From assembly GCA_024649995.1 (NCBI GenBank), contig JANKMX010000005.1:1-64000 (forward strand): DNA of 64,000 bases. The letters run 5' to 3'. Origin of the DNA: Gudongella sp. (lineage in GTDB: Bacteria; Bacillota; Clostridia; Tissierellales; Tissierellaceae). The notes beneath the pieces were generated by a model, which ran no database searches, was not told the origin of the DNA, and saw nothing but the letters and a program-made list of their open reading frames with translations. Below, piece by piece: positions 1 to 64,000 of the stretch. How positions within the stretch are numbered: the stretch's first letter is position 1; every line of letters begins with the position of its first letter. Position numbers and translations under genes: made by a program.

Positions 1-1
1 A

Positions 2-283
2 ACCTGGAGGGTAACCCAGTCTGGTGATTATTCCTCTGATGATACCAGAATGACCAAAACCGGCAACAAGTACCTGAGATACTACCTTATTGAAGCTGCC
101 AACAGTGTCAAGAACCATGTTCCTGAGTACAGGGATTTCTACAACAAGAAGTATGGTGAAGTTACAACCCATTGTCATAAAAGAGCACTCGCACTTACAT
201 CTCGTAAACTGGTTCGTCTGATTTTTGGCTTGCTGACTAAAAATCAAATCTACTCCAGCAGTAAAGTTGGAGAGATACAATAG
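2..283 (+). mobile_element. IS110-family transposase, C-terminal part (5' end outside window)
   Basis: The frame is open from nt 2: TWRVTQSGDYSSDDTRMTKTGNKYLRYYLIEAANSVKNHVPEYRDFYNKKYGEV..., which resembles the C-terminal Transposase_20 region of IS110/IS116/IS902 elements. Confidence 0.85.
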
Positions 284-505
284 AATATTTTCTGATTTTT
301 AGCCTGTTTTTTCTTGAAAATCCTAGGTTCTGTTTGTGTTGTCCTCCTTTAGCTCATCTGGATGATTTATTCAAAAATCTCTTCTTGACATATTACCAGA
401 TTGCTTTTTATAGTATGTTAACTATATTCTATCATAAATCTGAAAAACAGTAAGGATAAATATTGCATTTTAATTGTTTTCCATGGAAATATTTTTCACC
501 TGTGG

Positions 506-511
506 TACAAT
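506..511 (+). promoter_or_regulatory. candidate -10 (TACAAT) for mgsA
   Basis: TACAAT upstream of AGGAGGGG RBS and the mgsA ATG; -35 not clear. Confidence 0.35.
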
Positions 512-534
512 CATAGCATGAGGAGGGGATATGG

Positions 535-1005
535 ATGGTAGGAGCAAGGTCAATACTGGGGAAAAAGAAGAAAATTGCCCTTATAGCCCATGACAACATG
601 AAAAAGGAGCTGATTGAATGGGTCAGGGAGAACAAGGAGATTCTTTCAGGGCATCATCTTGTTGGAACAGGTACAACTTCAAGGCTTATTGAGGAAAGGA
701 CAGGTCTTCCCGTAAGAGGCTACATGTCAGGCCCATTTGGAGGAGACCAGCAGGTTGGCGCCAGAATAGCAGAGGGAGCAATAGACTTTATGATATTCTT
801 CTGGGATCCCTTGGAAGCCCAGCCCCATGATCCGGATGTAAAGGCTCTTTTGAGGATAGCGGTTCTCTATGATATCCCCGTTGCAAACAATAGGGCATCG
901 GCAGATTTCATACTGACCTCCCCATATATGGACAAGGAGTACGAAAGACACCTGTTTGACTTTGAAAATGTGTTAAAGGACAGGGTTAGACTCTTCAACA
1001 AGTAG
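535..1005 (+). CDS. mgsA: methylglyoxal synthase
   Basis: KKIALIAHDNMKKELIEWV...GTGTTSRLIEERTGL...SGPFGGDQQVGARIAEG..FFWDPLEAQPHDPDVKALLRIAVLYDIPVANNRASADF; RBS AGGAGGGG. Confidence 0.96.
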   Translation: MVGARSILGKKKKIALIAHDNMKKELIEWVRENKEILSGHHLVGTGTTSRLIEERTGLPVRGYMSGPFGGDQQVGARIAEGAIDFMIFFWDPLEAQPHDPDVKALLRIAVLYDIPVANNRASADFILTSPYMDKEYERHLFDFENVLKDRVRLFNK

Positions 1006-1061
1006 AATTGTCAGAAAAGCATATGAATTCCGGTAATTTTTTGCAAATTGGCAAAAATCCC

Positions 1062-1090
1062 TTGCAATTTAGCGATAAAGGTGTTATTAT
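1062..1090 (+). promoter_or_regulatory. sigma-A-like promoter of csp (TTGCAA-17-TATTAT)
   Basis: TTGCAA 1062-1067, 17-nt spacer, TATTAT 1085-1090; implies ~125-nt 5' UTR. Confidence 0.6.
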
Positions 1091-1223
1091 GAACATGAGC
1101 TTTAATTCAGGAGTAATAAAAAGAAACAACAATTTTGGTTTACCTTTTCAGAGTATAACTCAAATTTATTGTTGTAAAGGTTACATGAATTAAAGAAATA
1201 AATAAATTTTTGGAGGTTATGCA

Positions 1224-1421
1224 ATGAAAGGTACAGTAAAATGGTTTAACGCAGAAAAAGGATTTGGATTCATTACAACTGAGGAAGGCAATGACGTATT
1301 TGCTCACTACTCACAAATTCAAAAAGACGGCTTCAAGACTCTTGAAGAAGGTCAAGAAGTAGAGTTCAACGTAGTTGAAGGTCAAAAAGGTCTTCAAGCA
1401 GAAGATATCACAGTTCTTTAA
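1224..1421 (+). CDS. csp: cold-shock protein, CspA/CspB family
   Basis: [56 protein letters not shown] motifs intact. Confidence 0.97.
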
Positions 1422-1432
1422 TTAGAACCCAC

Positions 1433-1461
1433 AGCCTCCCGGATCATTCCGGGAGGCTTTT
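1433..1461 (+). terminator. rho-independent terminator after csp
   Basis: AGCCTCCCGGA-TCAT-TCCGGGAGGCT followed by TTT. Confidence 0.85.
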
Positions 1462-1540
1462 AAATGATACGGATAGAGGTTTGACAAGGCATCGGGCCTG
1501 TGTTAAGGTTTAAAGGAATATATTTTAAAGGAGAGATTAG

Positions 1541-2287
1541 ATGACTGACCAACAATTGGTTGCAGTAGTTAATGGCAAGGAAATATCGAGGGGAGACGTT
1601 CTGAAGTTCCTTAACGACATGGGACCTCAGGTGGCCATGCAGTTCCAATCCCCAGAGGGAATAAAGAGAGTTATTGAGGAAATGGTTAATCAGGAGCTTC
1701 TTTATCTTGATGCCCTTGACCAGAATATGAATCAGGAGCCTGAGTTCAAGGAGACACTTGAAGCAACTGAGAAGAACCTTCTTAAGGGCTATGCCTTCAG
1801 CAAGCTTGTTGAGGGAATAGATGCCCAGGAGGAAGAGATGAAGGAATTCTTCCAGGAAAACAAGGCTGCATTCAGCCAGCCAGAAACCCTTAAGGCAAGC
1901 CATATCCTTGTTGACGAAGAGGACAAGGCCAAGGAGATCATCCAGGAGCTTAACGGAGGACTTGCATTTGAAGAGGCAGCGGCCAGCTACTCATCATGTC
2001 CTTCCAAGGAAGCAGGAGGAGCCTTGGGTGAATTTGGCAGAGGCCAAATGGTACCTGAGTTTGAGGAAGCGGCCTTTAACATGGAAATCGGATCCATATC
2101 AGAGCCTGTAAAGACACAGTTTGGCTACCACATCATCAAGGTGGATGCAAAGAACCAGGCAGCGGAGCCAGATTTCGAAGAGGTTAAGGACCAGGTTCAG
2201 CAGCAGATTCTTGCAAGAAAGCAGGAAGAGAAGTACCAGAACAAGATATCAGGACTTAAGGTTAAGTACCCTGTAGAAATCTACTAG
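1541..2287 (+). CDS. parvulin-type peptidylprolyl isomerase (PrsA/SurA-like)
   Basis: LKASHILVDEEDKAKEIIQELNGGLAFEEAAASYSSCPSKEAGGALGEFGRGQMVPEFEEAAFNMEIGSISEPVKTQFGYHIIKV; no obvious signal peptide. Confidence 0.92.
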   Translation: MTDQQLVAVVNGKEISRGDVLKFLNDMGPQVAMQFQSPEGIKRVIEEMVNQELLYLDALDQNMNQEPEFKETLEATEKNLLKGYAFSKLVEGIDAQEEEMKEFFQENKAAFSQPETLKASHILVDEEDKAKEIIQELNGGLAFEEAAASYSSCPSKEAGGALGEFGRGQMVPEFEEAAFNMEIGSISEPVKTQFGYHIIKVDAKNQAAEPDFEEVKDQVQQQILARKQEEKYQNKISGLKVKYPVEIY

Positions 2288-2294
2288 ACGATTT

Positions 2295-2338
2295 AAAAAT
2301 CACCTTTCGGAAAATGATTCCGTCAGGTGATTTTTTTT
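2295..2338 (+). terminator. terminator after PPIase gene
   Basis: AAAAATCACCT...AGGTGATTTTTTTT stem with inner CGGAA/TTCCG. Confidence 0.7.
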
Positions 2339-2341
2339 CGC

Positions 2342-3358
2342 CTATCTGTAGGCCCTGAAATACTGGTCAGGGTATCTTGCCTCAATTCCATGGGAATGAA
2401 TATTGTTCAGGACCCAGTTTGGATTTCTCAGAAGCTCCCTTCCAAGGGCAACAAGGTCAGCCCGTCCGTTCTGGAGGATTTCCTCAACCTGGTCCATTTC
2501 CTTGATCAGGCCTACGGCAATTGTGGGTGTTCCACATTCCCTTTTGATCTTTTCGGCGTACTGGACCTGGTAGCCTGGGTAGAGGTTCATATTGGCAGGT
2601 GCGATGGCACCTGTGCTCACATGGACCATGTGGATAAGGTCCTTTACCTGGTCCACAATCCTCACAATCTCATCCCCGTCTATCCCACCTGGCAGGTAGT
2701 CTGTTGCAGAGACCCTTATGATCAAGGGCTTGTCCTCAGGCCAAACCTCCTTTACTGCATGAAGCACCTCCCTGAGGAACCTGGTCCTGTTGACCAGTGA
2801 CCCTCCGTACATATCCTCCCTCCTGTTTGTGATGGGAGACAGGAACTCATGTATAAGATAGCCGTGGGCAGCGTGTATCTCCAAAAGGTCATAGCCTGCA
2901 ATGAGAGCCCTCCTTGCAGCGTCCCTGAAGCTTTGGACCACCTCATTGATTTCATCCATGGTCAGGTCTCTTGGAGTCCTGTAGTCCTCTGAGAAGGGTA
3001 TGGCAGAGGGTGCCACTGGGTTGTCCGAAGCTGATTCTGATTTCCTTCCTGCATGGGCAAGCTGAATTCCGGCTCTTGCTCCGTAGCCCTTTATGATTTC
3101 CACCAGGTCCTTCACTCCCGGTATATGGTCGTCAGACCAAAGTCCCAAATCCCTGTCGGAGATCCGTCCCCTGGGCTCTACTGCGGTTGCCTCCTGTATT
3201 ATCAGTCCGACACCACCAATGGCCCTTGCTCCGTAGTGCATTTTGTGGAATTCCTTTACAGCTCCAGTGTCGTCGCTGGAGTACATGCACATGGGGGGCA
3301 TGACTATCCTATTACTTAGCTCCAGCCCATGTATACTGTATTTTTCAAAAGTTTTCAT
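2342..3358 (-). CDS. NADH:flavin oxidoreductase / NADPH dehydrogenase, Old Yellow Enzyme family (YqjM/NamA-like)
   Basis: LSNRIVMPPMCMYSSDDTGAVKEFHKMHYGARAIGGVGLIIQEATAV...IQLAHAGRK...EIHAAHGYLIHEFLSPITNRREDMYGGSLVNRTRFLREV. Confidence 0.95.
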   Translation of the reverse strand: MKTFEKYSIHGLELSNRIVMPPMCMYSSDDTGAVKEFHKMHYGARAIGGVGLIIQEATAVEPRGRISDRDLGLWSDDHIPGVKDLVEIIKGYGARAGIQLAHAGRKSESASDNPVAPSAIPFSEDYRTPRDLTMDEINEVVQSFRDAARRALIAGYDLLEIHAAHGYLIHEFLSPITNRREDMYGGSLVNRTRFLREVLHAVKEVWPEDKPLIIRVSATDYLPGGIDGDEIVRIVDQVKDLIHMVHVSTGAIAPANMNLYPGYQVQYAEKIKRECGTPTIAVGLIKEMDQVEEILQNGRADLVALGRELLRNPNWVLNNIHSHGIEARYPDQYFRAYR

Positions 3359-3509
3359 CCTTTTATCACCTCGTTTTCATTTATACCACTAAATACTGTA
3401 ATAATATCATTTAAGTTTTGTGTATCTAAATAATATTGAATTAATCATCCAAAATGTGGTATTAATATAGTATGGAATTTATTACTTATATCAACTTGGA
3501 GGTGATCTT

Positions 3510-4493
3510 TTGTTTTCAGATCTGGTGTCAAAATACTTTATTAAGCAGAAAATGATGAGAACTGTAATAGTCTCACTTATTCCACTTCTGCTGGTGGCTA
3601 CATATTATTTCGGTTTGAGGGTATTATTATTGTTATTTGTGGTTGGAGTATTCGGTATAGGAACAGAATACCTTTACGAAAAGAAGAACAACAAAAAGGT
3701 TTCGGAGGCGGTCCTGATAACCATTATGCTATACACAATGACTCTTCCGCCGTCAACGCCGTTCTGGATTGCGGCAGTGGGGATTGTTTTTGGTGTACTT
3801 TTCGGCAAGATGGTCTTTGGAGGCTTCGGAAAGAACATTTTCAATCCTGCCTTGGTTGCCAGGGCTTTTGTTTATGTTTCATTCCCAGAGCCACTTACAA
3901 TTCAGTGGACCAATCCGTCTGCGGGATTTCCGGGAGGCTTTGCCACATATCTTAACGAGGGAATAGAGATGGTTTCAACGGCAACACCAATGCTGCTATA
4001 CAGGGACTCTGGAGCTACACTTCCCTTTATGGACCTACTGATTGGAAACGTTTCAGGATCGATCGGAGAGACAAGTGCCATTGTGGTTCTTTTGGCTGGA
4101 GCCTACCTTATCTATAAGAAGGTTGCATCATGGGAGATCATGGCGGGCTGTCTTCTTGGCTTTACGGTATTGAGCTCAATCCTTTACTTTGCAGGTGTCC
4201 CATCAGTACCGAACCCACTTTACGGACTTGTGGCGGGAGGCTTTCTTTTTGGTACCGTCTTTATGGCTACCGACCCTGTTTCAGGCACAAAGACCAAGGA
4301 GGGCAAGTGGATCTACGGCATCATAATTGGGGTTGTAACTGTTATAATCAGAGGCTTCGCCCTCTTTGCAGGTGGGGTCATGTTTGCAATACTGGTTGGA
4401 AACACCTTCTCGCCAATCATTGACGAGAGCGTGAAGGCATACAAGAACTACAGGAAGGAAAAGGCTGAAGGCAAGAAAGAGGTGACAGCATGA
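3510..4493 (+). CDS. Rnf/Nqr complex membrane subunit RnfD/NqrB-type
   Basis: Polytopic; FGGFGKNIFNPALVARAF; flavinylation-like site EMVSTATP; 327 aa (RnfD-like length); TTG start after GGAGGTGAT RBS. Confidence 0.93.
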   Translation: MFSDLVSKYFIKQKMMRTVIVSLIPLLLVATYYFGLRVLLLLFVVGVFGIGTEYLYEKKNNKKVSEAVLITIMLYTMTLPPSTPFWIAAVGIVFGVLFGKMVFGGFGKNIFNPALVARAFVYVSFPEPLTIQWTNPSAGFPGGFATYLNEGIEMVSTATPMLLYRDSGATLPFMDLLIGNVSGSIGETSAIVVLLAGAYLIYKKVASWEIMAGCLLGFTVLSSILYFAGVPSVPNPLYGLVAGGFLFGTVFMATDPVSGTKTKEGKWIYGIIIGVVTVIIRGFALFAGGVMFAILVGNTFSPIIDESVKAYKNYRKEKAEGKKEVTA

Positions 4494-5080
4494 AAAAGAC
4501 ATTCTGGTACCCAATAGTTTTCATGGCTCTTCTCACGGCCATCTTCACCTTTGTACTGGCATACATGGACTATGCCACAGCTGATAGGGTGGCAGCAAAT
4601 GAGGAGTACGAGCTTCAGACAAAGATACTCTATGTATTCGACATACCCTATGAGGATGACAGTGTAGAAGGGGTTGACCAGCTTTTCAACGAGAAGATTA
4701 GCCTGGAGGATGACGTGTACATATACCAGGAGGGAGATTCCACTGAAGGCTACGCATTTCCAGTAGCAGGCTCGGGCCTGTGGGGAAGTATAGTTGGATA
4801 TGTTGGAATTTCAGAGGACTACAATACAATTCTAGGTCTTACCTTCACCCAGCAATCAGAGACACCGGGACTTGGTGGAAGGATTGAGGAGGAGGAATTC
4901 CTCAGTCAGTTCAGAGGACTTGACATAGCGGATGCCTCGGAGGAGGAGTACGTGGTCTACAGCCCGGCTCCAGGGGGTAACGTGGATGCAATAGCCGGAG
5001 CGACCTTGACATCAAAATCAGTTGCAAACTTTATGAATGACGATATTCATAGTTTTTTGCAGGAAAGAAGGGGGGAATAG
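4490..5080 (+). CDS. Rnf/Nqr complex subunit RnfG/NqrC-type (FMN-binding)
   Basis: N-terminal TM; GLTFTQQSETPGLGGRIEEEEFLSQF...VDAIAGATLTSKSV (FMN-attachment region); 196 aa; overlaps previous stop (ATGA). Confidence 0.92.
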   Translation: MKKTFWYPIVFMALLTAIFTFVLAYMDYATADRVAANEEYELQTKILYVFDIPYEDDSVEGVDQLFNEKISLEDDVYIYQEGDSTEGYAFPVAGSGLWGSIVGYVGISEDYNTILGLTFTQQSETPGLGGRIEEEEFLSQFRGLDIADASEEEYVVYSPAPGGNVDAIAGATLTSKSVANFMNDDIHSFLQERRGE

Positions 5081-5083
5081 GTC

Positions 5084-5704
5084 ATGGCTAAGCAGAAATC
5101 AAGAGAGATTTTTTCAATGGGTATATGGCTTGACAACCCGATCCTAAGACAGCTGATCGGCATATGCTCGGCCCTAGCCGTAACCAACCTGATGGTCAAT
5201 TCCCTTGTAATGGGTATTGGACTGACATTTGTAACGGCGTTTTCATCACTGACCATTTCCGCAATCAGACATTTCACACCAAAGCACATCAGGATGATGG
5301 TTCAGGTTCTTATAATAGCGGCATATGTAATAATGGTGGATATATTCCTTAAGGCCTACATGCCTGAAATGAGCAAGGCTCTTGGACCCTACATAGGTCT
5401 GATCATAACAAACTGTATCATCATGGGTAGGGCAGAGGCCTATGCCCAGAAGAACCCACCCCTTCCGGCATTCTATGACGGAGTTGCTAACGGAATCGGC
5501 TACACGGGAGTTCTTCTCTTTATAGCATTCTTCAGAGAGCTTCTTGGATTTGGAAGTCTGTTTGGAATCCAGATATTTGGAGACTGGTGGACTGCATGGA
5601 CAATCATGATAATGCCGCCTAGCGCATTCTTCCTGTTGGCCATTGCAATCTGGATTGCATATAACCTAAGGGAAAAGTATCAAAGTGAGGGGGCCAAATC
5701 ATGA
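5084..5704 (+). CDS. Rnf/Nqr complex subunit RnfE/NqrD-type
   Basis: [43 protein letters not shown]...[20 protein letters not shown]. Confidence 0.94.
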
Positions 5705-6291
5705 TTGAACTGAATCCATTTGTAATATTCATAGCGGCAATATTCACTAACAATATGATTCTGTCCAACTTCCTGGGAATGTGCTCCTTTGTTGCGGTTT
5801 CCAAGGAGATCAACACTTCACTTGGTCTGGGACAGGCTGTAACCTTTGTACTTGCAGGTACGTCAATAATCAATTACCTGGTTTACCATTACCTGCTGCT
5901 TCCGTACAATCTGGAGTTTTTGAGATTCATCATATTCATAATAAGTATAGCTGCCTTTGTACAGCTGATTGAGATGATTCTGGAAAGGTATATACCTAAC
6001 CTTTACTATGCACTTGGTATCTTCCTTCCGCTAATAACCGTAAACTGTGCCATCCTTGGTGTATCCCTGTTTATGGTGATCCGTGACTACACCTTCCTGC
6101 AGTCATTTGGCTTTGCAGTTGGATCGGGCCTTGGCTGGACCCTTGCGATTGTCGCCCTTGCAGGAATAAGACAGAAGCTCAAGAGAGCAAGCGTTCCAAA
6201 GGGACTTGAAGGCCCTGGCATCACCCTGATTGTTACAGGCTTGATGGCATTGGCATTCATAGGGTTCTCAGGAATCGTACAAATATCTTAG
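5701..6291 (+). CDS. Rnf/Nqr complex subunit RnfA/NqrE-type
   Basis: [23 protein letters not shown]...[21 protein letters not shown]. Confidence 0.94.
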
Positions 6292-6302
6292 GGGGGGATT
6301 AG

Positions 6303-7400
6303 ATGAGTTCAATAGTAATCTCAACCGTATCCATTTCGGTAATTACGGCATTGTTCGCAGTGCTTTTGACAATAGCTGATAGGACAATAGGAAACTACGG
6401 TCAGGTGACAATGACAATAAACGACGACAAGCAATTCACAGTTGACGGAGGCTCATCCCTTCTTTCCACCTTGATAGAGGAAAAGATATTCATACCCTCT
6501 GCATGTGGAGGTAAGGGAACCTGTGGCTACTGCAAGGTCCAGATACTTGATGGTGGAGGACCTGTTCTGGCAACGGAAACCCCATTTATGACCGAGGAGG
6601 AGCTTGCAAACAATGTAAGACTATCCTGTCAGTGCAAGGTAAAACAGGACATAAGGATTCAGATTCCAGAGGAGCTGTTCAACGTCAAGGAGTTTGAAGT
6701 CACTGTTGAAGCCATTGAAGACCTGACGGATGTGATCAAGAAGCTTCGGTTCAAGCTCCCTGAGGGAGAGGAGATCAACTTCAAGCCTGGACAGTATGTG
6801 CAGCTTAAGGCTCCCCTTTATGAAGGAAATGACGAGGAGGTTTACAGAGCCTACTCCATAGCCTCATCTCCACTGGAGAAGGGATATGTGGAGCTTGTCA
6901 TCGGCTTTGTACCTGAGGGTATTGCAACAACCTATGTTCACCACCATCTTGAGGTTGGTGACAAGGCAACCATAAACGGACCATTTGGAGACTTCTACTA
7001 CCAGGACAATGACAGGGAAATGGTCATGGTTGCGGTTGGTACGGGAGTTGCGCCCATACTGTCACTTCTTAACTTTATGAGATCAAAGGGAATCGACAGA
7101 AAGGCAAGATTCTATTTTGGAGCAAAAACTCCATCAGACCTCTTTATGCTGGATTATTTCAAGCAGCTTGAGGAGGACCTGCCTGACTTTAAGTTCATAC
7201 CTTGTCTTTCCCGTGTTGGGGAAGAGGATGGATGGGATGGCTTCAAGGGTCGTGTCAACAACGCCATTGATGAAATGCTTCAGGAAGGCGAGGGCAAGGA
7301 GGCCTATCTTTGCGGTAACGAGCCCATGATCGACAGTGTCGTGAAGAGCCTTACTGAGAAGGGAATGCCAGAAAATCTGATCTACTACGACAAATTCTAG
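6303..7400 (+). CDS. NqrF-type NADH dehydrogenase subunit (TM + 2Fe-2S ferredoxin + FAD/NADH reductase)
   Basis: N-term TM; PSACGGKGTCGYCKVQIL...RLSCQCKV (2Fe-2S); RAYSIASSP (FAD); VAVGTGVAPILSLL (NAD). Confidence 0.93.
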   Translation: MSSIVISTVSISVITALFAVLLTIADRTIGNYGQVTMTINDDKQFTVDGGSSLLSTLIEEKIFIPSACGGKGTCGYCKVQILDGGGPVLATETPFMTEEELANNVRLSCQCKVKQDIRIQIPEELFNVKEFEVTVEAIEDLTDVIKKLRFKLPEGEEINFKPGQYVQLKAPLYEGNDEEVYRAYSIASSPLEKGYVELVIGFVPEGIATTYVHHHLEVGDKATINGPFGDFYYQDNDREMVMVAVGTGVAPILSLLNFMRSKGIDRKARFYFGAKTPSDLFMLDYFKQLEEDLPDFKFIPCLSRVGEEDGWDGFKGRVNNAIDEMLQEGEGKEAYLCGNEPMIDSVVKSLTEKGMPENLIYYDKF

Positions 7401-7406
7401 ATATTG

Positions 7407-7432
7407 ATCCCCCGAAAAATTCGGGGGATTTT
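7407..7432 (+). terminator. terminator of Rnf/Nqr-like operon
   Basis: ATCCCCCGAA-AAA-TTCGGGGGATTTT. Confidence 0.85.
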
Positions 7433-7504
7433 CATGTCCTTTAATGATACTATCCGCTATTCCTATATGGTATAATGAAGAGAGAGCCTATGGGGAGGGT
7501 TAAG

Positions 7505-8854
7505 ATGAAACTAGAGCTATTTGATTTTATTGACGAAACGTTGTCCCTTATTGAGGACAAGTCTGATGAGCTGGACAGGGTTGCCGGGGAGCTGGAAAAG
7601 TTCTTCAATGACAGCCTGTTCATAAAGGACCACTTTTTGAATGTAAACTACAGGATAAAATCCTCTGAGAGCCTTAAGGAGAAGATATTAAGGCACAACT
7701 TCTACCTTAAGTACGAAACTCCACAGAAGCTTGTGGATGACCTTTCTGACCTTATCGGGTTCAGGATTGAATGTAGGTTCATAGAGGATGAGGCAAAGAT
7801 ATATGAGGATATAGTCAAGCTTTTCAACAGGCGTGAGGAAGGAGGATACTACACCAATCCCCTCAACGAGAGCATATCCCTGCTACTTGACGAGAAGCAG
7901 CCACAGATACAGAAAAACGGCTTTGAGATCTACAAGATTGACGGAAAGTACTCCAAGGAGGGGGTAGTGGTCAACTTCGAGCTTCAGATCAAGTCAATGG
8001 TAAACGTGTTCTGGGGGGACATAGACCACAGGGTTCTTTACAAGAACTTCAACTACATGCTTACGGAGGATTTCTTCAGGGACATAATGTCATCAATAAA
8101 GGACAACCTTACCATGATCGACAGGCAGCTTATGCTTATATACAATCATCTAAGCAGCATGGATGCCAGCAGCACCCCTGCAAAAAGAGCCCAGATGAAG
8201 AGCCTGCTTTCAAAGATAATCCACGACATATACATTGTAAAGGTTAGGCACGAGGTTGGATTTGTCCTTGATTTCAAGAAGTCGACTGATGTCATAGTCA
8301 ACTTTGTTTTCATGAGGGTTGAGGATGGAAATGGAAGCTACAGCGAAAACTTCCTAAGGGTCATGAACAGGCTTAATGACATAGGCAAGAGCGACATTGA
8401 TTTCAACAACTATATAGAATTTGAAAGGGAGATCGGGTATGGCGACCAGTTCTCAAGAAAGTTTGGAAACAGGATTCTGGATGTTGTGAACAAGGACTTT
8501 CGTTGGAACCTCTTTTTCAAGATCATATATGAAATAGAAGAGGGAACAAATGCGGAGGACTTTGAGGGCTTTATGCACTACCTGAGATATCGTTACCGGG
8601 AGATAGTACAAAGGGCCATGGAGGGAATGAAGCTTCAGGATTCGGACAGGAGCGATATTGAGGACTGTCTCCTCATGTATATCTACGAAAGCTTCTATCC
8701 GGAGGCCAGCATTGACTTCATCAACAACTGCTCCATCGCAGCCCTTGGAAACAGACTACTCCATCTGATTGGACCACTCAACAGCTATGAAGACTGGCTG
8801 AGGAACAGGGAAACCATCAGAGAGGCAATAATTGAAATGGGAATGGTTGAATAG
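7505..8854 (+). CDS. RelA/SpoT-domain protein (putative small-alarmone-synthetase-type) with ~230-aa uncharacterised C-terminus
   Basis: YRIKSSESLKEKILRHN, DLSDLIGFRIECRF, FELQIKSMVNVFWGDIDHRVLYK match synthetase motifs; start moved to ATG 7505 after GGGGAGGG RBS. Confidence 0.82.
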   Translation: MKLELFDFIDETLSLIEDKSDELDRVAGELEKFFNDSLFIKDHFLNVNYRIKSSESLKEKILRHNFYLKYETPQKLVDDLSDLIGFRIECRFIEDEAKIYEDIVKLFNRREEGGYYTNPLNESISLLLDEKQPQIQKNGFEIYKIDGKYSKEGVVVNFELQIKSMVNVFWGDIDHRVLYKNFNYMLTEDFFRDIMSSIKDNLTMIDRQLMLIYNHLSSMDASSTPAKRAQMKSLLSKIIHDIYIVKVRHEVGFVLDFKKSTDVIVNFVFMRVEDGNGSYSENFLRVMNRLNDIGKSDIDFNNYIEFEREIGYGDQFSRKFGNRILDVVNKDFRWNLFFKIIYEIEEGTNAEDFEGFMHYLRYRYREIVQRAMEGMKLQDSDRSDIEDCLLMYIYESFYPEASIDFINNCSIAALGNRLLHLIGPLNSYEDWLRNRETIREAIIEMGMVE

Positions 8855-8924
8855 GAAAAACCAGTGATATTTCACCACTATTTGGGTATCAATGGAAGGG
8901 TAATCAAAAAGAAAGGGTGATCTT

Positions 8925-9416
8925 ATGTTAAAGGAAGAACTTAGTGTAATCAAGCAGGCTATCATGAACGAGGTAGAGGGCTTTGAATTTTACAGGATGG
9001 CAGCCAAGCAGGCAGGGGAAGGTGGAAGCCGGGATGCTTTTCTTGAGCTGGCAGGCGAGGAGAAAAAGCATATAGAATACCTTGAAGCCCTGTTTATAAA
9101 GATCAAGGACGGAATAGAGGACGAGAAGGAAATGGCATTTATGGAGGGTCCTCCATCACCGGGTATATACAAGTGGGACAAGCTTGACAAGGACCTGACT
9201 TCACTGGCCATGTCGGTCTTCAGCATAGGAATCCAAATGGAGAAGGATTCAGTTGACTTCTATACCAAGGCCAAGGAAGAAACTGAAATTGAGCAGGCAA
9301 GAAAGCTTTACGATACATTGATCAAATGGGAAAGAGTACATCTTGAGCAGTTTACAGAGCAGTACAATCTGTACAAGGAAGACTGGTGGGCAGACCAGGG
9401 CTTCGCACCGTTTTAA
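8925..9416 (+). CDS. ferritin-like / rubrerythrin-family protein without rubredoxin domain
   Basis: AIMNEVEGFEFYRMAAKQAG...LELAGEEKKHIEYLEAL...GIQMEKDSVDFYTKAKEET..LIKWERVHLEQF. Confidence 0.85.
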   Translation: MLKEELSVIKQAIMNEVEGFEFYRMAAKQAGEGGSRDAFLELAGEEKKHIEYLEALFIKIKDGIEDEKEMAFMEGPPSPGIYKWDKLDKDLTSLAMSVFSIGIQMEKDSVDFYTKAKEETEIEQARKLYDTLIKWERVHLEQFTEQYNLYKEDWWADQGFAPF

Positions 9417-9472
9417 GATTCGAAATGACAGGGGCTACCCTGTTATTTCTTTGTAGAAGGGAATGAACAAAG

Positions 9473-9832
9473 ATGACGGCATTGAAACAATTGGGACTGA
9501 TTTTACTGATACTTTGGACAGGGCAGACAGTACAGAGCATTTTTGGACTGTCCCTGCCTGGTAATGTGCTTGGAATGCTTATTCTCCTTGTGCTTCTTCT
9601 CACGGGAATACTGCCCCTTGGGCTGGTCGAGAAAATTTCCGATGTGCTTCTGACCCATCTGACCTTTCTCTTTTTGCCAACGGTGGTTGGTATAATAACC
9701 GTTGCCCACCTTCTGGGGGACAACCTGGTTTGGCTTCTATTGATCCTGGGAGCAAGCCTTGTGGTGGTCATGGTCACAACAGGTCTGACCGTACAGTGGC
9801 TTGTAAGGCGCAGGGAAGGAAAGGAGGACTGA
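9473..9832 (+). CDS. lrgA: LrgA/CidA holin-like protein
   Basis: GQTVQSIFGLSLPGNVLGMLILLVLLLTGILPLGLVEKISDVLLTHLTFLFLPTVVGII. Confidence 0.9.
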   Translation: MTALKQLGLILLILWTGQTVQSIFGLSLPGNVLGMLILLVLLLTGILPLGLVEKISDVLLTHLTFLFLPTVVGIITVAHLLGDNLVWLLLILGASLVVVMVTTGLTVQWLVRRREGKED

Positions 9833-9836
9833 TGGC

Positions 9837-10535
9837 ATGCATGAGTATATAAATACGCCAATATTTGGAGTGGGCATATCGATTCTTGCATTTGCCATCT
9901 CCAGCTACATTGCAAGGAGAACAAAGATCATGCTTCTTAATCCCCTTCTTGTGGCTATGATAATAATCGTTGGAATCCTCATGGCATTTGACATTGACTA
10001 CCAGACCTACAATCTGGGAGGGCAGATGATAACCTTCTTCCTTGGACCTGCCACGGTTGTGCTTGCGGTGCCTCTCTACAAGCAGAGAGCACTTCTCAAG
10101 GGGAATCTCATTCCCATACTGGTTGGGATTGTAATCGGATCAGCAGCGGGAATCATCTTTGTTGTATTTGCAGGGAAGCTTATTGGACTGGACAGGCTTC
10201 TGGTGGCATCCCTGGTGCCAAGATCAACAACAACCCCAATTGCAATGGAAATTTCCACATTGCTTGATGGAAATCCAGCCTTAACAGCAATTTTTGTATC
10301 GGTAATTGGAATAAGTGGGTATATGTTTGGAGAAAAGCTCTTGAAGCTCTTTGGAGTTGACCATCCAATCGCCAAGGGGATTGGAATCGGAACCACATCC
10401 CATGCGGTTGGAACTGCAAAGGCAATGGAGCTTGGAGAGGTGGAAGGAGCCATGAGCTCACTGGCCATAAGCGTGGCAGGTATTGTCACTGTGCTGATGG
10501 TACCAGGTGTTATATGGCTGTTAAACATTATTTAA
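9837..10535 (+). CDS. lrgB: LrgB/CidB family protein
   Basis: Polytopic; [22 protein letters not shown]...[17 protein letters not shown]...[34 protein letters not shown]. Confidence 0.93.
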
Positions 10536-10548
10536 TGGAGGGATTGCT

Positions 10549-11025
10549 ATGAAGGAAATATATCTGGCAGGAGGATGCTTCTGGGGAGTTGAGGAGTATT
10601 TTTCGAGAATTGAAGGCGTGGTTGACACGGATGTTGGCTATGCAAATGGAAGAAGGGAAAACCCAAGCTATGAGCAGGTTTGCACAGGAACCACAGGCCA
10701 TGCTGAAACAACCTATGTCAAATACGATGAGAATCTTGTATCCCTTGAATTCCTTTTGGAGAAGTTCTTCAAGATAATCGATCCGACCCTTTTGAACAGA
10801 CAGGGTGGAGATATTGGCAACCAGTACAGAACCGGGATATACTATGTTGATCATGGGGATGTACCGGTTATTGAGAAGAAAATGGACCAGGTGAGGGAAG
10901 AATACAGGGAGCCTGTTGTAACTGAAATGGAGCCTCTAAGCTCCTATTATTCAGCAGAGGAATATCACCAGGACTATCTTAAAAAGAATCCAGGCGGCTA
11001 CTGTCACGTGGATATGAGCCTGTAG
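10549..11025 (+). CDS. msrA: peptide-methionine (S)-S-oxide reductase
   Basis: [31 protein letters not shown]...[12 protein letters not shown]...YRTGIYYVD. Confidence 0.97.
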
Positions 11026-11035
11026 GAGGGATAAA

Positions 11036-11539
11036 GTGATCAAGGTTGATGCAGTGGATAAGATGAATGAGGAGGAGAGGCTTAAGTACATGCTTCTCCT
11101 GTTAAAGGGTCAGGTAGGCTCGGAGAAGGACGTTTTGGCAAACATATCAAATGCAACGGCAATCATCAAGGCCTGTGTGGGTGACCTTAACTGGGCAGGC
11201 TTTTATCTGATGAAAAAGGGCGAGCTTGTACTTGGACCCTTCCAGGGGCTGCCCGCCTGCAACAGGATCCAGGTTGGGAAGGGAGTCTGCGGAAGGGCCA
11301 TCGAGGAAGGAAGGAGTCAGCTTGTTCCAGATGTACACCTGTTTCCTGGACACATTGCCTGTGACTCTGCATCCAATTCAGAGCTGGTGGTTCCCATAAT
11401 AAAGAATGGCAAGGCCTATGGGGTCCTGGATATGGACAGTCCATCAAAGAACAGGTTCAAGGACCTTCACAGGGTATACTTTGAGAGGATTGTTGATGTC
11501 TTGAACCAGTACACTGACTGGGAAAAGGTTACGGAATAG
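11036..11539 (+). CDS. GAF-domain free methionine-(R)-sulfoxide reductase (fRMsr/MsrC)
   Basis: LNWAGFYLMKKGELVLGPFQGLPACNRIQVGKGVCGRAIEEG...PGHIACDSASNSELVVPI; three conserved Cys present; GTG start. Confidence 0.9.
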   Translation: MIKVDAVDKMNEEERLKYMLLLLKGQVGSEKDVLANISNATAIIKACVGDLNWAGFYLMKKGELVLGPFQGLPACNRIQVGKGVCGRAIEEGRSQLVPDVHLFPGHIACDSASNSELVVPIIKNGKAYGVLDMDSPSKNRFKDLHRVYFERIVDVLNQYTDWEKVTE

Positions 11540-11564
11540 ATCCTCACAGACTGGAGTTGGATGG

Positions 11565-12863
11565 ATGAGCGGTATTCTCGATTTTAAAAGCATAATTGAA
11601 GACTCAAGGTCTCTTGCCCGAGACCTGATGGATGGTAAAGCTGCAGAGATGACAGTGGAGCATCATGGTGAGGATGTCCTGGATAACAGACTGTATCTTG
11701 GCGACAATCTGGATGCCATGCTCCACCTCCTTGGGGACGGTATGAAGGGTAAAATAGATTTGGTTTATATTGACCCGCCCTTTTTCTCTGGAGCCGACTA
11801 CAAAAGAAGGATCACGGTCGGCAGAGGTGAGGAAAGGCTTGTCTTTTACAACCATGCCTACGGAGATATCTGGGAGGAGGGAATCTCTGAATATCTTAGG
11901 ATGATTTCAGTTCGGTTGTTCCTTATGAGAGACCTGCTCTCGGACAGGGGGACGATATATGTTCATGTTGACGGTAGGACCTCCCACTATCTGAGATTGA
12001 TACTTGATCAGGTTTTCGGCAAGGAACGTTTCCTCAACGAAATCATCTGGTCCTACAAGTCCGGAGGCGCAGGCAGGAGGAGCTTCTCCAAAAAACACGA
12101 CAATATTCTTGTCTACACAAAGACAAAGGACTACATCTTCAACCCCCAAAGGGAGAAATCCTACAACAGGGGGATGAAGCCCTACAGATTCAAGAATGTA
12201 GCAGAGTACCAGGATGACATTGGCTGGTATACCATGGTGAACATGAAGGATGTATGGACACTGGACATGGTTGGGCGGACCTCCTCTGAGAGGGTGGGCT
12301 ATGAAACTCAAAAGCCCGAATCCCTGCTTGAAAGGATAGTCAGGGCATCCTCAGATGAAGGCTCCATTGTGGCTGATTTCTTTATGGGCAGTGGAACAAC
12401 CATCAAGGTGGCCAGGGACCTGGTCAGGGGGTGGATAGGTGCAGACAGCAGCATCCACAGCATCGTCACCTGCAAAAGGAGGATTGGGCCTTCAGAGGGT
12501 CTTAGGCTGTGCCATAGGCTTGTGCCGGGTGATTCAAGGCTGGATTTCAAGGCTAGAGCCTCAAGAAAAGGAGAGGCTTTGGAGCTTTCAATAGAGAATA
12601 TGAGATTGGACAGTGAGGCAATCGGAAAGGACGCATCAGATCCGGACCTTGCAATAAGGCTCCTAAAGGAAAGACCACAGACCTATATTGACTATCTTGG
12701 TCTGTATGGAATAAAGGACAACATAGAAACAATTGGTGAGTGGTATGGTCAGGATGTGGAGCTGGGATTCCTCATAGAGGATTTTCCTCGAAAATATGAC
12801 CGTATCATGATCAGAATGATAGATATATTTGGAAACATTGCTGAGAGAGAATTGGAGGTATAG
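11565..12863 (+). CDS. orphan beta-class amino DNA methyltransferase (type III Mod-like)
   Basis: YLGDNLDAMLHLL..IDLVYIDPPFFSGADYKRR (motif IV) ... TQKPESLLERIVRASSDEGSIVADFFMGSGTTIKVA (motif I). Confidence 0.9.
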   Translation: MSGILDFKSIIEDSRSLARDLMDGKAAEMTVEHHGEDVLDNRLYLGDNLDAMLHLLGDGMKGKIDLVYIDPPFFSGADYKRRITVGRGEERLVFYNHAYGDIWEEGISEYLRMISVRLFLMRDLLSDRGTIYVHVDGRTSHYLRLILDQVFGKERFLNEIIWSYKSGGAGRRSFSKKHDNILVYTKTKDYIFNPQREKSYNRGMKPYRFKNVAEYQDDIGWYTMVNMKDVWTLDMVGRTSSERVGYETQKPESLLERIVRASSDEGSIVADFFMGSGTTIKVARDLVRGWIGADSSIHSIVTCKRRIGPSEGLRLCHRLVPGDSRLDFKARASRKGEALELSIENMRLDSEAIGKDASDPDLAIRLLKERPQTYIDYLGLYGIKDNIETIGEWYGQDVELGFLIEDFPRKYDRIMIRMIDIFGNIAERELEV

Positions 12864-12864
12864 T

Positions 12865-14307
12865 ATGAGAAAAACCGAAGGACTAAAGCCAGACAGAGTT
12901 TTTCACTATTTTGAGGACCTGACCAGAATTCCACGCTGCTCCTACCATGAACAGAGGGTGAGTGATTACCTTAAGAGCGTTGGAGAGGGACTGGGACTTG
13001 AGGTGATTCAGGACGAGGCCCTGAACATCATAATAAGAAAGCCTGGTACAAAGGGCTATGAGGACAAGCCTGTGGTTATTATCCAGGGTCATATGGACAT
13101 GGTGTGCGAAAAGGCAGACGACTGTGACATTGACTTTTCAAGGGACCCAATTCCCTTTGAGGTGGATGGGGACTTCTTGGTTGCAAGGGAGACAACACTT
13201 GGGGCGGACAATGGTATAGCCGTAGCCATGGGGCTTGCTATACTTGAGGCGGAGGATATTCCACACCCACCACTTGAGCTTCTCATAACAACAAACGAGG
13301 AATCTGGAATGACTGGAGCCAAGGAGCTGGATGTTAACAATCTAAAGGGTAAAATCCTAGTCAACATAGATTCCGAGGAGGAGGGAACCCTTCTTGTAAG
13401 CTGTGCAGGAGGAACCAGGCTGATGGTGACGGCACCTGTCCAGTGGATGGAGGACAGTAAAAAGTCTTATGAATTGAGGATCAGCGGCCTCAAGGGTGGA
13501 CATTCAGGAATGGAGATAGACAAGGGCAGGGGAAATTCCAACAGACTTCTTGCAAGGGTCCTTGCTGGGATGAAGGACCTGGAGTATGACCTTCTCCATA
13601 TTGAGGGAGGCTCAAAATCCAATGCCATCCCCAGACTGTCAATAGCCAGGCTTTCCTTGGATGATGAAAATCTTGGGAAAGCCAGGGCAATGGTTGAGAA
13701 GTACCAGGAGGCCTTCAGGAAGGAGCTTGCAGCAAGTGATGATGGAGTTTTGGTTACCCTCCAGGAAGCAGACCATTCCGGCAAGGCCATGACCAGAAAA
13801 ATCAGGGACAGGATCATAGCCGCAATGCTGCTTATTCCAACTGGGGTTCAATCCATGAGCCAGGATATTGAAGGTCTTGTGGAAAGCTCCAACAACATGG
13901 GGGTTGTGACAACCCTGGAGGATAAGGTGACCATAGAGAACGCAATCAGGAGCTCAGTGAAGACCCTGAAGGAGTATATTGCTGGCCAGATAGGAACACT
14001 GGCTGATTCCCTTGAACTCCAGTGGGAAACCTCCGGAGACTATCCAGCATGGGAGTACAGGAAGGATTCCTACATCAGGGATGTCTTCATCCAGGCCCAC
14101 AAGGAGATAACCGGCAAGGATCCCAAGGTTGAGGCAATACATGCCGGCCTTGAGTGCGGGCTCTTTGACGAGGTCATGGAGGATGTTGACATGATATCCC
14201 TGGGACCCAACATGGCAGGGGTCCATGCACCTGGAGAGAGGCTGAGCATATCCTCCACAGAGAGGACCTATGGTCTGCTTCTTGAGGCACTGAAAAAAAT
14301 AAATTAA
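12865..14307 (+). CDS. pepD: aminoacyl-histidine dipeptidase (PepD, M20 family)
   Basis: VIIQGHMDMVCEK...LGADNGIAVAM...TTNEESGMTGA...GLKGGHSGMEIDKGRGNSNR; RBS TTGGAGGTA before ATG 12865. Confidence 0.95.
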   Translation: MRKTEGLKPDRVFHYFEDLTRIPRCSYHEQRVSDYLKSVGEGLGLEVIQDEALNIIIRKPGTKGYEDKPVVIIQGHMDMVCEKADDCDIDFSRDPIPFEVDGDFLVARETTLGADNGIAVAMGLAILEAEDIPHPPLELLITTNEESGMTGAKELDVNNLKGKILVNIDSEEEGTLLVSCAGGTRLMVTAPVQWMEDSKKSYELRISGLKGGHSGMEIDKGRGNSNRLLARVLAGMKDLEYDLLHIEGGSKSNAIPRLSIARLSLDDENLGKARAMVEKYQEAFRKELAASDDGVLVTLQEADHSGKAMTRKIRDRIIAAMLLIPTGVQSMSQDIEGLVESSNNMGVVTTLEDKVTIENAIRSSVKTLKEYIAGQIGTLADSLELQWETSGDYPAWEYRKDSYIRDVFIQAHKEITGKDPKVEAIHAGLECGLFDEVMEDVDMISLGPNMAGVHAPGERLSISSTERTYGLLLEALKKIN

Positions 14308-14370
14308 GTTTTCACTTGTATAAGATACCCCAAATAAGGTACTATTACAGTAGAATATAAGAAAAGGAGA

Positions 14371-14733
14371 ATGATGATGAGCGATAACAAACACGTGCAC
14401 GACGAACACTGCAACCATGACCACGACCACGATCATGACCACGAGCATGAGGAGATGGAGATTATAACCCTTACACTTGACGATGACTCTGAGCTTGAGT
14501 GTGCAGTAATAGGAATATTCGAGGTAGAGGACAAGGAGTTCATAGCCCTTCTTCCACTTGGCAATGAAGAAGAGGAAGAGGAGGACGAGGTTCTTCTATA
14601 CGAATACAAGGAGCTTGGTGAAGAGGAATTCGAGCTTGCCTTGATTGAGGACGAAGAGGAGTTTGATCTTGTGTCAGAAGCATTCTATGCTCTTTACACT
14701 GACGAGGATGAGGACGAGGAAGACGAAGAATAA
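14371..14733 (+). CDS. DUF1292-family protein with His/Asp-rich N-terminus
   Basis: HVHDEHCNHDHDHDHDHEHEEMEIITLTLDDDSELECAVIGIFEVEDKEFIALLPL...VLLYEYKE; acidic tail. Confidence 0.85.
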   Translation: MMMSDNKHVHDEHCNHDHDHDHDHEHEEMEIITLTLDDDSELECAVIGIFEVEDKEFIALLPLGNEEEEEEDEVLLYEYKELGEEEFELALIEDEEEFDLVSEAFYALYTDEDEDEEDEE

Positions 14734-14744
14734 TCCAATCTGGG

Positions 14745-14768
14745 AGTACCTTGCAGCTGCAAGGTACT
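14745..14768. terminator. 24-bp perfect palindrome, likely terminator
   Basis: AGTACCTTGCAG|CTGCAAGGTACT followed by TTCTT. Confidence 0.6.
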
Positions 14769-14792
14769 TTCTTGCAATTTGAGGTGAGACCC

Positions 14793-15626
14793 TTGTATAG
14801 ACTTATTGCCATAGACCTTGATGGGACATTGCTAAACAGCAGCAAAAAAATATCCGATGAGAACAGGGAAGCCGTAAATCGACTGATAGGGCTGGGCTAT
14901 CAGGTTGTCATAGCCACGGGAAGAAGATACTATTCCGCCAAAATGCTTGTGAAGGAGCTGGACAGCCACCTTGTTATCATGGCAAACAACGGAAACATCG
15001 TGAGGAGCTCCCTGGATGATGTTGTCCTCAAATCCAAGTTCCTGGACAGGGAATCATACCTGGATATTCTCAAGGAGGCCAAGGACCACAGGCTTCGTGG
15101 GATTGTCCATGTTGACAGGTACCTTGAGGGGATAGACATGGTTGTTGAGCAGGATGACCTTTACAAGGAGCATCTGAGATATCTGACTGAACAGGACAAG
15201 AGATATCTGATACTTCCTGAGAAGGAAATCTACAAGCTTGATAGGGTCCTTGCAGTTGTATTCCCGGGAGACTATGAGGTTGTCAAGACCTTCAGCGACA
15301 CAATTGGTCAGAAGTATCCCGACAGGTACAGCTCCCACGTCCTGGAGAACATATACATAGCAGAGGCCATGTATGAGGCAATGAATCCGGGAGGAAGCAA
15401 GTGGAAGACCCTCAATGAGTATGCTGAGTCAATTGGGATAAAGCGTGAGGAGATAATCGCAATCGGTGATGACAACAATGATGTTGATATGATCCTAAAT
15501 GCGGGACTTGGAATAGCCATGAGGAATGGCAGCAATCTTGCAAAGTCTGCAGCTGATATAGTGACGGAAAGGGACAATGACCATTCCGGTCTGGCCCATG
15601 TCCTGGAAAAGGTTCTTAAATTTTAG
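14793..15626 (+). CDS. Cof-type HAD-IIB family hydrolase
   Basis: YRLIAIDLDGTLLNSSKKISDENREAVNRLIGLGYQVVIATGR...IAIGDDNNDVDMILNAGLGIAMRNG; TTG start after GAGGTGAG RBS. Confidence 0.92.
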   Translation: MYRLIAIDLDGTLLNSSKKISDENREAVNRLIGLGYQVVIATGRRYYSAKMLVKELDSHLVIMANNGNIVRSSLDDVVLKSKFLDRESYLDILKEAKDHRLRGIVHVDRYLEGIDMVVEQDDLYKEHLRYLTEQDKRYLILPEKEIYKLDRVLAVVFPGDYEVVKTFSDTIGQKYPDRYSSHVLENIYIAEAMYEAMNPGGSKWKTLNEYAESIGIKREEIIAIGDDNNDVDMILNAGLGIAMRNGSNLAKSAADIVTERDNDHSGLAHVLEKVLKF

Positions 15627-15641
15627 AAGTAGAGGTGCAAT

Positions 15642-16592
15642 GTGGAAAAGGAAGTATATAAGGCATATTCAAGCTATCTGAAGGACAAATACGGAGAGAA
15701 GGTGTATAAGCTCCCCGTCAAGCTGCCCCTGACATGCCCTAATCGTGACGGTAACCTGAGCAAAGGCGGATGTACCTTCTGCGGTGAGGAGGGAGGGTCT
15801 TTTGAGAACCTGTCTTCATGCTTGTCCGTGGAGGACCAGCTGTCCAGGAACAGGGACCATATAGGCAAGAAATACAAGGCAAAAAAATTCATTGCATACT
15901 TTCAGAATTTTTCCAACACATACATGCCCCTGGAGGATTTCAAGACCTATATAAATCAGGCATTACAGGAGGATATCGTTGGAATTTCAATATCCACAAG
16001 ACCTGATTGCATCAATTCGAAATATTTGCAATTTTTAAGTGATATCCAGTATAATAAGGGTATAGATATAACAATCGAGTTGGGGCTGCAAACCGTCAAC
16101 TATCATAGTCTCAGGAAGGTGAATAGAGGCCATGGACTGGCTGAGTTCATAGAGGCGGTAATCAATATCAGGGCATATGGACTTAGGTCATGCGCCCATG
16201 TTATTCTTAACCTACCCTGGGATGACATGACTGATGTGATGGAAACCGCAAGGGTGATTTCCGCTCTTGGTGTTAACGAGGTAAAGCTTCACAGTCTCTA
16301 CTTGATGGAGAACACAATTCTTGCAGCACAGTATGAAAAAGGTGAATTTGAGCTTCATTCCAGAGAGGAGTACATCAAGAGGGCAATAACCTTTTTGGAG
16401 TATCTGGATCCCGAAATAGTGGTGCAGAGAATCATCGGGAGGGCTCCTGAGGAAGGCGCGATTTTTGTCAACTGGCAGGAATCCTGGTGGAAGATCAGGG
16501 ATGAGATAGTTCACCGCATGAAGCATGAAAATACTTGCCAAGGGAAAAGATTCGACTACCTTGGTGGCAAAGCCTTAGGAATCTTTAATTAA
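15642..16592 (+). CDS. TIGR01212-type radical SAM protein (YtqA-like)
   Basis: KLPLTCPNRDGNLSKGGCTFCGEEGG...IAYFQNFSNTYMPLEDFKTYINQAL..GISISTRPDCI; GTG start. Confidence 0.92.
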   Translation: MEKEVYKAYSSYLKDKYGEKVYKLPVKLPLTCPNRDGNLSKGGCTFCGEEGGSFENLSSCLSVEDQLSRNRDHIGKKYKAKKFIAYFQNFSNTYMPLEDFKTYINQALQEDIVGISISTRPDCINSKYLQFLSDIQYNKGIDITIELGLQTVNYHSLRKVNRGHGLAEFIEAVINIRAYGLRSCAHVILNLPWDDMTDVMETARVISALGVNEVKLHSLYLMENTILAAQYEKGEFELHSREEYIKRAITFLEYLDPEIVVQRIIGRAPEEGAIFVNWQESWWKIRDEIVHRMKHENTCQGKRFDYLGGKALGIFN

Positions 16593-16641
16593 TCATCTGA
16601 AGAAGGATAAAATTAAGACAAGAAAGGTAAGGTGGTTTATC

Positions 16642-17064
16642 ATGGTTAAGTTCATTTTGGGTGAGAAGGGGTCAGGCAAAACAAAGTGGTTAATCGACAA
16701 CGCCAACAAGGATATGGAGCAGGGCAATGGGAATATTGCTTTCGTTGACGTGGACGATAATCACATATTCAGCCTGAATTACAATGTTAGGTTAATTAAT
16801 GCCATGGAGTTCAACGTGCTTAATGTGCGGTCCTTCTATGGCTTTTTATGTGGGATAATGGCAATGGATTACGATCTTGAAAAAATCTATGTGGATGGAA
16901 TCTACAAGGTTATGAAGGTTGAGTTCAACGATATGGTGTACTTAATTGATTCCCTGAAGAGAATTTCAGAGAAATATGAGGTTGAGTTCTACATCAATAT
17001 TGATTACACAATGGCCGAGGTCCCTGAGAATCTTAGACCATACTGCCTGGAAATACAAGTATAA
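16642..17064 (+). CDS. small P-loop protein of unknown function
   Basis: MVKFILGEKGSGKTKWLIDNANKDM (Walker A GEKGSGKT). Confidence 0.75.
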   Translation: MVKFILGEKGSGKTKWLIDNANKDMEQGNGNIAFVDVDDNHIFSLNYNVRLINAMEFNVLNVRSFYGFLCGIMAMDYDLEKIYVDGIYKVMKVEFNDMVYLIDSLKRISEKYEVEFYINIDYTMAEVPENLRPYCLEIQV

Positions 17065-17066
17065 GG

Positions 17067-17097
17067 AAGGGAGCCTTCGGGCTCCTTTAGTTTTTTT
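17067..17097 (+). terminator. UUCG-loop terminator
   Basis: AAGGGAGCC-TTCG-GGCTCCTTT + T7. Confidence 0.8.
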
Positions 17098-17117
17098 CAA
17101 GAAGGTGAGGTGAGCAT

Positions 17118-17837
17118 GTGAGAAAGGAAAGACTGGACAAGGTCCTGGCCAATATGGGAGTGGGAACCAGAAAGGAAGTCAAGGAGATGATCAAGGCTGG
17201 AATGGTCACCGTCAATGGAAAGGTCATGAAGGCTGCCGACCTGAAGGTTGATGTTGAGGGGGATGAGATAGTCTGTGGCGGCAAGAGAATCAGATACAGA
17301 GAGTTCATATATCTCCAGATGAACAAGCCCAAGGACATGGTTTCCTCCACTGACGATCCAAGGGATTCAACGGTTATAGAGCTTTTGGATGATTTCTACA
17401 GGAACTTCAGACCCTTCCCGGTGGGCAGGCTTGACAAGGATACCGAGGGATTGCTACTCATAACCAATGACGGTAAGCTTGCTCACGATTTGCTGTCTCC
17501 CAAGAAGAAGGTGGACAAGGCCTACTACGCAAGGATTGAGGGAAGACTTACAGAGGAGCATGTGGAGGCATTTGAAGAAGGGATCCTGCTGGAGGATGGC
17601 TACCATACCCTTCCTGCTCAAATGAGGATAATATCCACAGGCTCTGCTTCCACAGCTGAAATCACAATCCAGGAGGGCAAGTACCATCAGGTGAAGAGGA
17701 TGGTGGGAGCACTTGGAATGAGGGTTTCATATCTGAAGAGGATCAGAATGGGTCCGCTTCATCTGGACCAGTCTCTGGAGCCGGGACAGTACAGGGAATT
17801 GACGGAAGAGGAAATTAGTTTGTTGCTGGAAAGGTGA
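17118..17837 (+). CDS. RsuA/RluB-family rRNA pseudouridine synthase
   Basis: S4 domain + PFPVGRLDKDTEGLLLITNDGKLAHDLLSPKKKVDKAYYA...QEGKYHQVKRM. Confidence 0.94.
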   Translation: MRKERLDKVLANMGVGTRKEVKEMIKAGMVTVNGKVMKAADLKVDVEGDEIVCGGKRIRYREFIYLQMNKPKDMVSSTDDPRDSTVIELLDDFYRNFRPFPVGRLDKDTEGLLLITNDGKLAHDLLSPKKKVDKAYYARIEGRLTEEHVEAFEEGILLEDGYHTLPAQMRIISTGSASTAEITIQEGKYHQVKRMVGALGMRVSYLKRIRMGPLHLDQSLEPGQYRELTEEEISLLLER

Positions 17838-17883
17838 TTTATGGTATAATAACCACTAGGAACAGAGTCTAATATTAGAATGG

Positions 17884-18444
17884 GTGTATAATTTGATTTA
17901 TCATAGGAAAAAAGGATTGTTTGCGACCTTCTTTGAACATAGGTCTTCCCTTATTACGCAATACGAGAATGGGGATATCACAAAGAGGGAGTTTCTGGAA
18001 TACAACTACGATTTTGTAAGAAGGATGAACGTTAAGCCCTTCCTCAAGGTGGACAGCTTTGAGAAGGGGATGTACAACTACCAGTACTACAATGTTCTGG
18101 CAAAGTACTTCAGAATGCTGGCAAAGGAGGTCAAGGCCTCAGGAAAGCATCAGAGGTACTATGTGCAGTACCTGAACAAGGGAAACAACTATTATCACGA
18201 AAAGGACAAGTCTGCACTTGCTCTTCTGAGACTCATTGACTTTGAAGGCGTTGAGGCATACTTTATCAAGTGTGAGTCCAAGGGACTCAAGGACAAGCTA
18301 TATGAGATACTTCTCCTTGACTACAAGGAGGCCATATTCCATTCAAAGGCCATCTGGCTACTGGATATCCTCAAGGAGGAAGGGGTCTTCTCGGAAAAGA
18401 GAAGGGTATCTGTAATAGACGAGTATATCAATGAGACATACTAA
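17884..18444 (+). CDS. conserved hypothetical protein (clostridial)
   Basis: Intact 186-aa ORF with codon-like composition between convergent terminators; GTG start. Confidence 0.65.
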   Translation: MYNLIYHRKKGLFATFFEHRSSLITQYENGDITKREFLEYNYDFVRRMNVKPFLKVDSFEKGMYNYQYYNVLAKYFRMLAKEVKASGKHQRYYVQYLNKGNNYYHEKDKSALALLRLIDFEGVEAYFIKCESKGLKDKLYEILLLDYKEAIFHSKAIWLLDILKEEGVFSEKRRVSVIDEYINETY

Positions 18445-18458
18445 CCGAAAAAAACAGG

Positions 18459-18484
18459 AAAAGACTGGCTGATGCCAGTCTTTT
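18459..18484. terminator. bidirectional terminator between convergent genes
   Basis: AAAAGACTGGC-TGAT-GCCAGTCTTTT. Confidence 0.85.
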
Positions 18485-18995
18485 AGTTTGTAAGTAGTCT
18501 TACGATATCTTCAATTGGTTGTCCAAGCTGGATCTTATAGGTTCCGGATTTAAGCTTTGTATCAAGTCCCAGCTCAACGGCCTTTGCAATGAATTCCCTG
18601 CTGCTGTTCACAACGCCCTTCTCCTCCAGTATAAGTCCAATCTTTCCAGGCATGCTGCCTACGGGGATCTCAACCTGTACTATGGTTGTGGAAGGCTGTG
18701 CAGGCTGCTGGGGCTCATCCTGAGGCTCCCCGGCTGGCTCTTCATCCCCTTCCGAGCCTTCTTCGCCTTCAACTGTCACTTCAGGCTCATCTGACGGCTC
18801 ATTGGGCTCATCATCCACCCTGCCGCTGTTGTCCACGATCACCTGGCCAGGAGTATGTGACTCCAGTGCATCCTTCGCAAAAAGAACGTCAAGTCTCCAG
18901 CCGATAACTCCAATTACCACCAGAACAATGACGATCATAAAGATATAGTCAATCGAGTCGTACAGTACATCCCTTACCTTGTCCATAAACTTCAT
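18483..18995 (-). CDS. membrane protein with YceG/MltG N-terminal (LysM-like) domain only
   Basis: TM + acidic/Pro linker + VEIPVGSMPGKIGLILEEKGVVNSSREFIAKAVELGLDTKLKSGTYKIQLGQPIEDIVRLLTN. Confidence 0.75.
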   Translation of the reverse strand: MKFMDKVRDVLYDSIDYIFMIVIVLVVIGVIGWRLDVLFAKDALESHTPGQVIVDNSGRVDDEPNEPSDEPEVTVEGEEGSEGDEEPAGEPQDEPQQPAQPSTTIVQVEIPVGSMPGKIGLILEEKGVVNSSREFIAKAVELGLDTKLKSGTYKIQLGQPIEDIVRLLTN

Positions 18996-19097
18996 TAATG
19001 TTCACCTCTATGTCCTCTAAAACGCCTGTAGCTTTCCTTTTTCACTCATATTGTAGTATAATTATAACATAAAAGAGAGGAAAAGGTGAGATAAACT

Positions 19098-20078
19098 TTG
19101 AGAGAACTTAGGATAGAAAAAAATGAGAGTCAGCAAAGACTGGACAGATTTTTGAAGAAGTACCTGGCAGATGCCACACAGGGCTTCATATACAAAATGA
19201 TCAGAAAGAAGAATATCAAGGTCAACAATGAAAGGGCGAAACCCGACATGATGCTGGAGGAAGGGGACCTTGTCCAGCTTTACCTTGCAGAGGAGACCAT
19301 AGAGAAGTTCAAGGGGGAAAGGCAGCATAAAAGGTCAAGGATCGACCTGGACATAATCTATGAGGATGACAACATCGTTCTTATCAACAAGCCTGCAGGA
19401 CTTCTTGCCCATGGAACCGGGGAGGACTTCCAGGACAATGTCGTTGATGCACTGGTGGGCTATCTCATAGACAATGGGGACTACGTCCCCAGGATGGAGA
19501 AGACCTTTACACCATCCATCTGCAACAGACTGGACAGAAACACCTCGGGAATCATCATCGGTGCCAAGAACTACCAGAGCCTTCAGCTTGTGAACCAGGC
19601 CATCAAGGAGGGACATGTGGGCAAGTTCTACATGACCATAGTCAAGGGTGAAATTGGCAGGGATTTTGAACACAAGGCCTTTCTAACAAAGGATGAGGAA
19701 AGGAACAAGGTGCAGATAAGCGATGAGGAATCAGACGGGAGCAAGGAAATCTGGACCAGATTCAAGGCTCTGGAGAAACAAGGTGGGTACACCCTTCTGG
19801 AGGTTGAGCTCATAACTGGAAGAACCCACCAGATCAGGAGTCACCTGGCATCACTGGGCTATCCGGTCATAGGGGACAGGAAGTACGGCAACAGGAGGGT
19901 AAATGAGGATTTCAAGAGTAGCTACGGTCTGACTGACCAGTGGCTTCACGGATACAGACTGGTTATTAATGGAATGGAAGAGCCCCTGGATTATCTCAAT
20001 GGCAGGGAGTTTACGGCACCTAGGGGTGGACTGTTTGCACGGATAGAGAAGGATTTGTTTGATCAGAGAGGTGATTGA
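19098..20078 (+). CDS. RluA/RluC/RluD-family 23S rRNA pseudouridine synthase
   Basis: S4 + VLINKPAGLLAHG...ICNRLDRNTSGIIIGAKN...LLEVELITGRTHQIRSHLASLGYPVIGDRKYG. Confidence 0.95.
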   Translation: MRELRIEKNESQQRLDRFLKKYLADATQGFIYKMIRKKNIKVNNERAKPDMMLEEGDLVQLYLAEETIEKFKGERQHKRSRIDLDIIYEDDNIVLINKPAGLLAHGTGEDFQDNVVDALVGYLIDNGDYVPRMEKTFTPSICNRLDRNTSGIIIGAKNYQSLQLVNQAIKEGHVGKFYMTIVKGEIGRDFEHKAFLTKDEERNKVQISDEESDGSKEIWTRFKALEKQGGYTLLEVELITGRTHQIRSHLASLGYPVIGDRKYGNRRVNEDFKSSYGLTDQWLHGYRLVINGMEEPLDYLNGREFTAPRGGLFARIEKDLFDQRGD

Positions 20079-20079
20079 T

Positions 20080-21726
20080 TTGGGAACGCAGATAAGTTTG
20101 ACGGTTGAAGGATATGGAGAGCTCCATATGCCGGAGGGGGCAACCCTTCTTGAGGTTTCGGAAGAGGTGAACGGAGACCAGTACATGAGGTATCTGGGTG
20201 CCAGAATCAACAATGAAATATACCCACTGTACAAGAATGCTGAGGATGGCTTCCATATTCAGTTTCTTGACAACAGGGATGTGGATGGCTACAGGATATA
20301 TACAAAGACGATCTCAGCAGTGTTCATAATGGCCTGCAAGGAGCTTTATCCCGACAAGGATGCGATAATCCATCATTTTCTCGGCCCTGGGCTATATGCG
20401 GAGCTTGATGACAGGCATGGGATTTCCTTCAGGGAGACTGAGATACTGGAGGAGAAGATGAAGGAGATAATCAGAAGAGACATTCCAATTGAGCGTTCCG
20501 ATTATCCAAGGGAAGAGGCACTTGAGATCTTCAGGGAGCATGATTATTCCGACAAGATAAGGCTTATTTCCTCCATGGACAAGGATACGGTGAGCATATA
20601 CAGAATAGGGGACCATATAGACTCATTCCACGGCTATCTAGCCCCTTCAACGGGCTTTGTGGAGGAGTTCAAGCTTAAATACTATTATCCCGGTGTAATC
20701 ATCCTTTTCCCAAGCAGAAAAAATCATTACAATATGGATAATTTCAAGGACCAGAAAAAGCTTGCCAAGATCTTCAAGGAATCAAACAATTGGCTGGAAA
20801 TTCTTGACCTGGCCAATATAGGCTCCCTGAATGAAAGGATAAACAACGGTCACCTGAGGGACCTTATACTTATTTCAGAGGCTCTTCACGAGAAGAGGAT
20901 TGCGCAGATTGCAGACAAGGTGTGTGCCGACCAGGACATTAACATGATCCTGATTGCAGGACCTTCATCCTCAGGTAAAACAACCTTTGCAAAAAGGCTT
21001 TCAGTTCAGCTGAAGGTAAATGGGAAGAGGCCAATTTCAATCTCCATGGACGACTATTTTGTGAATAGGGAGGACACACCCCTGAAGAAGGATGGGGAGC
21101 CTGATTTCGAATCAATAGATGCCATCGACCTGAAGCTCTTTAACAGGGATCTTGTAAAGCTCCTTGAGGGGGAATCCGTCCAGCTTCCAAAGTTCAACTT
21201 TGTAACCGGGAAAAGGGAACCCTCTGGGAAGTGGATAAGCGTAGACAAGGACCATCCCATTATAATAGAGGGGATACACGGTCTAAATCCTAAGCTGACA
21301 ATCGACATACCGGAAAAGAACAAGTTCAAGGTCTATATATCAGCCCTGACACAGCTTAACATAGACAATCACAATAGGATATCAACAACTGACACCAGAC
21401 TGATCAGAAGGATGGTCAGGGATGTCAAGTACAGGGGCAATGATCCCTCCAGAACCTTCGAACTGTGGCAGGGTGTAAGGGCTGGAGAGGAGAAATATAT
21501 ATTCCCCTTCCAGGAAGGTGCTGATGCAATGTTCAATTCCTCCCTGGTATATGAGATGTCTGTGCTAAAGAAGTATATAATGCCCCTCTTGCAGGAGATA
21601 ACACCGGAAAGCACATATTACTCTGAGGCAAAAAAACTCCTTAAGTTTCTGAAGTATTTCAATCCCATAGAGGATGAGGGCTGTATCCCTCCAAATTCAA
21701 TTCTCAGGGAATTCATCGGAAGCTGA
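20080..21726 (+). CDS. TGS-domain nucleoside (uridine-type) kinase
   Basis: N-terminal TGS-like region; MILIAGPSSSGKTTFAKRLSVQLKVNGKRPISISMDDYFVNRED; likely TTG start 20080 after AGAGAGGTGAT. Confidence 0.9.
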   Translation: MGTQISLTVEGYGELHMPEGATLLEVSEEVNGDQYMRYLGARINNEIYPLYKNAEDGFHIQFLDNRDVDGYRIYTKTISAVFIMACKELYPDKDAIIHHFLGPGLYAELDDRHGISFRETEILEEKMKEIIRRDIPIERSDYPREEALEIFREHDYSDKIRLISSMDKDTVSIYRIGDHIDSFHGYLAPSTGFVEEFKLKYYYPGVIILFPSRKNHYNMDNFKDQKKLAKIFKESNNWLEILDLANIGSLNERINNGHLRDLILISEALHEKRIAQIADKVCADQDINMILIAGPSSSGKTTFAKRLSVQLKVNGKRPISISMDDYFVNREDTPLKKDGEPDFESIDAIDLKLFNRDLVKLLEGESVQLPKFNFVTGKREPSGKWISVDKDHPIIIEGIHGLNPKLTIDIPEKNKFKVYISALTQLNIDNHNRISTTDTRLIRRMVRDVKYRGNDPSRTFELWQGVRAGEEKYIFPFQEGADAMFNSSLVYEMSVLKKYIMPLLQEITPESTYYSEAKKLLKFLKYFNPIEDEGCIPPNSILREFIGS

Positions 21727-22955
21727 TGGTTGTTATTATGAAGAAGCTAATTGTTACATTGATTATTATGATTATACTTACAGGCTGTGGACAGGTGGCT
21801 CGGGAGACAGCTCCAGAGGAGATTCCAGCTGAAAATCATCCACCACAGGTCGAGGAGCCACCATCAAGGGAGGACCTCCTTATGGAGACTGTACAGGGCA
21901 TGACCCTTGAGGAGAAGATAGGTCAGCTCCTTATGGCCGGATTTGAAGGAAGGGAGATCACTGAAAGGGAGTCTTCATTGATCCGGGAGTACAATATAGG
22001 TGGATTTATATTCTTTGAGCGAAACATTACTGATGAAGAGGGTACAAGGGATCTGGTCAATAGGCTCAAGTCCCTTAACGGAGATAGCCCAATGCCTTTG
22101 TTTATTGGTGTTGATGAGGAAGGGGGAGCCGTAACCAGGCTTTCAGGAATATTTGACAACCTTCCTCCACAGTCAAGGCTTGGGGAAAGTGGAGACCCTG
22201 ACCGTGCCTACCAGTACGGATCAATACAGGGGGAAAAGCTCCGATGTCTTGGGTTTAACGTAAACTTCAGTCCCGTCCTTGATGTGGATTCAAATCCTGA
22301 TAACCCAGTAATAGGCAACAGGTCCATTTCCAGAGAACCCAGTATCGTTGCAGAGTTAGGGGTTAAGGTATGGAAGGGAATAGCCGACCAGGGAATTGTC
22401 CCCGTTGGCAAGCATTACCCGGGTCATGGGGATACGGATGTTGATTCCCATACCCTTCTTCCAGTGATACAGAAATCAAAGGAACAGCTGCAATCCACAG
22501 AGCTGGTTCCTTTCAAGGCTTCAATCCGGGAGGGAATACCTGCCATTATGGTTGGTCATCTCCTTATCCCGTCTCTTGATGACAGGGCTGCATCCCTGTC
22601 AAGCCTAATAATGGAGAAGCTCCTAAGGGAAGACCAGGGATTTGGGGGAGTTGTTTTTTCGGATGACCTTACAATGGGTGCCATAACTGCTTCCATGACT
22701 GTAAGTGAGGCTGCCGTGGAGTTTTTGGCTGCAGGCGGGGATATTGCACTTATCTGTCATGGAGAGACAAATGTGGTGGAGGCCTTTGAGGCCATAGCCA
22801 GGGCAGTTGGGGAAGGAATCCTGTCAGAGGAGGAAATAGACCATAAGCTGGTGAGGATAATCAGGCTCAAGGAGGACTTTGGCCTGGAGGATAGACCTGT
22901 CACAGATAGCTTCAATGAGGATCTTGAAGGCAGGATAGATGGAATATTTGATTAG
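21726..22955 (+). CDS. nagZ: beta-N-acetylhexosaminidase (NagZ, GH3), lipoprotein
   Basis: Lipobox LTGCG; LEEKIGQLLMAGFEG...FIGVDEEGGAVTRL...VGKHYPGHGDTDVDSHTLLP...FSDDLTMGAI. Confidence 0.95.
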   Translation: MVVIMKKLIVTLIIMIILTGCGQVARETAPEEIPAENHPPQVEEPPSREDLLMETVQGMTLEEKIGQLLMAGFEGREITERESSLIREYNIGGFIFFERNITDEEGTRDLVNRLKSLNGDSPMPLFIGVDEEGGAVTRLSGIFDNLPPQSRLGESGDPDRAYQYGSIQGEKLRCLGFNVNFSPVLDVDSNPDNPVIGNRSISREPSIVAELGVKVWKGIADQGIVPVGKHYPGHGDTDVDSHTLLPVIQKSKEQLQSTELVPFKASIREGIPAIMVGHLLIPSLDDRAASLSSLIMEKLLREDQGFGGVVFSDDLTMGAITASMTVSEAAVEFLAAGGDIALICHGETNVVEAFEAIARAVGEGILSEEEIDHKLVRIIRLKEDFGLEDRPVTDSFNEDLEGRIDGIFD

Positions 22956-22958
22956 GGA

Positions 22959-23879
22959 GTGATACCTTGTATGAAGAAGGTAATTGGAATTGATCTTGGT
23001 GGAACAAAAATAAATGGTGCAGTGGTGGATGAATCAGGTGAGATCTTAAGGCTTAACACACTGTCCACCAGCAAGTCGGGGTCTTCTGGGGAGGTTATGG
23101 ATGGAATCAGTGAGCTCATCAGAGCCCTTAAGGAGGACCAGGAAATTTCGGCAATCGGGATAGGATCACCTGGTTTTATCGACTCTGCAAACGGAAAGGT
23201 TCTTTCTGTTGGAGGTAACATAGAAGGCTGGGCGGGCACTGACATAAAGGGACCCTTGGAGAGGGAGTTTGGAATACCCGTTCAGGTTGAGAATGACGCC
23301 AATGTGGCAGGACTCTGCGAAGCCTGGATCGGAGCAGGAAGGGACAGGGACAGCTTTGTGATGCTCACTGTGGGAACAGGTCTTGGAGGGGCGATTTATA
23401 CCAAAAGGGAAGGACTTTGGAGAGGGAATCACTTCCAGGCTGCTGAGCTTGGACATTCTATACTTTATCCAGGAGGACATGGATGCAGCTGTGGTCAGAG
23501 GGGATGTACAGAGCAGTATGTTTCAGGAACCGCAGTTGAGGATGAGTATGAAAGACTTTCCGGAAGTAGGAGGACTGGCAGGGAGATTTTTGATTCCTTC
23601 AAGGAGGATCCTATTTCGGAAAAGGTGGTTAGAAAATTTGCCTGGGACTTTTCCGTATTCCTGGTGACCATAAAAAATATTTTTGACCCGGAGGCAGTCA
23701 TAATTGGCGGTGGAGTCATATTGTCAAGAGACAGCTGGTGGGATGAAATGATTGGGAACTTCAACAGTCAGGTAAACAATGATCCAGGTATGGAAATAGT
23801 ACCTGCCAGGCATCTAAATGCCTCGGGAACCATTGGGGCAGCCAGGGCGGCTATGGATAGATTTGTTTGGGGGGTGTAG
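22959..23879 (+). CDS. ROK-family sugar kinase / glucokinase-like
   Basis: KKVIGIDLGGTKINGAVVDESGEIL...VENDANVAGLCEAWIGAGRD..MLTVGTGLGGAI...ELGHSILYPGGHGCSCGQRGCTEQYVSG. Confidence 0.95.
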   Translation: MIPCMKKVIGIDLGGTKINGAVVDESGEILRLNTLSTSKSGSSGEVMDGISELIRALKEDQEISAIGIGSPGFIDSANGKVLSVGGNIEGWAGTDIKGPLEREFGIPVQVENDANVAGLCEAWIGAGRDRDSFVMLTVGTGLGGAIYTKREGLWRGNHFQAAELGHSILYPGGHGCSCGQRGCTEQYVSGTAVEDEYERLSGSRRTGREIFDSFKEDPISEKVVRKFAWDFSVFLVTIKNIFDPEAVIIGGGVILSRDSWWDEMIGNFNSQVNNDPGMEIVPARHLNASGTIGAARAAMDRFVWGV

Positions 23880-23881
23880 CA

Positions 23882-26800
23882 TTGAAGTATGGAAGGGTTT
23901 ACTCAGGTGACTTCGGCAACAGAAGAAGCCAGCAGCTGAAACAAGAATACATGGAGCTCCTTTCTGAGGGAAGGGGAGGGACTACCTACTACATTCTACC
24001 AAATGGAGAGCTTTTGAGAGCCCTGAGAAGAAGGGTCATAGATGAGACCGGGGGAGCTTTTGATATTGGAATCTCAACCTTTGACGATATGGTTGAGGGG
24101 ATCATTGCAGGGAAAAAGCTCCATGTCATCCAAAGACCAATTCAGCTCAATATTGTCAAGATGGCAATTAGAAGACTTGCGGAGCTTGGTAGACTGCAGG
24201 TCTTTCATAGGATGGCGGATTATGATGGCTTTGTTGACTGTGTTCAGGAAGTGATCATGGAGGCTAAGAGAGCCCTGATAGATCCTGAGAGCTTTTCAGA
24301 AATTTCAGAGGGTGACAGCTACCTTGAGGAGGTCTCCCTGATTTATGGTGTCTATCAGGAGTTTCTTCGAGAGAATGGTCTTGTTGACAGGGAGGGCACA
24401 TACATTTTTGCCGTGGAGCTACTGGGAAGAGGGGAGGCTGATTTTCAAGGGCTTGAAAGGGTCATAATTGATCAGTTTTACGATTTCAGACCAGTTGAAA
24501 TTCAAATACTAAAGCAGCTTCTTAGGATGAAGATTGATGTGACCATCAATCTTCCCTTTGGTGGAGGAGGGGAAACCCTTTTGGTGGGGAACACACTAAA
24601 AACATTGGAAGGGCTTGGCTTTGAAATCATTGAGGAAGCCCCATCAGAAAAAAGCACATTGGGCACCTTTGCCAAGAGTTTTGTGGATCAAAGGGAGACG
24701 GTTGATCCAGAGGGGAAAATTACAATCATAAGGGGTGAAAGCCCACAGCTTGAGATAAAGAGCTGCATAAGTAGGATCAAGAGGCTGCTGATGGAGGGGG
24801 CTGAACCAGGCTCCATTCAGGTGGTGGCAACATCATCCCTTTATAGGGACTTGTTCCTTGAGCTGGCAAGGAAGGAGCAGCTTAACATAAAGGCACCAAT
24901 AAAAAGGTCATTGTGGGAAAGCAGGATTATAAGGGGATTTATTGATATTTTAAGGCTTAGAGAGTCGGGAGGCAGCAAGGAGGACATCATCAATCTGATC
25001 AAGTCTCCCATAATAAACAGAGAATACATAGACAATGACCTTGAGATCAGCATCAGAAGGCTTAGATTTGAGAATCTGGGGGATCTTAAAGGGATGCTCC
25101 GTTCCACAGGGAAGCTGGAAATTGACATGAATACATTGGAGAAAATCCATCAGCTGACAGGTGAGATTGAAGAGTTGACAGAAGGCGCAGGGGAGGATTT
25201 GATTAAAGCCCACGGGGAGTTTGTCCTGAGACTTTTGGATTCTCTGGAATTGGATAGATATGTAATGGACAAGTCAAGCCTAGTAAGGGATTTTAGGTGG
25301 GAAATAAATCAACTCAATGCTCTACATGCCTTCAGGGATATTGTCCAGGAAATGGTTCAGATGGATTACATCGATTGGGAGATTTCCTTTAAGGATTTCA
25401 TGGACATCCTTAGGGACTATACATTGGAAAAGGAGCTCATCATCCAGAATCCAGCCACAAATGGGATTGAATTATTGAATCCTACAAATGGAAGAGCACT
25501 TATTCGGGACCATAAGTTTATAATCGGTCTCAATAAAAGCCAATACCCAAGTCTTGACGAGAATAACTTCCTGTTTGCACCAAAAAGTCTTGAGAGGCTC
25601 AAGGGTGGTGGAATTAAGCACCTGGATTACAGGGAGAAATTTGAGAACGAGCTGTTGAAAATCTCAAGTATAATCGGTTCAACTGAGAAATCCTTGTATT
25701 TGGGGACCTCTTCATCAGCAGGAGGGGAGGATGACCTCCCATCGATTTTTCTTGCGAGAATAATCAGAACCGCTGGAAACAGGGATGGAGGGAGCAATAT
25801 AGTCCATGAGGAAATTGAGTACGAATCCTTCATAAACAGCAGTCTTGATGAGCTATCCGGTAAGGATGATTTCAACAGACATGCCCTTTGGAGATACTAC
25901 CAGGACAGACTGGAGCCTGAGGAGCTTATGTATTTTATTCAAAACAGCAGGGAGCTTATGGACCGTGTCAATAGGAGGCTACATTCAGAACACAGACGTT
26001 CAAGTGGTCAGATGGACAAGTACAGTGGCGTTTTGAATTCTGAAAGCATTGGAAGAATTATTGATAGGAAAATCAAGGACAGGGTGTATTCCGTTTCCTA
26101 TATTGAAGACTACATAAAATGCCCGTATGCCTTTCTTCTTGGCAGACTTTTCAAGATTGAGGAGACCCCCAGGGAATGGCAGGAGACCAAGCCCCTGGAC
26201 AGAGGTCAGATTTTTCACAGTGTACTTTGCTCTTACTACAGAAAATACAGGGATGATCTTGAAAAGAATCCTCAGGCCTTCCAGGTGGAGGAGACCAGGG
26301 ACTATCTCAGGTCTCTTGTTATCAGAGAAGCCAGGGCCTATGGACTGGACAACATATCCGGAGGGGAGAGGCTGTTCATTCTATCCATGGAGGAAACCCT
26401 TATGGGATATGTGTCCGCTGATATTGATAGGATGAGAGCTTCAAAGGTGAAGGTGACACCCTATCTTATGGAGGAGGAGTTTGGTGAAAACAGGAGCTTC
26501 AGGATAGCCGAAAATGGTAGGGAAATCCATTTCAGAGGAATTATAGACAGAGTGGACAGGATGGAGGATGACAGCTACATCCTTATTGACTACAAGTCCT
26601 CACCCTATGGGAAAAGGACCAGGGAAGACATAGACAAGGGGCTGAGTATACAGCTACCCATGTACATACTTTCCCAGGGGGACAGGAATGTTACAGGTGG
26701 CTATTATGGGATAATTTCCTCAGGAGAGCTCTACCCTGCATTGGCAATCAAGGGTAAGGCGCCCTTTGTGTCCGGGAGGAACTCCGGAGCGGTTGATGAG

Positions 26801-26959
26801 GAGGAGTTTTCCAGACTGCTTCAAAGGAGCAGAAATTCCGTTATGGAGGCTGTTAAGGGAATACAGGAGGGTTATTTTGCTGTAGCTCCAATGGAATGCT
26901 CAGCATACTGCATATTCAGGGACATTTGCAGATATGGCAGCAAGGAGGAGGTGAACTGA
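23882..26959 (+). CDS. AddB/RexB-like helicase-exonuclease subunit with PD-(D/E)XK nuclease and 4-Cys Fe-S signature
   Basis: YIEDYIKCPYAFLLGRLF, FRGIIDRVDRMEDDSYILIDYKSS, QLPMYIL, CSAYCIFRDIC; N-terminal Walker A absent; adjacent to AddA-like gene; TTG start. Confidence 0.85.
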   Translation: MKYGRVYSGDFGNRRSQQLKQEYMELLSEGRGGTTYYILPNGELLRALRRRVIDETGGAFDIGISTFDDMVEGIIAGKKLHVIQRPIQLNIVKMAIRRLAELGRLQVFHRMADYDGFVDCVQEVIMEAKRALIDPESFSEISEGDSYLEEVSLIYGVYQEFLRENGLVDREGTYIFAVELLGRGEADFQGLERVIIDQFYDFRPVEIQILKQLLRMKIDVTINLPFGGGGETLLVGNTLKTLEGLGFEIIEEAPSEKSTLGTFAKSFVDQRETVDPEGKITIIRGESPQLEIKSCISRIKRLLMEGAEPGSIQVVATSSLYRDLFLELARKEQLNIKAPIKRSLWESRIIRGFIDILRLRESGGSKEDIINLIKSPIINREYIDNDLEISIRRLRFENLGDLKGMLRSTGKLEIDMNTLEKIHQLTGEIEELTEGAGEDLIKAHGEFVLRLLDSLELDRYVMDKSSLVRDFRWEINQLNALHAFRDIVQEMVQMDYIDWEISFKDFMDILRDYTLEKELIIQNPATNGIELLNPTNGRALIRDHKFIIGLNKSQYPSLDENNFLFAPKSLERLKGGGIKHLDYREKFENELLKISSIIGSTEKSLYLGTSSSAGGEDDLPSIFLARIIRTAGNRDGGSNIVHEEIEYESFINSSLDELSGKDDFNRHALWRYYQDRLEPEELMYFIQNSRELMDRVNRRLHSEHRRSSGQMDKYSGVLNSESIGRIIDRKIKDRVYSVSYIEDYIKCPYAFLLGRLFKIEETPREWQETKPLDRGQIFHSVLCSYYRKYRDDLEKNPQAFQVEETRDYLRSLVIREARAYGLDNISGGERLFILSMEETLMGYVSADIDRMRASKVKVTPYLMEEEFGENRSFRIAENGREIHFRGIIDRVDRMEDDSYILIDYKSSPYGKRTREDIDKGLSIQLPMYILSQGDRNVTGGYYGIISSGELYPALAIKGKAPFVSGRNSGAVDEEEFSRLLQRSRNSVMEAVKGIQEGYFAVAPMECSAYCIFRDICRYGSKEEVN

Positions 26960-29900
26960 TGGACAGGCAGCAGCAGGCGATACAGACCATCGATATGAAC
27001 CTTGCAGTTTCAGCAGGGGCGGGAACAGGTAAAACAAAGGTTCTCACTGAGAGATATGTCCATATCCTGGAAAATGGTGACCTGGATGAGGGTAGGGAGA
27101 TAGAGTCACTTGTGGCAATAACCTTTACCAAGAAGGCAAGCACAGAAATGAAGGAGCGGATTGAGCAGGAGATTGCTTCTAGGTTGGACCATGGAGAGAG
27201 ATGGAGAAGGCTCTACAGGGATTTCTCAAAGGCATATATAATGACAATACATAGCTTCTGTGGAAAGCTCCTTCGGGAAAATCCAGTTCAAGCAGACATC
27301 GACCCGGGCTTTACAGTACTTGAGGAATATGTGGCAGACAGGATGCTAAGGGAGTCAGCCGGAAGAGTACTTGACAGGCTACTTAAGGAAGAGGACAATC
27401 TAAAGACCATAAGCCTACTTGGAAAGAAGGATATTGGGCCTCTTTCGGAGGAGCTTATGGACATTTACAAGAAGATCAGAACATTGGGAATAACCATTGA
27501 TGAAGCAATGGAAAAGACCCTTTCCCATATCTCAGGTATGGAGATTGGGGAGGAAGTACTTCAGGAAATAAGAGAGACAGCCCTCTACCTGGGTGGTGAA
27601 ATGGGAAGGGGCAAATTCGTAAGCGTGCTTAAGGAGCCGGAGGTACAGGAATTTCTACAGGGTGAAGAGAAAAGAGACCAGCTAAGGACAGTACTGCAGC
27701 TTTTGGGTGATAATATGGGCAGCAGCAAGAAGGCTCCAGAGGCACAGCAAAGACTAAAGGAGCTTCTTCAGCTTGCATTGGCAACATTTGAAAAGGAAAA
27801 GCTTGACCTGTATATCCTTACACTGAACATAGTAAAGGAAATGGATAGGGAGTATTCTGCCAGAAAGAAGGACCAGGGAGCACTGGACTATGAGGACCTT
27901 CAGATTCAGGCCCATAACCTGCTCCAGCAGGATGAGATCCTTAGAAAATATCAGGACAGGTTCAGATACATCATGATTGATGAATTTCAGGATACCAACC
28001 AGCTGCAGAAGAAAATTTTCTACCGGCTGGCATCCTGTGACAATAAGCTGGATAGGGGTAACCTGTTTGTTGTTGGAGATCCGAAGCAGTCGATCTATGC
28101 CTTCAGAGGAGCGGATATTCAGGTATTCTACGATGTTGTAGGGGATATTGAAGCCTCACATAAGGGGAGGGTCATAACCCTTACTGAAAACTACAGAACC
28201 GTATCCACGGTGCTGGAGCTTGTTGATAGGATATTTGCAGGTCTTTTGGGGGACAGGTACAATCCCTTGAATCCAAACAAGCTGGTGGACAGGCCTGTGG
28301 AGGTTGAGGTCCTATACAAGGAGGACTTTTCTGGAAGTTCCCAGGATACACAGGAGCTTGAAGCAGATCAGATTGCCAGAAGGATAAGGTTTATGGTTGA
28401 TAATGAAGAGCTTCATGGGAATAGGAAGGTTAAGTACAGGGATGTCGCATTGCTTTTCAGGGCAATGACAAGAAGCTCAATCTATGAGGATGCACTGAGA
28501 AGATACAATATCCCCTACACCACCACAGGAGGAGTTAACTTCTACCAAAGGGACGAGATACTGGACCTGATCAATGCCTTGAAGGTGATTAGCAATCCCA
28601 GTGACATGATATCTATGGTGGGATTCCTAAGGGGTGGATTTGCAGGCTTGTCAGATGAGGCAATATTTCATCTCTTGGACCGATATGAAAGGGAAGAGAA
28701 TGTGGACATAGTCCATACCATGGGAAAAGTTCTGGAGGAGAAGGAGGTGGAGCTTGATGGTCTGGATTACGGTATCATGGAGGAAACAGCCAAGCTCCTG
28801 AAAAGACTCTTCATTCTAAAGAATCATCTTGGAGTGGGGAATCTGCTTGCAATTCTTTTGGAATCCACAGGGTTTCAGGAAAGTCAACTGCTCATGTATC
28901 AGGGTATGATGAGATCCAGAAACGTGGATGCCTTCCTTAAGCTGGTTGAGGATTATGAGATCACCGAGGGAGGAAGCCTGGAGGAGCTGATTGATTACAT
29001 TGAAAACAGGAGAATCGAGTCTGAGGGTGATGGAATTGTTGATTCTGGGGGAGATTCCGTAAGCCTTATGTCCATCCACAAATCAAAGGGCCTACAGTTT
29101 CCTGTGGTGGTAATACCTGAAATGGGAAGAAGAGGTGCTTATGATAGGGCCATGTTCCAGTTTGACAAGGATATGGGCTTGGGAATAAAGAACGGAGATT
29201 CAAGCTATTATGAAATCATATACAAGGACACCAGAGACAACCTGCAGGAGGAGATCAAGAGACTGATATATGTTGCAATGACAAGGGCAGAGGAAAGGCT
29301 TATTCTGGGATACCAGGGGAAGAACTCCGGATTCAAGGCCTTGGTGGACGATTATCTTGAGGGATCTAGGGTCAGGATCGTATCTGATTTTCCCGTACAG
29401 CCTCAGGAGGCTGTAATGGTTAAGCCCATAGTGGAACCTGCTGGGAATGTGGCTGGAAAAGCATATCCTTTATTGGAATTTCATCAGCATCCAGTGGCAG
29501 GAAGGGAAACCTACAGCATAAGTCAGTACCAGAAATATATCTCCTGCCCCAGGGAGTACTTTCTCACCTACAAGATGAGGCTCACCATGGTGGAGGACAA
29601 TGCCTTCGAGGAGTCACCAGGGAGTGCTGTCATTGACGGGGCAACAAAAGGTATTCTTGTCCATGAGTTTTGCAGATACTACAGGGAAGACCAGGATAAA
29701 GGCCAAGTGTTGAGCCGGGCTGCAGACAGCTTGGGAGTGGAGCTTACTGAAGAGGTGATCGGTGAACTGGAGCCATATGTTGATAACTTCATAGCCTACT
29801 CAACCAGTGAGTATGGGTATGAGACTGAGGTGGAGAAGGAATTCTATGTAAAGCTTGGGAATCACGTTGTGACTGGTTTTATTGACAGGTTGGAGCACCG

Positions 29901-30234
29901 TGGGGATGAGAAGAGGATAATTGACATAAAGACAAATAGACTCCACAATAGGGAAGACTTGATGCAGCTGTATAGGCCCCAGCTAATGTTTTACAGGTGG
30001 GCTGCAGTGAGGATACTGGAAACTGCCAACATATCATCTGCAATCCTCTTCCTGGAGGATGGTTCAGTTGAGGATATTGCTGTATCCATTGGGGATGAGA
30101 AGCTGCTTCTCCAGGACATGGAAAGGGCATTTGACTACATTGAAATTCACCACGAGCCGGAGGACTATCCCATTGGCAAGAACTGCAGGGAAGGCTGCAG
30201 ATATAGGGCTTACTGCCATAGGGAGGAAGATTGA
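26959..30234 (+). CDS. AddA-like UvrD/REP helicase with C-terminal PD-(D/E)XK nuclease
   Basis: RQQQAIQTIDMNLAVSAGAGTGKTKVLTERYV; YIMIDEFQDTNQLQ; GDPKQSIYAFRGAD; FIDRLEHRGDEKRIIDIKTN; ATG 26959 after GGAGGTG. Confidence 0.92.
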   Translation: MDRQQQAIQTIDMNLAVSAGAGTGKTKVLTERYVHILENGDLDEGREIESLVAITFTKKASTEMKERIEQEIASRLDHGERWRRLYRDFSKAYIMTIHSFCGKLLRENPVQADIDPGFTVLEEYVADRMLRESAGRVLDRLLKEEDNLKTISLLGKKDIGPLSEELMDIYKKIRTLGITIDEAMEKTLSHISGMEIGEEVLQEIRETALYLGGEMGRGKFVSVLKEPEVQEFLQGEEKRDQLRTVLQLLGDNMGSSKKAPEAQQRLKELLQLALATFEKEKLDLYILTLNIVKEMDREYSARKKDQGALDYEDLQIQAHNLLQQDEILRKYQDRFRYIMIDEFQDTNQLQKKIFYRLASCDNKLDRGNLFVVGDPKQSIYAFRGADIQVFYDVVGDIEASHKGRVITLTENYRTVSTVLELVDRIFAGLLGDRYNPLNPNKLVDRPVEVEVLYKEDFSGSSQDTQELEADQIARRIRFMVDNEELHGNRKVKYRDVALLFRAMTRSSIYEDALRRYNIPYTTTGGVNFYQRDEILDLINALKVISNPSDMISMVGFLRGGFAGLSDEAIFHLLDRYEREENVDIVHTMGKVLEEKEVELDGLDYGIMEETAKLLKRLFILKNHLGVGNLLAILLESTGFQESQLLMYQGMMRSRNVDAFLKLVEDYEITEGGSLEELIDYIENRRIESEGDGIVDSGGDSVSLMSIHKSKGLQFPVVVIPEMGRRGAYDRAMFQFDKDMGLGIKNGDSSYYEIIYKDTRDNLQEEIKRLIYVAMTRAEERLILGYQGKNSGFKALVDDYLEGSRVRIVSDFPVQPQEAVMVKPIVEPAGNVAGKAYPLLEFHQHPVAGRETYSISQYQKYISCPREYFLTYKMRLTMVEDNAFEESPGSAVIDGATKGILVHEFCRYYREDQDKGQVLSRAADSLGVELTEEVIGELEPYVDNFIAYSTSEYGYETEVEKEFYVKLGNHVVTGFIDRLEHRGDEKRIIDIKTNRLHNREDLMQLYRPQLMFYRWAAVRILETANISSAILFLEDGSVEDIAVSIGDEKLLLQDMERAFDYIEIHHEPEDYPIGKNCREGCRYRAYCHREED

Positions 30235-30235
30235 T

Positions 30236-31048
30236 ATGAAATATATCAGAATGAGAGACGGCTATGGAATATGGTACAGGGAGGATCCTGTAGAAAAGCC
30301 AAGGGGAATAATTGTCATTACCCATGGCTTTGCCGAGCATGCCGACAGGTATGAACATGTGACAAAGTATTTGAACAATTCGGGCTACCATGTGGTGAGG
30401 TACGACCTTAGGGGACATGGCAGAAACAAGGGTAGGGGACATTTGGACAGATTCGAATCCTATTTGGAGGACCTTGAGGAAATTGTTGGGAATGTGTCCT
30501 ACAATCATCCCGACCTTCCCATCATAACCTTTGGACACAGCATGGGAGGGCTTATTACGGCGATATTTGGAACCCTGTATCCTCAGATGGTCACAGCACA
30601 GGTACTTTCAGGACCTGCCTTGGGAAAGCTTCCCTCTGCAGAGAAGCTGAAGCCGGGGTTGATGAGGCTCCTATCTCAAGCAGCAGGCGGATTTAAGCTT
30701 GACAACCCGGTTGGCGAAGGGATTTGTGGAAGTAGACAGGTTTACATTGACTACATAAATGACCCCCTTGTCCTACACAAGGCTTCCATAAGGCTCTATT
30801 ATCAGTTTCTTTTCAGGGGCGTTGACATGGTTAGGGAGGGTGTGAAGGGCTACGGTTGCCCATGTCTGATTGTCCATGGGAAGAAGGACCCAATTGTGCC
30901 GATTGGAATCAGCAGAGCCTTCTACAAAGAGATTCCGTCGCAAAAAAAAGACCTCATTGAATACGAAGGTCTTTACCATGAGATACTCAATGAGGACAAA
31001 AGGGATTTGGTCCTAAAGGATATAACAGATTGGTTGGGGAGCCTCTAG
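30236..31048 (+). CDS. alpha/beta hydrolase (monoacylglycerol lipase-like)
   Basis: GIIVITHGFAEHADRYEHVTKYLNNSGYHVVRYDLRGHGRNKG...ITFGHSMGGLIT. Confidence 0.93.
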   Translation: MKYIRMRDGYGIWYREDPVEKPRGIIVITHGFAEHADRYEHVTKYLNNSGYHVVRYDLRGHGRNKGRGHLDRFESYLEDLEEIVGNVSYNHPDLPIITFGHSMGGLITAIFGTLYPQMVTAQVLSGPALGKLPSAEKLKPGLMRLLSQAAGGFKLDNPVGEGICGSRQVYIDYINDPLVLHKASIRLYYQFLFRGVDMVREGVKGYGCPCLIVHGKKDPIVPIGISRAFYKEIPSQKKDLIEYEGLYHEILNEDKRDLVLKDITDWLGSL

Positions 31049-32190
31049 GCAGGTATGCGGCTCAGTCTGAACAGTATGACAAGGGCAATCAGGGATGAAC
31101 CAACTCCAACACCAGTTGTCAGCTTAAGGCCACCCAGGTCGTAAAGGACTGGACCAATCAGAGAGAAAATTGTCACTGCTGCAGCGTTTATTGTGTAAAA
31201 GAGGCTTAGGAAGGTGCCTCTTTTCCCAGGCTGTATTTCTGATGAGAAGGCCTGATATGAGGTCCATCCACCATCCAGGCCAAATGCAAATGCAAAGGCG
31301 AGGATTACAATAAGCAGCACGCTTTTTACATATGGAAGTGGCAGCAATCCGAAAATCATTATGGTAAATGCAATTCTCGAAAAGGTTAGCTTGCCAACCT
31401 TGTCTGAAAAAAGCGTTGCAGCAAGTATTCCAAGTACGGTACCCGCTGCAATAAGGGAATAGCTCAGGCCTATCTGACCCTGTGTAAGGGAAAACTCAGA
31501 GGAAAGGTAGATTCCCAGGAAATTGAACATGTTTACAGGTGCTGTTATCACTAGGAAAAGTGAGACCAGCACCTTGACTGTTCTGGGATGCCTTAGAAGA
31601 GCTATGAACTCCTTCAGATTCAGCTGGCTTTCCTCCATTATTTCAGTTTCAGGAAGTCTTAGTAGCATTATGAATGCAATTGCAGCAAGGCTGCTGATGG
31701 GTAAATAAATGCTTATGAGGTTCCCGAATTGGTTGGTCATAAATGCCGTGTAAAGAGGACTCCCAAGTAGTGCGATTCCAAAGGCTGTTCTCAGTATCCC
31801 ACTGGCCTTGCCCCTGTTTCTGTAGTCGATGAATTCAGAAACATAGGACATGAGGCTTCCACTTAGGGAGAAGTATCCAAGTCCGATCAGGATCCGTCCC
31901 AGCGCGAAAACAAGAGCTGAGGGAGCAAATCCACTTACTATGCTTCCTGCAAAAAACAGGAGCAGGGAATATGATATCAATCTCTTGTTGCCATATCGGT
32001 CCGCCCACACACCAAAGAGGGGAACCAGTATTCCAACTGCAGAGTAGCCCAGGTTGAATAGGATTACCTGACTGTCACGGATTCCAAAATATTCCGATAG
32101 ATAGGGTGCCAGGGGACCGATAAAATTCATCTCCATGGCAATGATAAATTGAATTATGAATGTAGTTGCATACATAAGTGTCAGGTTCAT
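31045..32190 (-). CDS. MFS transporter
   Basis: 12-TM pattern; GVWADRYGNKRLISYSLLLFFAGS. Confidence 0.9.
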   Translation of the reverse strand: MNLTLMYATTFIIQFIIAMEMNFIGPLAPYLSEYFGIRDSQVILFNLGYSAVGILVPLFGVWADRYGNKRLISYSLLLFFAGSIVSGFAPSALVFALGRILIGLGYFSLSGSLMSYVSEFIDYRNRGKASGILRTAFGIALLGSPLYTAFMTNQFGNLISIYLPISSLAAIAFIMLLRLPETEIMEESQLNLKEFIALLRHPRTVKVLVSLFLVITAPVNMFNFLGIYLSSEFSLTQGQIGLSYSLIAAGTVLGILAATLFSDKVGKLTFSRIAFTIMIFGLLPLPYVKSVLLIVILAFAFAFGLDGGWTSYQAFSSEIQPGKRGTFLSLFYTINAAAVTIFSLIGPVLYDLGGLKLTTGVGVGSSLIALVILFRLSRIPA

Positions 32191-32323
32191 GGACGCCTCC
32201 GAGGTTATATATTAATTAAAGCACAAAATCAAGATAAATCGTGTTATAATATTCGTGTGTCTAAGTATTAATCCCATTTATCATATCATATAATCCAACA
32301 AAAATGAAGTAAAGGAGTTTTCT

Positions 32324-34015
32324 ATGTTTAAGAAATTTATTGCCTATTACAAACCTCATAAAACCTTGTTTATTACTGATATGTTCTTTGCATTCCTCAT
32401 ATCCGTTTTTGATTTGGTATTCCCAATGTTCACTAGGAACATGATCAATGTCATCATACCAGAGGGCAACATGCAGATGCTTTTGAGATGGACCGGGATA
32501 ATGGTTTTCCTGTTCATCCTGAGATACATAAGCCAGTATATTGTCGCATACTACGGGCACCTGCTGGGTGTCAGGATCGAGCACGATATGAGAAGGGACA
32601 TTTTCACCCATCTGCAGACCCTGCCCTTCAGCTACTATGATAACACAAAAACCGGTCATATAATGTCCAGGATCATAAATGACCTTATGGACATTACCGA
32701 GCTGGCCCACCATGGGCCTGAGGATGTTTTCATATCAACCATCATGCTCCTCGGATCCTTCACTATTCTGATGTTTATAGAGTGGAGGCTGACCCTGATT
32801 ATCTTTGCCTTCATTCCCCTTATGATCTGGTTTGCCATCAAGAAGAGAAAGAAGATTGCCAGCGTAAACTCACAGATTGAGAACAGCATAAGCGGGGCAA
32901 GGGTAGCCAAATCCTTTACAAATGAAGAATATGAAATTTTGAAATTCAATGACAGGAATGCTAAGTTCGCCAGCGCAAGAGGGGAGTCCTACAAGGTTAT
33001 GGCTGAATTTGTCTCCGGTGTAGGGATTATCTCAAGCGCCCTTAACCTAATCGTAATCTCCCTTGGAGGTTTTTTTGTCTACCGTAACATAATCGATCTT
33101 GGAGATCTTTTTGCCTATACCCTTTATGTTAACTTCTTTATGCAGCCAATCAAGAAGCTGACCGACTTCATGCAGCAGCTGCAAAACGGCATGACGGGCT
33201 TTACAAGATTCCAGGAGGTCATGAGCATTGAGCCATCGATATTGGACAGGGAGGACGCCGTTGAGCTTGGGACTGTAGAGGGAAGGATAGATTTTAGAAA
33301 TGTAACCTTCAGCTACGGTAATGAAGATGAAAGGGTCTTGTCGGGAATAAACCTCACCATAGATAAGGGAAAGACCGTTGCTCTGGTGGGGCCATCAGGT
33401 GCTGGAAAGACCACCCTGTGTCATCTGATACCGAGATTTTACGAAACCACATCAGGAGAGATTCTCTTGGATGGGGTCAATATCAAGGATGTTAGGTTAA
33501 AGTCACTTAGAAGGAACATTGGACTGGTACAGCAGGATGTATTTCTTTTTACCGGTACCATAAGAGAGAACATCCAATATGGAAATCCATCAGCAACAGA
33601 GGAGGATATCATCCAGGCTGCCAAGAATGCCAGTATCCATGATTTTATAAAGTCTCTGCCAAGGGGCTACGATACCTATGTTGGTGAGAAGGGGGTCATG
33701 CTTTCCGGTGGGCAGAAGCAGAGGATTTCTATCGCCAGGCTGTTTCTAAAGAATCCACCTGTGCTGATTCTGGATGAAGCAACCTCGGCACTGGACAACG
33801 AGACAGAAAAGATGATACAGAATTCCCTTGAAAGACTCTCCATAAACAGAACCACACTTGTAATAGCCCATAGGCTGTCCACCATAAAGAATGCCGATGA
33901 GATTCTTGTGATGACGGGCAATGGTATCGAGGAGAAGGGAAGCCATGAAGAACTCCTGAACAGGGGAGGAATATATGCGGACCTATACAGGTCACAGTTC
34001 AGGGACCTGCAATAG
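32324..34015 (+). CDS. ABC exporter, fused TMD-NBD (MsbA-like)
   Basis: ALVGPSGAGKTTLCHLIPRFY; LSGGQKQRISIARLFLKNPPVLILDEATSALD. Confidence 0.95.
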   Translation: MFKKFIAYYKPHKTLFITDMFFAFLISVFDLVFPMFTRNMINVIIPEGNMQMLLRWTGIMVFLFILRYISQYIVAYYGHLLGVRIEHDMRRDIFTHLQTLPFSYYDNTKTGHIMSRIINDLMDITELAHHGPEDVFISTIMLLGSFTILMFIEWRLTLIIFAFIPLMIWFAIKKRKKIASVNSQIENSISGARVAKSFTNEEYEILKFNDRNAKFASARGESYKVMAEFVSGVGIISSALNLIVISLGGFFVYRNIIDLGDLFAYTLYVNFFMQPIKKLTDFMQQLQNGMTGFTRFQEVMSIEPSILDREDAVELGTVEGRIDFRNVTFSYGNEDERVLSGINLTIDKGKTVALVGPSGAGKTTLCHLIPRFYETTSGEILLDGVNIKDVRLKSLRRNIGLVQQDVFLFTGTIRENIQYGNPSATEEDIIQAAKNASIHDFIKSLPRGYDTYVGEKGVMLSGGQKQRISIARLFLKNPPVLILDEATSALDNETEKMIQNSLERLSINRTTLVIAHRLSTIKNADEILVMTGNGIEEKGSHEELLNRGGIYADLYRSQFRDLQ

Positions 34016-34025
34016 TGTAATGCAA

Positions 34026-34076
34026 TTGTAACCGCTTGTTAATTGAATTGTAACTACTGTCCTTTGAGGGTATAAT
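34026..34076 (+). promoter_or_regulatory. promoter (TTGTAA-17-TATAAT) overlapped by PhoP-box-like repeats
   Basis: AATTGTAAC at 34024-34032 and 34046-34054 (22 nt apart) with TTGTTAA between; -35 TTGTAA 34048-34053, -10 TATAAT 34071-34076. Confidence 0.6.
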
Positions 34077-34108
34077 AATATGTAAATAAAGACACTTCCC
34101 AGGAGAAA

Positions 34109-35053
34109 TTGACCATGAAAATTAAGCTAGCAGCAGTACTTCTTTTATCCTTGATGTTTATCGCCGGTTTTCTTGGAGTTCCAGGGGTGGTTGACTACTC
34201 AAAGGCTGATGATACAGAGATCCACCATATGGATGATGAGAATATATCCCAGCCTTCCCAGGATGAGTATCCCATTGAGGAGACTGCTGGGAAGGAAGCA
34301 GAGAATATACAGGGAATCAAGGAGCCAACTGAAAATGTGGAGGGTGGTCCAGAGCCAGATGCAGTGGCCTCATGGGAAGACAATCTGACCCATGAGGAGG
34401 AGCCACTGATACAGAATGGGATGGAGGCTCCTGAAGAGGTGAGGGAAACAGGCAAGATCGCATACCTAACCTTTGATGATGGTCCTTCACGTAAGATTAC
34501 TCCACAGATATTGGATGTTCTTGACAGGTATGACATAAAGGCTACGTTTTTTGTCCTTGGTAAAATGGTGGACAAGAATCCTGAAGTGATGAGGCTGACC
34601 TATGAAGGCGGGCACAGCATCGGGAACCATACCTACTCCCACGATTACCAGGTCATATACGCCAACACTGACAGCTTTTTGGAGGAGGTCTACAGGACTG
34701 AGAAGGCTGTCCAGAATGCCGTTGGGGATCCTTCCTATATCACCAGCCTTGTAAGACTGCCAGGCGGCTCTCATGCCGAGTACAAGAAGCCTACGGTAAA
34801 AGTCCTTGAAGATGAAGGCTTCAAGGTTTATGACTGGAATGCACTTAACGGCGATTCCGAAGTGGACAAGCCAACAGGAGAGTACCTGTACTCTCGTTTC
34901 AAGGAAACCTACAGGAAGCAGGAACAGGTGATAATTCTGATGCATGATACAGACGAAAAAACCGAAACTCTTGAAGCATTGCCCTCAATAATTGAGCATC
35001 TGCTTCTTGAAGGCTACAGCTTCAGAACGTTGGAAGAGTATAGAATAGATTAA
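34109..35053 (+). CDS. polysaccharide deacetylase (PgdA-like, NodB domain)
   Basis: IAYLTFDDGPSRKITPQILDVLDRYDIKATFFVLGKMVDKNPEVMRLTYEGGHSIGNHTYSHDY...RLPGGS...WNALNGDSE..IILMHD. Confidence 0.94.
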   Translation: MTMKIKLAAVLLLSLMFIAGFLGVPGVVDYSKADDTEIHHMDDENISQPSQDEYPIEETAGKEAENIQGIKEPTENVEGGPEPDAVASWEDNLTHEEEPLIQNGMEAPEEVRETGKIAYLTFDDGPSRKITPQILDVLDRYDIKATFFVLGKMVDKNPEVMRLTYEGGHSIGNHTYSHDYQVIYANTDSFLEEVYRTEKAVQNAVGDPSYITSLVRLPGGSHAEYKKPTVKVLEDEGFKVYDWNALNGDSEVDKPTGEYLYSRFKETYRKQEQVIILMHDTDEKTETLEALPSIIEHLLLEGYSFRTLEEYRID

Positions 35054-35063
35054 GGGGGATATT

Positions 35064-35756
35064 ATGAGTAGAAAGGTCCTTGTAGTTGAAGATGAAGAAT
35101 CCATAAGAAAGTTTATCAAAATCAATTTGGACAGGGCAGGCTACACTGTTCTGGAAGCACCAACCGGAGAGGAGGGACTGGAAATTGCAGGCAGAGAATC
35201 GATTGACATAGTGGTTCTTGATGTAATGCTGCCTGGAATTGACGGCTTTGAGGTTTGCAGGTCCCTTAGGGCCGACCATCCCCACCTGGGAATTGTCATG
35301 CTTACAGCCAAGAGCCAGGACATCGATAAAATAATGGGCTTGGAGTATGGAACAGATGATTACATGACCAAGCCCTTTAACCCCACAGAGCTTGTTCTGA
35401 GGATAAAGTCCCTGGAACGAAGATTGGAAGCTGAAGGAAGCGCAGAGGCATCCATGCTCGAGTTCCCACCATTCAAGATCGACGTTTATTCCAGACTGTT
35501 CTATAGGAATGGCAAGGAGATAGAGCTGACCCCTACTGAATTTTCCATAGCCAAGCTGTTCATGGAGAATCCAGGAAAGGCCTTCAAAAGGGATGAAATC
35601 CTAAACCATGTATGGGGTGTGGATTTTGTAGGGGACTCAAAAATTGTTGATGTGAACATCAGAAGGTTAAGATCCAAGATAGAAGAGGACTCAAGTCAGC
35701 CATACTATATCGAGACAGTATGGGGAGTCGGGTACAGATGGAGAGCCAAAAGTTAG
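35064..35756 (+). CDS. OmpR/PhoB-family response regulator
   Basis: KVLVVEDEESIRKFIKINLDRAGYTVLEA...IVVLDVMLPGIDGFEVCR...MTKPFNPTELVLRI..winged-helix C-term. Confidence 0.96.
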   Translation: MSRKVLVVEDEESIRKFIKINLDRAGYTVLEAPTGEEGLEIAGRESIDIVVLDVMLPGIDGFEVCRSLRADHPHLGIVMLTAKSQDIDKIMGLEYGTDDYMTKPFNPTELVLRIKSLERRLEAEGSAEASMLEFPPFKIDVYSRLFYRNGKEIELTPTEFSIAKLFMENPGKAFKRDEILNHVWGVDFVGDSKIVDVNIRRLRSKIEEDSSQPYYIETVWGVGYRWRAKS

Positions 35757-35765
35757 GAGCACGGA

Positions 35766-37160
35766 ATGAGACGAAGTATTAAATCCAGGCTTATCAAGAA
35801 TTTCATGCTGATAATACTTGTGACTGTAATATTCCTGGAAATTCTGCTTATTACAGGAATCAGAAACCATTATTATAAGAACGTGGAAGACATTCTGACA
35901 AGTCAGATTGAGTTTTCCACCACTTTTTATGCCCGATATTTCTCATCTGGGAACCTGGAGGGCATCCTTATTGAGGACACCGACATATTCTGGCAGCATA
36001 CTGCAGCTCAGGTACAGATTTTGGACCTGGAGGGCAATATTCTGATGGATTCCCTTGGAATAAATTTCACGGACAGAATAGAAACACCTGACGTACAGCA
36101 GGCAATCAATGATGGTAGAGGTGTGTGGACTGGAAATGTGGAGTATGATAGTGAGCCTGTTATGGCAGTTGCCATGCCAATAGAGAGCGCAGGTGAAAGC
36201 ATTGGTATCATAAGGTTCATTTCAAGCATGGAGGAGACAAACATAATCATAAGACAAATTTCACAGGTGCTGATTCTAATTGGCCTTTTGGTTGTTGCCA
36301 TTTCTGGATTTTTGAGCCTGTTCTTGGCAAACTCAATAATTAAGCCATTGAAGGAGGTAACTGACGTTGCCGAAAAAATGGCAGACGGCCAGTTCAAGGT
36401 CAGGAGCCAGGTCAAGGTTGACGACGAAATTGGAAGGCTTTCGCATACCTTGAATTACATGGCGGAGGAGATCACAAGGAAGGAAAACATGAAGAATGAC
36501 TTCATCTCTTCGATTTCACATGAGTTGAGGACTCCGCTGACATCCATAAAGGGGTGGGCAATAACATTGATGGATTCCGAGGAGCTGGACAATGATCTGC
36601 TTATGGATGGACTAAATATCATAGAGGGGGAAAGTGACAGACTTACGGGAATGGTTGAGGAGCTATTGGATTTTTCAAGGTTCACATCTGGGAGGATCTC
36701 CCTGGTTAAGGATACCATTGATATCAAGGAAACCCTAAAGACAGTTGTATACCAGATGATGCCAAGGGCCATCAACAACAATATTAATTTTATTGTTGAT
36801 ATCGACGATGAGATTACCCCGATTCTGGGAGATGAAAATAGGATAAAACAGGTTCTGATCAATCTTTTGGATAATGCCTTCAAGTTCACGGGTGAAGGTG
36901 AGGTTAGCCTTAGTGCTTATGAGGAAGAGGAATATCTGATAATTCAAGTGAGGGACAATGGTCCGGGGATTCCAGACAACGAGCTGCCCTATGTGAAGGA
37001 TAAGTTCTACAAGGGTCAAAACAGCAAGTCCCACAGTGGGATTGGCCTTTCCATCTGTGACGAGATCATTGGCCTGCATGGTGGAACACTTAAGATTGAA
37101 TCACAGGTCGGAGAAGGTACTGTGGCAACAATAGGCTTCCCAAGGGAGGTGACTGTATGA
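35766..37160 (+). CDS. sensor histidine kinase (HAMP-HisKA-HATPase)
   Basis: FISSISHELRTPLTSIKGWAITLMDSE; LINLLDNAFKFTGEG; VRDNGPGIPDNE; SGIGLSICDEII. Confidence 0.96.
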   Translation: MRRSIKSRLIKNFMLIILVTVIFLEILLITGIRNHYYKNVEDILTSQIEFSTTFYARYFSSGNLEGILIEDTDIFWQHTAAQVQILDLEGNILMDSLGINFTDRIETPDVQQAINDGRGVWTGNVEYDSEPVMAVAMPIESAGESIGIIRFISSMEETNIIIRQISQVLILIGLLVVAISGFLSLFLANSIIKPLKEVTDVAEKMADGQFKVRSQVKVDDEIGRLSHTLNYMAEEITRKENMKNDFISSISHELRTPLTSIKGWAITLMDSEELDNDLLMDGLNIIEGESDRLTGMVEELLDFSRFTSGRISLVKDTIDIKETLKTVVYQMMPRAINNNINFIVDIDDEITPILGDENRIKQVLINLLDNAFKFTGEGEVSLSAYEEEEYLIIQVRDNGPGIPDNELPYVKDKFYKGQNSKSHSGIGLSICDEIIGLHGGTLKIESQVGEGTVATIGFPREVTV

Positions 37161-38659
37161 GAAAGCTTTTAGTGGTGGTCATGATAGCATTATCATTTGT
37201 TATGACTTCCTGTGCCGTAATAGAAGGAGAGACCAAGGAAAGAATAGTGGCGCCTGACAACAATCTTTCACCCATAACAGGGAAATGGGAGGTTGCAGAG
37301 CTTGTATACAATCTCGGATCAGTGAACAATCAGGAAACTGATTCACGAGTGGGTGAGATTGGGCTATTTCACAAGGATGGAGTTGTACTTGGACAGGACT
37401 ACACATCAACACCCTCATTCAAGATCAAGAAGGTTAGGACAAGGGACTATCTGATTTCCAAGTTCAAGCTTAATCCCGCATCCCTGGGGATAGGAGAGGA
37501 TTATATCAAGGTGATCACAATAATTAACCAAGACCAGTACTTTGCGGAATTCATCGAGGTGGATGAGGATACGCTCCTGGTTTATTTGGATGAAAGCTTT
37601 TACAGACTTGAAAGGCAGCTGGAGGCGGTTAGCCTGGAGGAGGTTGAAAGGTATATAAACGTTGAAAAGAACGTACAGAGAAATCTGGGAGAAACCACTG
37701 ATGAGAGTCTAAGCACTGGATTGCTGCTGGGAGTCAGGACTCAGGGCTTTGACGATTCTTACCAGATACCGACCTGGGAATACAGGACCTATTGGATAAA
37801 TATGCAGAACAGAAGCCTTGAGGGACTTTATGAACTGGATAGGATCCTGCTGCCAAGAAAGAATGGCTTCTGGTTTGTGGACCAGGAGAGAACTTTTGAG
37901 AATGGGATCATATCAGATGAAATTGATGCAACACCTCTTTTCACACCTGATGACAACTCGGAAATCATGGAGGCCATGGTATTTGATTCCAGAGAGAGGA
38001 CATTGCTTCAGGAGAGGCCAGTTCCATCCATACTGAGAAATATAATATTTGTGGGCAACGATTATGTTTCAGTTGAAAACATTGAGCTGGACAGGGATGA
38101 ACGTAGATCGCTCCATATTTATGCAATTGACAATCTGTCTGAGCAGAAGCCAATCAAGCTTTCAGATCTGGTAGGTGAAACTGGAAGGGACCTGTTTCTT
38201 GAAGGAGTCAGAAGCGTCACTGCAGTGGATGAGAATATAATGATAAACGAGGAAAATGTTGGCCTGGTTAGAAACAATGGGTATTGGACATTAAAGGGTA
38301 GAATAAATTACAAGGAAAACGAAAAGGAGCTTTACAGGGACTTCAACATCAAGGCCATACCACCAAAGGAGATGGTAAGCTATGATGAGCTTGCCATCCC
38401 ATGGGATGCTGTAAAACTTACGGTTCCTGATGTCCAGGATGTATTTTCATCTCCAAACAATGAATTTATGGTTGTAATAACCACTTCCCATATTGTAATA
38501 TATTCCTTGGAGGAGTATGATATAGATAATACACCTGTAGCCAGGATAAGGTTGCCCAATGACTCAACTGTTATAATGTCAGAGTGGGCAGTGGGAAGAT
38601 ATCCAGGCATATGGCAAAATGAGATGATCAAGCATGGGGCTGCTGAGCTGGAAAGATAG
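37157..38659 (+). CDS. uncharacterised ~500-aa lipoprotein translationally coupled to the histidine kinase
   Basis: MRKLLVVVMIALSFVMTSCAVIEG (lipobox TSC); ATGA overlap with upstream HK. Confidence 0.8.
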   Translation: MRKLLVVVMIALSFVMTSCAVIEGETKERIVAPDNNLSPITGKWEVAELVYNLGSVNNQETDSRVGEIGLFHKDGVVLGQDYTSTPSFKIKKVRTRDYLISKFKLNPASLGIGEDYIKVITIINQDQYFAEFIEVDEDTLLVYLDESFYRLERQLEAVSLEEVERYINVEKNVQRNLGETTDESLSTGLLLGVRTQGFDDSYQIPTWEYRTYWINMQNRSLEGLYELDRILLPRKNGFWFVDQERTFENGIISDEIDATPLFTPDDNSEIMEAMVFDSRERTLLQERPVPSILRNIIFVGNDYVSVENIELDRDERRSLHIYAIDNLSEQKPIKLSDLVGETGRDLFLEGVRSVTAVDENIMINEENVGLVRNNGYWTLKGRINYKENEKELYRDFNIKAIPPKEMVSYDELAIPWDAVKLTVPDVQDVFSSPNNEFMVVITTSHIVIYSLEEYDIDNTPVARIRLPNDSTVIMSEWAVGRYPGIWQNEMIKHGAAELER

Positions 38660-38694
38660 CTTCATGGGACATAATAACTGAAGGGAATGATTTT

Positions 38695-39093
38695 ATGGGG
38701 ACGTTGATTAGCCTGTTTTCAAAGGTTAAGGATATATTGGCTGAGCTGGGAGGGTACTACGATGACTCCAGGATGATAATCTATGTAACTGCTGCAGTCA
38801 TGGGAATAACTCTACTGACACATCTGATTTTCAGAAAGATCAGGATAATGAAATATCTACCAGGACTAATCGTTCTGGGGATAGGACTCTTCAACCTATA
38901 CACCGTAAAGGATACCCTAACTGCTGATGAAAGCCTGGTGAACCTCTTGCTGTTTATAATAGGTACTGTTGCTGGTCTTGTCGGGATGCTATTTGCCCTG
39001 ATAATCGGGATATTTTCCAAGCCGGTCAAGAGGAAGACAAGGAAGACCAAGACAAATAAGGACAAAAAAACTGAAGAGCCTGCAAAGAGCTAG
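38695..39093 (+). CDS. small membrane protein, basic tail, unknown function
   Basis: Three or so TM helices then KPVKRKTRKTKTNKDKK. Confidence 0.7.
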   Translation: MGTLISLFSKVKDILAELGGYYDDSRMIIYVTAAVMGITLLTHLIFRKIRIMKYLPGLIVLGIGLFNLYTVKDTLTADESLVNLLLFIIGTVAGLVGMLFALIIGIFSKPVKRKTRKTKTNKDKKTEEPAKS

Positions 39094-39097
39094 AAAG

Positions 39098-39125
39098 AAC
39101 CCTGAATCCTCGGATTCAGGGTTAA
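39098..39125. terminator. bidirectional terminator
   Basis: AACCCTGAATCC-TC-GGATTCAGGGTT between convergent genes. Confidence 0.75.
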
Positions 39126-39688
39126 TATATTTCCTGGTTTGTGAAATGCACTGTTGATATGCCTGCTGCTCCTGATTCCAGGCATTTTATGACTGACTCC
39201 CTGGAATCCAGAAAGCCGCTTGAAACAAGGGGTGTCCTGGTTTCCCTTATAATCTGTACAATCAGATGGGGTAGGACTCCAGGAAGCACAATTGAGCAGT
39301 GTGGCCTTGTTTCCTTGATTTTTTCTATGGTATAGTTCAATTTGTATTCATTGTAGACAGAGAATCTACCCATGGTGAAGATGCCCATCTCCTTGCTCTG
39401 TTCCATAAGCGCTGGCTTGGAGGTTATGATTCCGTCAATTTCAATATTCTTGGATATGAATTCAAGTCCCCAGGAATCCTTGGAATAGCCTTGGATGGCA
39501 TCCAGATATATGTATATGCTTTTACCCCTATTGTGGGCCTTTTTGCAGAGCTGTCTCAAATTGAAGATATTACCAGTCATCATAAAGATGTTTTGACAAT
39601 TGGATTCCAGGGCAAGGTTGAATTCATCAAGGGTATTTACCTCGGCTATTACTGGATATTCAAGCAAGCTGTTAAAAAATTGGTTCAT
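39122..39688 (-). CDS. glpP: GlpP-family glycerol-3-phosphate-responsive antiterminator
   Basis: NIFMMTGNIFNLRQLCKKAHNRGKSIYIYLDAIQGYSKDSWGLEFISKNIEIDGIITSKPALMEQSKEMG...LPGVLPHLIVQII. Confidence 0.9.
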   Translation of the reverse strand: MNQFFNSLLEYPVIAEVNTLDEFNLALESNCQNIFMMTGNIFNLRQLCKKAHNRGKSIYIYLDAIQGYSKDSWGLEFISKNIEIDGIITSKPALMEQSKEMGIFTMGRFSVYNEYKLNYTIEKIKETRPHCSIVLPGVLPHLIVQIIRETRTPLVSSGFLDSRESVIKCLESGAAGISTVHFTNQEIY

Positions 39689-39950
39689 TTGGAGCCTCCT
39701 GGATCAATTTAATTTTATTCTCACGGGAAAGTGACTTTATCCATATCTCTCTTTTCATTGCGGAGCTCTTGTCAGGATGGCCCTCGGAATAGACCATGCT
39801 GACAGGAAGTCTTGACCTTGTATACTTTGAGGCCTTTCCCTCGTTGTGCTTTTTCAACCGATTTTCCAAGCTGTCCGTGTAGCCTGTATAAAGGCTGTTG
39901 TCACTGCATTTAAGGATATATACGAAAAACAAACTAGTCATCCTTTCCAT
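39672..39950 (-). CDS. GIY-YIG nuclease-family protein (UPF0213-like)
   Basis: FVYILKCSDNSLYTGYTDSLENRLKKHNEGKASKYTRSRLPVSMVYSEGHPDKSSAMKREIWIKSL. Confidence 0.93.
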   Translation of the reverse strand: MERMTSLFFVYILKCSDNSLYTGYTDSLENRLKKHNEGKASKYTRSRLPVSMVYSEGHPDKSSAMKREIWIKSLSRENKIKLIQEAPNEPIF

Positions 39951-40557
39951 CTATTCTATCCAAAACCTTCCTGATTGTTTCGTAGGAATGGCCTTTTCTC
40001 TGCAGAAATCCCCCTATTCGTCTGAATCCTTTTTCGGTCCTGTCAGCGAGAATTGAAGAATATTTCGATCTCACAAGATCCACCAGGTCCTGAATCTCCT
40101 CATGGTATTCCTCATCAAGAGCCTGCTCCATTGATTCCTTGGATATTCCCTTTTGTGCGAGCTCATTTCTGATCCTGTAGGGTCCAAAGCTCTTGTGGGA
40201 GGTCTTGTCCCTGATATAGGCCCTGGCGAAATCCAGATCGTTCACATAACCGGCTTCCCTAAGCTGTTCAATGACAATATCCACCGTATTTCTGCTAAAT
40301 TCCTTTCTTACAAGATAATCCTCAAGCTCCTTTTGGGTACGCTGTCGAAAGCTTAGATACTGATATGCCTTGGATTTTGCACTCTGAAGCTCATCCCTCG
40401 ACTTGATGTTTTCAAGGAGCCCTTCATCAATCTCCATGCCTTTTTTAAGACCCAGGTCCACCTTGGTGGAGTAGAACAGGCCAAAGGCAAATTGGTTGTC
40501 TATGAAGATGTTTACCCTTTCAGGATCCCTCTGTTGGGTTATGTTTGTAATGATCAT
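39934..40557 (-). CDS. recX: RecX regulatory protein
   Basis: KAYQYLSFRQRTQKELEDYLVRKEFSRNTVDIVIEQLREAGYVNDLDFARAYIRDKTSHKSFGPYRIRNELAQKGIS; start set to internal MIITNI. Confidence 0.92.
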   Translation of the reverse strand: MIITNITQQRDPERVNIFIDNQFAFGLFYSTKVDLGLKKGMEIDEGLLENIKSRDELQSAKSKAYQYLSFRQRTQKELEDYLVRKEFSRNTVDIVIEQLREAGYVNDLDFARAYIRDKTSHKSFGPYRIRNELAQKGISKESMEQALDEEYHEEIQDLVDLVRSKYSSILADRTEKGFRRIGGFLQRKGHSYETIRKVLDRIDGKDD

Positions 40558-40577
40558 TTCATTTCCCTTCTTGAAGA

Positions 40578-40967
40578 CTAATCTTTTTTGATGAGAATAT
40601 AAAGACCTAAAATAATCAGTAGGGCAGGCCATAGTCTCATAACCTGACGGACTGTATGGGAAAACCATGGGAATACCATATTTCCAAGAAGCACAGCTCC
40701 CAGTATCATCAAGCCAATGCCCACAACTGTTCTGCTGTTGTCCTTCCGTTCAACTCCGTCTCCGTCCTCCTCATGAATGTAGCCATCGTCTTCAGGTATT
40801 ACGAGACCGCATATAAGGTATGCCAGTGCAAAGGTACCAAAAGATGTCAATGCCAATATAAACCAGATCAGCCTTATTATTGTAGAGTCAATGTTTAGGT
40901 ATTCACCAAGACCTCCGCATACACCGAAAATGTACTTGTCTGATCTTGATCTTCGAAGTTTTTTCAT
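40578..40967 (-). CDS. PspC-domain membrane protein
   Basis: MKKLRRSRSDKYIFGVCGGLGEYLNIDSTIIRLIWFILALTSFGTFALAYLICGLVIPED. Confidence 0.93.
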   Translation of the reverse strand: MKKLRRSRSDKYIFGVCGGLGEYLNIDSTIIRLIWFILALTSFGTFALAYLICGLVIPEDDGYIHEEDGDGVERKDNSRTVVGIGLMILGAVLLGNMVFPWFSHTVRQVMRLWPALLIILGLYILIKKD

Positions 40968-41111
40968 ACTATTACCTCCCATTTTCTTTCTCATTCTGAT
41001 AATATCAGATTTTAGGGATGAATGAAATAGGAAGCTTAAAATAATCAAGTTTGCACGGGTTTTAATTCCCTTGCAAACCCGTTTGTGGTAACATGGATAG
41101 GGGGTGATATT

Positions 41112-41543
41112 ATGTTCGACTTGCTATCAATAGTCCTAAAATATGTGTTTGTATTTATAATCTATCTATTTATTTTCACCATAATCAGAATGATATATCT
41201 GGACATTAGAAGTGTGGATTATGGGAATTTGGAATCGGGAGCATATTTGAAGCTTCTGAACAGAATTGATTCTCTTCCATATAACCTAAGCGACAGCTAT
41301 CCAGTCGAGGGAGAATTGACCCTTGGCAGGCAGAAGGACAATATAATACAAATAAAGGATCCCTATATATCAAAAAAGCATTTCAGGATAATCAAGGATG
41401 AGAATGAGTTTTTCCTGGAGGATTTGGGGAGCTCAAATGGAACCTACCTGAACGGTGAGAGGGTCCTTGATGTGGTGAGAATCGGGAAAGGTGACATGAT
41501 AAAGGTTGGAGAGCTTGAGTTTATATTCATAGACGGAGCGTAG
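41112..41543 (+). CDS. membrane-anchored FHA-domain protein
   Basis: N-term TM; ELTLGRQKDNIIQIKDPYISKKHFRIIKDENEFFLEDLGSSNGTYLNGERV. Confidence 0.94.
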   Translation: MFDLLSIVLKYVFVFIIYLFIFTIIRMIYLDIRSVDYGNLESGAYLKLLNRIDSLPYNLSDSYPVEGELTLGRQKDNIIQIKDPYISKKHFRIIKDENEFFLEDLGSSNGTYLNGERVLDVVRIGKGDMIKVGELEFIFIDGA

Positions 41544-41555
41544 GAAGGTGATATT

Positions 41556-42791
41556 ATGAATGAAAGATTAAATGGCAAGGCTCCCAGAAAGCTATTGTTT
41601 CTATTTGAAATTCTCTCACTGTCATTGATTTTTCTATACAGCTGGGAGGGTATCCAAACCGAGACATATGTAATAGCAGTTGGGCTTGTTCTGCTAATAT
41701 ACTTTTCGAATTTTTTGCTTGCCAGGATATCAAAGGGGGACAGCTACATATTTTTGATAGTATGCATGCTGATTTCCATTGGAATAATTATGATCTACAG
41801 GATAAGTCCCGACCTGGGACTTAAGCAGCTGATGTGGCTAACCTTTGGTATTGCAATGTTTTTCGCTGCTTATTTTGCAACAAGGTACATTGGCTTCTGG
41901 GAAAGATTGACGCCATTATATTTGATAGGCAGCTACGTAATGTTTGCAGCTACCCTGTTAATGGGCTCCAGAACCCACGGGGCAATAAACTGGATCAACA
42001 TCGCAGGAGTTAGCGTGCAGCCTGCGGAAGTCACAAAAATAATCCTTGTGTTTCTTCTTGCAGCCTTTTACGGTGGTGATGAAAAATATAGAAGGATGAA
42101 AAATGCTGAAATGATTCTTATGATGGTTGCATATTCATTTATCGGTCTTTTGTTTCTGCAAAGGGATCTGGGTACTGCAGTGATATTTTTCGGTGTATTC
42201 ACTGGACTTCAGTACATCTATTCCGAGGATAGACGTCTGATATTTGCAAATCTTGGTCTGGCAGCTGTTGGTGGTATATCAGGCTATATTCTTTTTGACC
42301 ATGTTAAGGTCAGGGTGACCACATGGCTTAATCCCTGGCCCCACATTAACGACAAGGGTTATCAGATAACCCAGTCACTTTTCGCAATATCAGAAGGGGG
42401 CTTCTTTGGGACAGGTCTTGGAAGAGGAAATCCATCCTTTATACCATTGTCATACAACGACTTCATATTTTCTGCCATAAGCGAGGAGATGGGTATTTTT
42501 ACTGGGATAGGAATTATAATGCTCTTTATGCTTCTTGTGTACAGAGGCTTTAAGATAGCCCTGAGACAGGATAATCAGTTCTTTAGGATAGTTGCACTAG
42601 GGATCAGCATGGTATTTGGAATCCAGGCTCTTATAATAATAGGTGGAGTGATGAAGGTCATACCTCTTACGGGCTTGACACTGCCCTTTGTTTCCTACGG
42701 AGGAACCTCAGTTGTCACAAGCTTTATCGCCCTGGGAATACTACAGGGAGCCTCTGAAAAAAGGGGAAAGGCAGGTGCTGCAAATGAATAG
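41556..42791 (+). CDS. FtsW/RodA/SpoVE-family SEDS protein
   Basis: SRTHGAINWINIAGVSVQPAEVTKI...LQRDLGTAVIF...GRGNPSFIPLSYNDFIFSAISEEMG...LPFVSYGGTSVV. Confidence 0.95.
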   Translation: MNERLNGKAPRKLLFLFEILSLSLIFLYSWEGIQTETYVIAVGLVLLIYFSNFLLARISKGDSYIFLIVCMLISIGIIMIYRISPDLGLKQLMWLTFGIAMFFAAYFATRYIGFWERLTPLYLIGSYVMFAATLLMGSRTHGAINWINIAGVSVQPAEVTKIILVFLLAAFYGGDEKYRRMKNAEMILMMVAYSFIGLLFLQRDLGTAVIFFGVFTGLQYIYSEDRRLIFANLGLAAVGGISGYILFDHVKVRVTTWLNPWPHINDKGYQITQSLFAISEGGFFGTGLGRGNPSFIPLSYNDFIFSAISEEMGIFTGIGIIMLFMLLVYRGFKIALRQDNQFFRIVALGISMVFGIQALIIIGGVMKVIPLTGLTLPFVSYGGTSVVTSFIALGILQGASEKRGKAGAANE

Positions 42792-44184
42792 TGAAAGGAA
42801 AAGAATAATCACAATCCTGATAGGACTTTGTATGGGATTTGTGCTTCTAATAGGCTATTTGAGCTACTTCCAGATGTTCAGGGCACAGGCTGTAAGGGAT
42901 AATGCCTACAATAAGAGACTTTGGATAAATGAGGACAATATTTTAAGGGGAGGAATAAGAGACAGGGACGGTGAGGTTCTTGTATACTCCGAGACCCGTG
43001 AGGGAGAGGCCCAAAGAATATACAGGTTTGATAATCTCTACAGCCATGTTATCGGGTACAGCCTTAAGGACTATGGGAAGTCGGGGTTGGAAAGGAAATA
43101 CAATTCATACCTGGTAAATGCCAATGAAAATACCGCAATAAACGAGCTGATCAACCTGATCAATCCTTCAGGGGTGGGGAATAACCTCTCCCTGACAATA
43201 GACCATGACCTTCAGATGAGGACGAGGGACCTTATGGGTGGCAAGAAAGGGTCAGCAATTGCCATTAACCCAAAAACCGGCGAGATATTGTCAATGGTCA
43301 GTGTACCTGACTTCAGCATCGAAACCTTGAGCGAAAACTGGACCACAGTTTCCGAGAATTCTGATAGTCCGTTATTGAACAGGGGGACTCAGGGCCTATA
43401 CACTCCTGGATCAATATTCAAGATACTTACGGCCATAGGCGTCATTCAGAAGGGTGTTCCGGAAGCCATATATGAGTGCACTGGAAGTACAGTGATCGAT
43501 GGGTATACAATTAGGGATTTTGATGAGAGTGGGCATGGGCCATTGAATCTTGAGCAGGCCTTTGCCGTTTCCTGCAATACCTATTTTGCAGATCAGGCTG
43601 TTGCTATTGGCCACGACAACTTAAGGGAAATTGCTGAGAGCTTGCTGTTCAATCAGAAAATGGATTTTGACCTTGAAACAACCGATTCCATATTTCCGGA
43701 TAAGTCCATAGGCTTGACAGACCTTGGTGCATCGGGGATTGGTCAGGGAAGGGTTCTTACAACCCCGCTGAACATGCTGATGACAGTTTCCGCAGTGGCA
43801 AATGATGGATATATGCCCATGCCCTATATAGTGGAATCCATTCTTACTCCAGGTGGATTGACAATAGATTCCCACAGAAGTCAATCCATTAAGGTTCTGG
43901 ACAATGGAGAGGCACAGGCCCTAAAAAGAATGATGAGAGAGGTAGTGGCATCGGGAACCGGGACCAATGCCGGATTAAAAGGGGTCCAGGTGGCCGGTAA
44001 GACGGGAACGGCTGAAAACTCCTCAGGGAACAATCACGCATGGTTCGTAGGCTTTGCACCACTTGAGGATCCAAAGGTTGCAGTGGTTGTTCTTTTGGAG
44101 GAGGAAGGCTCCTCAGGAGGCAGGGCTGCTGCTCCAATAGCCAGAGAGATTATCAATTTTGCCATTAATAATGTTTCAAACTGA
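42784..44184 (+). CDS. class B penicillin-binding protein (PbpA/FtsI-like transpeptidase)
   Basis: GLYTPGSIFKILTAIGVIQ (SxxK); AVSCNTYFA; VAGKTGTAENS (KTGT); starts ATG 42784 overlapping SEDS gene. Confidence 0.94.
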   Translation: MNSERKRIITILIGLCMGFVLLIGYLSYFQMFRAQAVRDNAYNKRLWINEDNILRGGIRDRDGEVLVYSETREGEAQRIYRFDNLYSHVIGYSLKDYGKSGLERKYNSYLVNANENTAINELINLINPSGVGNNLSLTIDHDLQMRTRDLMGGKKGSAIAINPKTGEILSMVSVPDFSIETLSENWTTVSENSDSPLLNRGTQGLYTPGSIFKILTAIGVIQKGVPEAIYECTGSTVIDGYTIRDFDESGHGPLNLEQAFAVSCNTYFADQAVAIGHDNLREIAESLLFNQKMDFDLETTDSIFPDKSIGLTDLGASGIGQGRVLTTPLNMLMTVSAVANDGYMPMPYIVESILTPGGLTIDSHRSQSIKVLDNGEAQALKRMMREVVASGTGTNAGLKGVQVAGKTGTAENSSGNNHAWFVGFAPLEDPKVAVVVLLEEEGSSGGRAAAPIAREIINFAINNVSN

Positions 44185-44210
44185 GAAATGCTCCCAGCTG
44201 GGAGCATTTC
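44185..44210. terminator. 26-bp perfect palindrome, bidirectional terminator candidate
   Basis: GAAATGCTCCCAG|CTGGGAGCATTTC between convergent genes. Confidence 0.7.
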
Positions 44211-44211
44211 A

Positions 44212-45027
44212 TTAAAGAAATTTACTTTTCAGGTTGTTCCAGTACATGTCCTTGCTGAAGTTGAGCTTGTAGATCTTCTTATCGGACATTGTAAGGTCAA
44301 TTGAGACTATGCTGTCATACTTGAATTCCATTCCATCATTTAGTACAAGAATGGAGTTTTCGTACCTCAATTCAGGCTTTATCTGGATAATGGCATCCCC
44401 TGGAATGATGGCACTGTTTGGAAGACTCCTGTAGGCACTTGAATTAATAGGAGCCAAGGGAGTTATCTGAAGTGATTCCAGGCTTGGATATACAATGCTT
44501 CCTCCAGCCGAGAAGTTATATGCTGTGCTCCCTGATGGGGTGGAGACTATCAAACCATCACCGCTGAATCTCTGCAAATGGTTATCGTTTATAAAAACCT
44601 CAAGGTGTACAACCTTTGAACGAACTCCCTTTATTACAATTTCATTTATACCTGTAAGGTAAAAGCACTTTTTCTTTGTACAGACCGTCGCATCCACCAT
44701 GTAGATCTTTTCGACCTGGTAATCCTGAGCCTTGTATCTACGGATAAAGGAATCAATCTCATTTGGAAGAAGCTCCTGGAAGAATCCAAGATGGCCTGTA
44801 TTTATTCCAACAAAAGGAATCTCAGGAAAGGCATTTCTGTGAATTGCTCTGAGGAATGCTCCGTCCCCTCCTATGCAGATATTCAGTTCTGCCTTGTCGC
44901 TGTAGGTTTCAGATGGCTCAAAGCCGTTTTTTCTTAGCTTGTATATGAGATTTTTCTTGGTTTTTCTTGATTCATAGTTTCTGTTGGAGATGATGTTTAT
45001 TATTCTTTCTTCGCTCATATTCCACAC
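44212..45027 (-). CDS. nadK: NAD kinase (PpnK/NadK family)
   Basis: LNICIGGDGAFLRAIH...FVGINTGHLGFFQEL...VSTPSGSTAYNFSAGGSIVYP. Confidence 0.93.
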   Translation of the reverse strand: MWNMSEERIINIISNRNYESRKTKKNLIYKLRKNGFEPSETYSDKAELNICIGGDGAFLRAIHRNAFPEIPFVGINTGHLGFFQELLPNEIDSFIRRYKAQDYQVEKIYMVDATVCTKKKCFYLTGINEIVIKGVRSKVVHLEVFINDNHLQRFSGDGLIVSTPSGSTAYNFSAGGSIVYPSLESLQITPLAPINSSAYRSLPNSAIIPGDAIIQIKPELRYENSILVLNDGMEFKYDSIVSIDLTMSDKKIYKLNFSKDMYWNNLKSKFL

Positions 45028-45151
45028 CCTTTGCTTGTTGAGTATTCCAATTCATTGCTATAATTAAAAAAAGCTAATATTTCATGTAACTGCTGATATA
45101 ATGATTTTAACACATCACGAAGAGTATTAAAAGATGGGGAGGACAAGATTA

Positions 45152-46051
45152 ATGCCTAAAGAGGACGCAAACAAGCTGATATTGGTCAATAAAGCAGAAG
45201 CAAAAGGCCTGAGGGATTTTCTTAAGGAGAAGGGATTATCTGGAAGAATGATTAGAAGAGCCTTGATGAGCAAGTCCATATGCCTTGAAGGATCGGTATG
45301 CAGGGGAGATGAGATCGTTTTAGAGGGTAGGGCTGTTCATGTAGGCCTTGCTGATGAGAGGAGTGATATGAAGCCTCAGAAAATGAATCTGGATATCATA
45401 TATGAGGATGTGGACCTTCTGGTTTTGAACAAGCCGCCCTACATATTGGTACATCCAACACCCAACCATCCCGATGGGACACTTTCAAATGGTGTTGCCA
45501 GCTACTTTCTGGAGGTTGGTCTCAAGAGAAAGGTTAGAATAGTCAACAGGCTGGATAGGGATACCTCTGGAATCATCATATTTCCCAAGAACTCCTTTGG
45601 CCATCAGCAGCTGGCATCCCAGATGGACCATGGTGAGGTTGAGAAGCGGTATCTGGCGATTGTACATGGTGTGATGGAAAAAGACAGTGGAGAAATAAAT
45701 CTGCCCCTGGGAAATCATGAGGACGGCATCAGACAGGCAGTAAGGAGTGATGGATCGGAGGCAATAACAAGATTCAAGGTGATTGAAAGAATGGAGGACA
45801 GCACCCTGGTGGAGCTGGAGCTTCTGACAGGTAGGACTCATCAGATAAGGGTTCATCTGTCCCATCTTGGACATCCAATCATGGGAGACCATCTTTACTC
45901 CCAAAGGGAGTCACAAATAGGAAGACAGGCACTGCATTCCCATAGATTGTCTTTCCTTTCACCAAGATCCGATGAAAGGATATTATTGCAGGCGGAAATT
46001 CCTGATGATATGAAAAATCTTATAAATTTATTAAAAACATCAAAAAATTAG
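45152..46051 (+). CDS. RluA-family pseudouridine synthase
   Basis: LVLNKPPYILVHPTPNHPDGTLSNGVASYF..RIVNRLDRDTSGIIIFPKN...LELLTGRTHQIRVHLSHLGHPIMGDHLY; ATG 45152 after GGGGAGG. Confidence 0.94.
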   Translation: MPKEDANKLILVNKAEAKGLRDFLKEKGLSGRMIRRALMSKSICLEGSVCRGDEIVLEGRAVHVGLADERSDMKPQKMNLDIIYEDVDLLVLNKPPYILVHPTPNHPDGTLSNGVASYFLEVGLKRKVRIVNRLDRDTSGIIIFPKNSFGHQQLASQMDHGEVEKRYLAIVHGVMEKDSGEINLPLGNHEDGIRQAVRSDGSEAITRFKVIERMEDSTLVELELLTGRTHQIRVHLSHLGHPIMGDHLYSQRESQIGRQALHSHRLSFLSPRSDERILLQAEIPDDMKNLINLLKTSKN

Positions 46052-46060
46052 TGGAACTCA

Positions 46061-46089
46061 TTGAAGTAAAGCGTAATAAGTAGTATAAT
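46061..46089 (+). promoter_or_regulatory. promoter of 6S RNA (TTGAAG-17-TATAAT)
   Basis: TTGAAG 46061-46066, 17-nt spacer, TATAAT 46084-46089. Confidence 0.8.
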
Positions 46090-46096
46090 ATATTCA

Positions 46097-46277
46097 AGGA
46101 ATGTTTCTGCGATGTGCGTTATTCTCATATAATTCAACCGACATATTAAATACGGGAGTCGGATGTCCGAAAGTGGATAACAAGCCCTCAATGAGGGGAC
46201 GTTAGAAGTTTTTGGCTAGACACCCACCTGCACTTACGCGGGTCTGAATTAGACGAGAGGACGGCATTGCGGGAATT
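46097..46277 (+). ncRNA. ssrS: 6S RNA
   Basis: Closing stem TTTCTGCGATGT (46104-46115) pairs over 12 bp (with G-U) with GCATTGCGGGAA (46264-46275); 6S-like ACCGACATATTAAATACGGGAGTCGG, AGAAGTTTTTGGCTAGACACCCACCTGC-N-GCGGGT; flanked by promoter and terminator, no ORF. Confidence 0.85.
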
Positions 46278-46286
46278 AATCTGAAA

Positions 46287-46316
46287 ATAAAAACCCTTTC
46301 TCAAGGGTTTTTATTT
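46287..46316 (+). terminator. terminator of 6S RNA
   Basis: AAAAACCCTT-TCTC-AAGGGTTTTTATTT. Confidence 0.85.
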
Positions 46317-46353
46317 ATGTCTATTTTTACTTGTAGTAAAAGCCTTAAATGGG

Positions 46354-47154
46354 TTATTGTATCTGGATTGGGTATTTCTTTCTATTCCTGAAAAGATAGA
46401 TGTACCTGAAGCCCATCTCCTTTAGCATCTTCTCTGTTGCCCTGTACTCATAGCCCACATGCTCGGCGACGTGGGAATCAGACCCAAAGGTAATGACATC
46501 TCCGCCCAGCTCCTTGTAAAGCTTAAGGATTGATGGCTTGGGATGAGGAACGTTCAATCGGTATCTCAGGCCACCGGTGTTAATCTCAATTCCCTTTCCC
46601 TTGTCAATAATGGTTCTGAGAATCTTTTCAATCTTATCCATGTATAGGTCATATCTCTTAATGACCTCCTCATCATCTATGTACCTGTCGATAAAGTCAA
46701 TGTGACCCACAACATCGAAATTGTCATAGGACCTGACACAGTATAGCAATTCATCGTAATATCTGGATATTATTTCAGAGGAGGACAGCTCTGTGCTGCT
46801 GTAGTCATGGAATATGTCCTTGCGATTTATGGTATGGAGTGACATTATTACAAAATCAAAACCATTCTCCTCCACAAAAGCATCATACCTTGCTTCAAGT
46901 CCAGGCTGCATTCCAATTTCAACTCCTGCCAATATCTCAATCCTATCACGGTATTTGTATTTCACCTTGTTGATGTCCCTGAAGTAGTCAAGTGGTCTGA
47001 ACAGAAGATCTATTTTATCTTCAGTAGCTTCAAAATCAACATGATCTGTAAAGCAGATGGTTTTAAGGTTCTTTTCAAGGGAAGTATTGACTATGGATTC
47101 CATGGTTGCCTTGGAGTCCAGGGAAAAATTACTGTGAATATGAAAATCGTACAT
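46354..47154 (-). CDS. PHP-domain histidinol-phosphatase family protein
   Basis: YDFHIHSNFSLDSKATMESIVNTSLEKNLKTICFTDHVD...GVEIGMQPG...SLHTIN...EINTGGLRY...ITFGSDSHVAEHVG. Confidence 0.9.
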   Translation of the reverse strand: MYDFHIHSNFSLDSKATMESIVNTSLEKNLKTICFTDHVDFEATEDKIDLLFRPLDYFRDINKVKYKYRDRIEILAGVEIGMQPGLEARYDAFVEENGFDFVIMSLHTINRKDIFHDYSSTELSSSEIISRYYDELLYCVRSYDNFDVVGHIDFIDRYIDDEEVIKRYDLYMDKIEKILRTIIDKGKGIEINTGGLRYRLNVPHPKPSILKLYKELGGDVITFGSDSHVAEHVGYEYRATEKMLKEMGFRYIYLFRNRKKYPIQIQ

Positions 47155-47238
47155 TAATTACAACTCCTGTCTTTTTCATTTTCTTAGTTCAATGATATCC
47201 TTTATGCTGGCCTTCTGCAAGAGAGAAAACGGGAAAGC

Positions 47239-49236
47239 CTACTGGAAGCTTTCCTTGTACTGAAGCTGATATAGATTATAATAGAGGCCCTTGTTTCTGA
47301 GCAGGTCCTGATGGGAGCCCATTTCCTTGATCTCCCCCTGCTTCAGTACTATTATCTTATCTGAATGCTGAATTGTGGACAGCCTGTGTGCTATGGCAAT
47401 GGAGGTTCTTCCCTCCACAAGCTTGTGAAGGGCGTCCTGTATCAAGAGCTCCGTCTCTGTGTCTATACTTGAGGTGGCTTCATCCAAAACCAGAATCTGT
47501 GGGTCATAGACAAGGGTTCTGGCGAATGCAAGAAGCTGTCTCTCACCTGCGGAGAGGGTAGAGCCCCTTTCCATGACAGGCTCATCATAACCCTTGGGCA
47601 ATCTGGAAATGAACCTGTGCGCATTGACATATTTAGCTATTTCAATAACCTTATGATCACTGATGTCCTTGTTCAATCTGATATTGTCCCGGATATTGCC
47701 GGTAAATATGAAGACATCCTGTAGGACTACACCGATTTTCTGCCTTAAAGTATTCTTATCTATATTTTTTATGTTTACACCATCAAGAAGAATTTCCCCC
47801 TTCTGGATATCATAGAATCGTGTCAGTAGGTTTATTATGGAAGTTTTCCCAGCACCGGTAGCACCTACGATTGCAACTGATTCACCGCTGTTGATTTTGA
47901 AGCTGATATCCTTCAGAACCCAGTCCTGGTCATTATAGGCAAACCATACATTCCTGAACTCTATTTCACCCTTAAAACCTTCAATATCCATAGGCTTTTC
48001 CGGATTTTCAATCTTCATATCCGTATCCAGAATCCTGAAAATCCTTTCACTGGAGGCCATGGCCGACTGGAGGATATTGTATTTTTCTGTCAGGTCCATT
48101 ATCGGGTCATAGAATTTTTGAAGGTAATTTATAAATACAAACAGAACTCCAAACTGGATGCTTCCAGAGATTACATTACCACCGCCAAAATAGACCAAAA
48201 GTGCAATCCCAAGGGACCTGATTACCTCGATTGATGGTCTGAATATTGCAAAATAGGTGATTTCCTTCTTTTGGATATTGAGGTACTCGGTATTGATCTT
48301 GTTGAAGCTTTGAAAAAACTTGTGTTCCTTCTTGAATATCTGGATGGTTCTCATGCCGGATATGTTTTCGTTCAGGCTGGCATTGATCTTGGCCAGCTGT
48401 ACCCTGCTAAGTCTGTATACCTCTCTGATATACTTCCTGAAAACAATGGAAATCAAAAGTATGACCGGTATCAACGCAAATGAAACCAGAGCAAGCTGGA
48501 CGTTCAATCTCAGCATTACAATCATTATTCCACTGAGCATAAAGAAATCCTTGAAAAGGTTGACCAATACATTTGTGTACATTTCATTCAAGGTCTCGGT
48601 ATCGTTGGTGACCCTTGTTACCAGCCTACCTATGGGATTATTGTCAAAATATCTCACCGCAAGACTCTGCAGGTGGTTGAACAGGTCGCCTCTTATATTG
48701 AAAATGATTTTTTGGCTGGTATAGTTTAAAATATATATCTGCAGGTAGCTCAGAACGAAGGTTAAAACAATTACCGCAGCAAACAGTATCGCAATTCTGT
48801 CCAGTCCCTCAATATCACTCCTTCTGAAGGTCAGATAATCCTCCTGTGAAAGGAGTATTCCAGGGGAGCTGGTCTTATCAGCATCAACAAGATAATATCC
48901 GTCTGTTCTTTGGACAAGGGTCTTAAGAGGGTAGTTGTTCTGATTGTCATAGTCTTCCTTCAATACATAAATGTACTCACCAAGTACTACTCCATCCTGA
49001 GTGGTGGCAGCCTCCAAAGGGATTTCAATCCGGGGTCTCTTGTATCCACTGATGTGGTCATCGATGGCTATTTTGACCAGATATGGATTGAGAAGCTCCA
49101 GACCTGTTATTACTATAAGCAGGAGAATTGAGACGGTTAGTAGAATCCAGTAGGGACGGGCATACTTTAAGAGTCTTTTCATCAATTTCCAATCATAGGC
49201 TTTCCCTAGAACTTCTTCTTCATGGAGTTTGTTCAT
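47239..49236 (-). CDS. ABC exporter half-transporter, BmrD/YheH-like with extracytoplasmic insertion
   Basis: ~90-aa insertion between TM1 and TM2; VGATGAGKTSIINLLTRFYD; LVLDEATSSIDTETE; start ATG 49236 after GAGGAGG. Confidence 0.92.
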   Translation of the reverse strand: MNKLHEEEVLGKAYDWKLMKRLLKYARPYWILLTVSILLLIVITGLELLNPYLVKIAIDDHISGYKRPRIEIPLEAATTQDGVVLGEYIYVLKEDYDNQNNYPLKTLVQRTDGYYLVDADKTSSPGILLSQEDYLTFRRSDIEGLDRIAILFAAVIVLTFVLSYLQIYILNYTSQKIIFNIRGDLFNHLQSLAVRYFDNNPIGRLVTRVTNDTETLNEMYTNVLVNLFKDFFMLSGIMIVMLRLNVQLALVSFALIPVILLISIVFRKYIREVYRLSRVQLAKINASLNENISGMRTIQIFKKEHKFFQSFNKINTEYLNIQKKEITYFAIFRPSIEVIRSLGIALLVYFGGGNVISGSIQFGVLFVFINYLQKFYDPIMDLTEKYNILQSAMASSERIFRILDTDMKIENPEKPMDIEGFKGEIEFRNVWFAYNDQDWVLKDISFKINSGESVAIVGATGAGKTSIINLLTRFYDIQKGEILLDGVNIKNIDKNTLRQKIGVVLQDVFIFTGNIRDNIRLNKDISDHKVIEIAKYVNAHRFISRLPKGYDEPVMERGSTLSAGERQLLAFARTLVYDPQILVLDEATSSIDTETELLIQDALHKLVEGRTSIAIAHRLSTIQHSDKIIVLKQGEIKEMGSHQDLLRNKGLYYNLYQLQYKESFQ

Positions 49237-50995
49237 TTTCATCCTCCTCAATTCTGACCTGTTCCTCCAAAAGCTGTCGTTGATATAAATCATAATATTC
49301 GCCTTTGTTATCAAGAAGCTCCTGGTGAGTTCCTTTTTCAACTATTGAACCATCATCAAGGAATATGATTTCATCGGCACCCTTAACGGTTGAAATCCTA
49401 TGGCTGATCAGAATTGTTGTAATATCCCTTGAGAAGCTCCTTATACCATGGAGTATCCTTTCCTCTGTCTGGGTATCCACCGCTGAGAGACTATCATCCA
49501 GTATTAGAACAGAGGGCTTCTTTACAATAGCTCTGGCTATACTGAGTCTTTGCTTTTGACCTCCTGATAACGTCACTCCCCTTTCACCGATTATTGTTTT
49601 GAATTTTTCGGGAAACTCCATTATGTTCTCGTAGAGCTGAGCTATTTTGCTGGCTTCCACAATTTCCGACTCATCCGGCATCTGATCATAGGCCAAGGCT
49701 ATGTTTTCCTGAATTGTTTGTGAAAAGAGGAAATTGTCCTGAGGTACAAATCCAATTTCATTTCTCAAGTCATCAAGGGATACTTCTTTGATTTCATGTC
49801 CATCCACTAGAATCTCACCGCTGGAGGTGTCGAAAAGCCTTAACATAAGATTTGCAACAGTACTTTTTCCACTGCCTGTCCTTCCGGTTATTGCCAGCGT
49901 ATTTCCGGCTGGGACCCTGAAGCTTACCCTTGTAAGAGCGTCATGATTTGAGTTTGGATAGGCAAAGGAGACATTTTTAAACTCAATATCCCCCTTAAGA
50001 GGAGATATTGCTATGGGGGAATCCAATTGGAGAATCTCGGACTTTTCGTTAAAAATCACGTTAAGTCTGTCCAAGGAGGCTGCACCTCTCTGGAGTACAT
50101 TAATGACCATTCCAAGTGCTCTTGTTGGCCAGATGATTATACCCAAATATGAATTGAAGGCGACAAAATCCCCAAGGGATATGGAGCCGTTGATTACCTG
50201 CCGTCCACCATAGAATATTATTATGAGATAGCTTACTGAGCTTATGAGCTGAAGGAGGGGGTGGAAGCCACCATGAATCTTTACAAGATCCATGTTCTTA
50301 TTGAAGTTGTTCTGATTTACACTTTCAAAGTTGTCAGACACCAGTCTTTCCTGGACAAAGGACTTAATCACCCTGATGCCTGAAAAGCTTTCCTGGGTGA
50401 TGTCGGAAAGGTCTGAAAAGGCCTCCTGAACAACCTTGAACTTCCTATATATTATTTTTCCAAAACGTGTCACCAAAAGCATTATGATTGGGAGAGTGAA
50501 CACAGCCGCGGCTGTCAGTCTCAGATTGGTTGTTCTTACCATCATGAAGAGAGAAAACATCAACAGAAATCCTGAATCCACAATCATTATTGTACCAGGG
50601 CCAAGGGCCATTCTAACCGCATTGATATCATTGGTGGCATGGGCCATCAGATCCCCGGTCTTGTGGGTGTTGAAATAATTGGGAGACAGGGTAAGCAAAT
50701 GCGAGAAAAGCTTATTCCGAAGCTTGTACTCAATTTCTCTTGAGGTACCAATCAGGTATATTCTCCAAAAGTATCTGCCTATTCCGATAAACAGACCAGT
50801 TGCTACAATCAGAAAGGCATAGTAAAGCAATCTGTCTTTGTCCAGGCTTCCCAATTGAAGGTCATCGGTGAGCCTTCTAAGAATCTGTGGAACGATCAGC
50901 TGAACTCCATCTATTACTATAAGCCAAATTACACCTATGATGTAATATCTTTTATGTTCAAGAAAATACTCCTTTATCGTCAAAAATGATTTCAT
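49220..50995 (-). CDS. ABC exporter half-transporter, BmrC/YheI-like (degenerate Walker B Glu)
   Basis: ITGRTGSGKSTVANLMLRLFD; LSGGQKQRLSIARAIVKKPSVLILDDSLSAVD; overlaps partner gene. Confidence 0.93.
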   Translation of the reverse strand: MKSFLTIKEYFLEHKRYYIIGVIWLIVIDGVQLIVPQILRRLTDDLQLGSLDKDRLLYYAFLIVATGLFIGIGRYFWRIYLIGTSREIEYKLRNKLFSHLLTLSPNYFNTHKTGDLMAHATNDINAVRMALGPGTIMIVDSGFLLMFSLFMMVRTTNLRLTAAAVFTLPIIMLLVTRFGKIIYRKFKVVQEAFSDLSDITQESFSGIRVIKSFVQERLVSDNFESVNQNNFNKNMDLVKIHGGFHPLLQLISSVSYLIIIFYGGRQVINGSISLGDFVAFNSYLGIIIWPTRALGMVINVLQRGAASLDRLNVIFNEKSEILQLDSPIAISPLKGDIEFKNVSFAYPNSNHDALTRVSFRVPAGNTLAITGRTGSGKSTVANLMLRLFDTSSGEILVDGHEIKEVSLDDLRNEIGFVPQDNFLFSQTIQENIALAYDQMPDESEIVEASKIAQLYENIMEFPEKFKTIIGERGVTLSGGQKQRLSIARAIVKKPSVLILDDSLSAVDTQTEERILHGIRSFSRDITTILISHRISTVKGADEIIFLDDGSIVEKGTHQELLDNKGEYYDLYQRQLLEEQVRIEEDENEQTP

Positions 50996-51303
50996 CGGAA
51001 TCCTCCTTATGGGAATTGCGTTTCAAGTAACATTATACCAATTTTCATTCAAAGTTTCCTCACATTTCCAAATATGGTTTTAATTTATGAACAAAGTGAA
51101 CAAACCACCAAAACAGAGGGTTGGGAATTAATTCATTCCCAATAGAAAATTTCTACCTTTCCCAAATAATGGAATTTACCTAAATGAGTATCATAAAAAG
51201 CTTCCTTAATCCACATTCAGGGGCTTTTTTTATCAAACTCTGATTATTACTTATATTTTGGGGGTAAAGTGTGTGTATAGAAAAATTACAAAGGGGAGAT
51301 ATA

Positions 51304-51756
51304 ATGATGAAATTGAATAAGATCATTGAGGAAAAGAGAAAACAAATGGAAAAGGCCAAGAAAAAGGAAACTGCCAAGAATGTAGCTGTAGGTACAGCTA
51401 TAGGTACTGCATTGGGTGCCGCGGCAGGGCTTTTATTTGCTCCGAAATCAGGTAAGGAAACCAGAGAAGAGATTACCACCAAGAGCAAGGAAGTAGCAGA
51501 AAATGTAAAAGTTAAGGTTGAAGAGCAGCTTGACACAACCAAGGAGCAGCTGGACAAGGTAAAGACAGATGTTGAAAAAGGCTGGGTTGAGTTGAAGGAA
51601 AAGGCCAAGAAGGACAAGGAAGTAGCAGAAGAGGCTATGGACGAGGCTGCTGAAAAGGCTGAGGATGTGGCTGAAGAGATAAAGAAAGGTGCTGAAGAAG
51701 TTAAGGATGTAGCCAAAGACACCAAGGAAGATGTCGAGAAGGAAATCAAGAAATAG
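51304..51756 (+). CDS. YtxH-family protein
   Basis: VGTAIGTALGAAAGLLFAPKSGKETREEITTKSKEVAENVK then amphipathic coiled-coil; ATG 51304 after AAGGGGAG. Confidence 0.9.
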   Translation: MMKLNKIIEEKRKQMEKAKKKETAKNVAVGTAIGTALGAAAGLLFAPKSGKETREEITTKSKEVAENVKVKVEEQLDTTKEQLDKVKTDVEKGWVELKEKAKKDKEVAEEAMDEAAEKAEDVAEEIKKGAEEVKDVAKDTKEDVEKEIKK

Positions 51757-51777
51757 CAAATCTAAGGGGGGATTTTG

Positions 51778-52251
51778 ATGGATGTAACCTTGACACTGGC
51801 GGATTTGCTAAAGCTGGTTTTGTTTCTATTGGGCATAGGGGTTCTTGGATACTTACTCCTTATTTTGAGGAATGTCAACAAGGTTTTAGGTCAAGCTGAA
51901 GCCATGTTGGAAGCTAACGTAAATGAAATTGATACAACAATAAAGCAGCTGCCTGAAATTACCGAGAACGTGAATAAGATTACCAATGAAGCCAATAAGA
52001 TGATTTCGGAGATGTCACCGGACTTGACCGGTGTTGTGAGGAATGTGAATGGAATAACCACCAAGATAGATGACATGGCAAATGTAATTGATAATACAGG
52101 TCACAAGGTTGGAGACACCGTTGACGTTCTATCGGAAACTCTGGCTGAAACTGCATTGGCTTTCCAGTTTAACGCCAAATCAGTTACATCGTACATTGAG
52201 ATTATCAAGGAGATAATAGAAATTGTACGAGACAGCATCAAAAAGTACTAA
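51778..52251 (+). CDS. DUF948/YtxG-like membrane protein
   Basis: N-term TM then LRNVNKVLGQAEAMLEANVNEIDTTIKQLPEITENVNKITNEANKMI; follows YtxH gene. Confidence 0.8.
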   Translation: MDVTLTLADLLKLVLFLLGIGVLGYLLLILRNVNKVLGQAEAMLEANVNEIDTTIKQLPEITENVNKITNEANKMISEMSPDLTGVVRNVNGITTKIDDMANVIDNTGHKVGDTVDVLSETLAETALAFQFNAKSVTSYIEIIKEIIEIVRDSIKKY

Positions 52252-52275
52252 TAGAGCCCAATGGGCTCTATTTTC
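52251..52275 (+). terminator. terminator after DUF948 gene
   Basis: ATAGAGCCC-AAT-GGGCTCTATTTT. Confidence 0.8.
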
Positions 52276-52377
52276 TTGTTTAAATCTCTAGGACATGTGG
52301 CAAATAACTGGTATAATAATATAAAGTATTATGCGTCCAAATTATTCAATGACAAAGTGCGGAACGGAGAATTAGAT

Positions 52378-53262
52378 ATGAAAAAGATAAAATTCATCAT
52401 AAACCCTTCTTCAGGCAGACAGGCCATGGAGAGAAAAATTGACAACCTATGTAAAATGCTGCTGGATGATGGATATATAGTCGGCAAATCCTTTACAAGG
52501 AAAAAATATGATGCCATGTTTGAAGCCAGGGAAAGCTGCAAGGATGGGTTTGACCTGATTGTTGCCTGCGGAGGTGATGGAACTGTCAATGAGGTGGTCA
52601 AGGGTATTATGACCAGTGAGAATAGAGTGCCCTTGGCAATAATGGCAAGCGGAACCGTCAATGATTTTGCCAATTATCTTCAGATTCCCAGAACCTCAGA
52701 GGAATTTTTCAATATGATTAAAAAGGAAAATATAATAGAGGTGGACCTGGGAAAAGTGAATGATGATTACTTTGTAAACGTTGCAGCAGGTGGACTCTTG
52801 ACGAAGGTAGGGTATCAGGTTCCCTCGGATATGAAGGCAGTTTTAGGCAGGATGGCCTATTATCTTGAAGGACTGAGAGAGCTTGTGAATCAGGGTCTTG
52901 AACCTGTTAAGGTAAAAATAACCAGCGAGGAGCATACTGGAGAAGAAGAGATCCTGTTGTTCGTTGTATCAAACAGTTCGTCAATAGGAGGCTTCAAGAG
53001 GCTGGCTCCTGAGGCAGATGTGCTTGATGGCCTTCTTGATGTGGTTCTCATAAAGAATGCTGATATTGGAGAATTGGCGAATATTTTTGTGAATGTCCTT
53101 ACTGGTGAACACATCCGACACTCAAAGGTGGTTTATTATAAAACCAGAGAGGTGAGAATCGATGCTGAGGATGCCCTGGTTGTTGATGTGGACGGGGAAT
53201 ATGGAGGAAAGCTGCCAGCCCACTTCAAGGTTATACCAAAGGGATTGAAAATACTGGTTTAG
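52378..53262 (+). CDS. diacylglycerol/lipid kinase family protein (YegS/BmrU/DgkB-like)
   Basis: KIKFIINPSSGRQAMERKIDNLC...LIVACGGDGTVNEVVKGIM...LAIMASGTVNDFANYL...LLDVVLIKN. Confidence 0.94.
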   Translation: MKKIKFIINPSSGRQAMERKIDNLCKMLLDDGYIVGKSFTRKKYDAMFEARESCKDGFDLIVACGGDGTVNEVVKGIMTSENRVPLAIMASGTVNDFANYLQIPRTSEEFFNMIKKENIIEVDLGKVNDDYFVNVAAGGLLTKVGYQVPSDMKAVLGRMAYYLEGLRELVNQGLEPVKVKITSEEHTGEEEILLFVVSNSSSIGGFKRLAPEADVLDGLLDVVLIKNADIGELANIFVNVLTGEHIRHSKVVYYKTREVRIDAEDALVVDVDGEYGGKLPAHFKVIPKGLKILV

Positions 53263-53272
53263 GAGGTTTTTT

Positions 53273-53716
53273 ATGACACAGATCATTTCAGAGCATGTGG
53301 ATTCAATTGAGGAGTACCTAAGAAAGGTGGATTATATCATCAGAAAAAAGGGGAGGGTGATCCTAAGTGATTTCAATATCACCGTTCCCCAGTTTACTGC
53401 TTTGCAGATACTGATAAACAATGGTGATATGACAATAAGTGAATTGAGCCAGAAGATGGATCTTGCATGTAGCACCATAACCGATCTCATTGACAGGATG
53501 GAGAAAACAAACCTGGTCAGGAGAAGGAAGGATGAGCAGGATAAACGCGTTGTACGGGTGGAGGTGCTCCAGGAAGGTCATGATATTCTGGCAAGGGTTC
53601 TGGAAAAGAGAATAGAGTTTCTATCCGAGAAGCTAAAGGGAGTAACAGAAGAAGACAAAAGGACATTGCGTACAGCCCTTGAAAACCTTTATCTGGAGAT
53701 GAAGGAAGAAATTTAA
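53273..53716 (+). CDS. MarR-family transcriptional regulator
   Basis: VPQFTALQILINNGDMTISELSQKMDLACSTITDLIDRMEKTNLVRRRKDEQDKRVVRVEVLQEG. Confidence 0.95.
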   Translation: MTQIISEHVDSIEEYLRKVDYIIRKKGRVILSDFNITVPQFTALQILINNGDMTISELSQKMDLACSTITDLIDRMEKTNLVRRRKDEQDKRVVRVEVLQEGHDILARVLEKRIEFLSEKLKGVTEEDKRTLRTALENLYLEMKEEI

Positions 53717-53731
53717 CCCAAGAGGTGCTAC

Positions 53732-56700
53732 ATGAAGCTAATAAACGGTCAAATCAGATTAATTGAAAAATTCGACACTGAAAATAGGGACAGGGCCTAT
53801 GTTTGCGAGCAGCTGGAAAATCCAGGTTTGGAATGCTTTGTAAAGATTCTGGATAGGAACAAGCACAATGCCTTGATTGAGGACTATATTGAAAAGATCG
53901 ACTTCTACAAGAGCATCAATCACAAGGGGATTCTTTCAACAATTGATTTTGGAACGGTTAAGACTGTAGATCTAAAGGAATCTTCCAGTGGCATGTATTA
54001 TGTTCTTTCAGAATATACTCCCTGGGATTCTCTTGACGTGGCAATGAGTTCATTGAATATAAATTCCCGGATCATCCTTGTCCTAAAATTGATAGAAGCC
54101 CTGGAATATTTGCATTTCAGGGGCATTTTCTATGACGTGTTGAGTCCTGAAAAAATATTCGTCAATTCTGAGGGTGACATTAGGCTACTGAATGTAACAT
54201 CCATTGTACATAGTAAATTGCAGGTTGATAATCTCAAAAGAATAAGAGAATATATTGCTCCTGAGAGCAAGGAAAACAACAATGGGAACAATGCCCAAAC
54301 CGATTGCTGGTCACTGGGTGTAATAGTGGGCAAATTATTCCCTGAGACAAGGTCAGAGCTACCGGCAGGGAAGCAAAACTTTATCAATGGTTTGATTAAA
54401 GATTTGATGGGCAGGAGTACAAGTCCCAGCGGAAAGCCACTGAGGGGTTATTTTGAAGCCTTAAGAAATGAATTTGGGATTGACTACACCAGAGATCTAA
54501 GAAAAGAAAGAGAAAGAATTCAATTAAACGTTTTGCCAGGAAGGAAACAAGATGATTACCACTATTATCTTTCAGGTAAATCCTTCCATGAGATATATGA
54601 AAAGGGATATTCAGGATTGATAGTTAATGGTAACGGTGGAATTGGAAAGAAGAAATATGTTCGTGAGATTTTTAGAAGAAGAGGACTTGAGGGTGGAAGG
54701 ACTTATGTAATTGAAGCTGGGGAGGTAGATTACTCAAGCATAGATTACTTCAAGGTTTTCCTGGTTCAGTTGTGCGAAGCCCTTGGGATAGACTATAGGG
54801 TTGACTCTGAATCCAACGACATTAAAATCCAGTTCAATGATTCCTTTGAACAGTTCAGATTGGACCAATTGGATTCAAAGCTGAAGCTTTTCAATTGCAT
54901 AACTGAAGATTTGATTAAGCTTTCAAAGAGAGAAACAATCTATTTGGGATTGATCAATATACACAACGCTGACTTGGAAATTTTCAATCTTTTTGATTTC
55001 ATAATTACAAAGTCAAAGGGCAAGAGAATATTTTTTGTGTTTTCAATTCAAAAAAGCAAGCTGACTGATGCTCGCAAGATGATAGTAATAAACCAATGGC
55101 AAAAAAATGGTCTATTTGAGGAGGTTCACCTTGAGAACCTCTCAAAGCTGGAGGCTGAAGAATATATTCATGCAATACTTGGAAACGAAAATGTTCCTTA
55201 CGAATTTTCAGATGCTTTATACAATGAAACCCTTGGTAATCCTCGCTATATTCGGGTTCTGATCAAGCATTTCATTGACAATGGAATTATCCGTATTGAT
55301 GAAAGTGGTCTTTGGACTACAACAACTGATGACTATAGAAGTTTCTATGACTCTGCAACCTTAAAAAAGACCATAGTAAGACAGATTAAATCCCTGAGCG
55401 CCAAGGAATTGAAGGTTTTGAAACTTCTGTCCTGCTTTAAATACCAGGCTGATATGACTGACTTCATGGAAATTTTGGGGATGGAGAGTCTGGAGTTTAG
55501 AGAGTTGCTCCTGGAGCTTGCAAATAAAGGTATAACGAGAATTGACATGCAAACTGAGAGGTCGATTTCATTTGTGGAAGGAGATTTCAAAAGACAGATT
55601 TACAGCGACCTGCCGGAAGAGGAGAGAGGGGAGCTTCATGGTAGAATCGCTGATGTTTTGTTGTCTAGAAGAGATGATAACCAGGTCATTAACTTCGATT
55701 CATTGATACATCATTTAAGTGAGTCCAGGCAGCTGGATAGGATGCTGAGGATTGTAATGCAAAGGCTCCATAAGGAAAAAAATAGATATAATGAAAACTC
55801 TGTCAATATTCTCGAAGCATGCTATAAGAGTTTAAGGGGGAAGGATCATCCATCCATATTGATGATATTAAAGTATCTGACGGAAGCTCTTTTGGCTCAA
55901 AGAAGATATTCGGAAGGAATGGATTATGGAAGAACATATGTTGATGAAGCACAAAGGAGGGGCGACTCAGAGCATAAAATACATGCTGAGCTTATTCAAC
56001 TTGAGTTTATGATTCGCGTTGGAGATTACAACGATGCATTTGAAATGATATCTGAGTATGAATCCATTGTTACTCTGGATGGAAATGAGGAGTACAGGAT
56101 TAACCTCTATAAGCTCAAGTCAATCATTTTCCAGATTCTGGATAGACTTGAAGAATCACAGGATGCCATAGACAAAGCCCTGCAACTATCCCAGGAATTC
56201 CATATACATGAGCATGATGGTGATCTATACAATCTTCAGGGTATAGGCAATTATCTTGTTGGGGATCATGAAAAAGCCTTGAAAAGCTATCACGAGTCAA
56301 TAGAGACCTATGTTCTGTCAGAGAGAGATTTTGACAGGATAAAGCCCTTGAATAATATTGGGAATCTATACAATGAAATCATTGGAGATCCTCAAGTAGC
56401 ACTTGACTACTATTTCCAATGTCTAAGGGTTTCCGATGAAAATGGCCTGTCCTCATTTCAGACAATTACATTGACCAATATCTGTGATGTATATCTGACC
56501 CTAGGCTCATATGATAATGCAAGAAGCTACATTGACAAGACCATAGAGCTATCCCACCTTAATGGAGACAGGATAAATGAGTTTCATGGGAATGTCTACA
56601 GGGGTGCTCTGGAGCTTTCCTTGCAGAACATGGAAGCTGCAACTGAAATATTTCTCAGGGTAAGGGAGTTTAACAAGGAGGAGCCAATCGTTGAAAAGGA

Positions 56701-59017
56701 AGTGATAGTCCATTATCTTGATTTCCTGGGACGTTTCTACATGGAGCTGGGGGACTATACTCTGGGTAAAATGTTCAGTAGAAATACGATGTATAAGGCA
56801 AAGGATTTCAATCCCAAGCTATTCTTCAGATCAAAGGCAAGAATCATTACCATAGATTCAATAATGAACCAGAAAATCGACAGGAGTCAAATAGAGGCTT
56901 TGTTTAAAGAGCAGGGTATAAATGCAAATGAATATGAAATAGCATCTTTTTTAATTGAAATGATGCATATCTGCCTTCATATACCAGATAAGTCAAGCTA
57001 TGACTTCTTAAAAAGTCTGTTTCTGAAGATAGGGTCACAAGGAGCAAGGGAGCTTTATCGCAATGACTTTGAAATCATGAATATACTGGAAGATGGCAAT
57101 AGCCAATATCTTGAAGATGTAATTGGGATATTGGAAAAGGGCAATAAGAAATTTTCTCAGTCCATATGCAGGTACTACGCATATGTGGGTGAAATGCTAT
57201 ATAGGGATGGTGACTACAAAAGAGCAGCAAAATACCTAATAAGATCCATGGACTTGGTTCAGACCAAAATTAATCAGATAGGCATTGGTGGATATAGGGA
57301 TAAGATATTGGCAAACTACAATATTCCAAGGATAAATAAAACACTGGATGAAATATTCAAAAGAGAGTTCAATATTTTTGCCGAGAAATCTAACCCAATG
57401 GAAATACAAGCCAGCTTGGTTGGAAGATACATATCCTTGCTGGACTACGCTCAGTATAATCAGCTGTTTCTTGATGATGAAGGTAAAGACCTGCCAGATA
57501 CAGTTGAAGGAGTATTATCCAGAATGACTGATGACTACAGATTCAATCTGGAAATCATACTCAAATATCTTCATCGTGAAACTGGAGCGAAGGATTCATT
57601 TATTAACATTTTCAAACTTGAAGAGATTGAAAATGATCAAAGGCTTATCAGAATGGGTGTGGGAGAATTTGAGATGAGCCAGTTTGTAGATAACAGCTTA
57701 CGGTCAGGTGGCACGGTGCTTTTCAATCGAGACCTGGATATTCTATCAATGGATATAAGCAAAGAATACTTTGACAGGAGGCTAAGTGGACTTATTGGAG
57801 TACCCATAATGGAACCTGCTGGTAATGATATTAAATTTGAAAGAAGGTCATCCAACAGGAAAGGCAAGGTGTTGGGGTATGTATACCTCCAGACTGACAG
57901 CGCAATAAACAGATTTGACCAGGAAAGGCTTCTATTGTCAATCAGCATGGCAAAATTGATTTATCTTAATCTGGAGAATAGGAAGCTTCATAGAAGAGCC
58001 AATTATGACAGGTTGACCAATGTGCTGAGTCGTGAAACCATTGAGAGTGAGCTTGAGGAGATAATTGAGGTTTATAATGGAACTGAAAGTGAGTTTTCAG
58101 TGCTTATGATGGACATTGACAGGTTCAAGGATATTAACGATACCTATGGTCATCAGAAGGGAGACCAGATTTTAGGCAGAATTGGTGAGATTTTAAATGA
58201 AAGCACAAGATCCAGCGATCGTGTCGGAAGATATGGAGGAGAGGAATTTTTGGTTCTGCTTGAAAATATTTCAATCGATGATACAGTATCCGTTGCAGAG
58301 GAGATTAGACGTTCAGTTTATGAGGATAGAAGATTTGCCATTGATAGAAAGGTTACCTTAAGTATTGGAATAGCACATTATCCTTATCATGGAACCTCAA
58401 AGGAGGAGCTAATTTACAAGGCGGATCAGGCACTGTATTTTGCCAAGGAAATGCTTGGGAGGAATAAAGTAGCTGTTTGGAATAACGATATGGAGAAAAT
58501 CGAGAACATCAGCTCAGTGGGAAACAAGGTTACTATGGAGGTTTTTGGGAGAAGTCAGAATAGTATTGTATCCCTGATGGATATAGCCGTACTTTCCAGA
58601 TCACTTGAAACAATAGATAAAAAGCTATTTCGTTTTTTGGGGGCCATCAATGAGAGTATTGACGCTGACTTAAGCTCTATATTGATTATTGATGACGGAG
58701 TTGTTATAAACCAGTTCACTAGAGAGGGAGTAGCTAGCGGCTGGAGTGATAACAAGAAAATAGCTGAAGGTATGATAGGTAAAATTCTTGAGACAAGGGA
58801 ATCCTCATTATCTGTTAACTGGGCTGGTGCGGTGTACAATATGGGTACAGTAGATATAGCATCACTCAAATCCATAATAATGACTCCTGTTATGGTAGGT
58901 GATTCCATCAAGGCGATGGTTTATTGTGAAGCCAGCTTAAGGAACAAGGATTTCACATCTGCAGACGTCATGGCAGTGGAAGTTTTAAGTGGAGTATTTT
59001 CCGTAAATTTAGTATAA
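53732..59017 (+). CDS. 1761-aa multidomain sensor: Ser/Thr pseudokinase-like - degenerate NTPase - TPR - GAF - GGDEF - GAF
   Basis: FVKIL (VAIK-like Lys), FYDVLSPEKIFV (HRD loop degenerate), LLNVTS (DFG lost), YIAPES..DCWSLGV; NGNGGIGKKKY (degenerate P-loop); TPR repeats; RSSDRVGRYGGEEFLVLL (I-site + GGEEF). Confidence 0.88.
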   Translation: MKLINGQIRLIEKFDTENRDRAYVCEQLENPGLECFVKILDRNKHNALIEDYIEKIDFYKSINHKGILSTIDFGTVKTVDLKESSSGMYYVLSEYTPWDSLDVAMSSLNINSRIILVLKLIEALEYLHFRGIFYDVLSPEKIFVNSEGDIRLLNVTSIVHSKLQVDNLKRIREYIAPESKENNNGNNAQTDCWSLGVIVGKLFPETRSELPAGKQNFINGLIKDLMGRSTSPSGKPLRGYFEALRNEFGIDYTRDLRKERERIQLNVLPGRKQDDYHYYLSGKSFHEIYEKGYSGLIVNGNGGIGKKKYVREIFRRRGLEGGRTYVIEAGEVDYSSIDYFKVFLVQLCEALGIDYRVDSESNDIKIQFNDSFEQFRLDQLDSKLKLFNCITEDLIKLSKRETIYLGLINIHNADLEIFNLFDFIITKSKGKRIFFVFSIQKSKLTDARKMIVINQWQKNGLFEEVHLENLSKLEAEEYIHAILGNENVPYEFSDALYNETLGNPRYIRVLIKHFIDNGIIRIDESGLWTTTTDDYRSFYDSATLKKTIVRQIKSLSAKELKVLKLLSCFKYQADMTDFMEILGMESLEFRELLLELANKGITRIDMQTERSISFVEGDFKRQIYSDLPEEERGELHGRIADVLLSRRDDNQVINFDSLIHHLSESRQLDRMLRIVMQRLHKEKNRYNENSVNILEACYKSLRGKDHPSILMILKYLTEALLAQRRYSEGMDYGRTYVDEAQRRGDSEHKIHAELIQLEFMIRVGDYNDAFEMISEYESIVTLDGNEEYRINLYKLKSIIFQILDRLEESQDAIDKALQLSQEFHIHEHDGDLYNLQGIGNYLVGDHEKALKSYHESIETYVLSERDFDRIKPLNNIGNLYNEIIGDPQVALDYYFQCLRVSDENGLSSFQTITLTNICDVYLTLGSYDNARSYIDKTIELSHLNGDRINEFHGNVYRGALELSLQNMEAATEIFLRVREFNKEEPIVEKEVIVHYLDFLGRFYMELGDYTLGKMFSRNTMYKAKDFNPKLFFRSKARIITIDSIMNQKIDRSQIEALFKEQGINANEYEIASFLIEMMHICLHIPDKSSYDFLKSLFLKIGSQGARELYRNDFEIMNILEDGNSQYLEDVIGILEKGNKKFSQSICRYYAYVGEMLYRDGDYKRAAKYLIRSMDLVQTKINQIGIGGYRDKILANYNIPRINKTLDEIFKREFNIFAEKSNPMEIQASLVGRYISLLDYAQYNQLFLDDEGKDLPDTVEGVLSRMTDDYRFNLEIILKYLHRETGAKDSFINIFKLEEIENDQRLIRMGVGEFEMSQFVDNSLRSGGTVLFNRDLDILSMDISKEYFDRRLSGLIGVPIMEPAGNDIKFERRSSNRKGKVLGYVYLQTDSAINRFDQERLLLSISMAKLIYLNLENRKLHRRANYDRLTNVLSRETIESELEEIIEVYNGTESEFSVLMMDIDRFKDINDTYGHQKGDQILGRIGEILNESTRSSDRVGRYGGEEFLVLLENISIDDTVSVAEEIRRSVYEDRRFAIDRKVTLSIGIAHYPYHGTSKEELIYKADQALYFAKEMLGRNKVAVWNNDMEKIENISSVGNKVTMEVFGRSQNSIVSLMDIAVLSRSLETIDKKLFRFLGAINESIDADLSSILIIDDGVVINQFTREGVASGWSDNKKIAEGMIGKILETRESSLSVNWAGAVYNMGTVDIASLKSIIMTPVMVGDSIKAMVYCEASLRNKDFTSADVMAVEVLSGVFSVNLV

Positions 59018-59069
59018 TAAATATATTGCGACTAAGATTTCACCAAATAGTCGCTCAAGGAGGGATAGG

Positions 59070-60086
59070 ATGGCAACTACAATAAAGGATGTTGCAAAGC
59101 TTGCAAAGGTTTCCATATCTACGGTTTCAAGAGTAATAAACGACTCGAAGCCTGTTAGTCCAGAAGCAAGGAGAAGGGTGCTTAAGGCAATTGAAGATTT
59201 GGGATATAAGCCAAATGAGGTGGCAAGAAGCCTGGTCACCAAGAAATCGAACCTCATAGGAATAATTGTGGATGACATCGGAAGCTCATATGTAGCCCAG
59301 ATAATCCGTGGGGTTGAAGAAGTGGGAAGGATGTACAATTATGACATCCTGTTGTGTAGCAGCTATGGGGACAAGGAAGCGGAAATGAGGTTTGTGCAGC
59401 TACTTATGCAAAAACAGGTGGCTGGAATAATCATGGTTTCAGAAATACTCAATGCTGAAGTTCTGACGTATTTGGACATGTCAAAGATCCCTTTCATTTA
59501 TCTGAACAAGTATTACAATGTACTGGAAAGTCCGACTGTTGCAATAAATAACAGAGAGGCTAGCGACAAGGTCATGAAGCATCTCATCGATGAAGGTCAC
59601 AGGAGGATAGCATATGTGACACAGGAAAAGGATATGGAGCTGACCATAGAGAAACAGAAGATCGAGGCCTACAGAGAGTGGATGTCTTCAATAGAAGAAG
59701 CACCATTGGTATTTGAGGTGGACGGCCACAACATATCAGATGGCTATGATTTAGGCGAGAAAATCAAAGATCAGCTTCTTGATGGTAGAATAACAGCAGT
59801 TTACTGCTGCGAGGACGAGATTGCCCTTGGATTGATAAATTATTTCTATGATCATGGCATCAGAGTCCCTGAGGACATTTCTGTCGTGGGATATGGGGAC
59901 ATAAGTCTTGCTTCCTACTATAGACCAAAACTTACAACAATTAAGGAGCCATATTATGACATTGGAGCTGTTTCCATAAGAAGAATCCTCAAGGTGCTTC
60001 AGGGTGAAAAAATTGAAGAGCAGACATTGGTTTTGCCGGTGCAGCTTATAGAACGGGATAGCACTTCAAAACCAAAAAATATTTGA
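59070..60086 (+). CDS. LacI-family transcriptional regulator
   Basis: ATTIKDVAKLAKVSISTVSRVINDSKPVSPEARRRVLKAIEDLGYKPNEVARSLVTKKSNLIGIIVDDI. Confidence 0.97.
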   Translation: MATTIKDVAKLAKVSISTVSRVINDSKPVSPEARRRVLKAIEDLGYKPNEVARSLVTKKSNLIGIIVDDIGSSYVAQIIRGVEEVGRMYNYDILLCSSYGDKEAEMRFVQLLMQKQVAGIIMVSEILNAEVLTYLDMSKIPFIYLNKYYNVLESPTVAINNREASDKVMKHLIDEGHRRIAYVTQEKDMELTIEKQKIEAYREWMSSIEEAPLVFEVDGHNISDGYDLGEKIKDQLLDGRITAVYCCEDEIALGLINYFYDHGIRVPEDISVVGYGDISLASYYRPKLTTIKEPYYDIGAVSIRRILKVLQGEKIEEQTLVLPVQLIERDSTSKPKNI

Positions 60087-60110
60087 TACTTTTTCGCAAT
60101 ATGATATAAT
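60083..60110 (+). promoter_or_regulatory. promoter upstream of hutH leader (TTGATA-16-TATAAT)
   Basis: TTGATA 60083-60088, TATAAT 60105-60110, overlapping end of lacI-family gene. Confidence 0.65.
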
Positions 60111-60140
60111 TAGATCAATAAATAGAGAAGTGGGGATAAT

Positions 60141-60227
60141 ATGTGTAAGACATTATTGCTTCACAAATTTCAAAAACCAAGCCACAGATTATTCTGTGGC
60201 TTTTTTTGTGCCACTTTATCTAGATAG
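60141..60227 (+). CDS. putative 28-aa leader peptide upstream of hutH
   Basis: ATG TGT AAG... = MCKTLLLHKFQKPSHRLFCGFFCATLSR, preceded by GTGGGGATA; overlaps terminator hairpin. Confidence 0.3.
   Translation: MCKTLLLHKFQKPSHRLFCGFFCATLSR
60179..60207 (+). terminator. terminator / attenuator hairpin upstream of hutH
   Basis: AAGCCACAG-ATTATT-CTGTGGCTTTTTTT. Confidence 0.8.
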
Positions 60228-60253
60228 TATAGCCCAGTGGGAGGAGGATTTAG

Positions 60254-61783
60254 ATGAACAAAGTAATATTGGATGGTAATAGTCTGACATTGGAGGATTT
60301 CATAAGGATTGTAAGAGGTGGCTTCAGGGTTGAGTTATCGGAAGAGGCCATGAAGAGGGTAGAAAAGGCAAGAAATCTTGTAGATAGGTTTGTTGAGGAG
60401 GAAAAGGTTGTCTATGGTATAACCACAGGATTCGGCAAGTTCAGTGACGTTGTAATCAGTTCAGAGGAAACTAAGGCACTTCAGAGAAATCTTATCATAA
60501 GTCATTCATGTGGAGTAGGAAACCCTTTACACGAAGAGGCGGCCAAGGGAATAATGGTTTTGAGAATAAATGCTTTGGCAAAGGGATTTTCGGGGATTAG
60601 ACCTTCAACCCTTAACACTCTGGTGCAAATGGTGAACAAGGATGTAAATCCGATAATACCAGAGAAGGGATCCCTAGGTGCAAGTGGTGATTTGGCTCCT
60701 TTGGCCCACATGGTATTGGTAATGCTTGGTGAAGGTGAGGCATACTACAATGGCCAGAGAATGCCAGGTGCAAAAGCCATGGAAATGGCAGGCATAGAGA
60801 CGGTAGAGCTTACATCAAAGGAAGGACTTGCTCTGATCAATGGAACCCAGGTAATGACATCAATTGGTGCATTGGCAATATACGATGCAATTATGCTTTC
60901 AAAAACAGCAGACATAGCAGCTTCACTTACAATTGAGGCGCTAAACGGAATTACTGATGCATTTGACCCTAAGGTGCACCATGCAAGAGGTCATATGGGG
61001 CAAATAAACTCTGCTGACAACCTACTGAGGATACTCAAGGGGAGCAGCATGACCACAAGACAGGGAGATATGAGGGTACAGGATCCCTATTCATTGAGAT
61101 GTACACCACAGATTCACGGTGCAACCAAGGATGCCCTTGAATTCATCAAATCAAAAGTAGAGATTGAAATGAATGCAGCCACCGACAATCCCTTGATATT
61201 TACTGAAGAGGAAGAGGTAATATCAGGAGGAAACTTCCATGGGCAGCCAATGGCATTGCCTTTTGACTTTATGGGTATTGCCATTGCTGAACTTGCAAAC
61301 ATATCCGAAAGAAGGCTGGAGAGACTTGTAAACCCTGCACTTAGCAATGGGCTACCGGCTTTCCTCACCAAAAAGGGTGGGGTAAACTCAGGCTTTATGA
61401 TAGTTCAATATTCAGCTGCGGCACTGGTTTCAGAAAATAAGGTATTGGCACATCCTGCAAGCGTTGATTCAATACCTTCATCGGCTAACCAGGAGGATCA
61501 TGTTTCAATGGGTACCATTGGAGCGAGAAAAGCAAGGGAAATCCTTGAAAATACAAAGAAGGTAATTGCCATGGAACTCATGGGTGCCTGCCAGGCAATC
61601 GATATCAGAGGGAATAGTGGACTTGGAATGGGAACAGGTGAGGCTTACAAGGTCATTAGAGATAGGATTGCTACCTTGGAAAATGACAGGATAATGTACA
61701 CCGATATAAATATGGCAGAAGATATTGTCCAGTCCTGGGAGATAGTATCCCAGGTGGAAAACAAGGTCGGGGAACTTGTATAA
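60254..61783 (+). CDS. hutH: histidine ammonia-lyase
   Basis: VYGITTGFGKFSDVVIS..., MIO motif GSLGASGDLAPLAHM, RQGDMRVQDPYSLRCTPQIHGA, SVDSIPSSANQEDHVSMG. Confidence 0.96.
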   Translation: MNKVILDGNSLTLEDFIRIVRGGFRVELSEEAMKRVEKARNLVDRFVEEEKVVYGITTGFGKFSDVVISSEETKALQRNLIISHSCGVGNPLHEEAAKGIMVLRINALAKGFSGIRPSTLNTLVQMVNKDVNPIIPEKGSLGASGDLAPLAHMVLVMLGEGEAYYNGQRMPGAKAMEMAGIETVELTSKEGLALINGTQVMTSIGALAIYDAIMLSKTADIAASLTIEALNGITDAFDPKVHHARGHMGQINSADNLLRILKGSSMTTRQGDMRVQDPYSLRCTPQIHGATKDALEFIKSKVEIEMNAATDNPLIFTEEEEVISGGNFHGQPMALPFDFMGIAIAELANISERRLERLVNPALSNGLPAFLTKKGGVNSGFMIVQYSAAALVSENKVLAHPASVDSIPSSANQEDHVSMGTIGARKAREILENTKKVIAMELMGACQAIDIRGNSGLGMGTGEAYKVIRDRIATLENDRIMYTDINMAEDIVQSWEIVSQVENKVGELV

Positions 61784-61825
61784 ACCCGCGTATTACAACT
61801 TGCTAGTGGATATATTTCACTTATA

Positions 61826-61854
61826 TTGTCTAAGTGCAAAGTATAATGTATAAT
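61826..61854 (+). promoter_or_regulatory. candidate promoter upstream of GDT1-like gene (TTGTCT-17-TATAAT)
   Basis: TTGTCT 61826-61831, 17-nt spacer, TATAAT 61849-61854 (a second TATAAT at 61842). Confidence 0.55.
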
Positions 61855-61868
61855 GTATAGATACAAAG

Positions 61869-61902
61869 AAAAAGACTTTTAGCATATGCTAAAAGTCTTT
61901 TT
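61869..61902. terminator. 34-bp perfect palindrome, terminator-like
   Basis: AAAAAGACTTTTAGCAT|ATGCTAAAAGTCTTTTT. Confidence 0.7.
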
Positions 61903-61920
61903 GAAGGTTGGGGAAAGTGA

Positions 61921-63063
61921 ATGATTAACGAGTTCATAAAAGCATCGTCATTGATATTCATGGCTGAAATGGGAGACAAGACCCAGATAATTGCCATGAC
62001 ATTTGCTACTCAGTACATGGTTGGCCATGTGCTATCAGGAGTTGCCCTGGGGGTTTTGGCCAATCATGGCATAGCAATCATTCTTGGTGCTTTAATAGGA
62101 TATATGATAACTGGAGATGTGGTCAACCTCATAGCTGGTGCCTTGTTTATATTCTTTGGTTGGAATGCATTAAGGATTGAGGAGTCAGGTGAAGTTGCAA
62201 GCAAGGTGAGGCTTCATCCCATATGGGCAGTGGCTTTGGCATTTTTTGTCGGTGAGCTTGGAGACAAAACACAGCTAACAGCTATGGCACTATCTGCAGA
62301 ATCAGAAATTCCTGCCATTGTCCTGGCAGGAACAACCGCTGGAATGGTAGCTACAAGTGGACTGGGAATATTTGTTGGATCCCGGATTGGTGGAAAAATA
62401 CCTGAAATTGGACTTAAAATAGCCTCTTCAATTGTGTTTTTGGGATTTGGAATGACAAAGCTTTTTGATGCCATAAACTACTATCTTGAAAGCTCCATGG
62501 CAATACTTGCAATATTTTCAATCATTGTCATAGTCGAAGTCATGCTAATACGAAAGGCTGTCGCAACAGGCAGAGAAAAACCAGAGAAGCTTGGAGTTAA
62601 GAAAGCAGCAGAGAAATTGCATCAGATGACCATAAGGATAAACGAAGAGCTAGACAGTGTTTGCCTGGGTGAGGAGAGCTGTGGTACATGTGCAGGTGCT
62701 GGCTGTCTTCTTGGATACATAAGGATCATTCTTAGCAACGCCAGAAGGGATAGGGACTATTTTGTGGAATCAGACATTCATTTGGAGGAGCTGTTAATAA
62801 GAGACTACGAAAAGGACAGGATAGAGGATGCACTGCTTTTGACTCTGCAGGAGCTTGAAGACTATGGATGGACTGATGAGCCGGAATTCATCATGACCAA
62901 GGTCAGGGAGTCCTTGGAGATTCTTGTATTTGAAAGAAGGATATGGAACACAAAGTCATTGGAGGCATATGCTAAGGAAGTATTAGGCATTGATTATCCT
63001 TTGGGCAAAAGACTTATGCACATACTGCAAAGGGAGGCTGCAAATGAAAAGAAAGACAATTAA
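61921..63063 (+). CDS. GDT1/TMEM165/UPF0016-family cation transporter with ~180-aa C-terminal extension containing a Cys cluster
   Basis: AEMGDKTQIIAM and GELGDKTQLTAM signature repeats; extension with CLGEESCGTCAGAGC. Confidence 0.9.
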   Translation: MINEFIKASSLIFMAEMGDKTQIIAMTFATQYMVGHVLSGVALGVLANHGIAIILGALIGYMITGDVVNLIAGALFIFFGWNALRIEESGEVASKVRLHPIWAVALAFFVGELGDKTQLTAMALSAESEIPAIVLAGTTAGMVATSGLGIFVGSRIGGKIPEIGLKIASSIVFLGFGMTKLFDAINYYLESSMAILAIFSIIVIVEVMLIRKAVATGREKPEKLGVKKAAEKLHQMTIRINEELDSVCLGEESCGTCAGAGCLLGYIRIILSNARRDRDYFVESDIHLEELLIRDYEKDRIEDALLLTLQELEDYGWTDEPEFIMTKVRESLEILVFERRIWNTKSLEAYAKEVLGIDYPLGKRLMHILQREAANEKKDN

Positions 63064-63697
63064 GGTTATGTTGGCGGATGCTCAATTACTGTGCCTTCAT
63101 GGGTTAAAGCATATTCTGGATGCTCAGGATTTTATCAAGGTTGTGGCAAGTGCCAGCAATCAACTGGAGATTCTTGATAGAGGATTGGCTACAGACCCTG
63201 ACATATTGATTATGGACCCCCAGCAAAAAGACAATGATGGATTCGAAACCATAAGGCTCTTGAAGGAAAGAGGATTTAAAGGCAAGATAATATTACTTCT
63301 TGAAAACATATGCAATGAAAGATACATGGAAGCTTCGAAAATAAATATTGAAGGGTATGTCCTTAAGACTGCCTCCCCTGAAAAGCTTATGTACTCCATA
63401 AAGGAGGTAAACAGGGGAATGCAGTATGTAGACGAAGAGGTGAAAAAAGAGCTTCAGTACTCAGATGAGTGTTTGAAAATATCCAGGATTGAGAATGAAA
63501 AGGTTGACTCTCTATCCCAAAGGGAATATGACATACTTAAGCTGGTTGCATCCGGCCTAAGCAACAAGTCCATTGCAGAGCAGCTTTTCATAAGTGAGAA
63601 AACCGTGAAGAATCATCTTACTCAGATTTTCAGAAAGCTTGAGGTCAGTGACAGGGTACAGGCTACATTGTTTGCGATTCGTTCAGGGATAAGATAG
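63044..63697 (+). CDS. NarL/FixJ-family response regulator (orphan)
   Basis: KVMLADAQLLCLHGLKHIL...ILIMDPQQKDNDGFETI...YVLKTASPEKL; LSQREYDILKLVASGLSNKSIAEQLFISEKTVKNHLTQIFRKLEV. Confidence 0.93.
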   Translation: MKRKTIKVMLADAQLLCLHGLKHILDAQDFIKVVASASNQLEILDRGLATDPDILIMDPQQKDNDGFETIRLLKERGFKGKIILLLENICNERYMEASKINIEGYVLKTASPEKLMYSIKEVNRGMQYVDEEVKKELQYSDECLKISRIENEKVDSLSQREYDILKLVASGLSNKSIAEQLFISEKTVKNHLTQIFRKLEVSDRVQATLFAIRSGIR

Positions 63698-63712
63698 GTG
63701 CATGCAAGACAG

Positions 63713-64000
63713 CTATACTATAGAAGAATACGTTAGTGCAAATTCCTTGAAGGCTTCTCCCAACGGAGAAAGCTTTCTTTTTTTATGGAAGACAAGATAG
63801 AATTTTCTATCCAGATCAAGCTGGTCAATTCTAAAAACATTTCCATGGACCAGCTTCTTGCCCGTTTGGTCAAACACATCCTTATATGAAAGAAATGATG
63901 ATCCCGTACCCAGAGATATCATCTTCTTGATTGTTTCCGTATCTGCAACAATTGCAGATACCCTTAGCTGATCGAGACGTATTCCCTTATGCTGTAGTGC
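63713..64000 (-). CDS. LysR-family regulator, C-terminal effector domain (5' end outside window)
   Basis: Minus-strand frame open to window edge: ...ISAIVADTETIKKMISLGTGSSFLSYKDVF...FYLVFHKKRKLSPLGEAFKEFAL. Confidence 0.8.
   Translation of the reverse strand, partial: ALQHKGIRLDQLRVSAIVADTETIKKMISLGTGSSFLSYKDVFDQTGKKLVHGNVFRIDQLDLDRKFYLVFHKKRKLSPLGEAFKEFALTYSSIV

Follow-up and report, generated by a model that had tools for sequence, protein, structure and literature searches.

STAND proteins with a TPR sensor, such as MalT and PH0952, are closed when bound to ADP and multimerize with ATP upon inducer binding (PMC6468293). The layout analyzed here was itself noted briefly in 2005: Clostridium thermocellum ATCC 27405 encodes an STYK of 1826 aa in which an N-terminal kinase is followed by six TPRs and, at the C-terminus, a GGDEF domain (BMC Genomics 2005, PMC1262709). 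The passage describes the protein as a kinase and mentions neither an NTPase nor a GAF domain. Searching the GGDEF, pseudokinase, and TPR literature in a limited library, we found no other paper on the family and, as far as we searched, it has not been studied since.

The gene under study is a single open frame within the window, by which we mean the whole 64,000-nucleotide stretch of DNA that was analyzed. As the first-pass annotation had reported, it encodes 1761 aa, and the frame runs to its stop codon without an internal stop. The domain order proposed at that stage (kinase, NTPase, TPR, GAF, GGDEF, GAF) is reproduced by Pfam and by family profiles. All the motifs listed then are present, with one correction: the catalytic-loop motif had been placed at 54131, one codon late, and begins at 54128. 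The features of the gene are given below, with the evidence for each in brackets.

53732..59017 (+): giant gene encoding a pseudokinase-STAND NTPase-TPR-GAF-GGDEF-GAF protein of 1761 aa (frame, Pfam, relatives).
53732..54526 (+): pseudokinase domain, aa 1-265; Lys38 of VAIK is kept and the Gly-rich loop is absent (Pfam Pkinase 2.3e-12 at aa 37-203; family profile 4e-23).
54128..54160 (+): catalytic-loop position FYDVLSPEKIF, aa 133-143; HRD is Y-D-V and the loop Asn is Lys (alignment).
54191..54199 (+): DFG position, which reads NVT, aa 154-156 (alignment).
54533..55291 (+): NTPase core of AAA_16/STAND type, aa 268-520 (AAA_16 in 13/17 relatives; TIGR03903 match).
Within 54533..55291 (+): motifs of the NTPase core, a GRxxE-type motif before the P-loop and GNP at aa 502-504 (motif counts).
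54626..54658 (+): Walker A NGNGGIGKKKY, from aa 299; Lys replaces Ser/Thr (alignment).
54935..54970 (+): Walker B position IYLGLINIHNAD, without the usual acidic residues (alignment).
55292..55801 (+): winged-helix/arm region of the putative STAND switch, aa 521-690 (family profile against Apaf-1, E 0.005).
55802..57271 (+): TPR superhelix, aa 691-1180 (Pfam TPR_12 6.8e-19, TPR_2, TPR_7).
57494..57976 (+): GAF-like domain 1, aa 1255-1415 (family profile against the PDE2A GAF structure, E 0.0013).
57989..58477 (+): GGDEF diguanylate cyclase domain, aa 1420-1582 (Pfam GGDEF 1.1e-40 at aa 1423-1573; TIGR00254 1.3e-44).
58208..58219 (+): inhibitory I-site RSSD, aa 1493-1496 (sequence; RxxD in 65/70 members).
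58235..58249 (+): active-site GGEEF, aa 1502-1506 (sequence; catalytic set intact in 70/70).
58499..58576 (+): linker from GGDEF to GAF 2, aa 1590-1615; the family signature is rewritten in the window protein (alignment).
58589..59014 (+): GAF-like domain 2, aa 1620-1761 (Pfam GAF_2 0.009, weak; profile against GAF structure 3ksg, 0.0014).

A short-pattern scan of the contigs of the window's own genome gave a GGDEF match only. Because the domain order and the length recur in 70 aligned relatives, this layout is not a product of chance.

Matches to the protein occur in 23 of the 28 genomes of the window's family and, within its order, in 62 of the 249 genomes sampled, most of them full-length or near it and a few partial. 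The relatives are nearly always single copy, with about 25-52% identity, and their presence across the order follows taxonomy closely. N-terminal searches of the class brought in more full-length members (1754-1842 aa) from several additional families, and a sampled search of the phylum found two genomes in another class that carry members. The alignment used throughout comprises 70 full-length members; two later members from outside the class are not counted. This distribution marks the pseudokinase-NTPase-TPR-GAF-GGDEF-GAF protein as an old family kept across Firmicutes and not as a one-off. Extra copies do occur: full-length copies stand in tandem in an f39 genome (L134 4239-15169 in G398), and divergent copies lie side by side in a genome of the window's order (L073 and L074 in G113).

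One member, L127 from genome G581, connects the family to the 2005 listing. When started at its second Met, L127 is exactly 1826 aa long, and it aligns along its length to the family profile with 1514 bits. G581, which we identify as C. thermocellum, has 29 cohesin matches; a scaffoldin of ~1853 aa is among them, with a cohesin very close to that of CipA (solved structure 1aoh). On the basis of length, domain order, and species, L127 is probably the STYK described in PMC1262709. The first-pass annotation had called the architecture undescribed. That reading is ruled out by the listing of a kinase-TPR-GGDEF protein of 1826 aa, a length equal to that of L127. L127 reads FFLKNLDHKS where HRDxxPxN is expected and IGMP in place of DFG; because HRD and DFG are absent, it is probably a pseudokinase as well. 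Thus, the published Ser/Thr kinase of C. thermocellum (1826 aa) is suggested to be a pseudokinase.

The N-terminal domain had been proposed to combine a kinase fold with a dead active site in which HRD and DFG are replaced, and both halves of the proposal hold across the family. Compared with solved Ser/Thr kinases, by sequence only, the N-terminal family profile aligns along the entire domain (4e-23); a single-sequence AlphaFold model of the domain, with a pLDDT of 42, is uninformative. The catalytic Asp of HRD is Val136 in the window protein, and no member (0/70) has this residue in the H-x-D-[hydrophobic]-x-P-x-N setting. The closest remnant is HGNLDLKN in L129; L070, L140, and L141 have a D in the catalytic-Asp column of the alignment, with the motif otherwise unrecognizable in all three. 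A complete DFG is likewise found in 0/70 members, the DFG Asp being kept in 46, Lys38 in 45, and the loop Asn in 43. Since neither the catalytic Asp nor a full DFG occurs in any of the 70, the loss of kinase catalysis is an old and fixed trait of the family.

Counted by an NG86-type method, with dS saturated in some pairs, omega for the pseudokinase is 0.08-0.20 in close pairs, similar to the other domains. By these low values, the domain is maintained, and is not drifting, in most tested lineages. In one tested lineage, the f10 pair, omega is 0.34, the motifs decay, and the APE motif is also lost. Read from the alignment, the N-terminal domain is a pseudokinase without a catalytic base.

Proteins with the same N-terminal module order and live-looking kinases lie at a greater distance. 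This set (L142-L148 and L150) is related to the giant family by clear if distant homology (N-terminal matches of E 1e-49 to 1e-90) and carries a kinase, AAA_16, GAF, and mostly recognizable TPRs (all but L146 scanned). It differs from the giant family in that most of its proteins keep the catalytic-loop Asp and DFG, with the Asp present in L142-L144 and L146-L148, and in that the outputs are mostly other than GGDEF. The output is a histidine kinase in L142-L144, L148, and L150, in agreement with an earlier statement about related proteins; it is LuxR in L145 and GGDEF in L147. The set resembles the cyanobacterial "dual kinase" type, and it falls opposite the 70-member family across one branch with an SH-aLRT of 100. 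Because L147 joins an intact-looking kinase to AAA_16, GAF, and GGDEF, the kinase-NTPase-GAF-GGDEF combination itself belongs to ordinary domain shuffling. In another related NTPase-TPR protein, L154 (6580-10134, minus strand, in G357), the N-terminus has a class III nucleotide cyclase and a zinc ribbon where the kinase would be.

The first-pass annotation regarded both N-terminal enzymes as degenerate, which stands for the kinase, with its 0/70 catalytic Asp, and fails for the NTPase as a family-wide statement. Pfam reports AAA_16 in 13/17 relatives and not in the window protein, which TIGR03903 matches at aa 385-727 with 4.7e-9. The two local defects described earlier are confirmed by the alignment: Lys replaces the Ser/Thr of Walker A, and Walker B reads INIHN, in which an acidic residue is absent. 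Across the family, 68/70 members have K at the Walker A Lys position and 2/70 have R. The residue that follows it is S/T in 67/70, the exceptions being the window protein (K) and two f39 members (G). Among the 70 full-length members, GKK is unique to the window protein; outside them it recurs in L023, a partial sequence from a congener. A loose hhh[DE] pattern for Walker B passes in about 60/70 members and fails in the window's genus, in the sister genus g8 (where the acidic residues are shifted), and in f39. The reading of the NTPase as a family-wide degenerate enzyme is therefore ruled out by the Ser/Thr kept in 67 members. From these counts, NTPase decay is lineage-specific, and Walker B is clearly lost in few lineages, the window's genus among them.

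The remaining STAND features are better kept. GR of the GRxxE-type motif is present in 58-59 of the 70 members, and the GNP motif has its G in 70/70 and its P in 68/70. The family profile of the winged-helix/arm region aligns weakly with Apaf-1 (E 0.005). Set against the features of a STAND NTPase, the window protein lacks the K-[S/T] P-loop and the acidic Walker B and has the GRExE-like motif, the GxP motif, a winged-helix domain (by the weak Apaf-1 alignment), and a repeat sensor. In a single-contig congener genome (G002), a frame change splits the gene (L093, 6871-12122) into two ORFs, of 334 and 1403 aa; the break falls after Walker A and before Walker B and could be a sequencing error.

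At the other end of the protein, the GGDEF domain had been described as intact and equipped with an I-site, and so it proves. The window protein has GGEEF together with the residues for metal and guanine binding (DID, K, N, D, and K), and the catalytic set is intact in all 70 members. RSSD lies exactly five residues upstream of GGEEF, and RxxD is found in 65/70. Judged by these residues, the GGDEF output is never lost among the 70 members of the family. The two flanking GAF-like domains, also proposed earlier, are upheld by weak matches of both family profiles to GAF structures (0.0013 and 0.0014), and Pfam calls GAF_2 in 10/17 relatives, at best with 1.1e-6. The linker between GGDEF and the second GAF is marked throughout the family by a signature of the approximate form LAGI-x-[TS]GN-x(3)-D-[QN]RN-x-LA. 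Its conservation is nearly that of GGDEF itself (0.58 versus 0.61 mean majority), and the signature extends to members outside the class and is rewritten in the window protein. What was a single odd ORF is now a defined family with a pseudokinase under purifying selection, an NTPase, and an intact c-di-GMP synthase.

The window's own genome (G000) contains 18 GGDEF and 5 EAL matches, 6 c-di-GMP-I riboswitches, and 6 c-di-GMP-II matches, one of which is above the gathering score; a PilZ protein was not found in it. By these matches, the genome uses c-di-GMP. One riboswitch match, at C90:9162-9244, lies ahead of a 290-aa protein whose N-terminus resembles a signal peptide.

We propose that the giant protein works in the cytosol as a diguanylate cyclase under the control of a STAND-type switch, and we assign this reading, drawn from sequence, a probability of about 0.5. 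GGDEF catalysis requires two protomers to join two GTP. Binding of a signal to the TPR sensor, and perhaps to the GAFs too, would release a closed ADP form in the manner of MalT. The ATP form would then self-associate, so that the GGDEF domains meet and make c-di-GMP from two GTP, with the I-site supplying feedback on the cyclase. Because STAND proteins multimerize with ATP and GGDEF domains need two protomers, ATP-driven assembly would be expected to activate the cyclase. The pseudokinase would transfer no phosphate and would instead serve for docking or allosteric control. In the window's species, nucleotide-driven switching is unlikely because the P-loop and Walker B have decayed; in its genus, the switch would probably be run by protein or ligand binding alone. 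The c-di-GMP of this bacterium may act largely via riboswitches. More tentatively, at a little short of even odds, we regard the family as a whole as an ancient, mostly single-copy STAND-type switch with a cyclase effector and an obligate pseudokinase input or docking domain, which has become nucleotide-independent in some lineages.

Several considerations count against a STAND switch, among them the weak Apaf-1 match and the missing Pfam call of AAA_16 in the window protein. The decay of Walker A and B argues that ATP switching is dispensable in the window protein, and contacts between GAFs or TPRs alone could drive GGDEF dimerization. Pseudokinases and TPRs are common binding modules. A less likely reading is that the N-terminus is a protein-protein scaffold that localizes c-di-GMP synthesis, with GAF ligands controlling the cyclase and an NTPase that is no switch. 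The gene has stayed intact despite Walker A/B decay in the window's genus and some other lineages, and the conserved GGDEF-GAF linker hints at GAF control. However, a pure scaffold would need no P-loop residues, and these persist in 67/70 members from many families.

The gene lies in a conserved setting, which in the window consists of the following features.

52250..52272 (+): terminator-like hairpin ahead of the putative operon.
52290..52317 (+): candidate promoter AGGACA-16-TATAAT with TG before the -10 (consensus match only).
52378..53262 (+): dagK-like lipid kinase of the YegS/BmrU family, first gene of the putative operon (TIGR00147 239 bits, cut-off 119; conserved neighbor).
53273..53716 (+): MarR-family regulator, 15 bp upstream of the giant gene (conserved neighbor).
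59070..60086 (+): LacI/CcpA-like regulator, 52 bp downstream of the giant gene (directly downstream in 33 loci).
60179..60202 (+): terminator-like hairpin after lacI.

The gap between dagK and marR is 10 bp in the window, and the gap between marR and the giant gene has a median of 32 bp across loci. The conserved order is dagK-marR-giant gene-lacI, followed by hut genes, and same-strand neighbors among 59 loci are dagK in 38, marR in 34, lacI in 33, and hutH in 31. This gene block spans several bacterial families. The four genes from dagK to lacI are probably co-transcribed; their conserved order alone is no proof of a pathway. In several families, the region immediately upstream of the giant gene also contains a bactofilin gene and an M23 peptidase gene in reverse orientation, in most cases in the interval from dagK to marR (L056-L060, L062-L065, L069, L070, L091, L125, L126, and L136). 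The window also contains a 6S RNA at 46101-46279 (+), with 88.5 bits.

Could the gene instead be decaying in the window's species, the Walker A/B changes being steps toward loss? The window protein is one of the seven members that depart most from the family consensus, and congener G002 has the frame break in its NTPase. Against this, the 1761-codon frame is intact, the GGDEF catalytic residues and I-site are perfect, the neighboring genes keep their order, and in congener G003 the frame is unbroken (52% identity), which together make decay improbable. Some former pseudokinases act through other residues, for example by AMP transfer, and Lys, loop Asn, and DFG Asp are kept together in 25/70 members, so that nucleotide binding is possible there; nevertheless, an active kinase of an unusual type, relying on other residues and controlling the GGDEF output by its activity, is hard to credit when the HRD Asp and full DFG are missing from every member, the window protein lacks both the loop Asn and the DFG Asp, and in some f58 members most of the kinase motifs are gone and the remainder of the protein is kept (Pfam found no kinase match in one scanned f58 member).

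The reading we prefer, a diguanylate cyclase set by a STAND-type switch, places the family beside two kinds of known protein. The TOMM kinase/cyclase fusion (TIGR03903) likewise holds a kinase, a predicted ATPase, and a nucleotide cyclase in one chain; membership in that family is ruled out, at 34.6 bits against a cut-off of 705.75. The STAND ATPases MalT, PH0952, and AfsR share with the giant family an NTPase, a winged-helix/arm region, and a TPR sensor, with an effector at one end. Unlike them, the giant family has a GGDEF effector and a pseudokinase ahead of the NTPase, and its switching is predicted. If our reading is correct, STAND assembly would control second-messenger synthesis, linking ATP-driven assembly of the MalT/Apaf kind directly to c-di-GMP.
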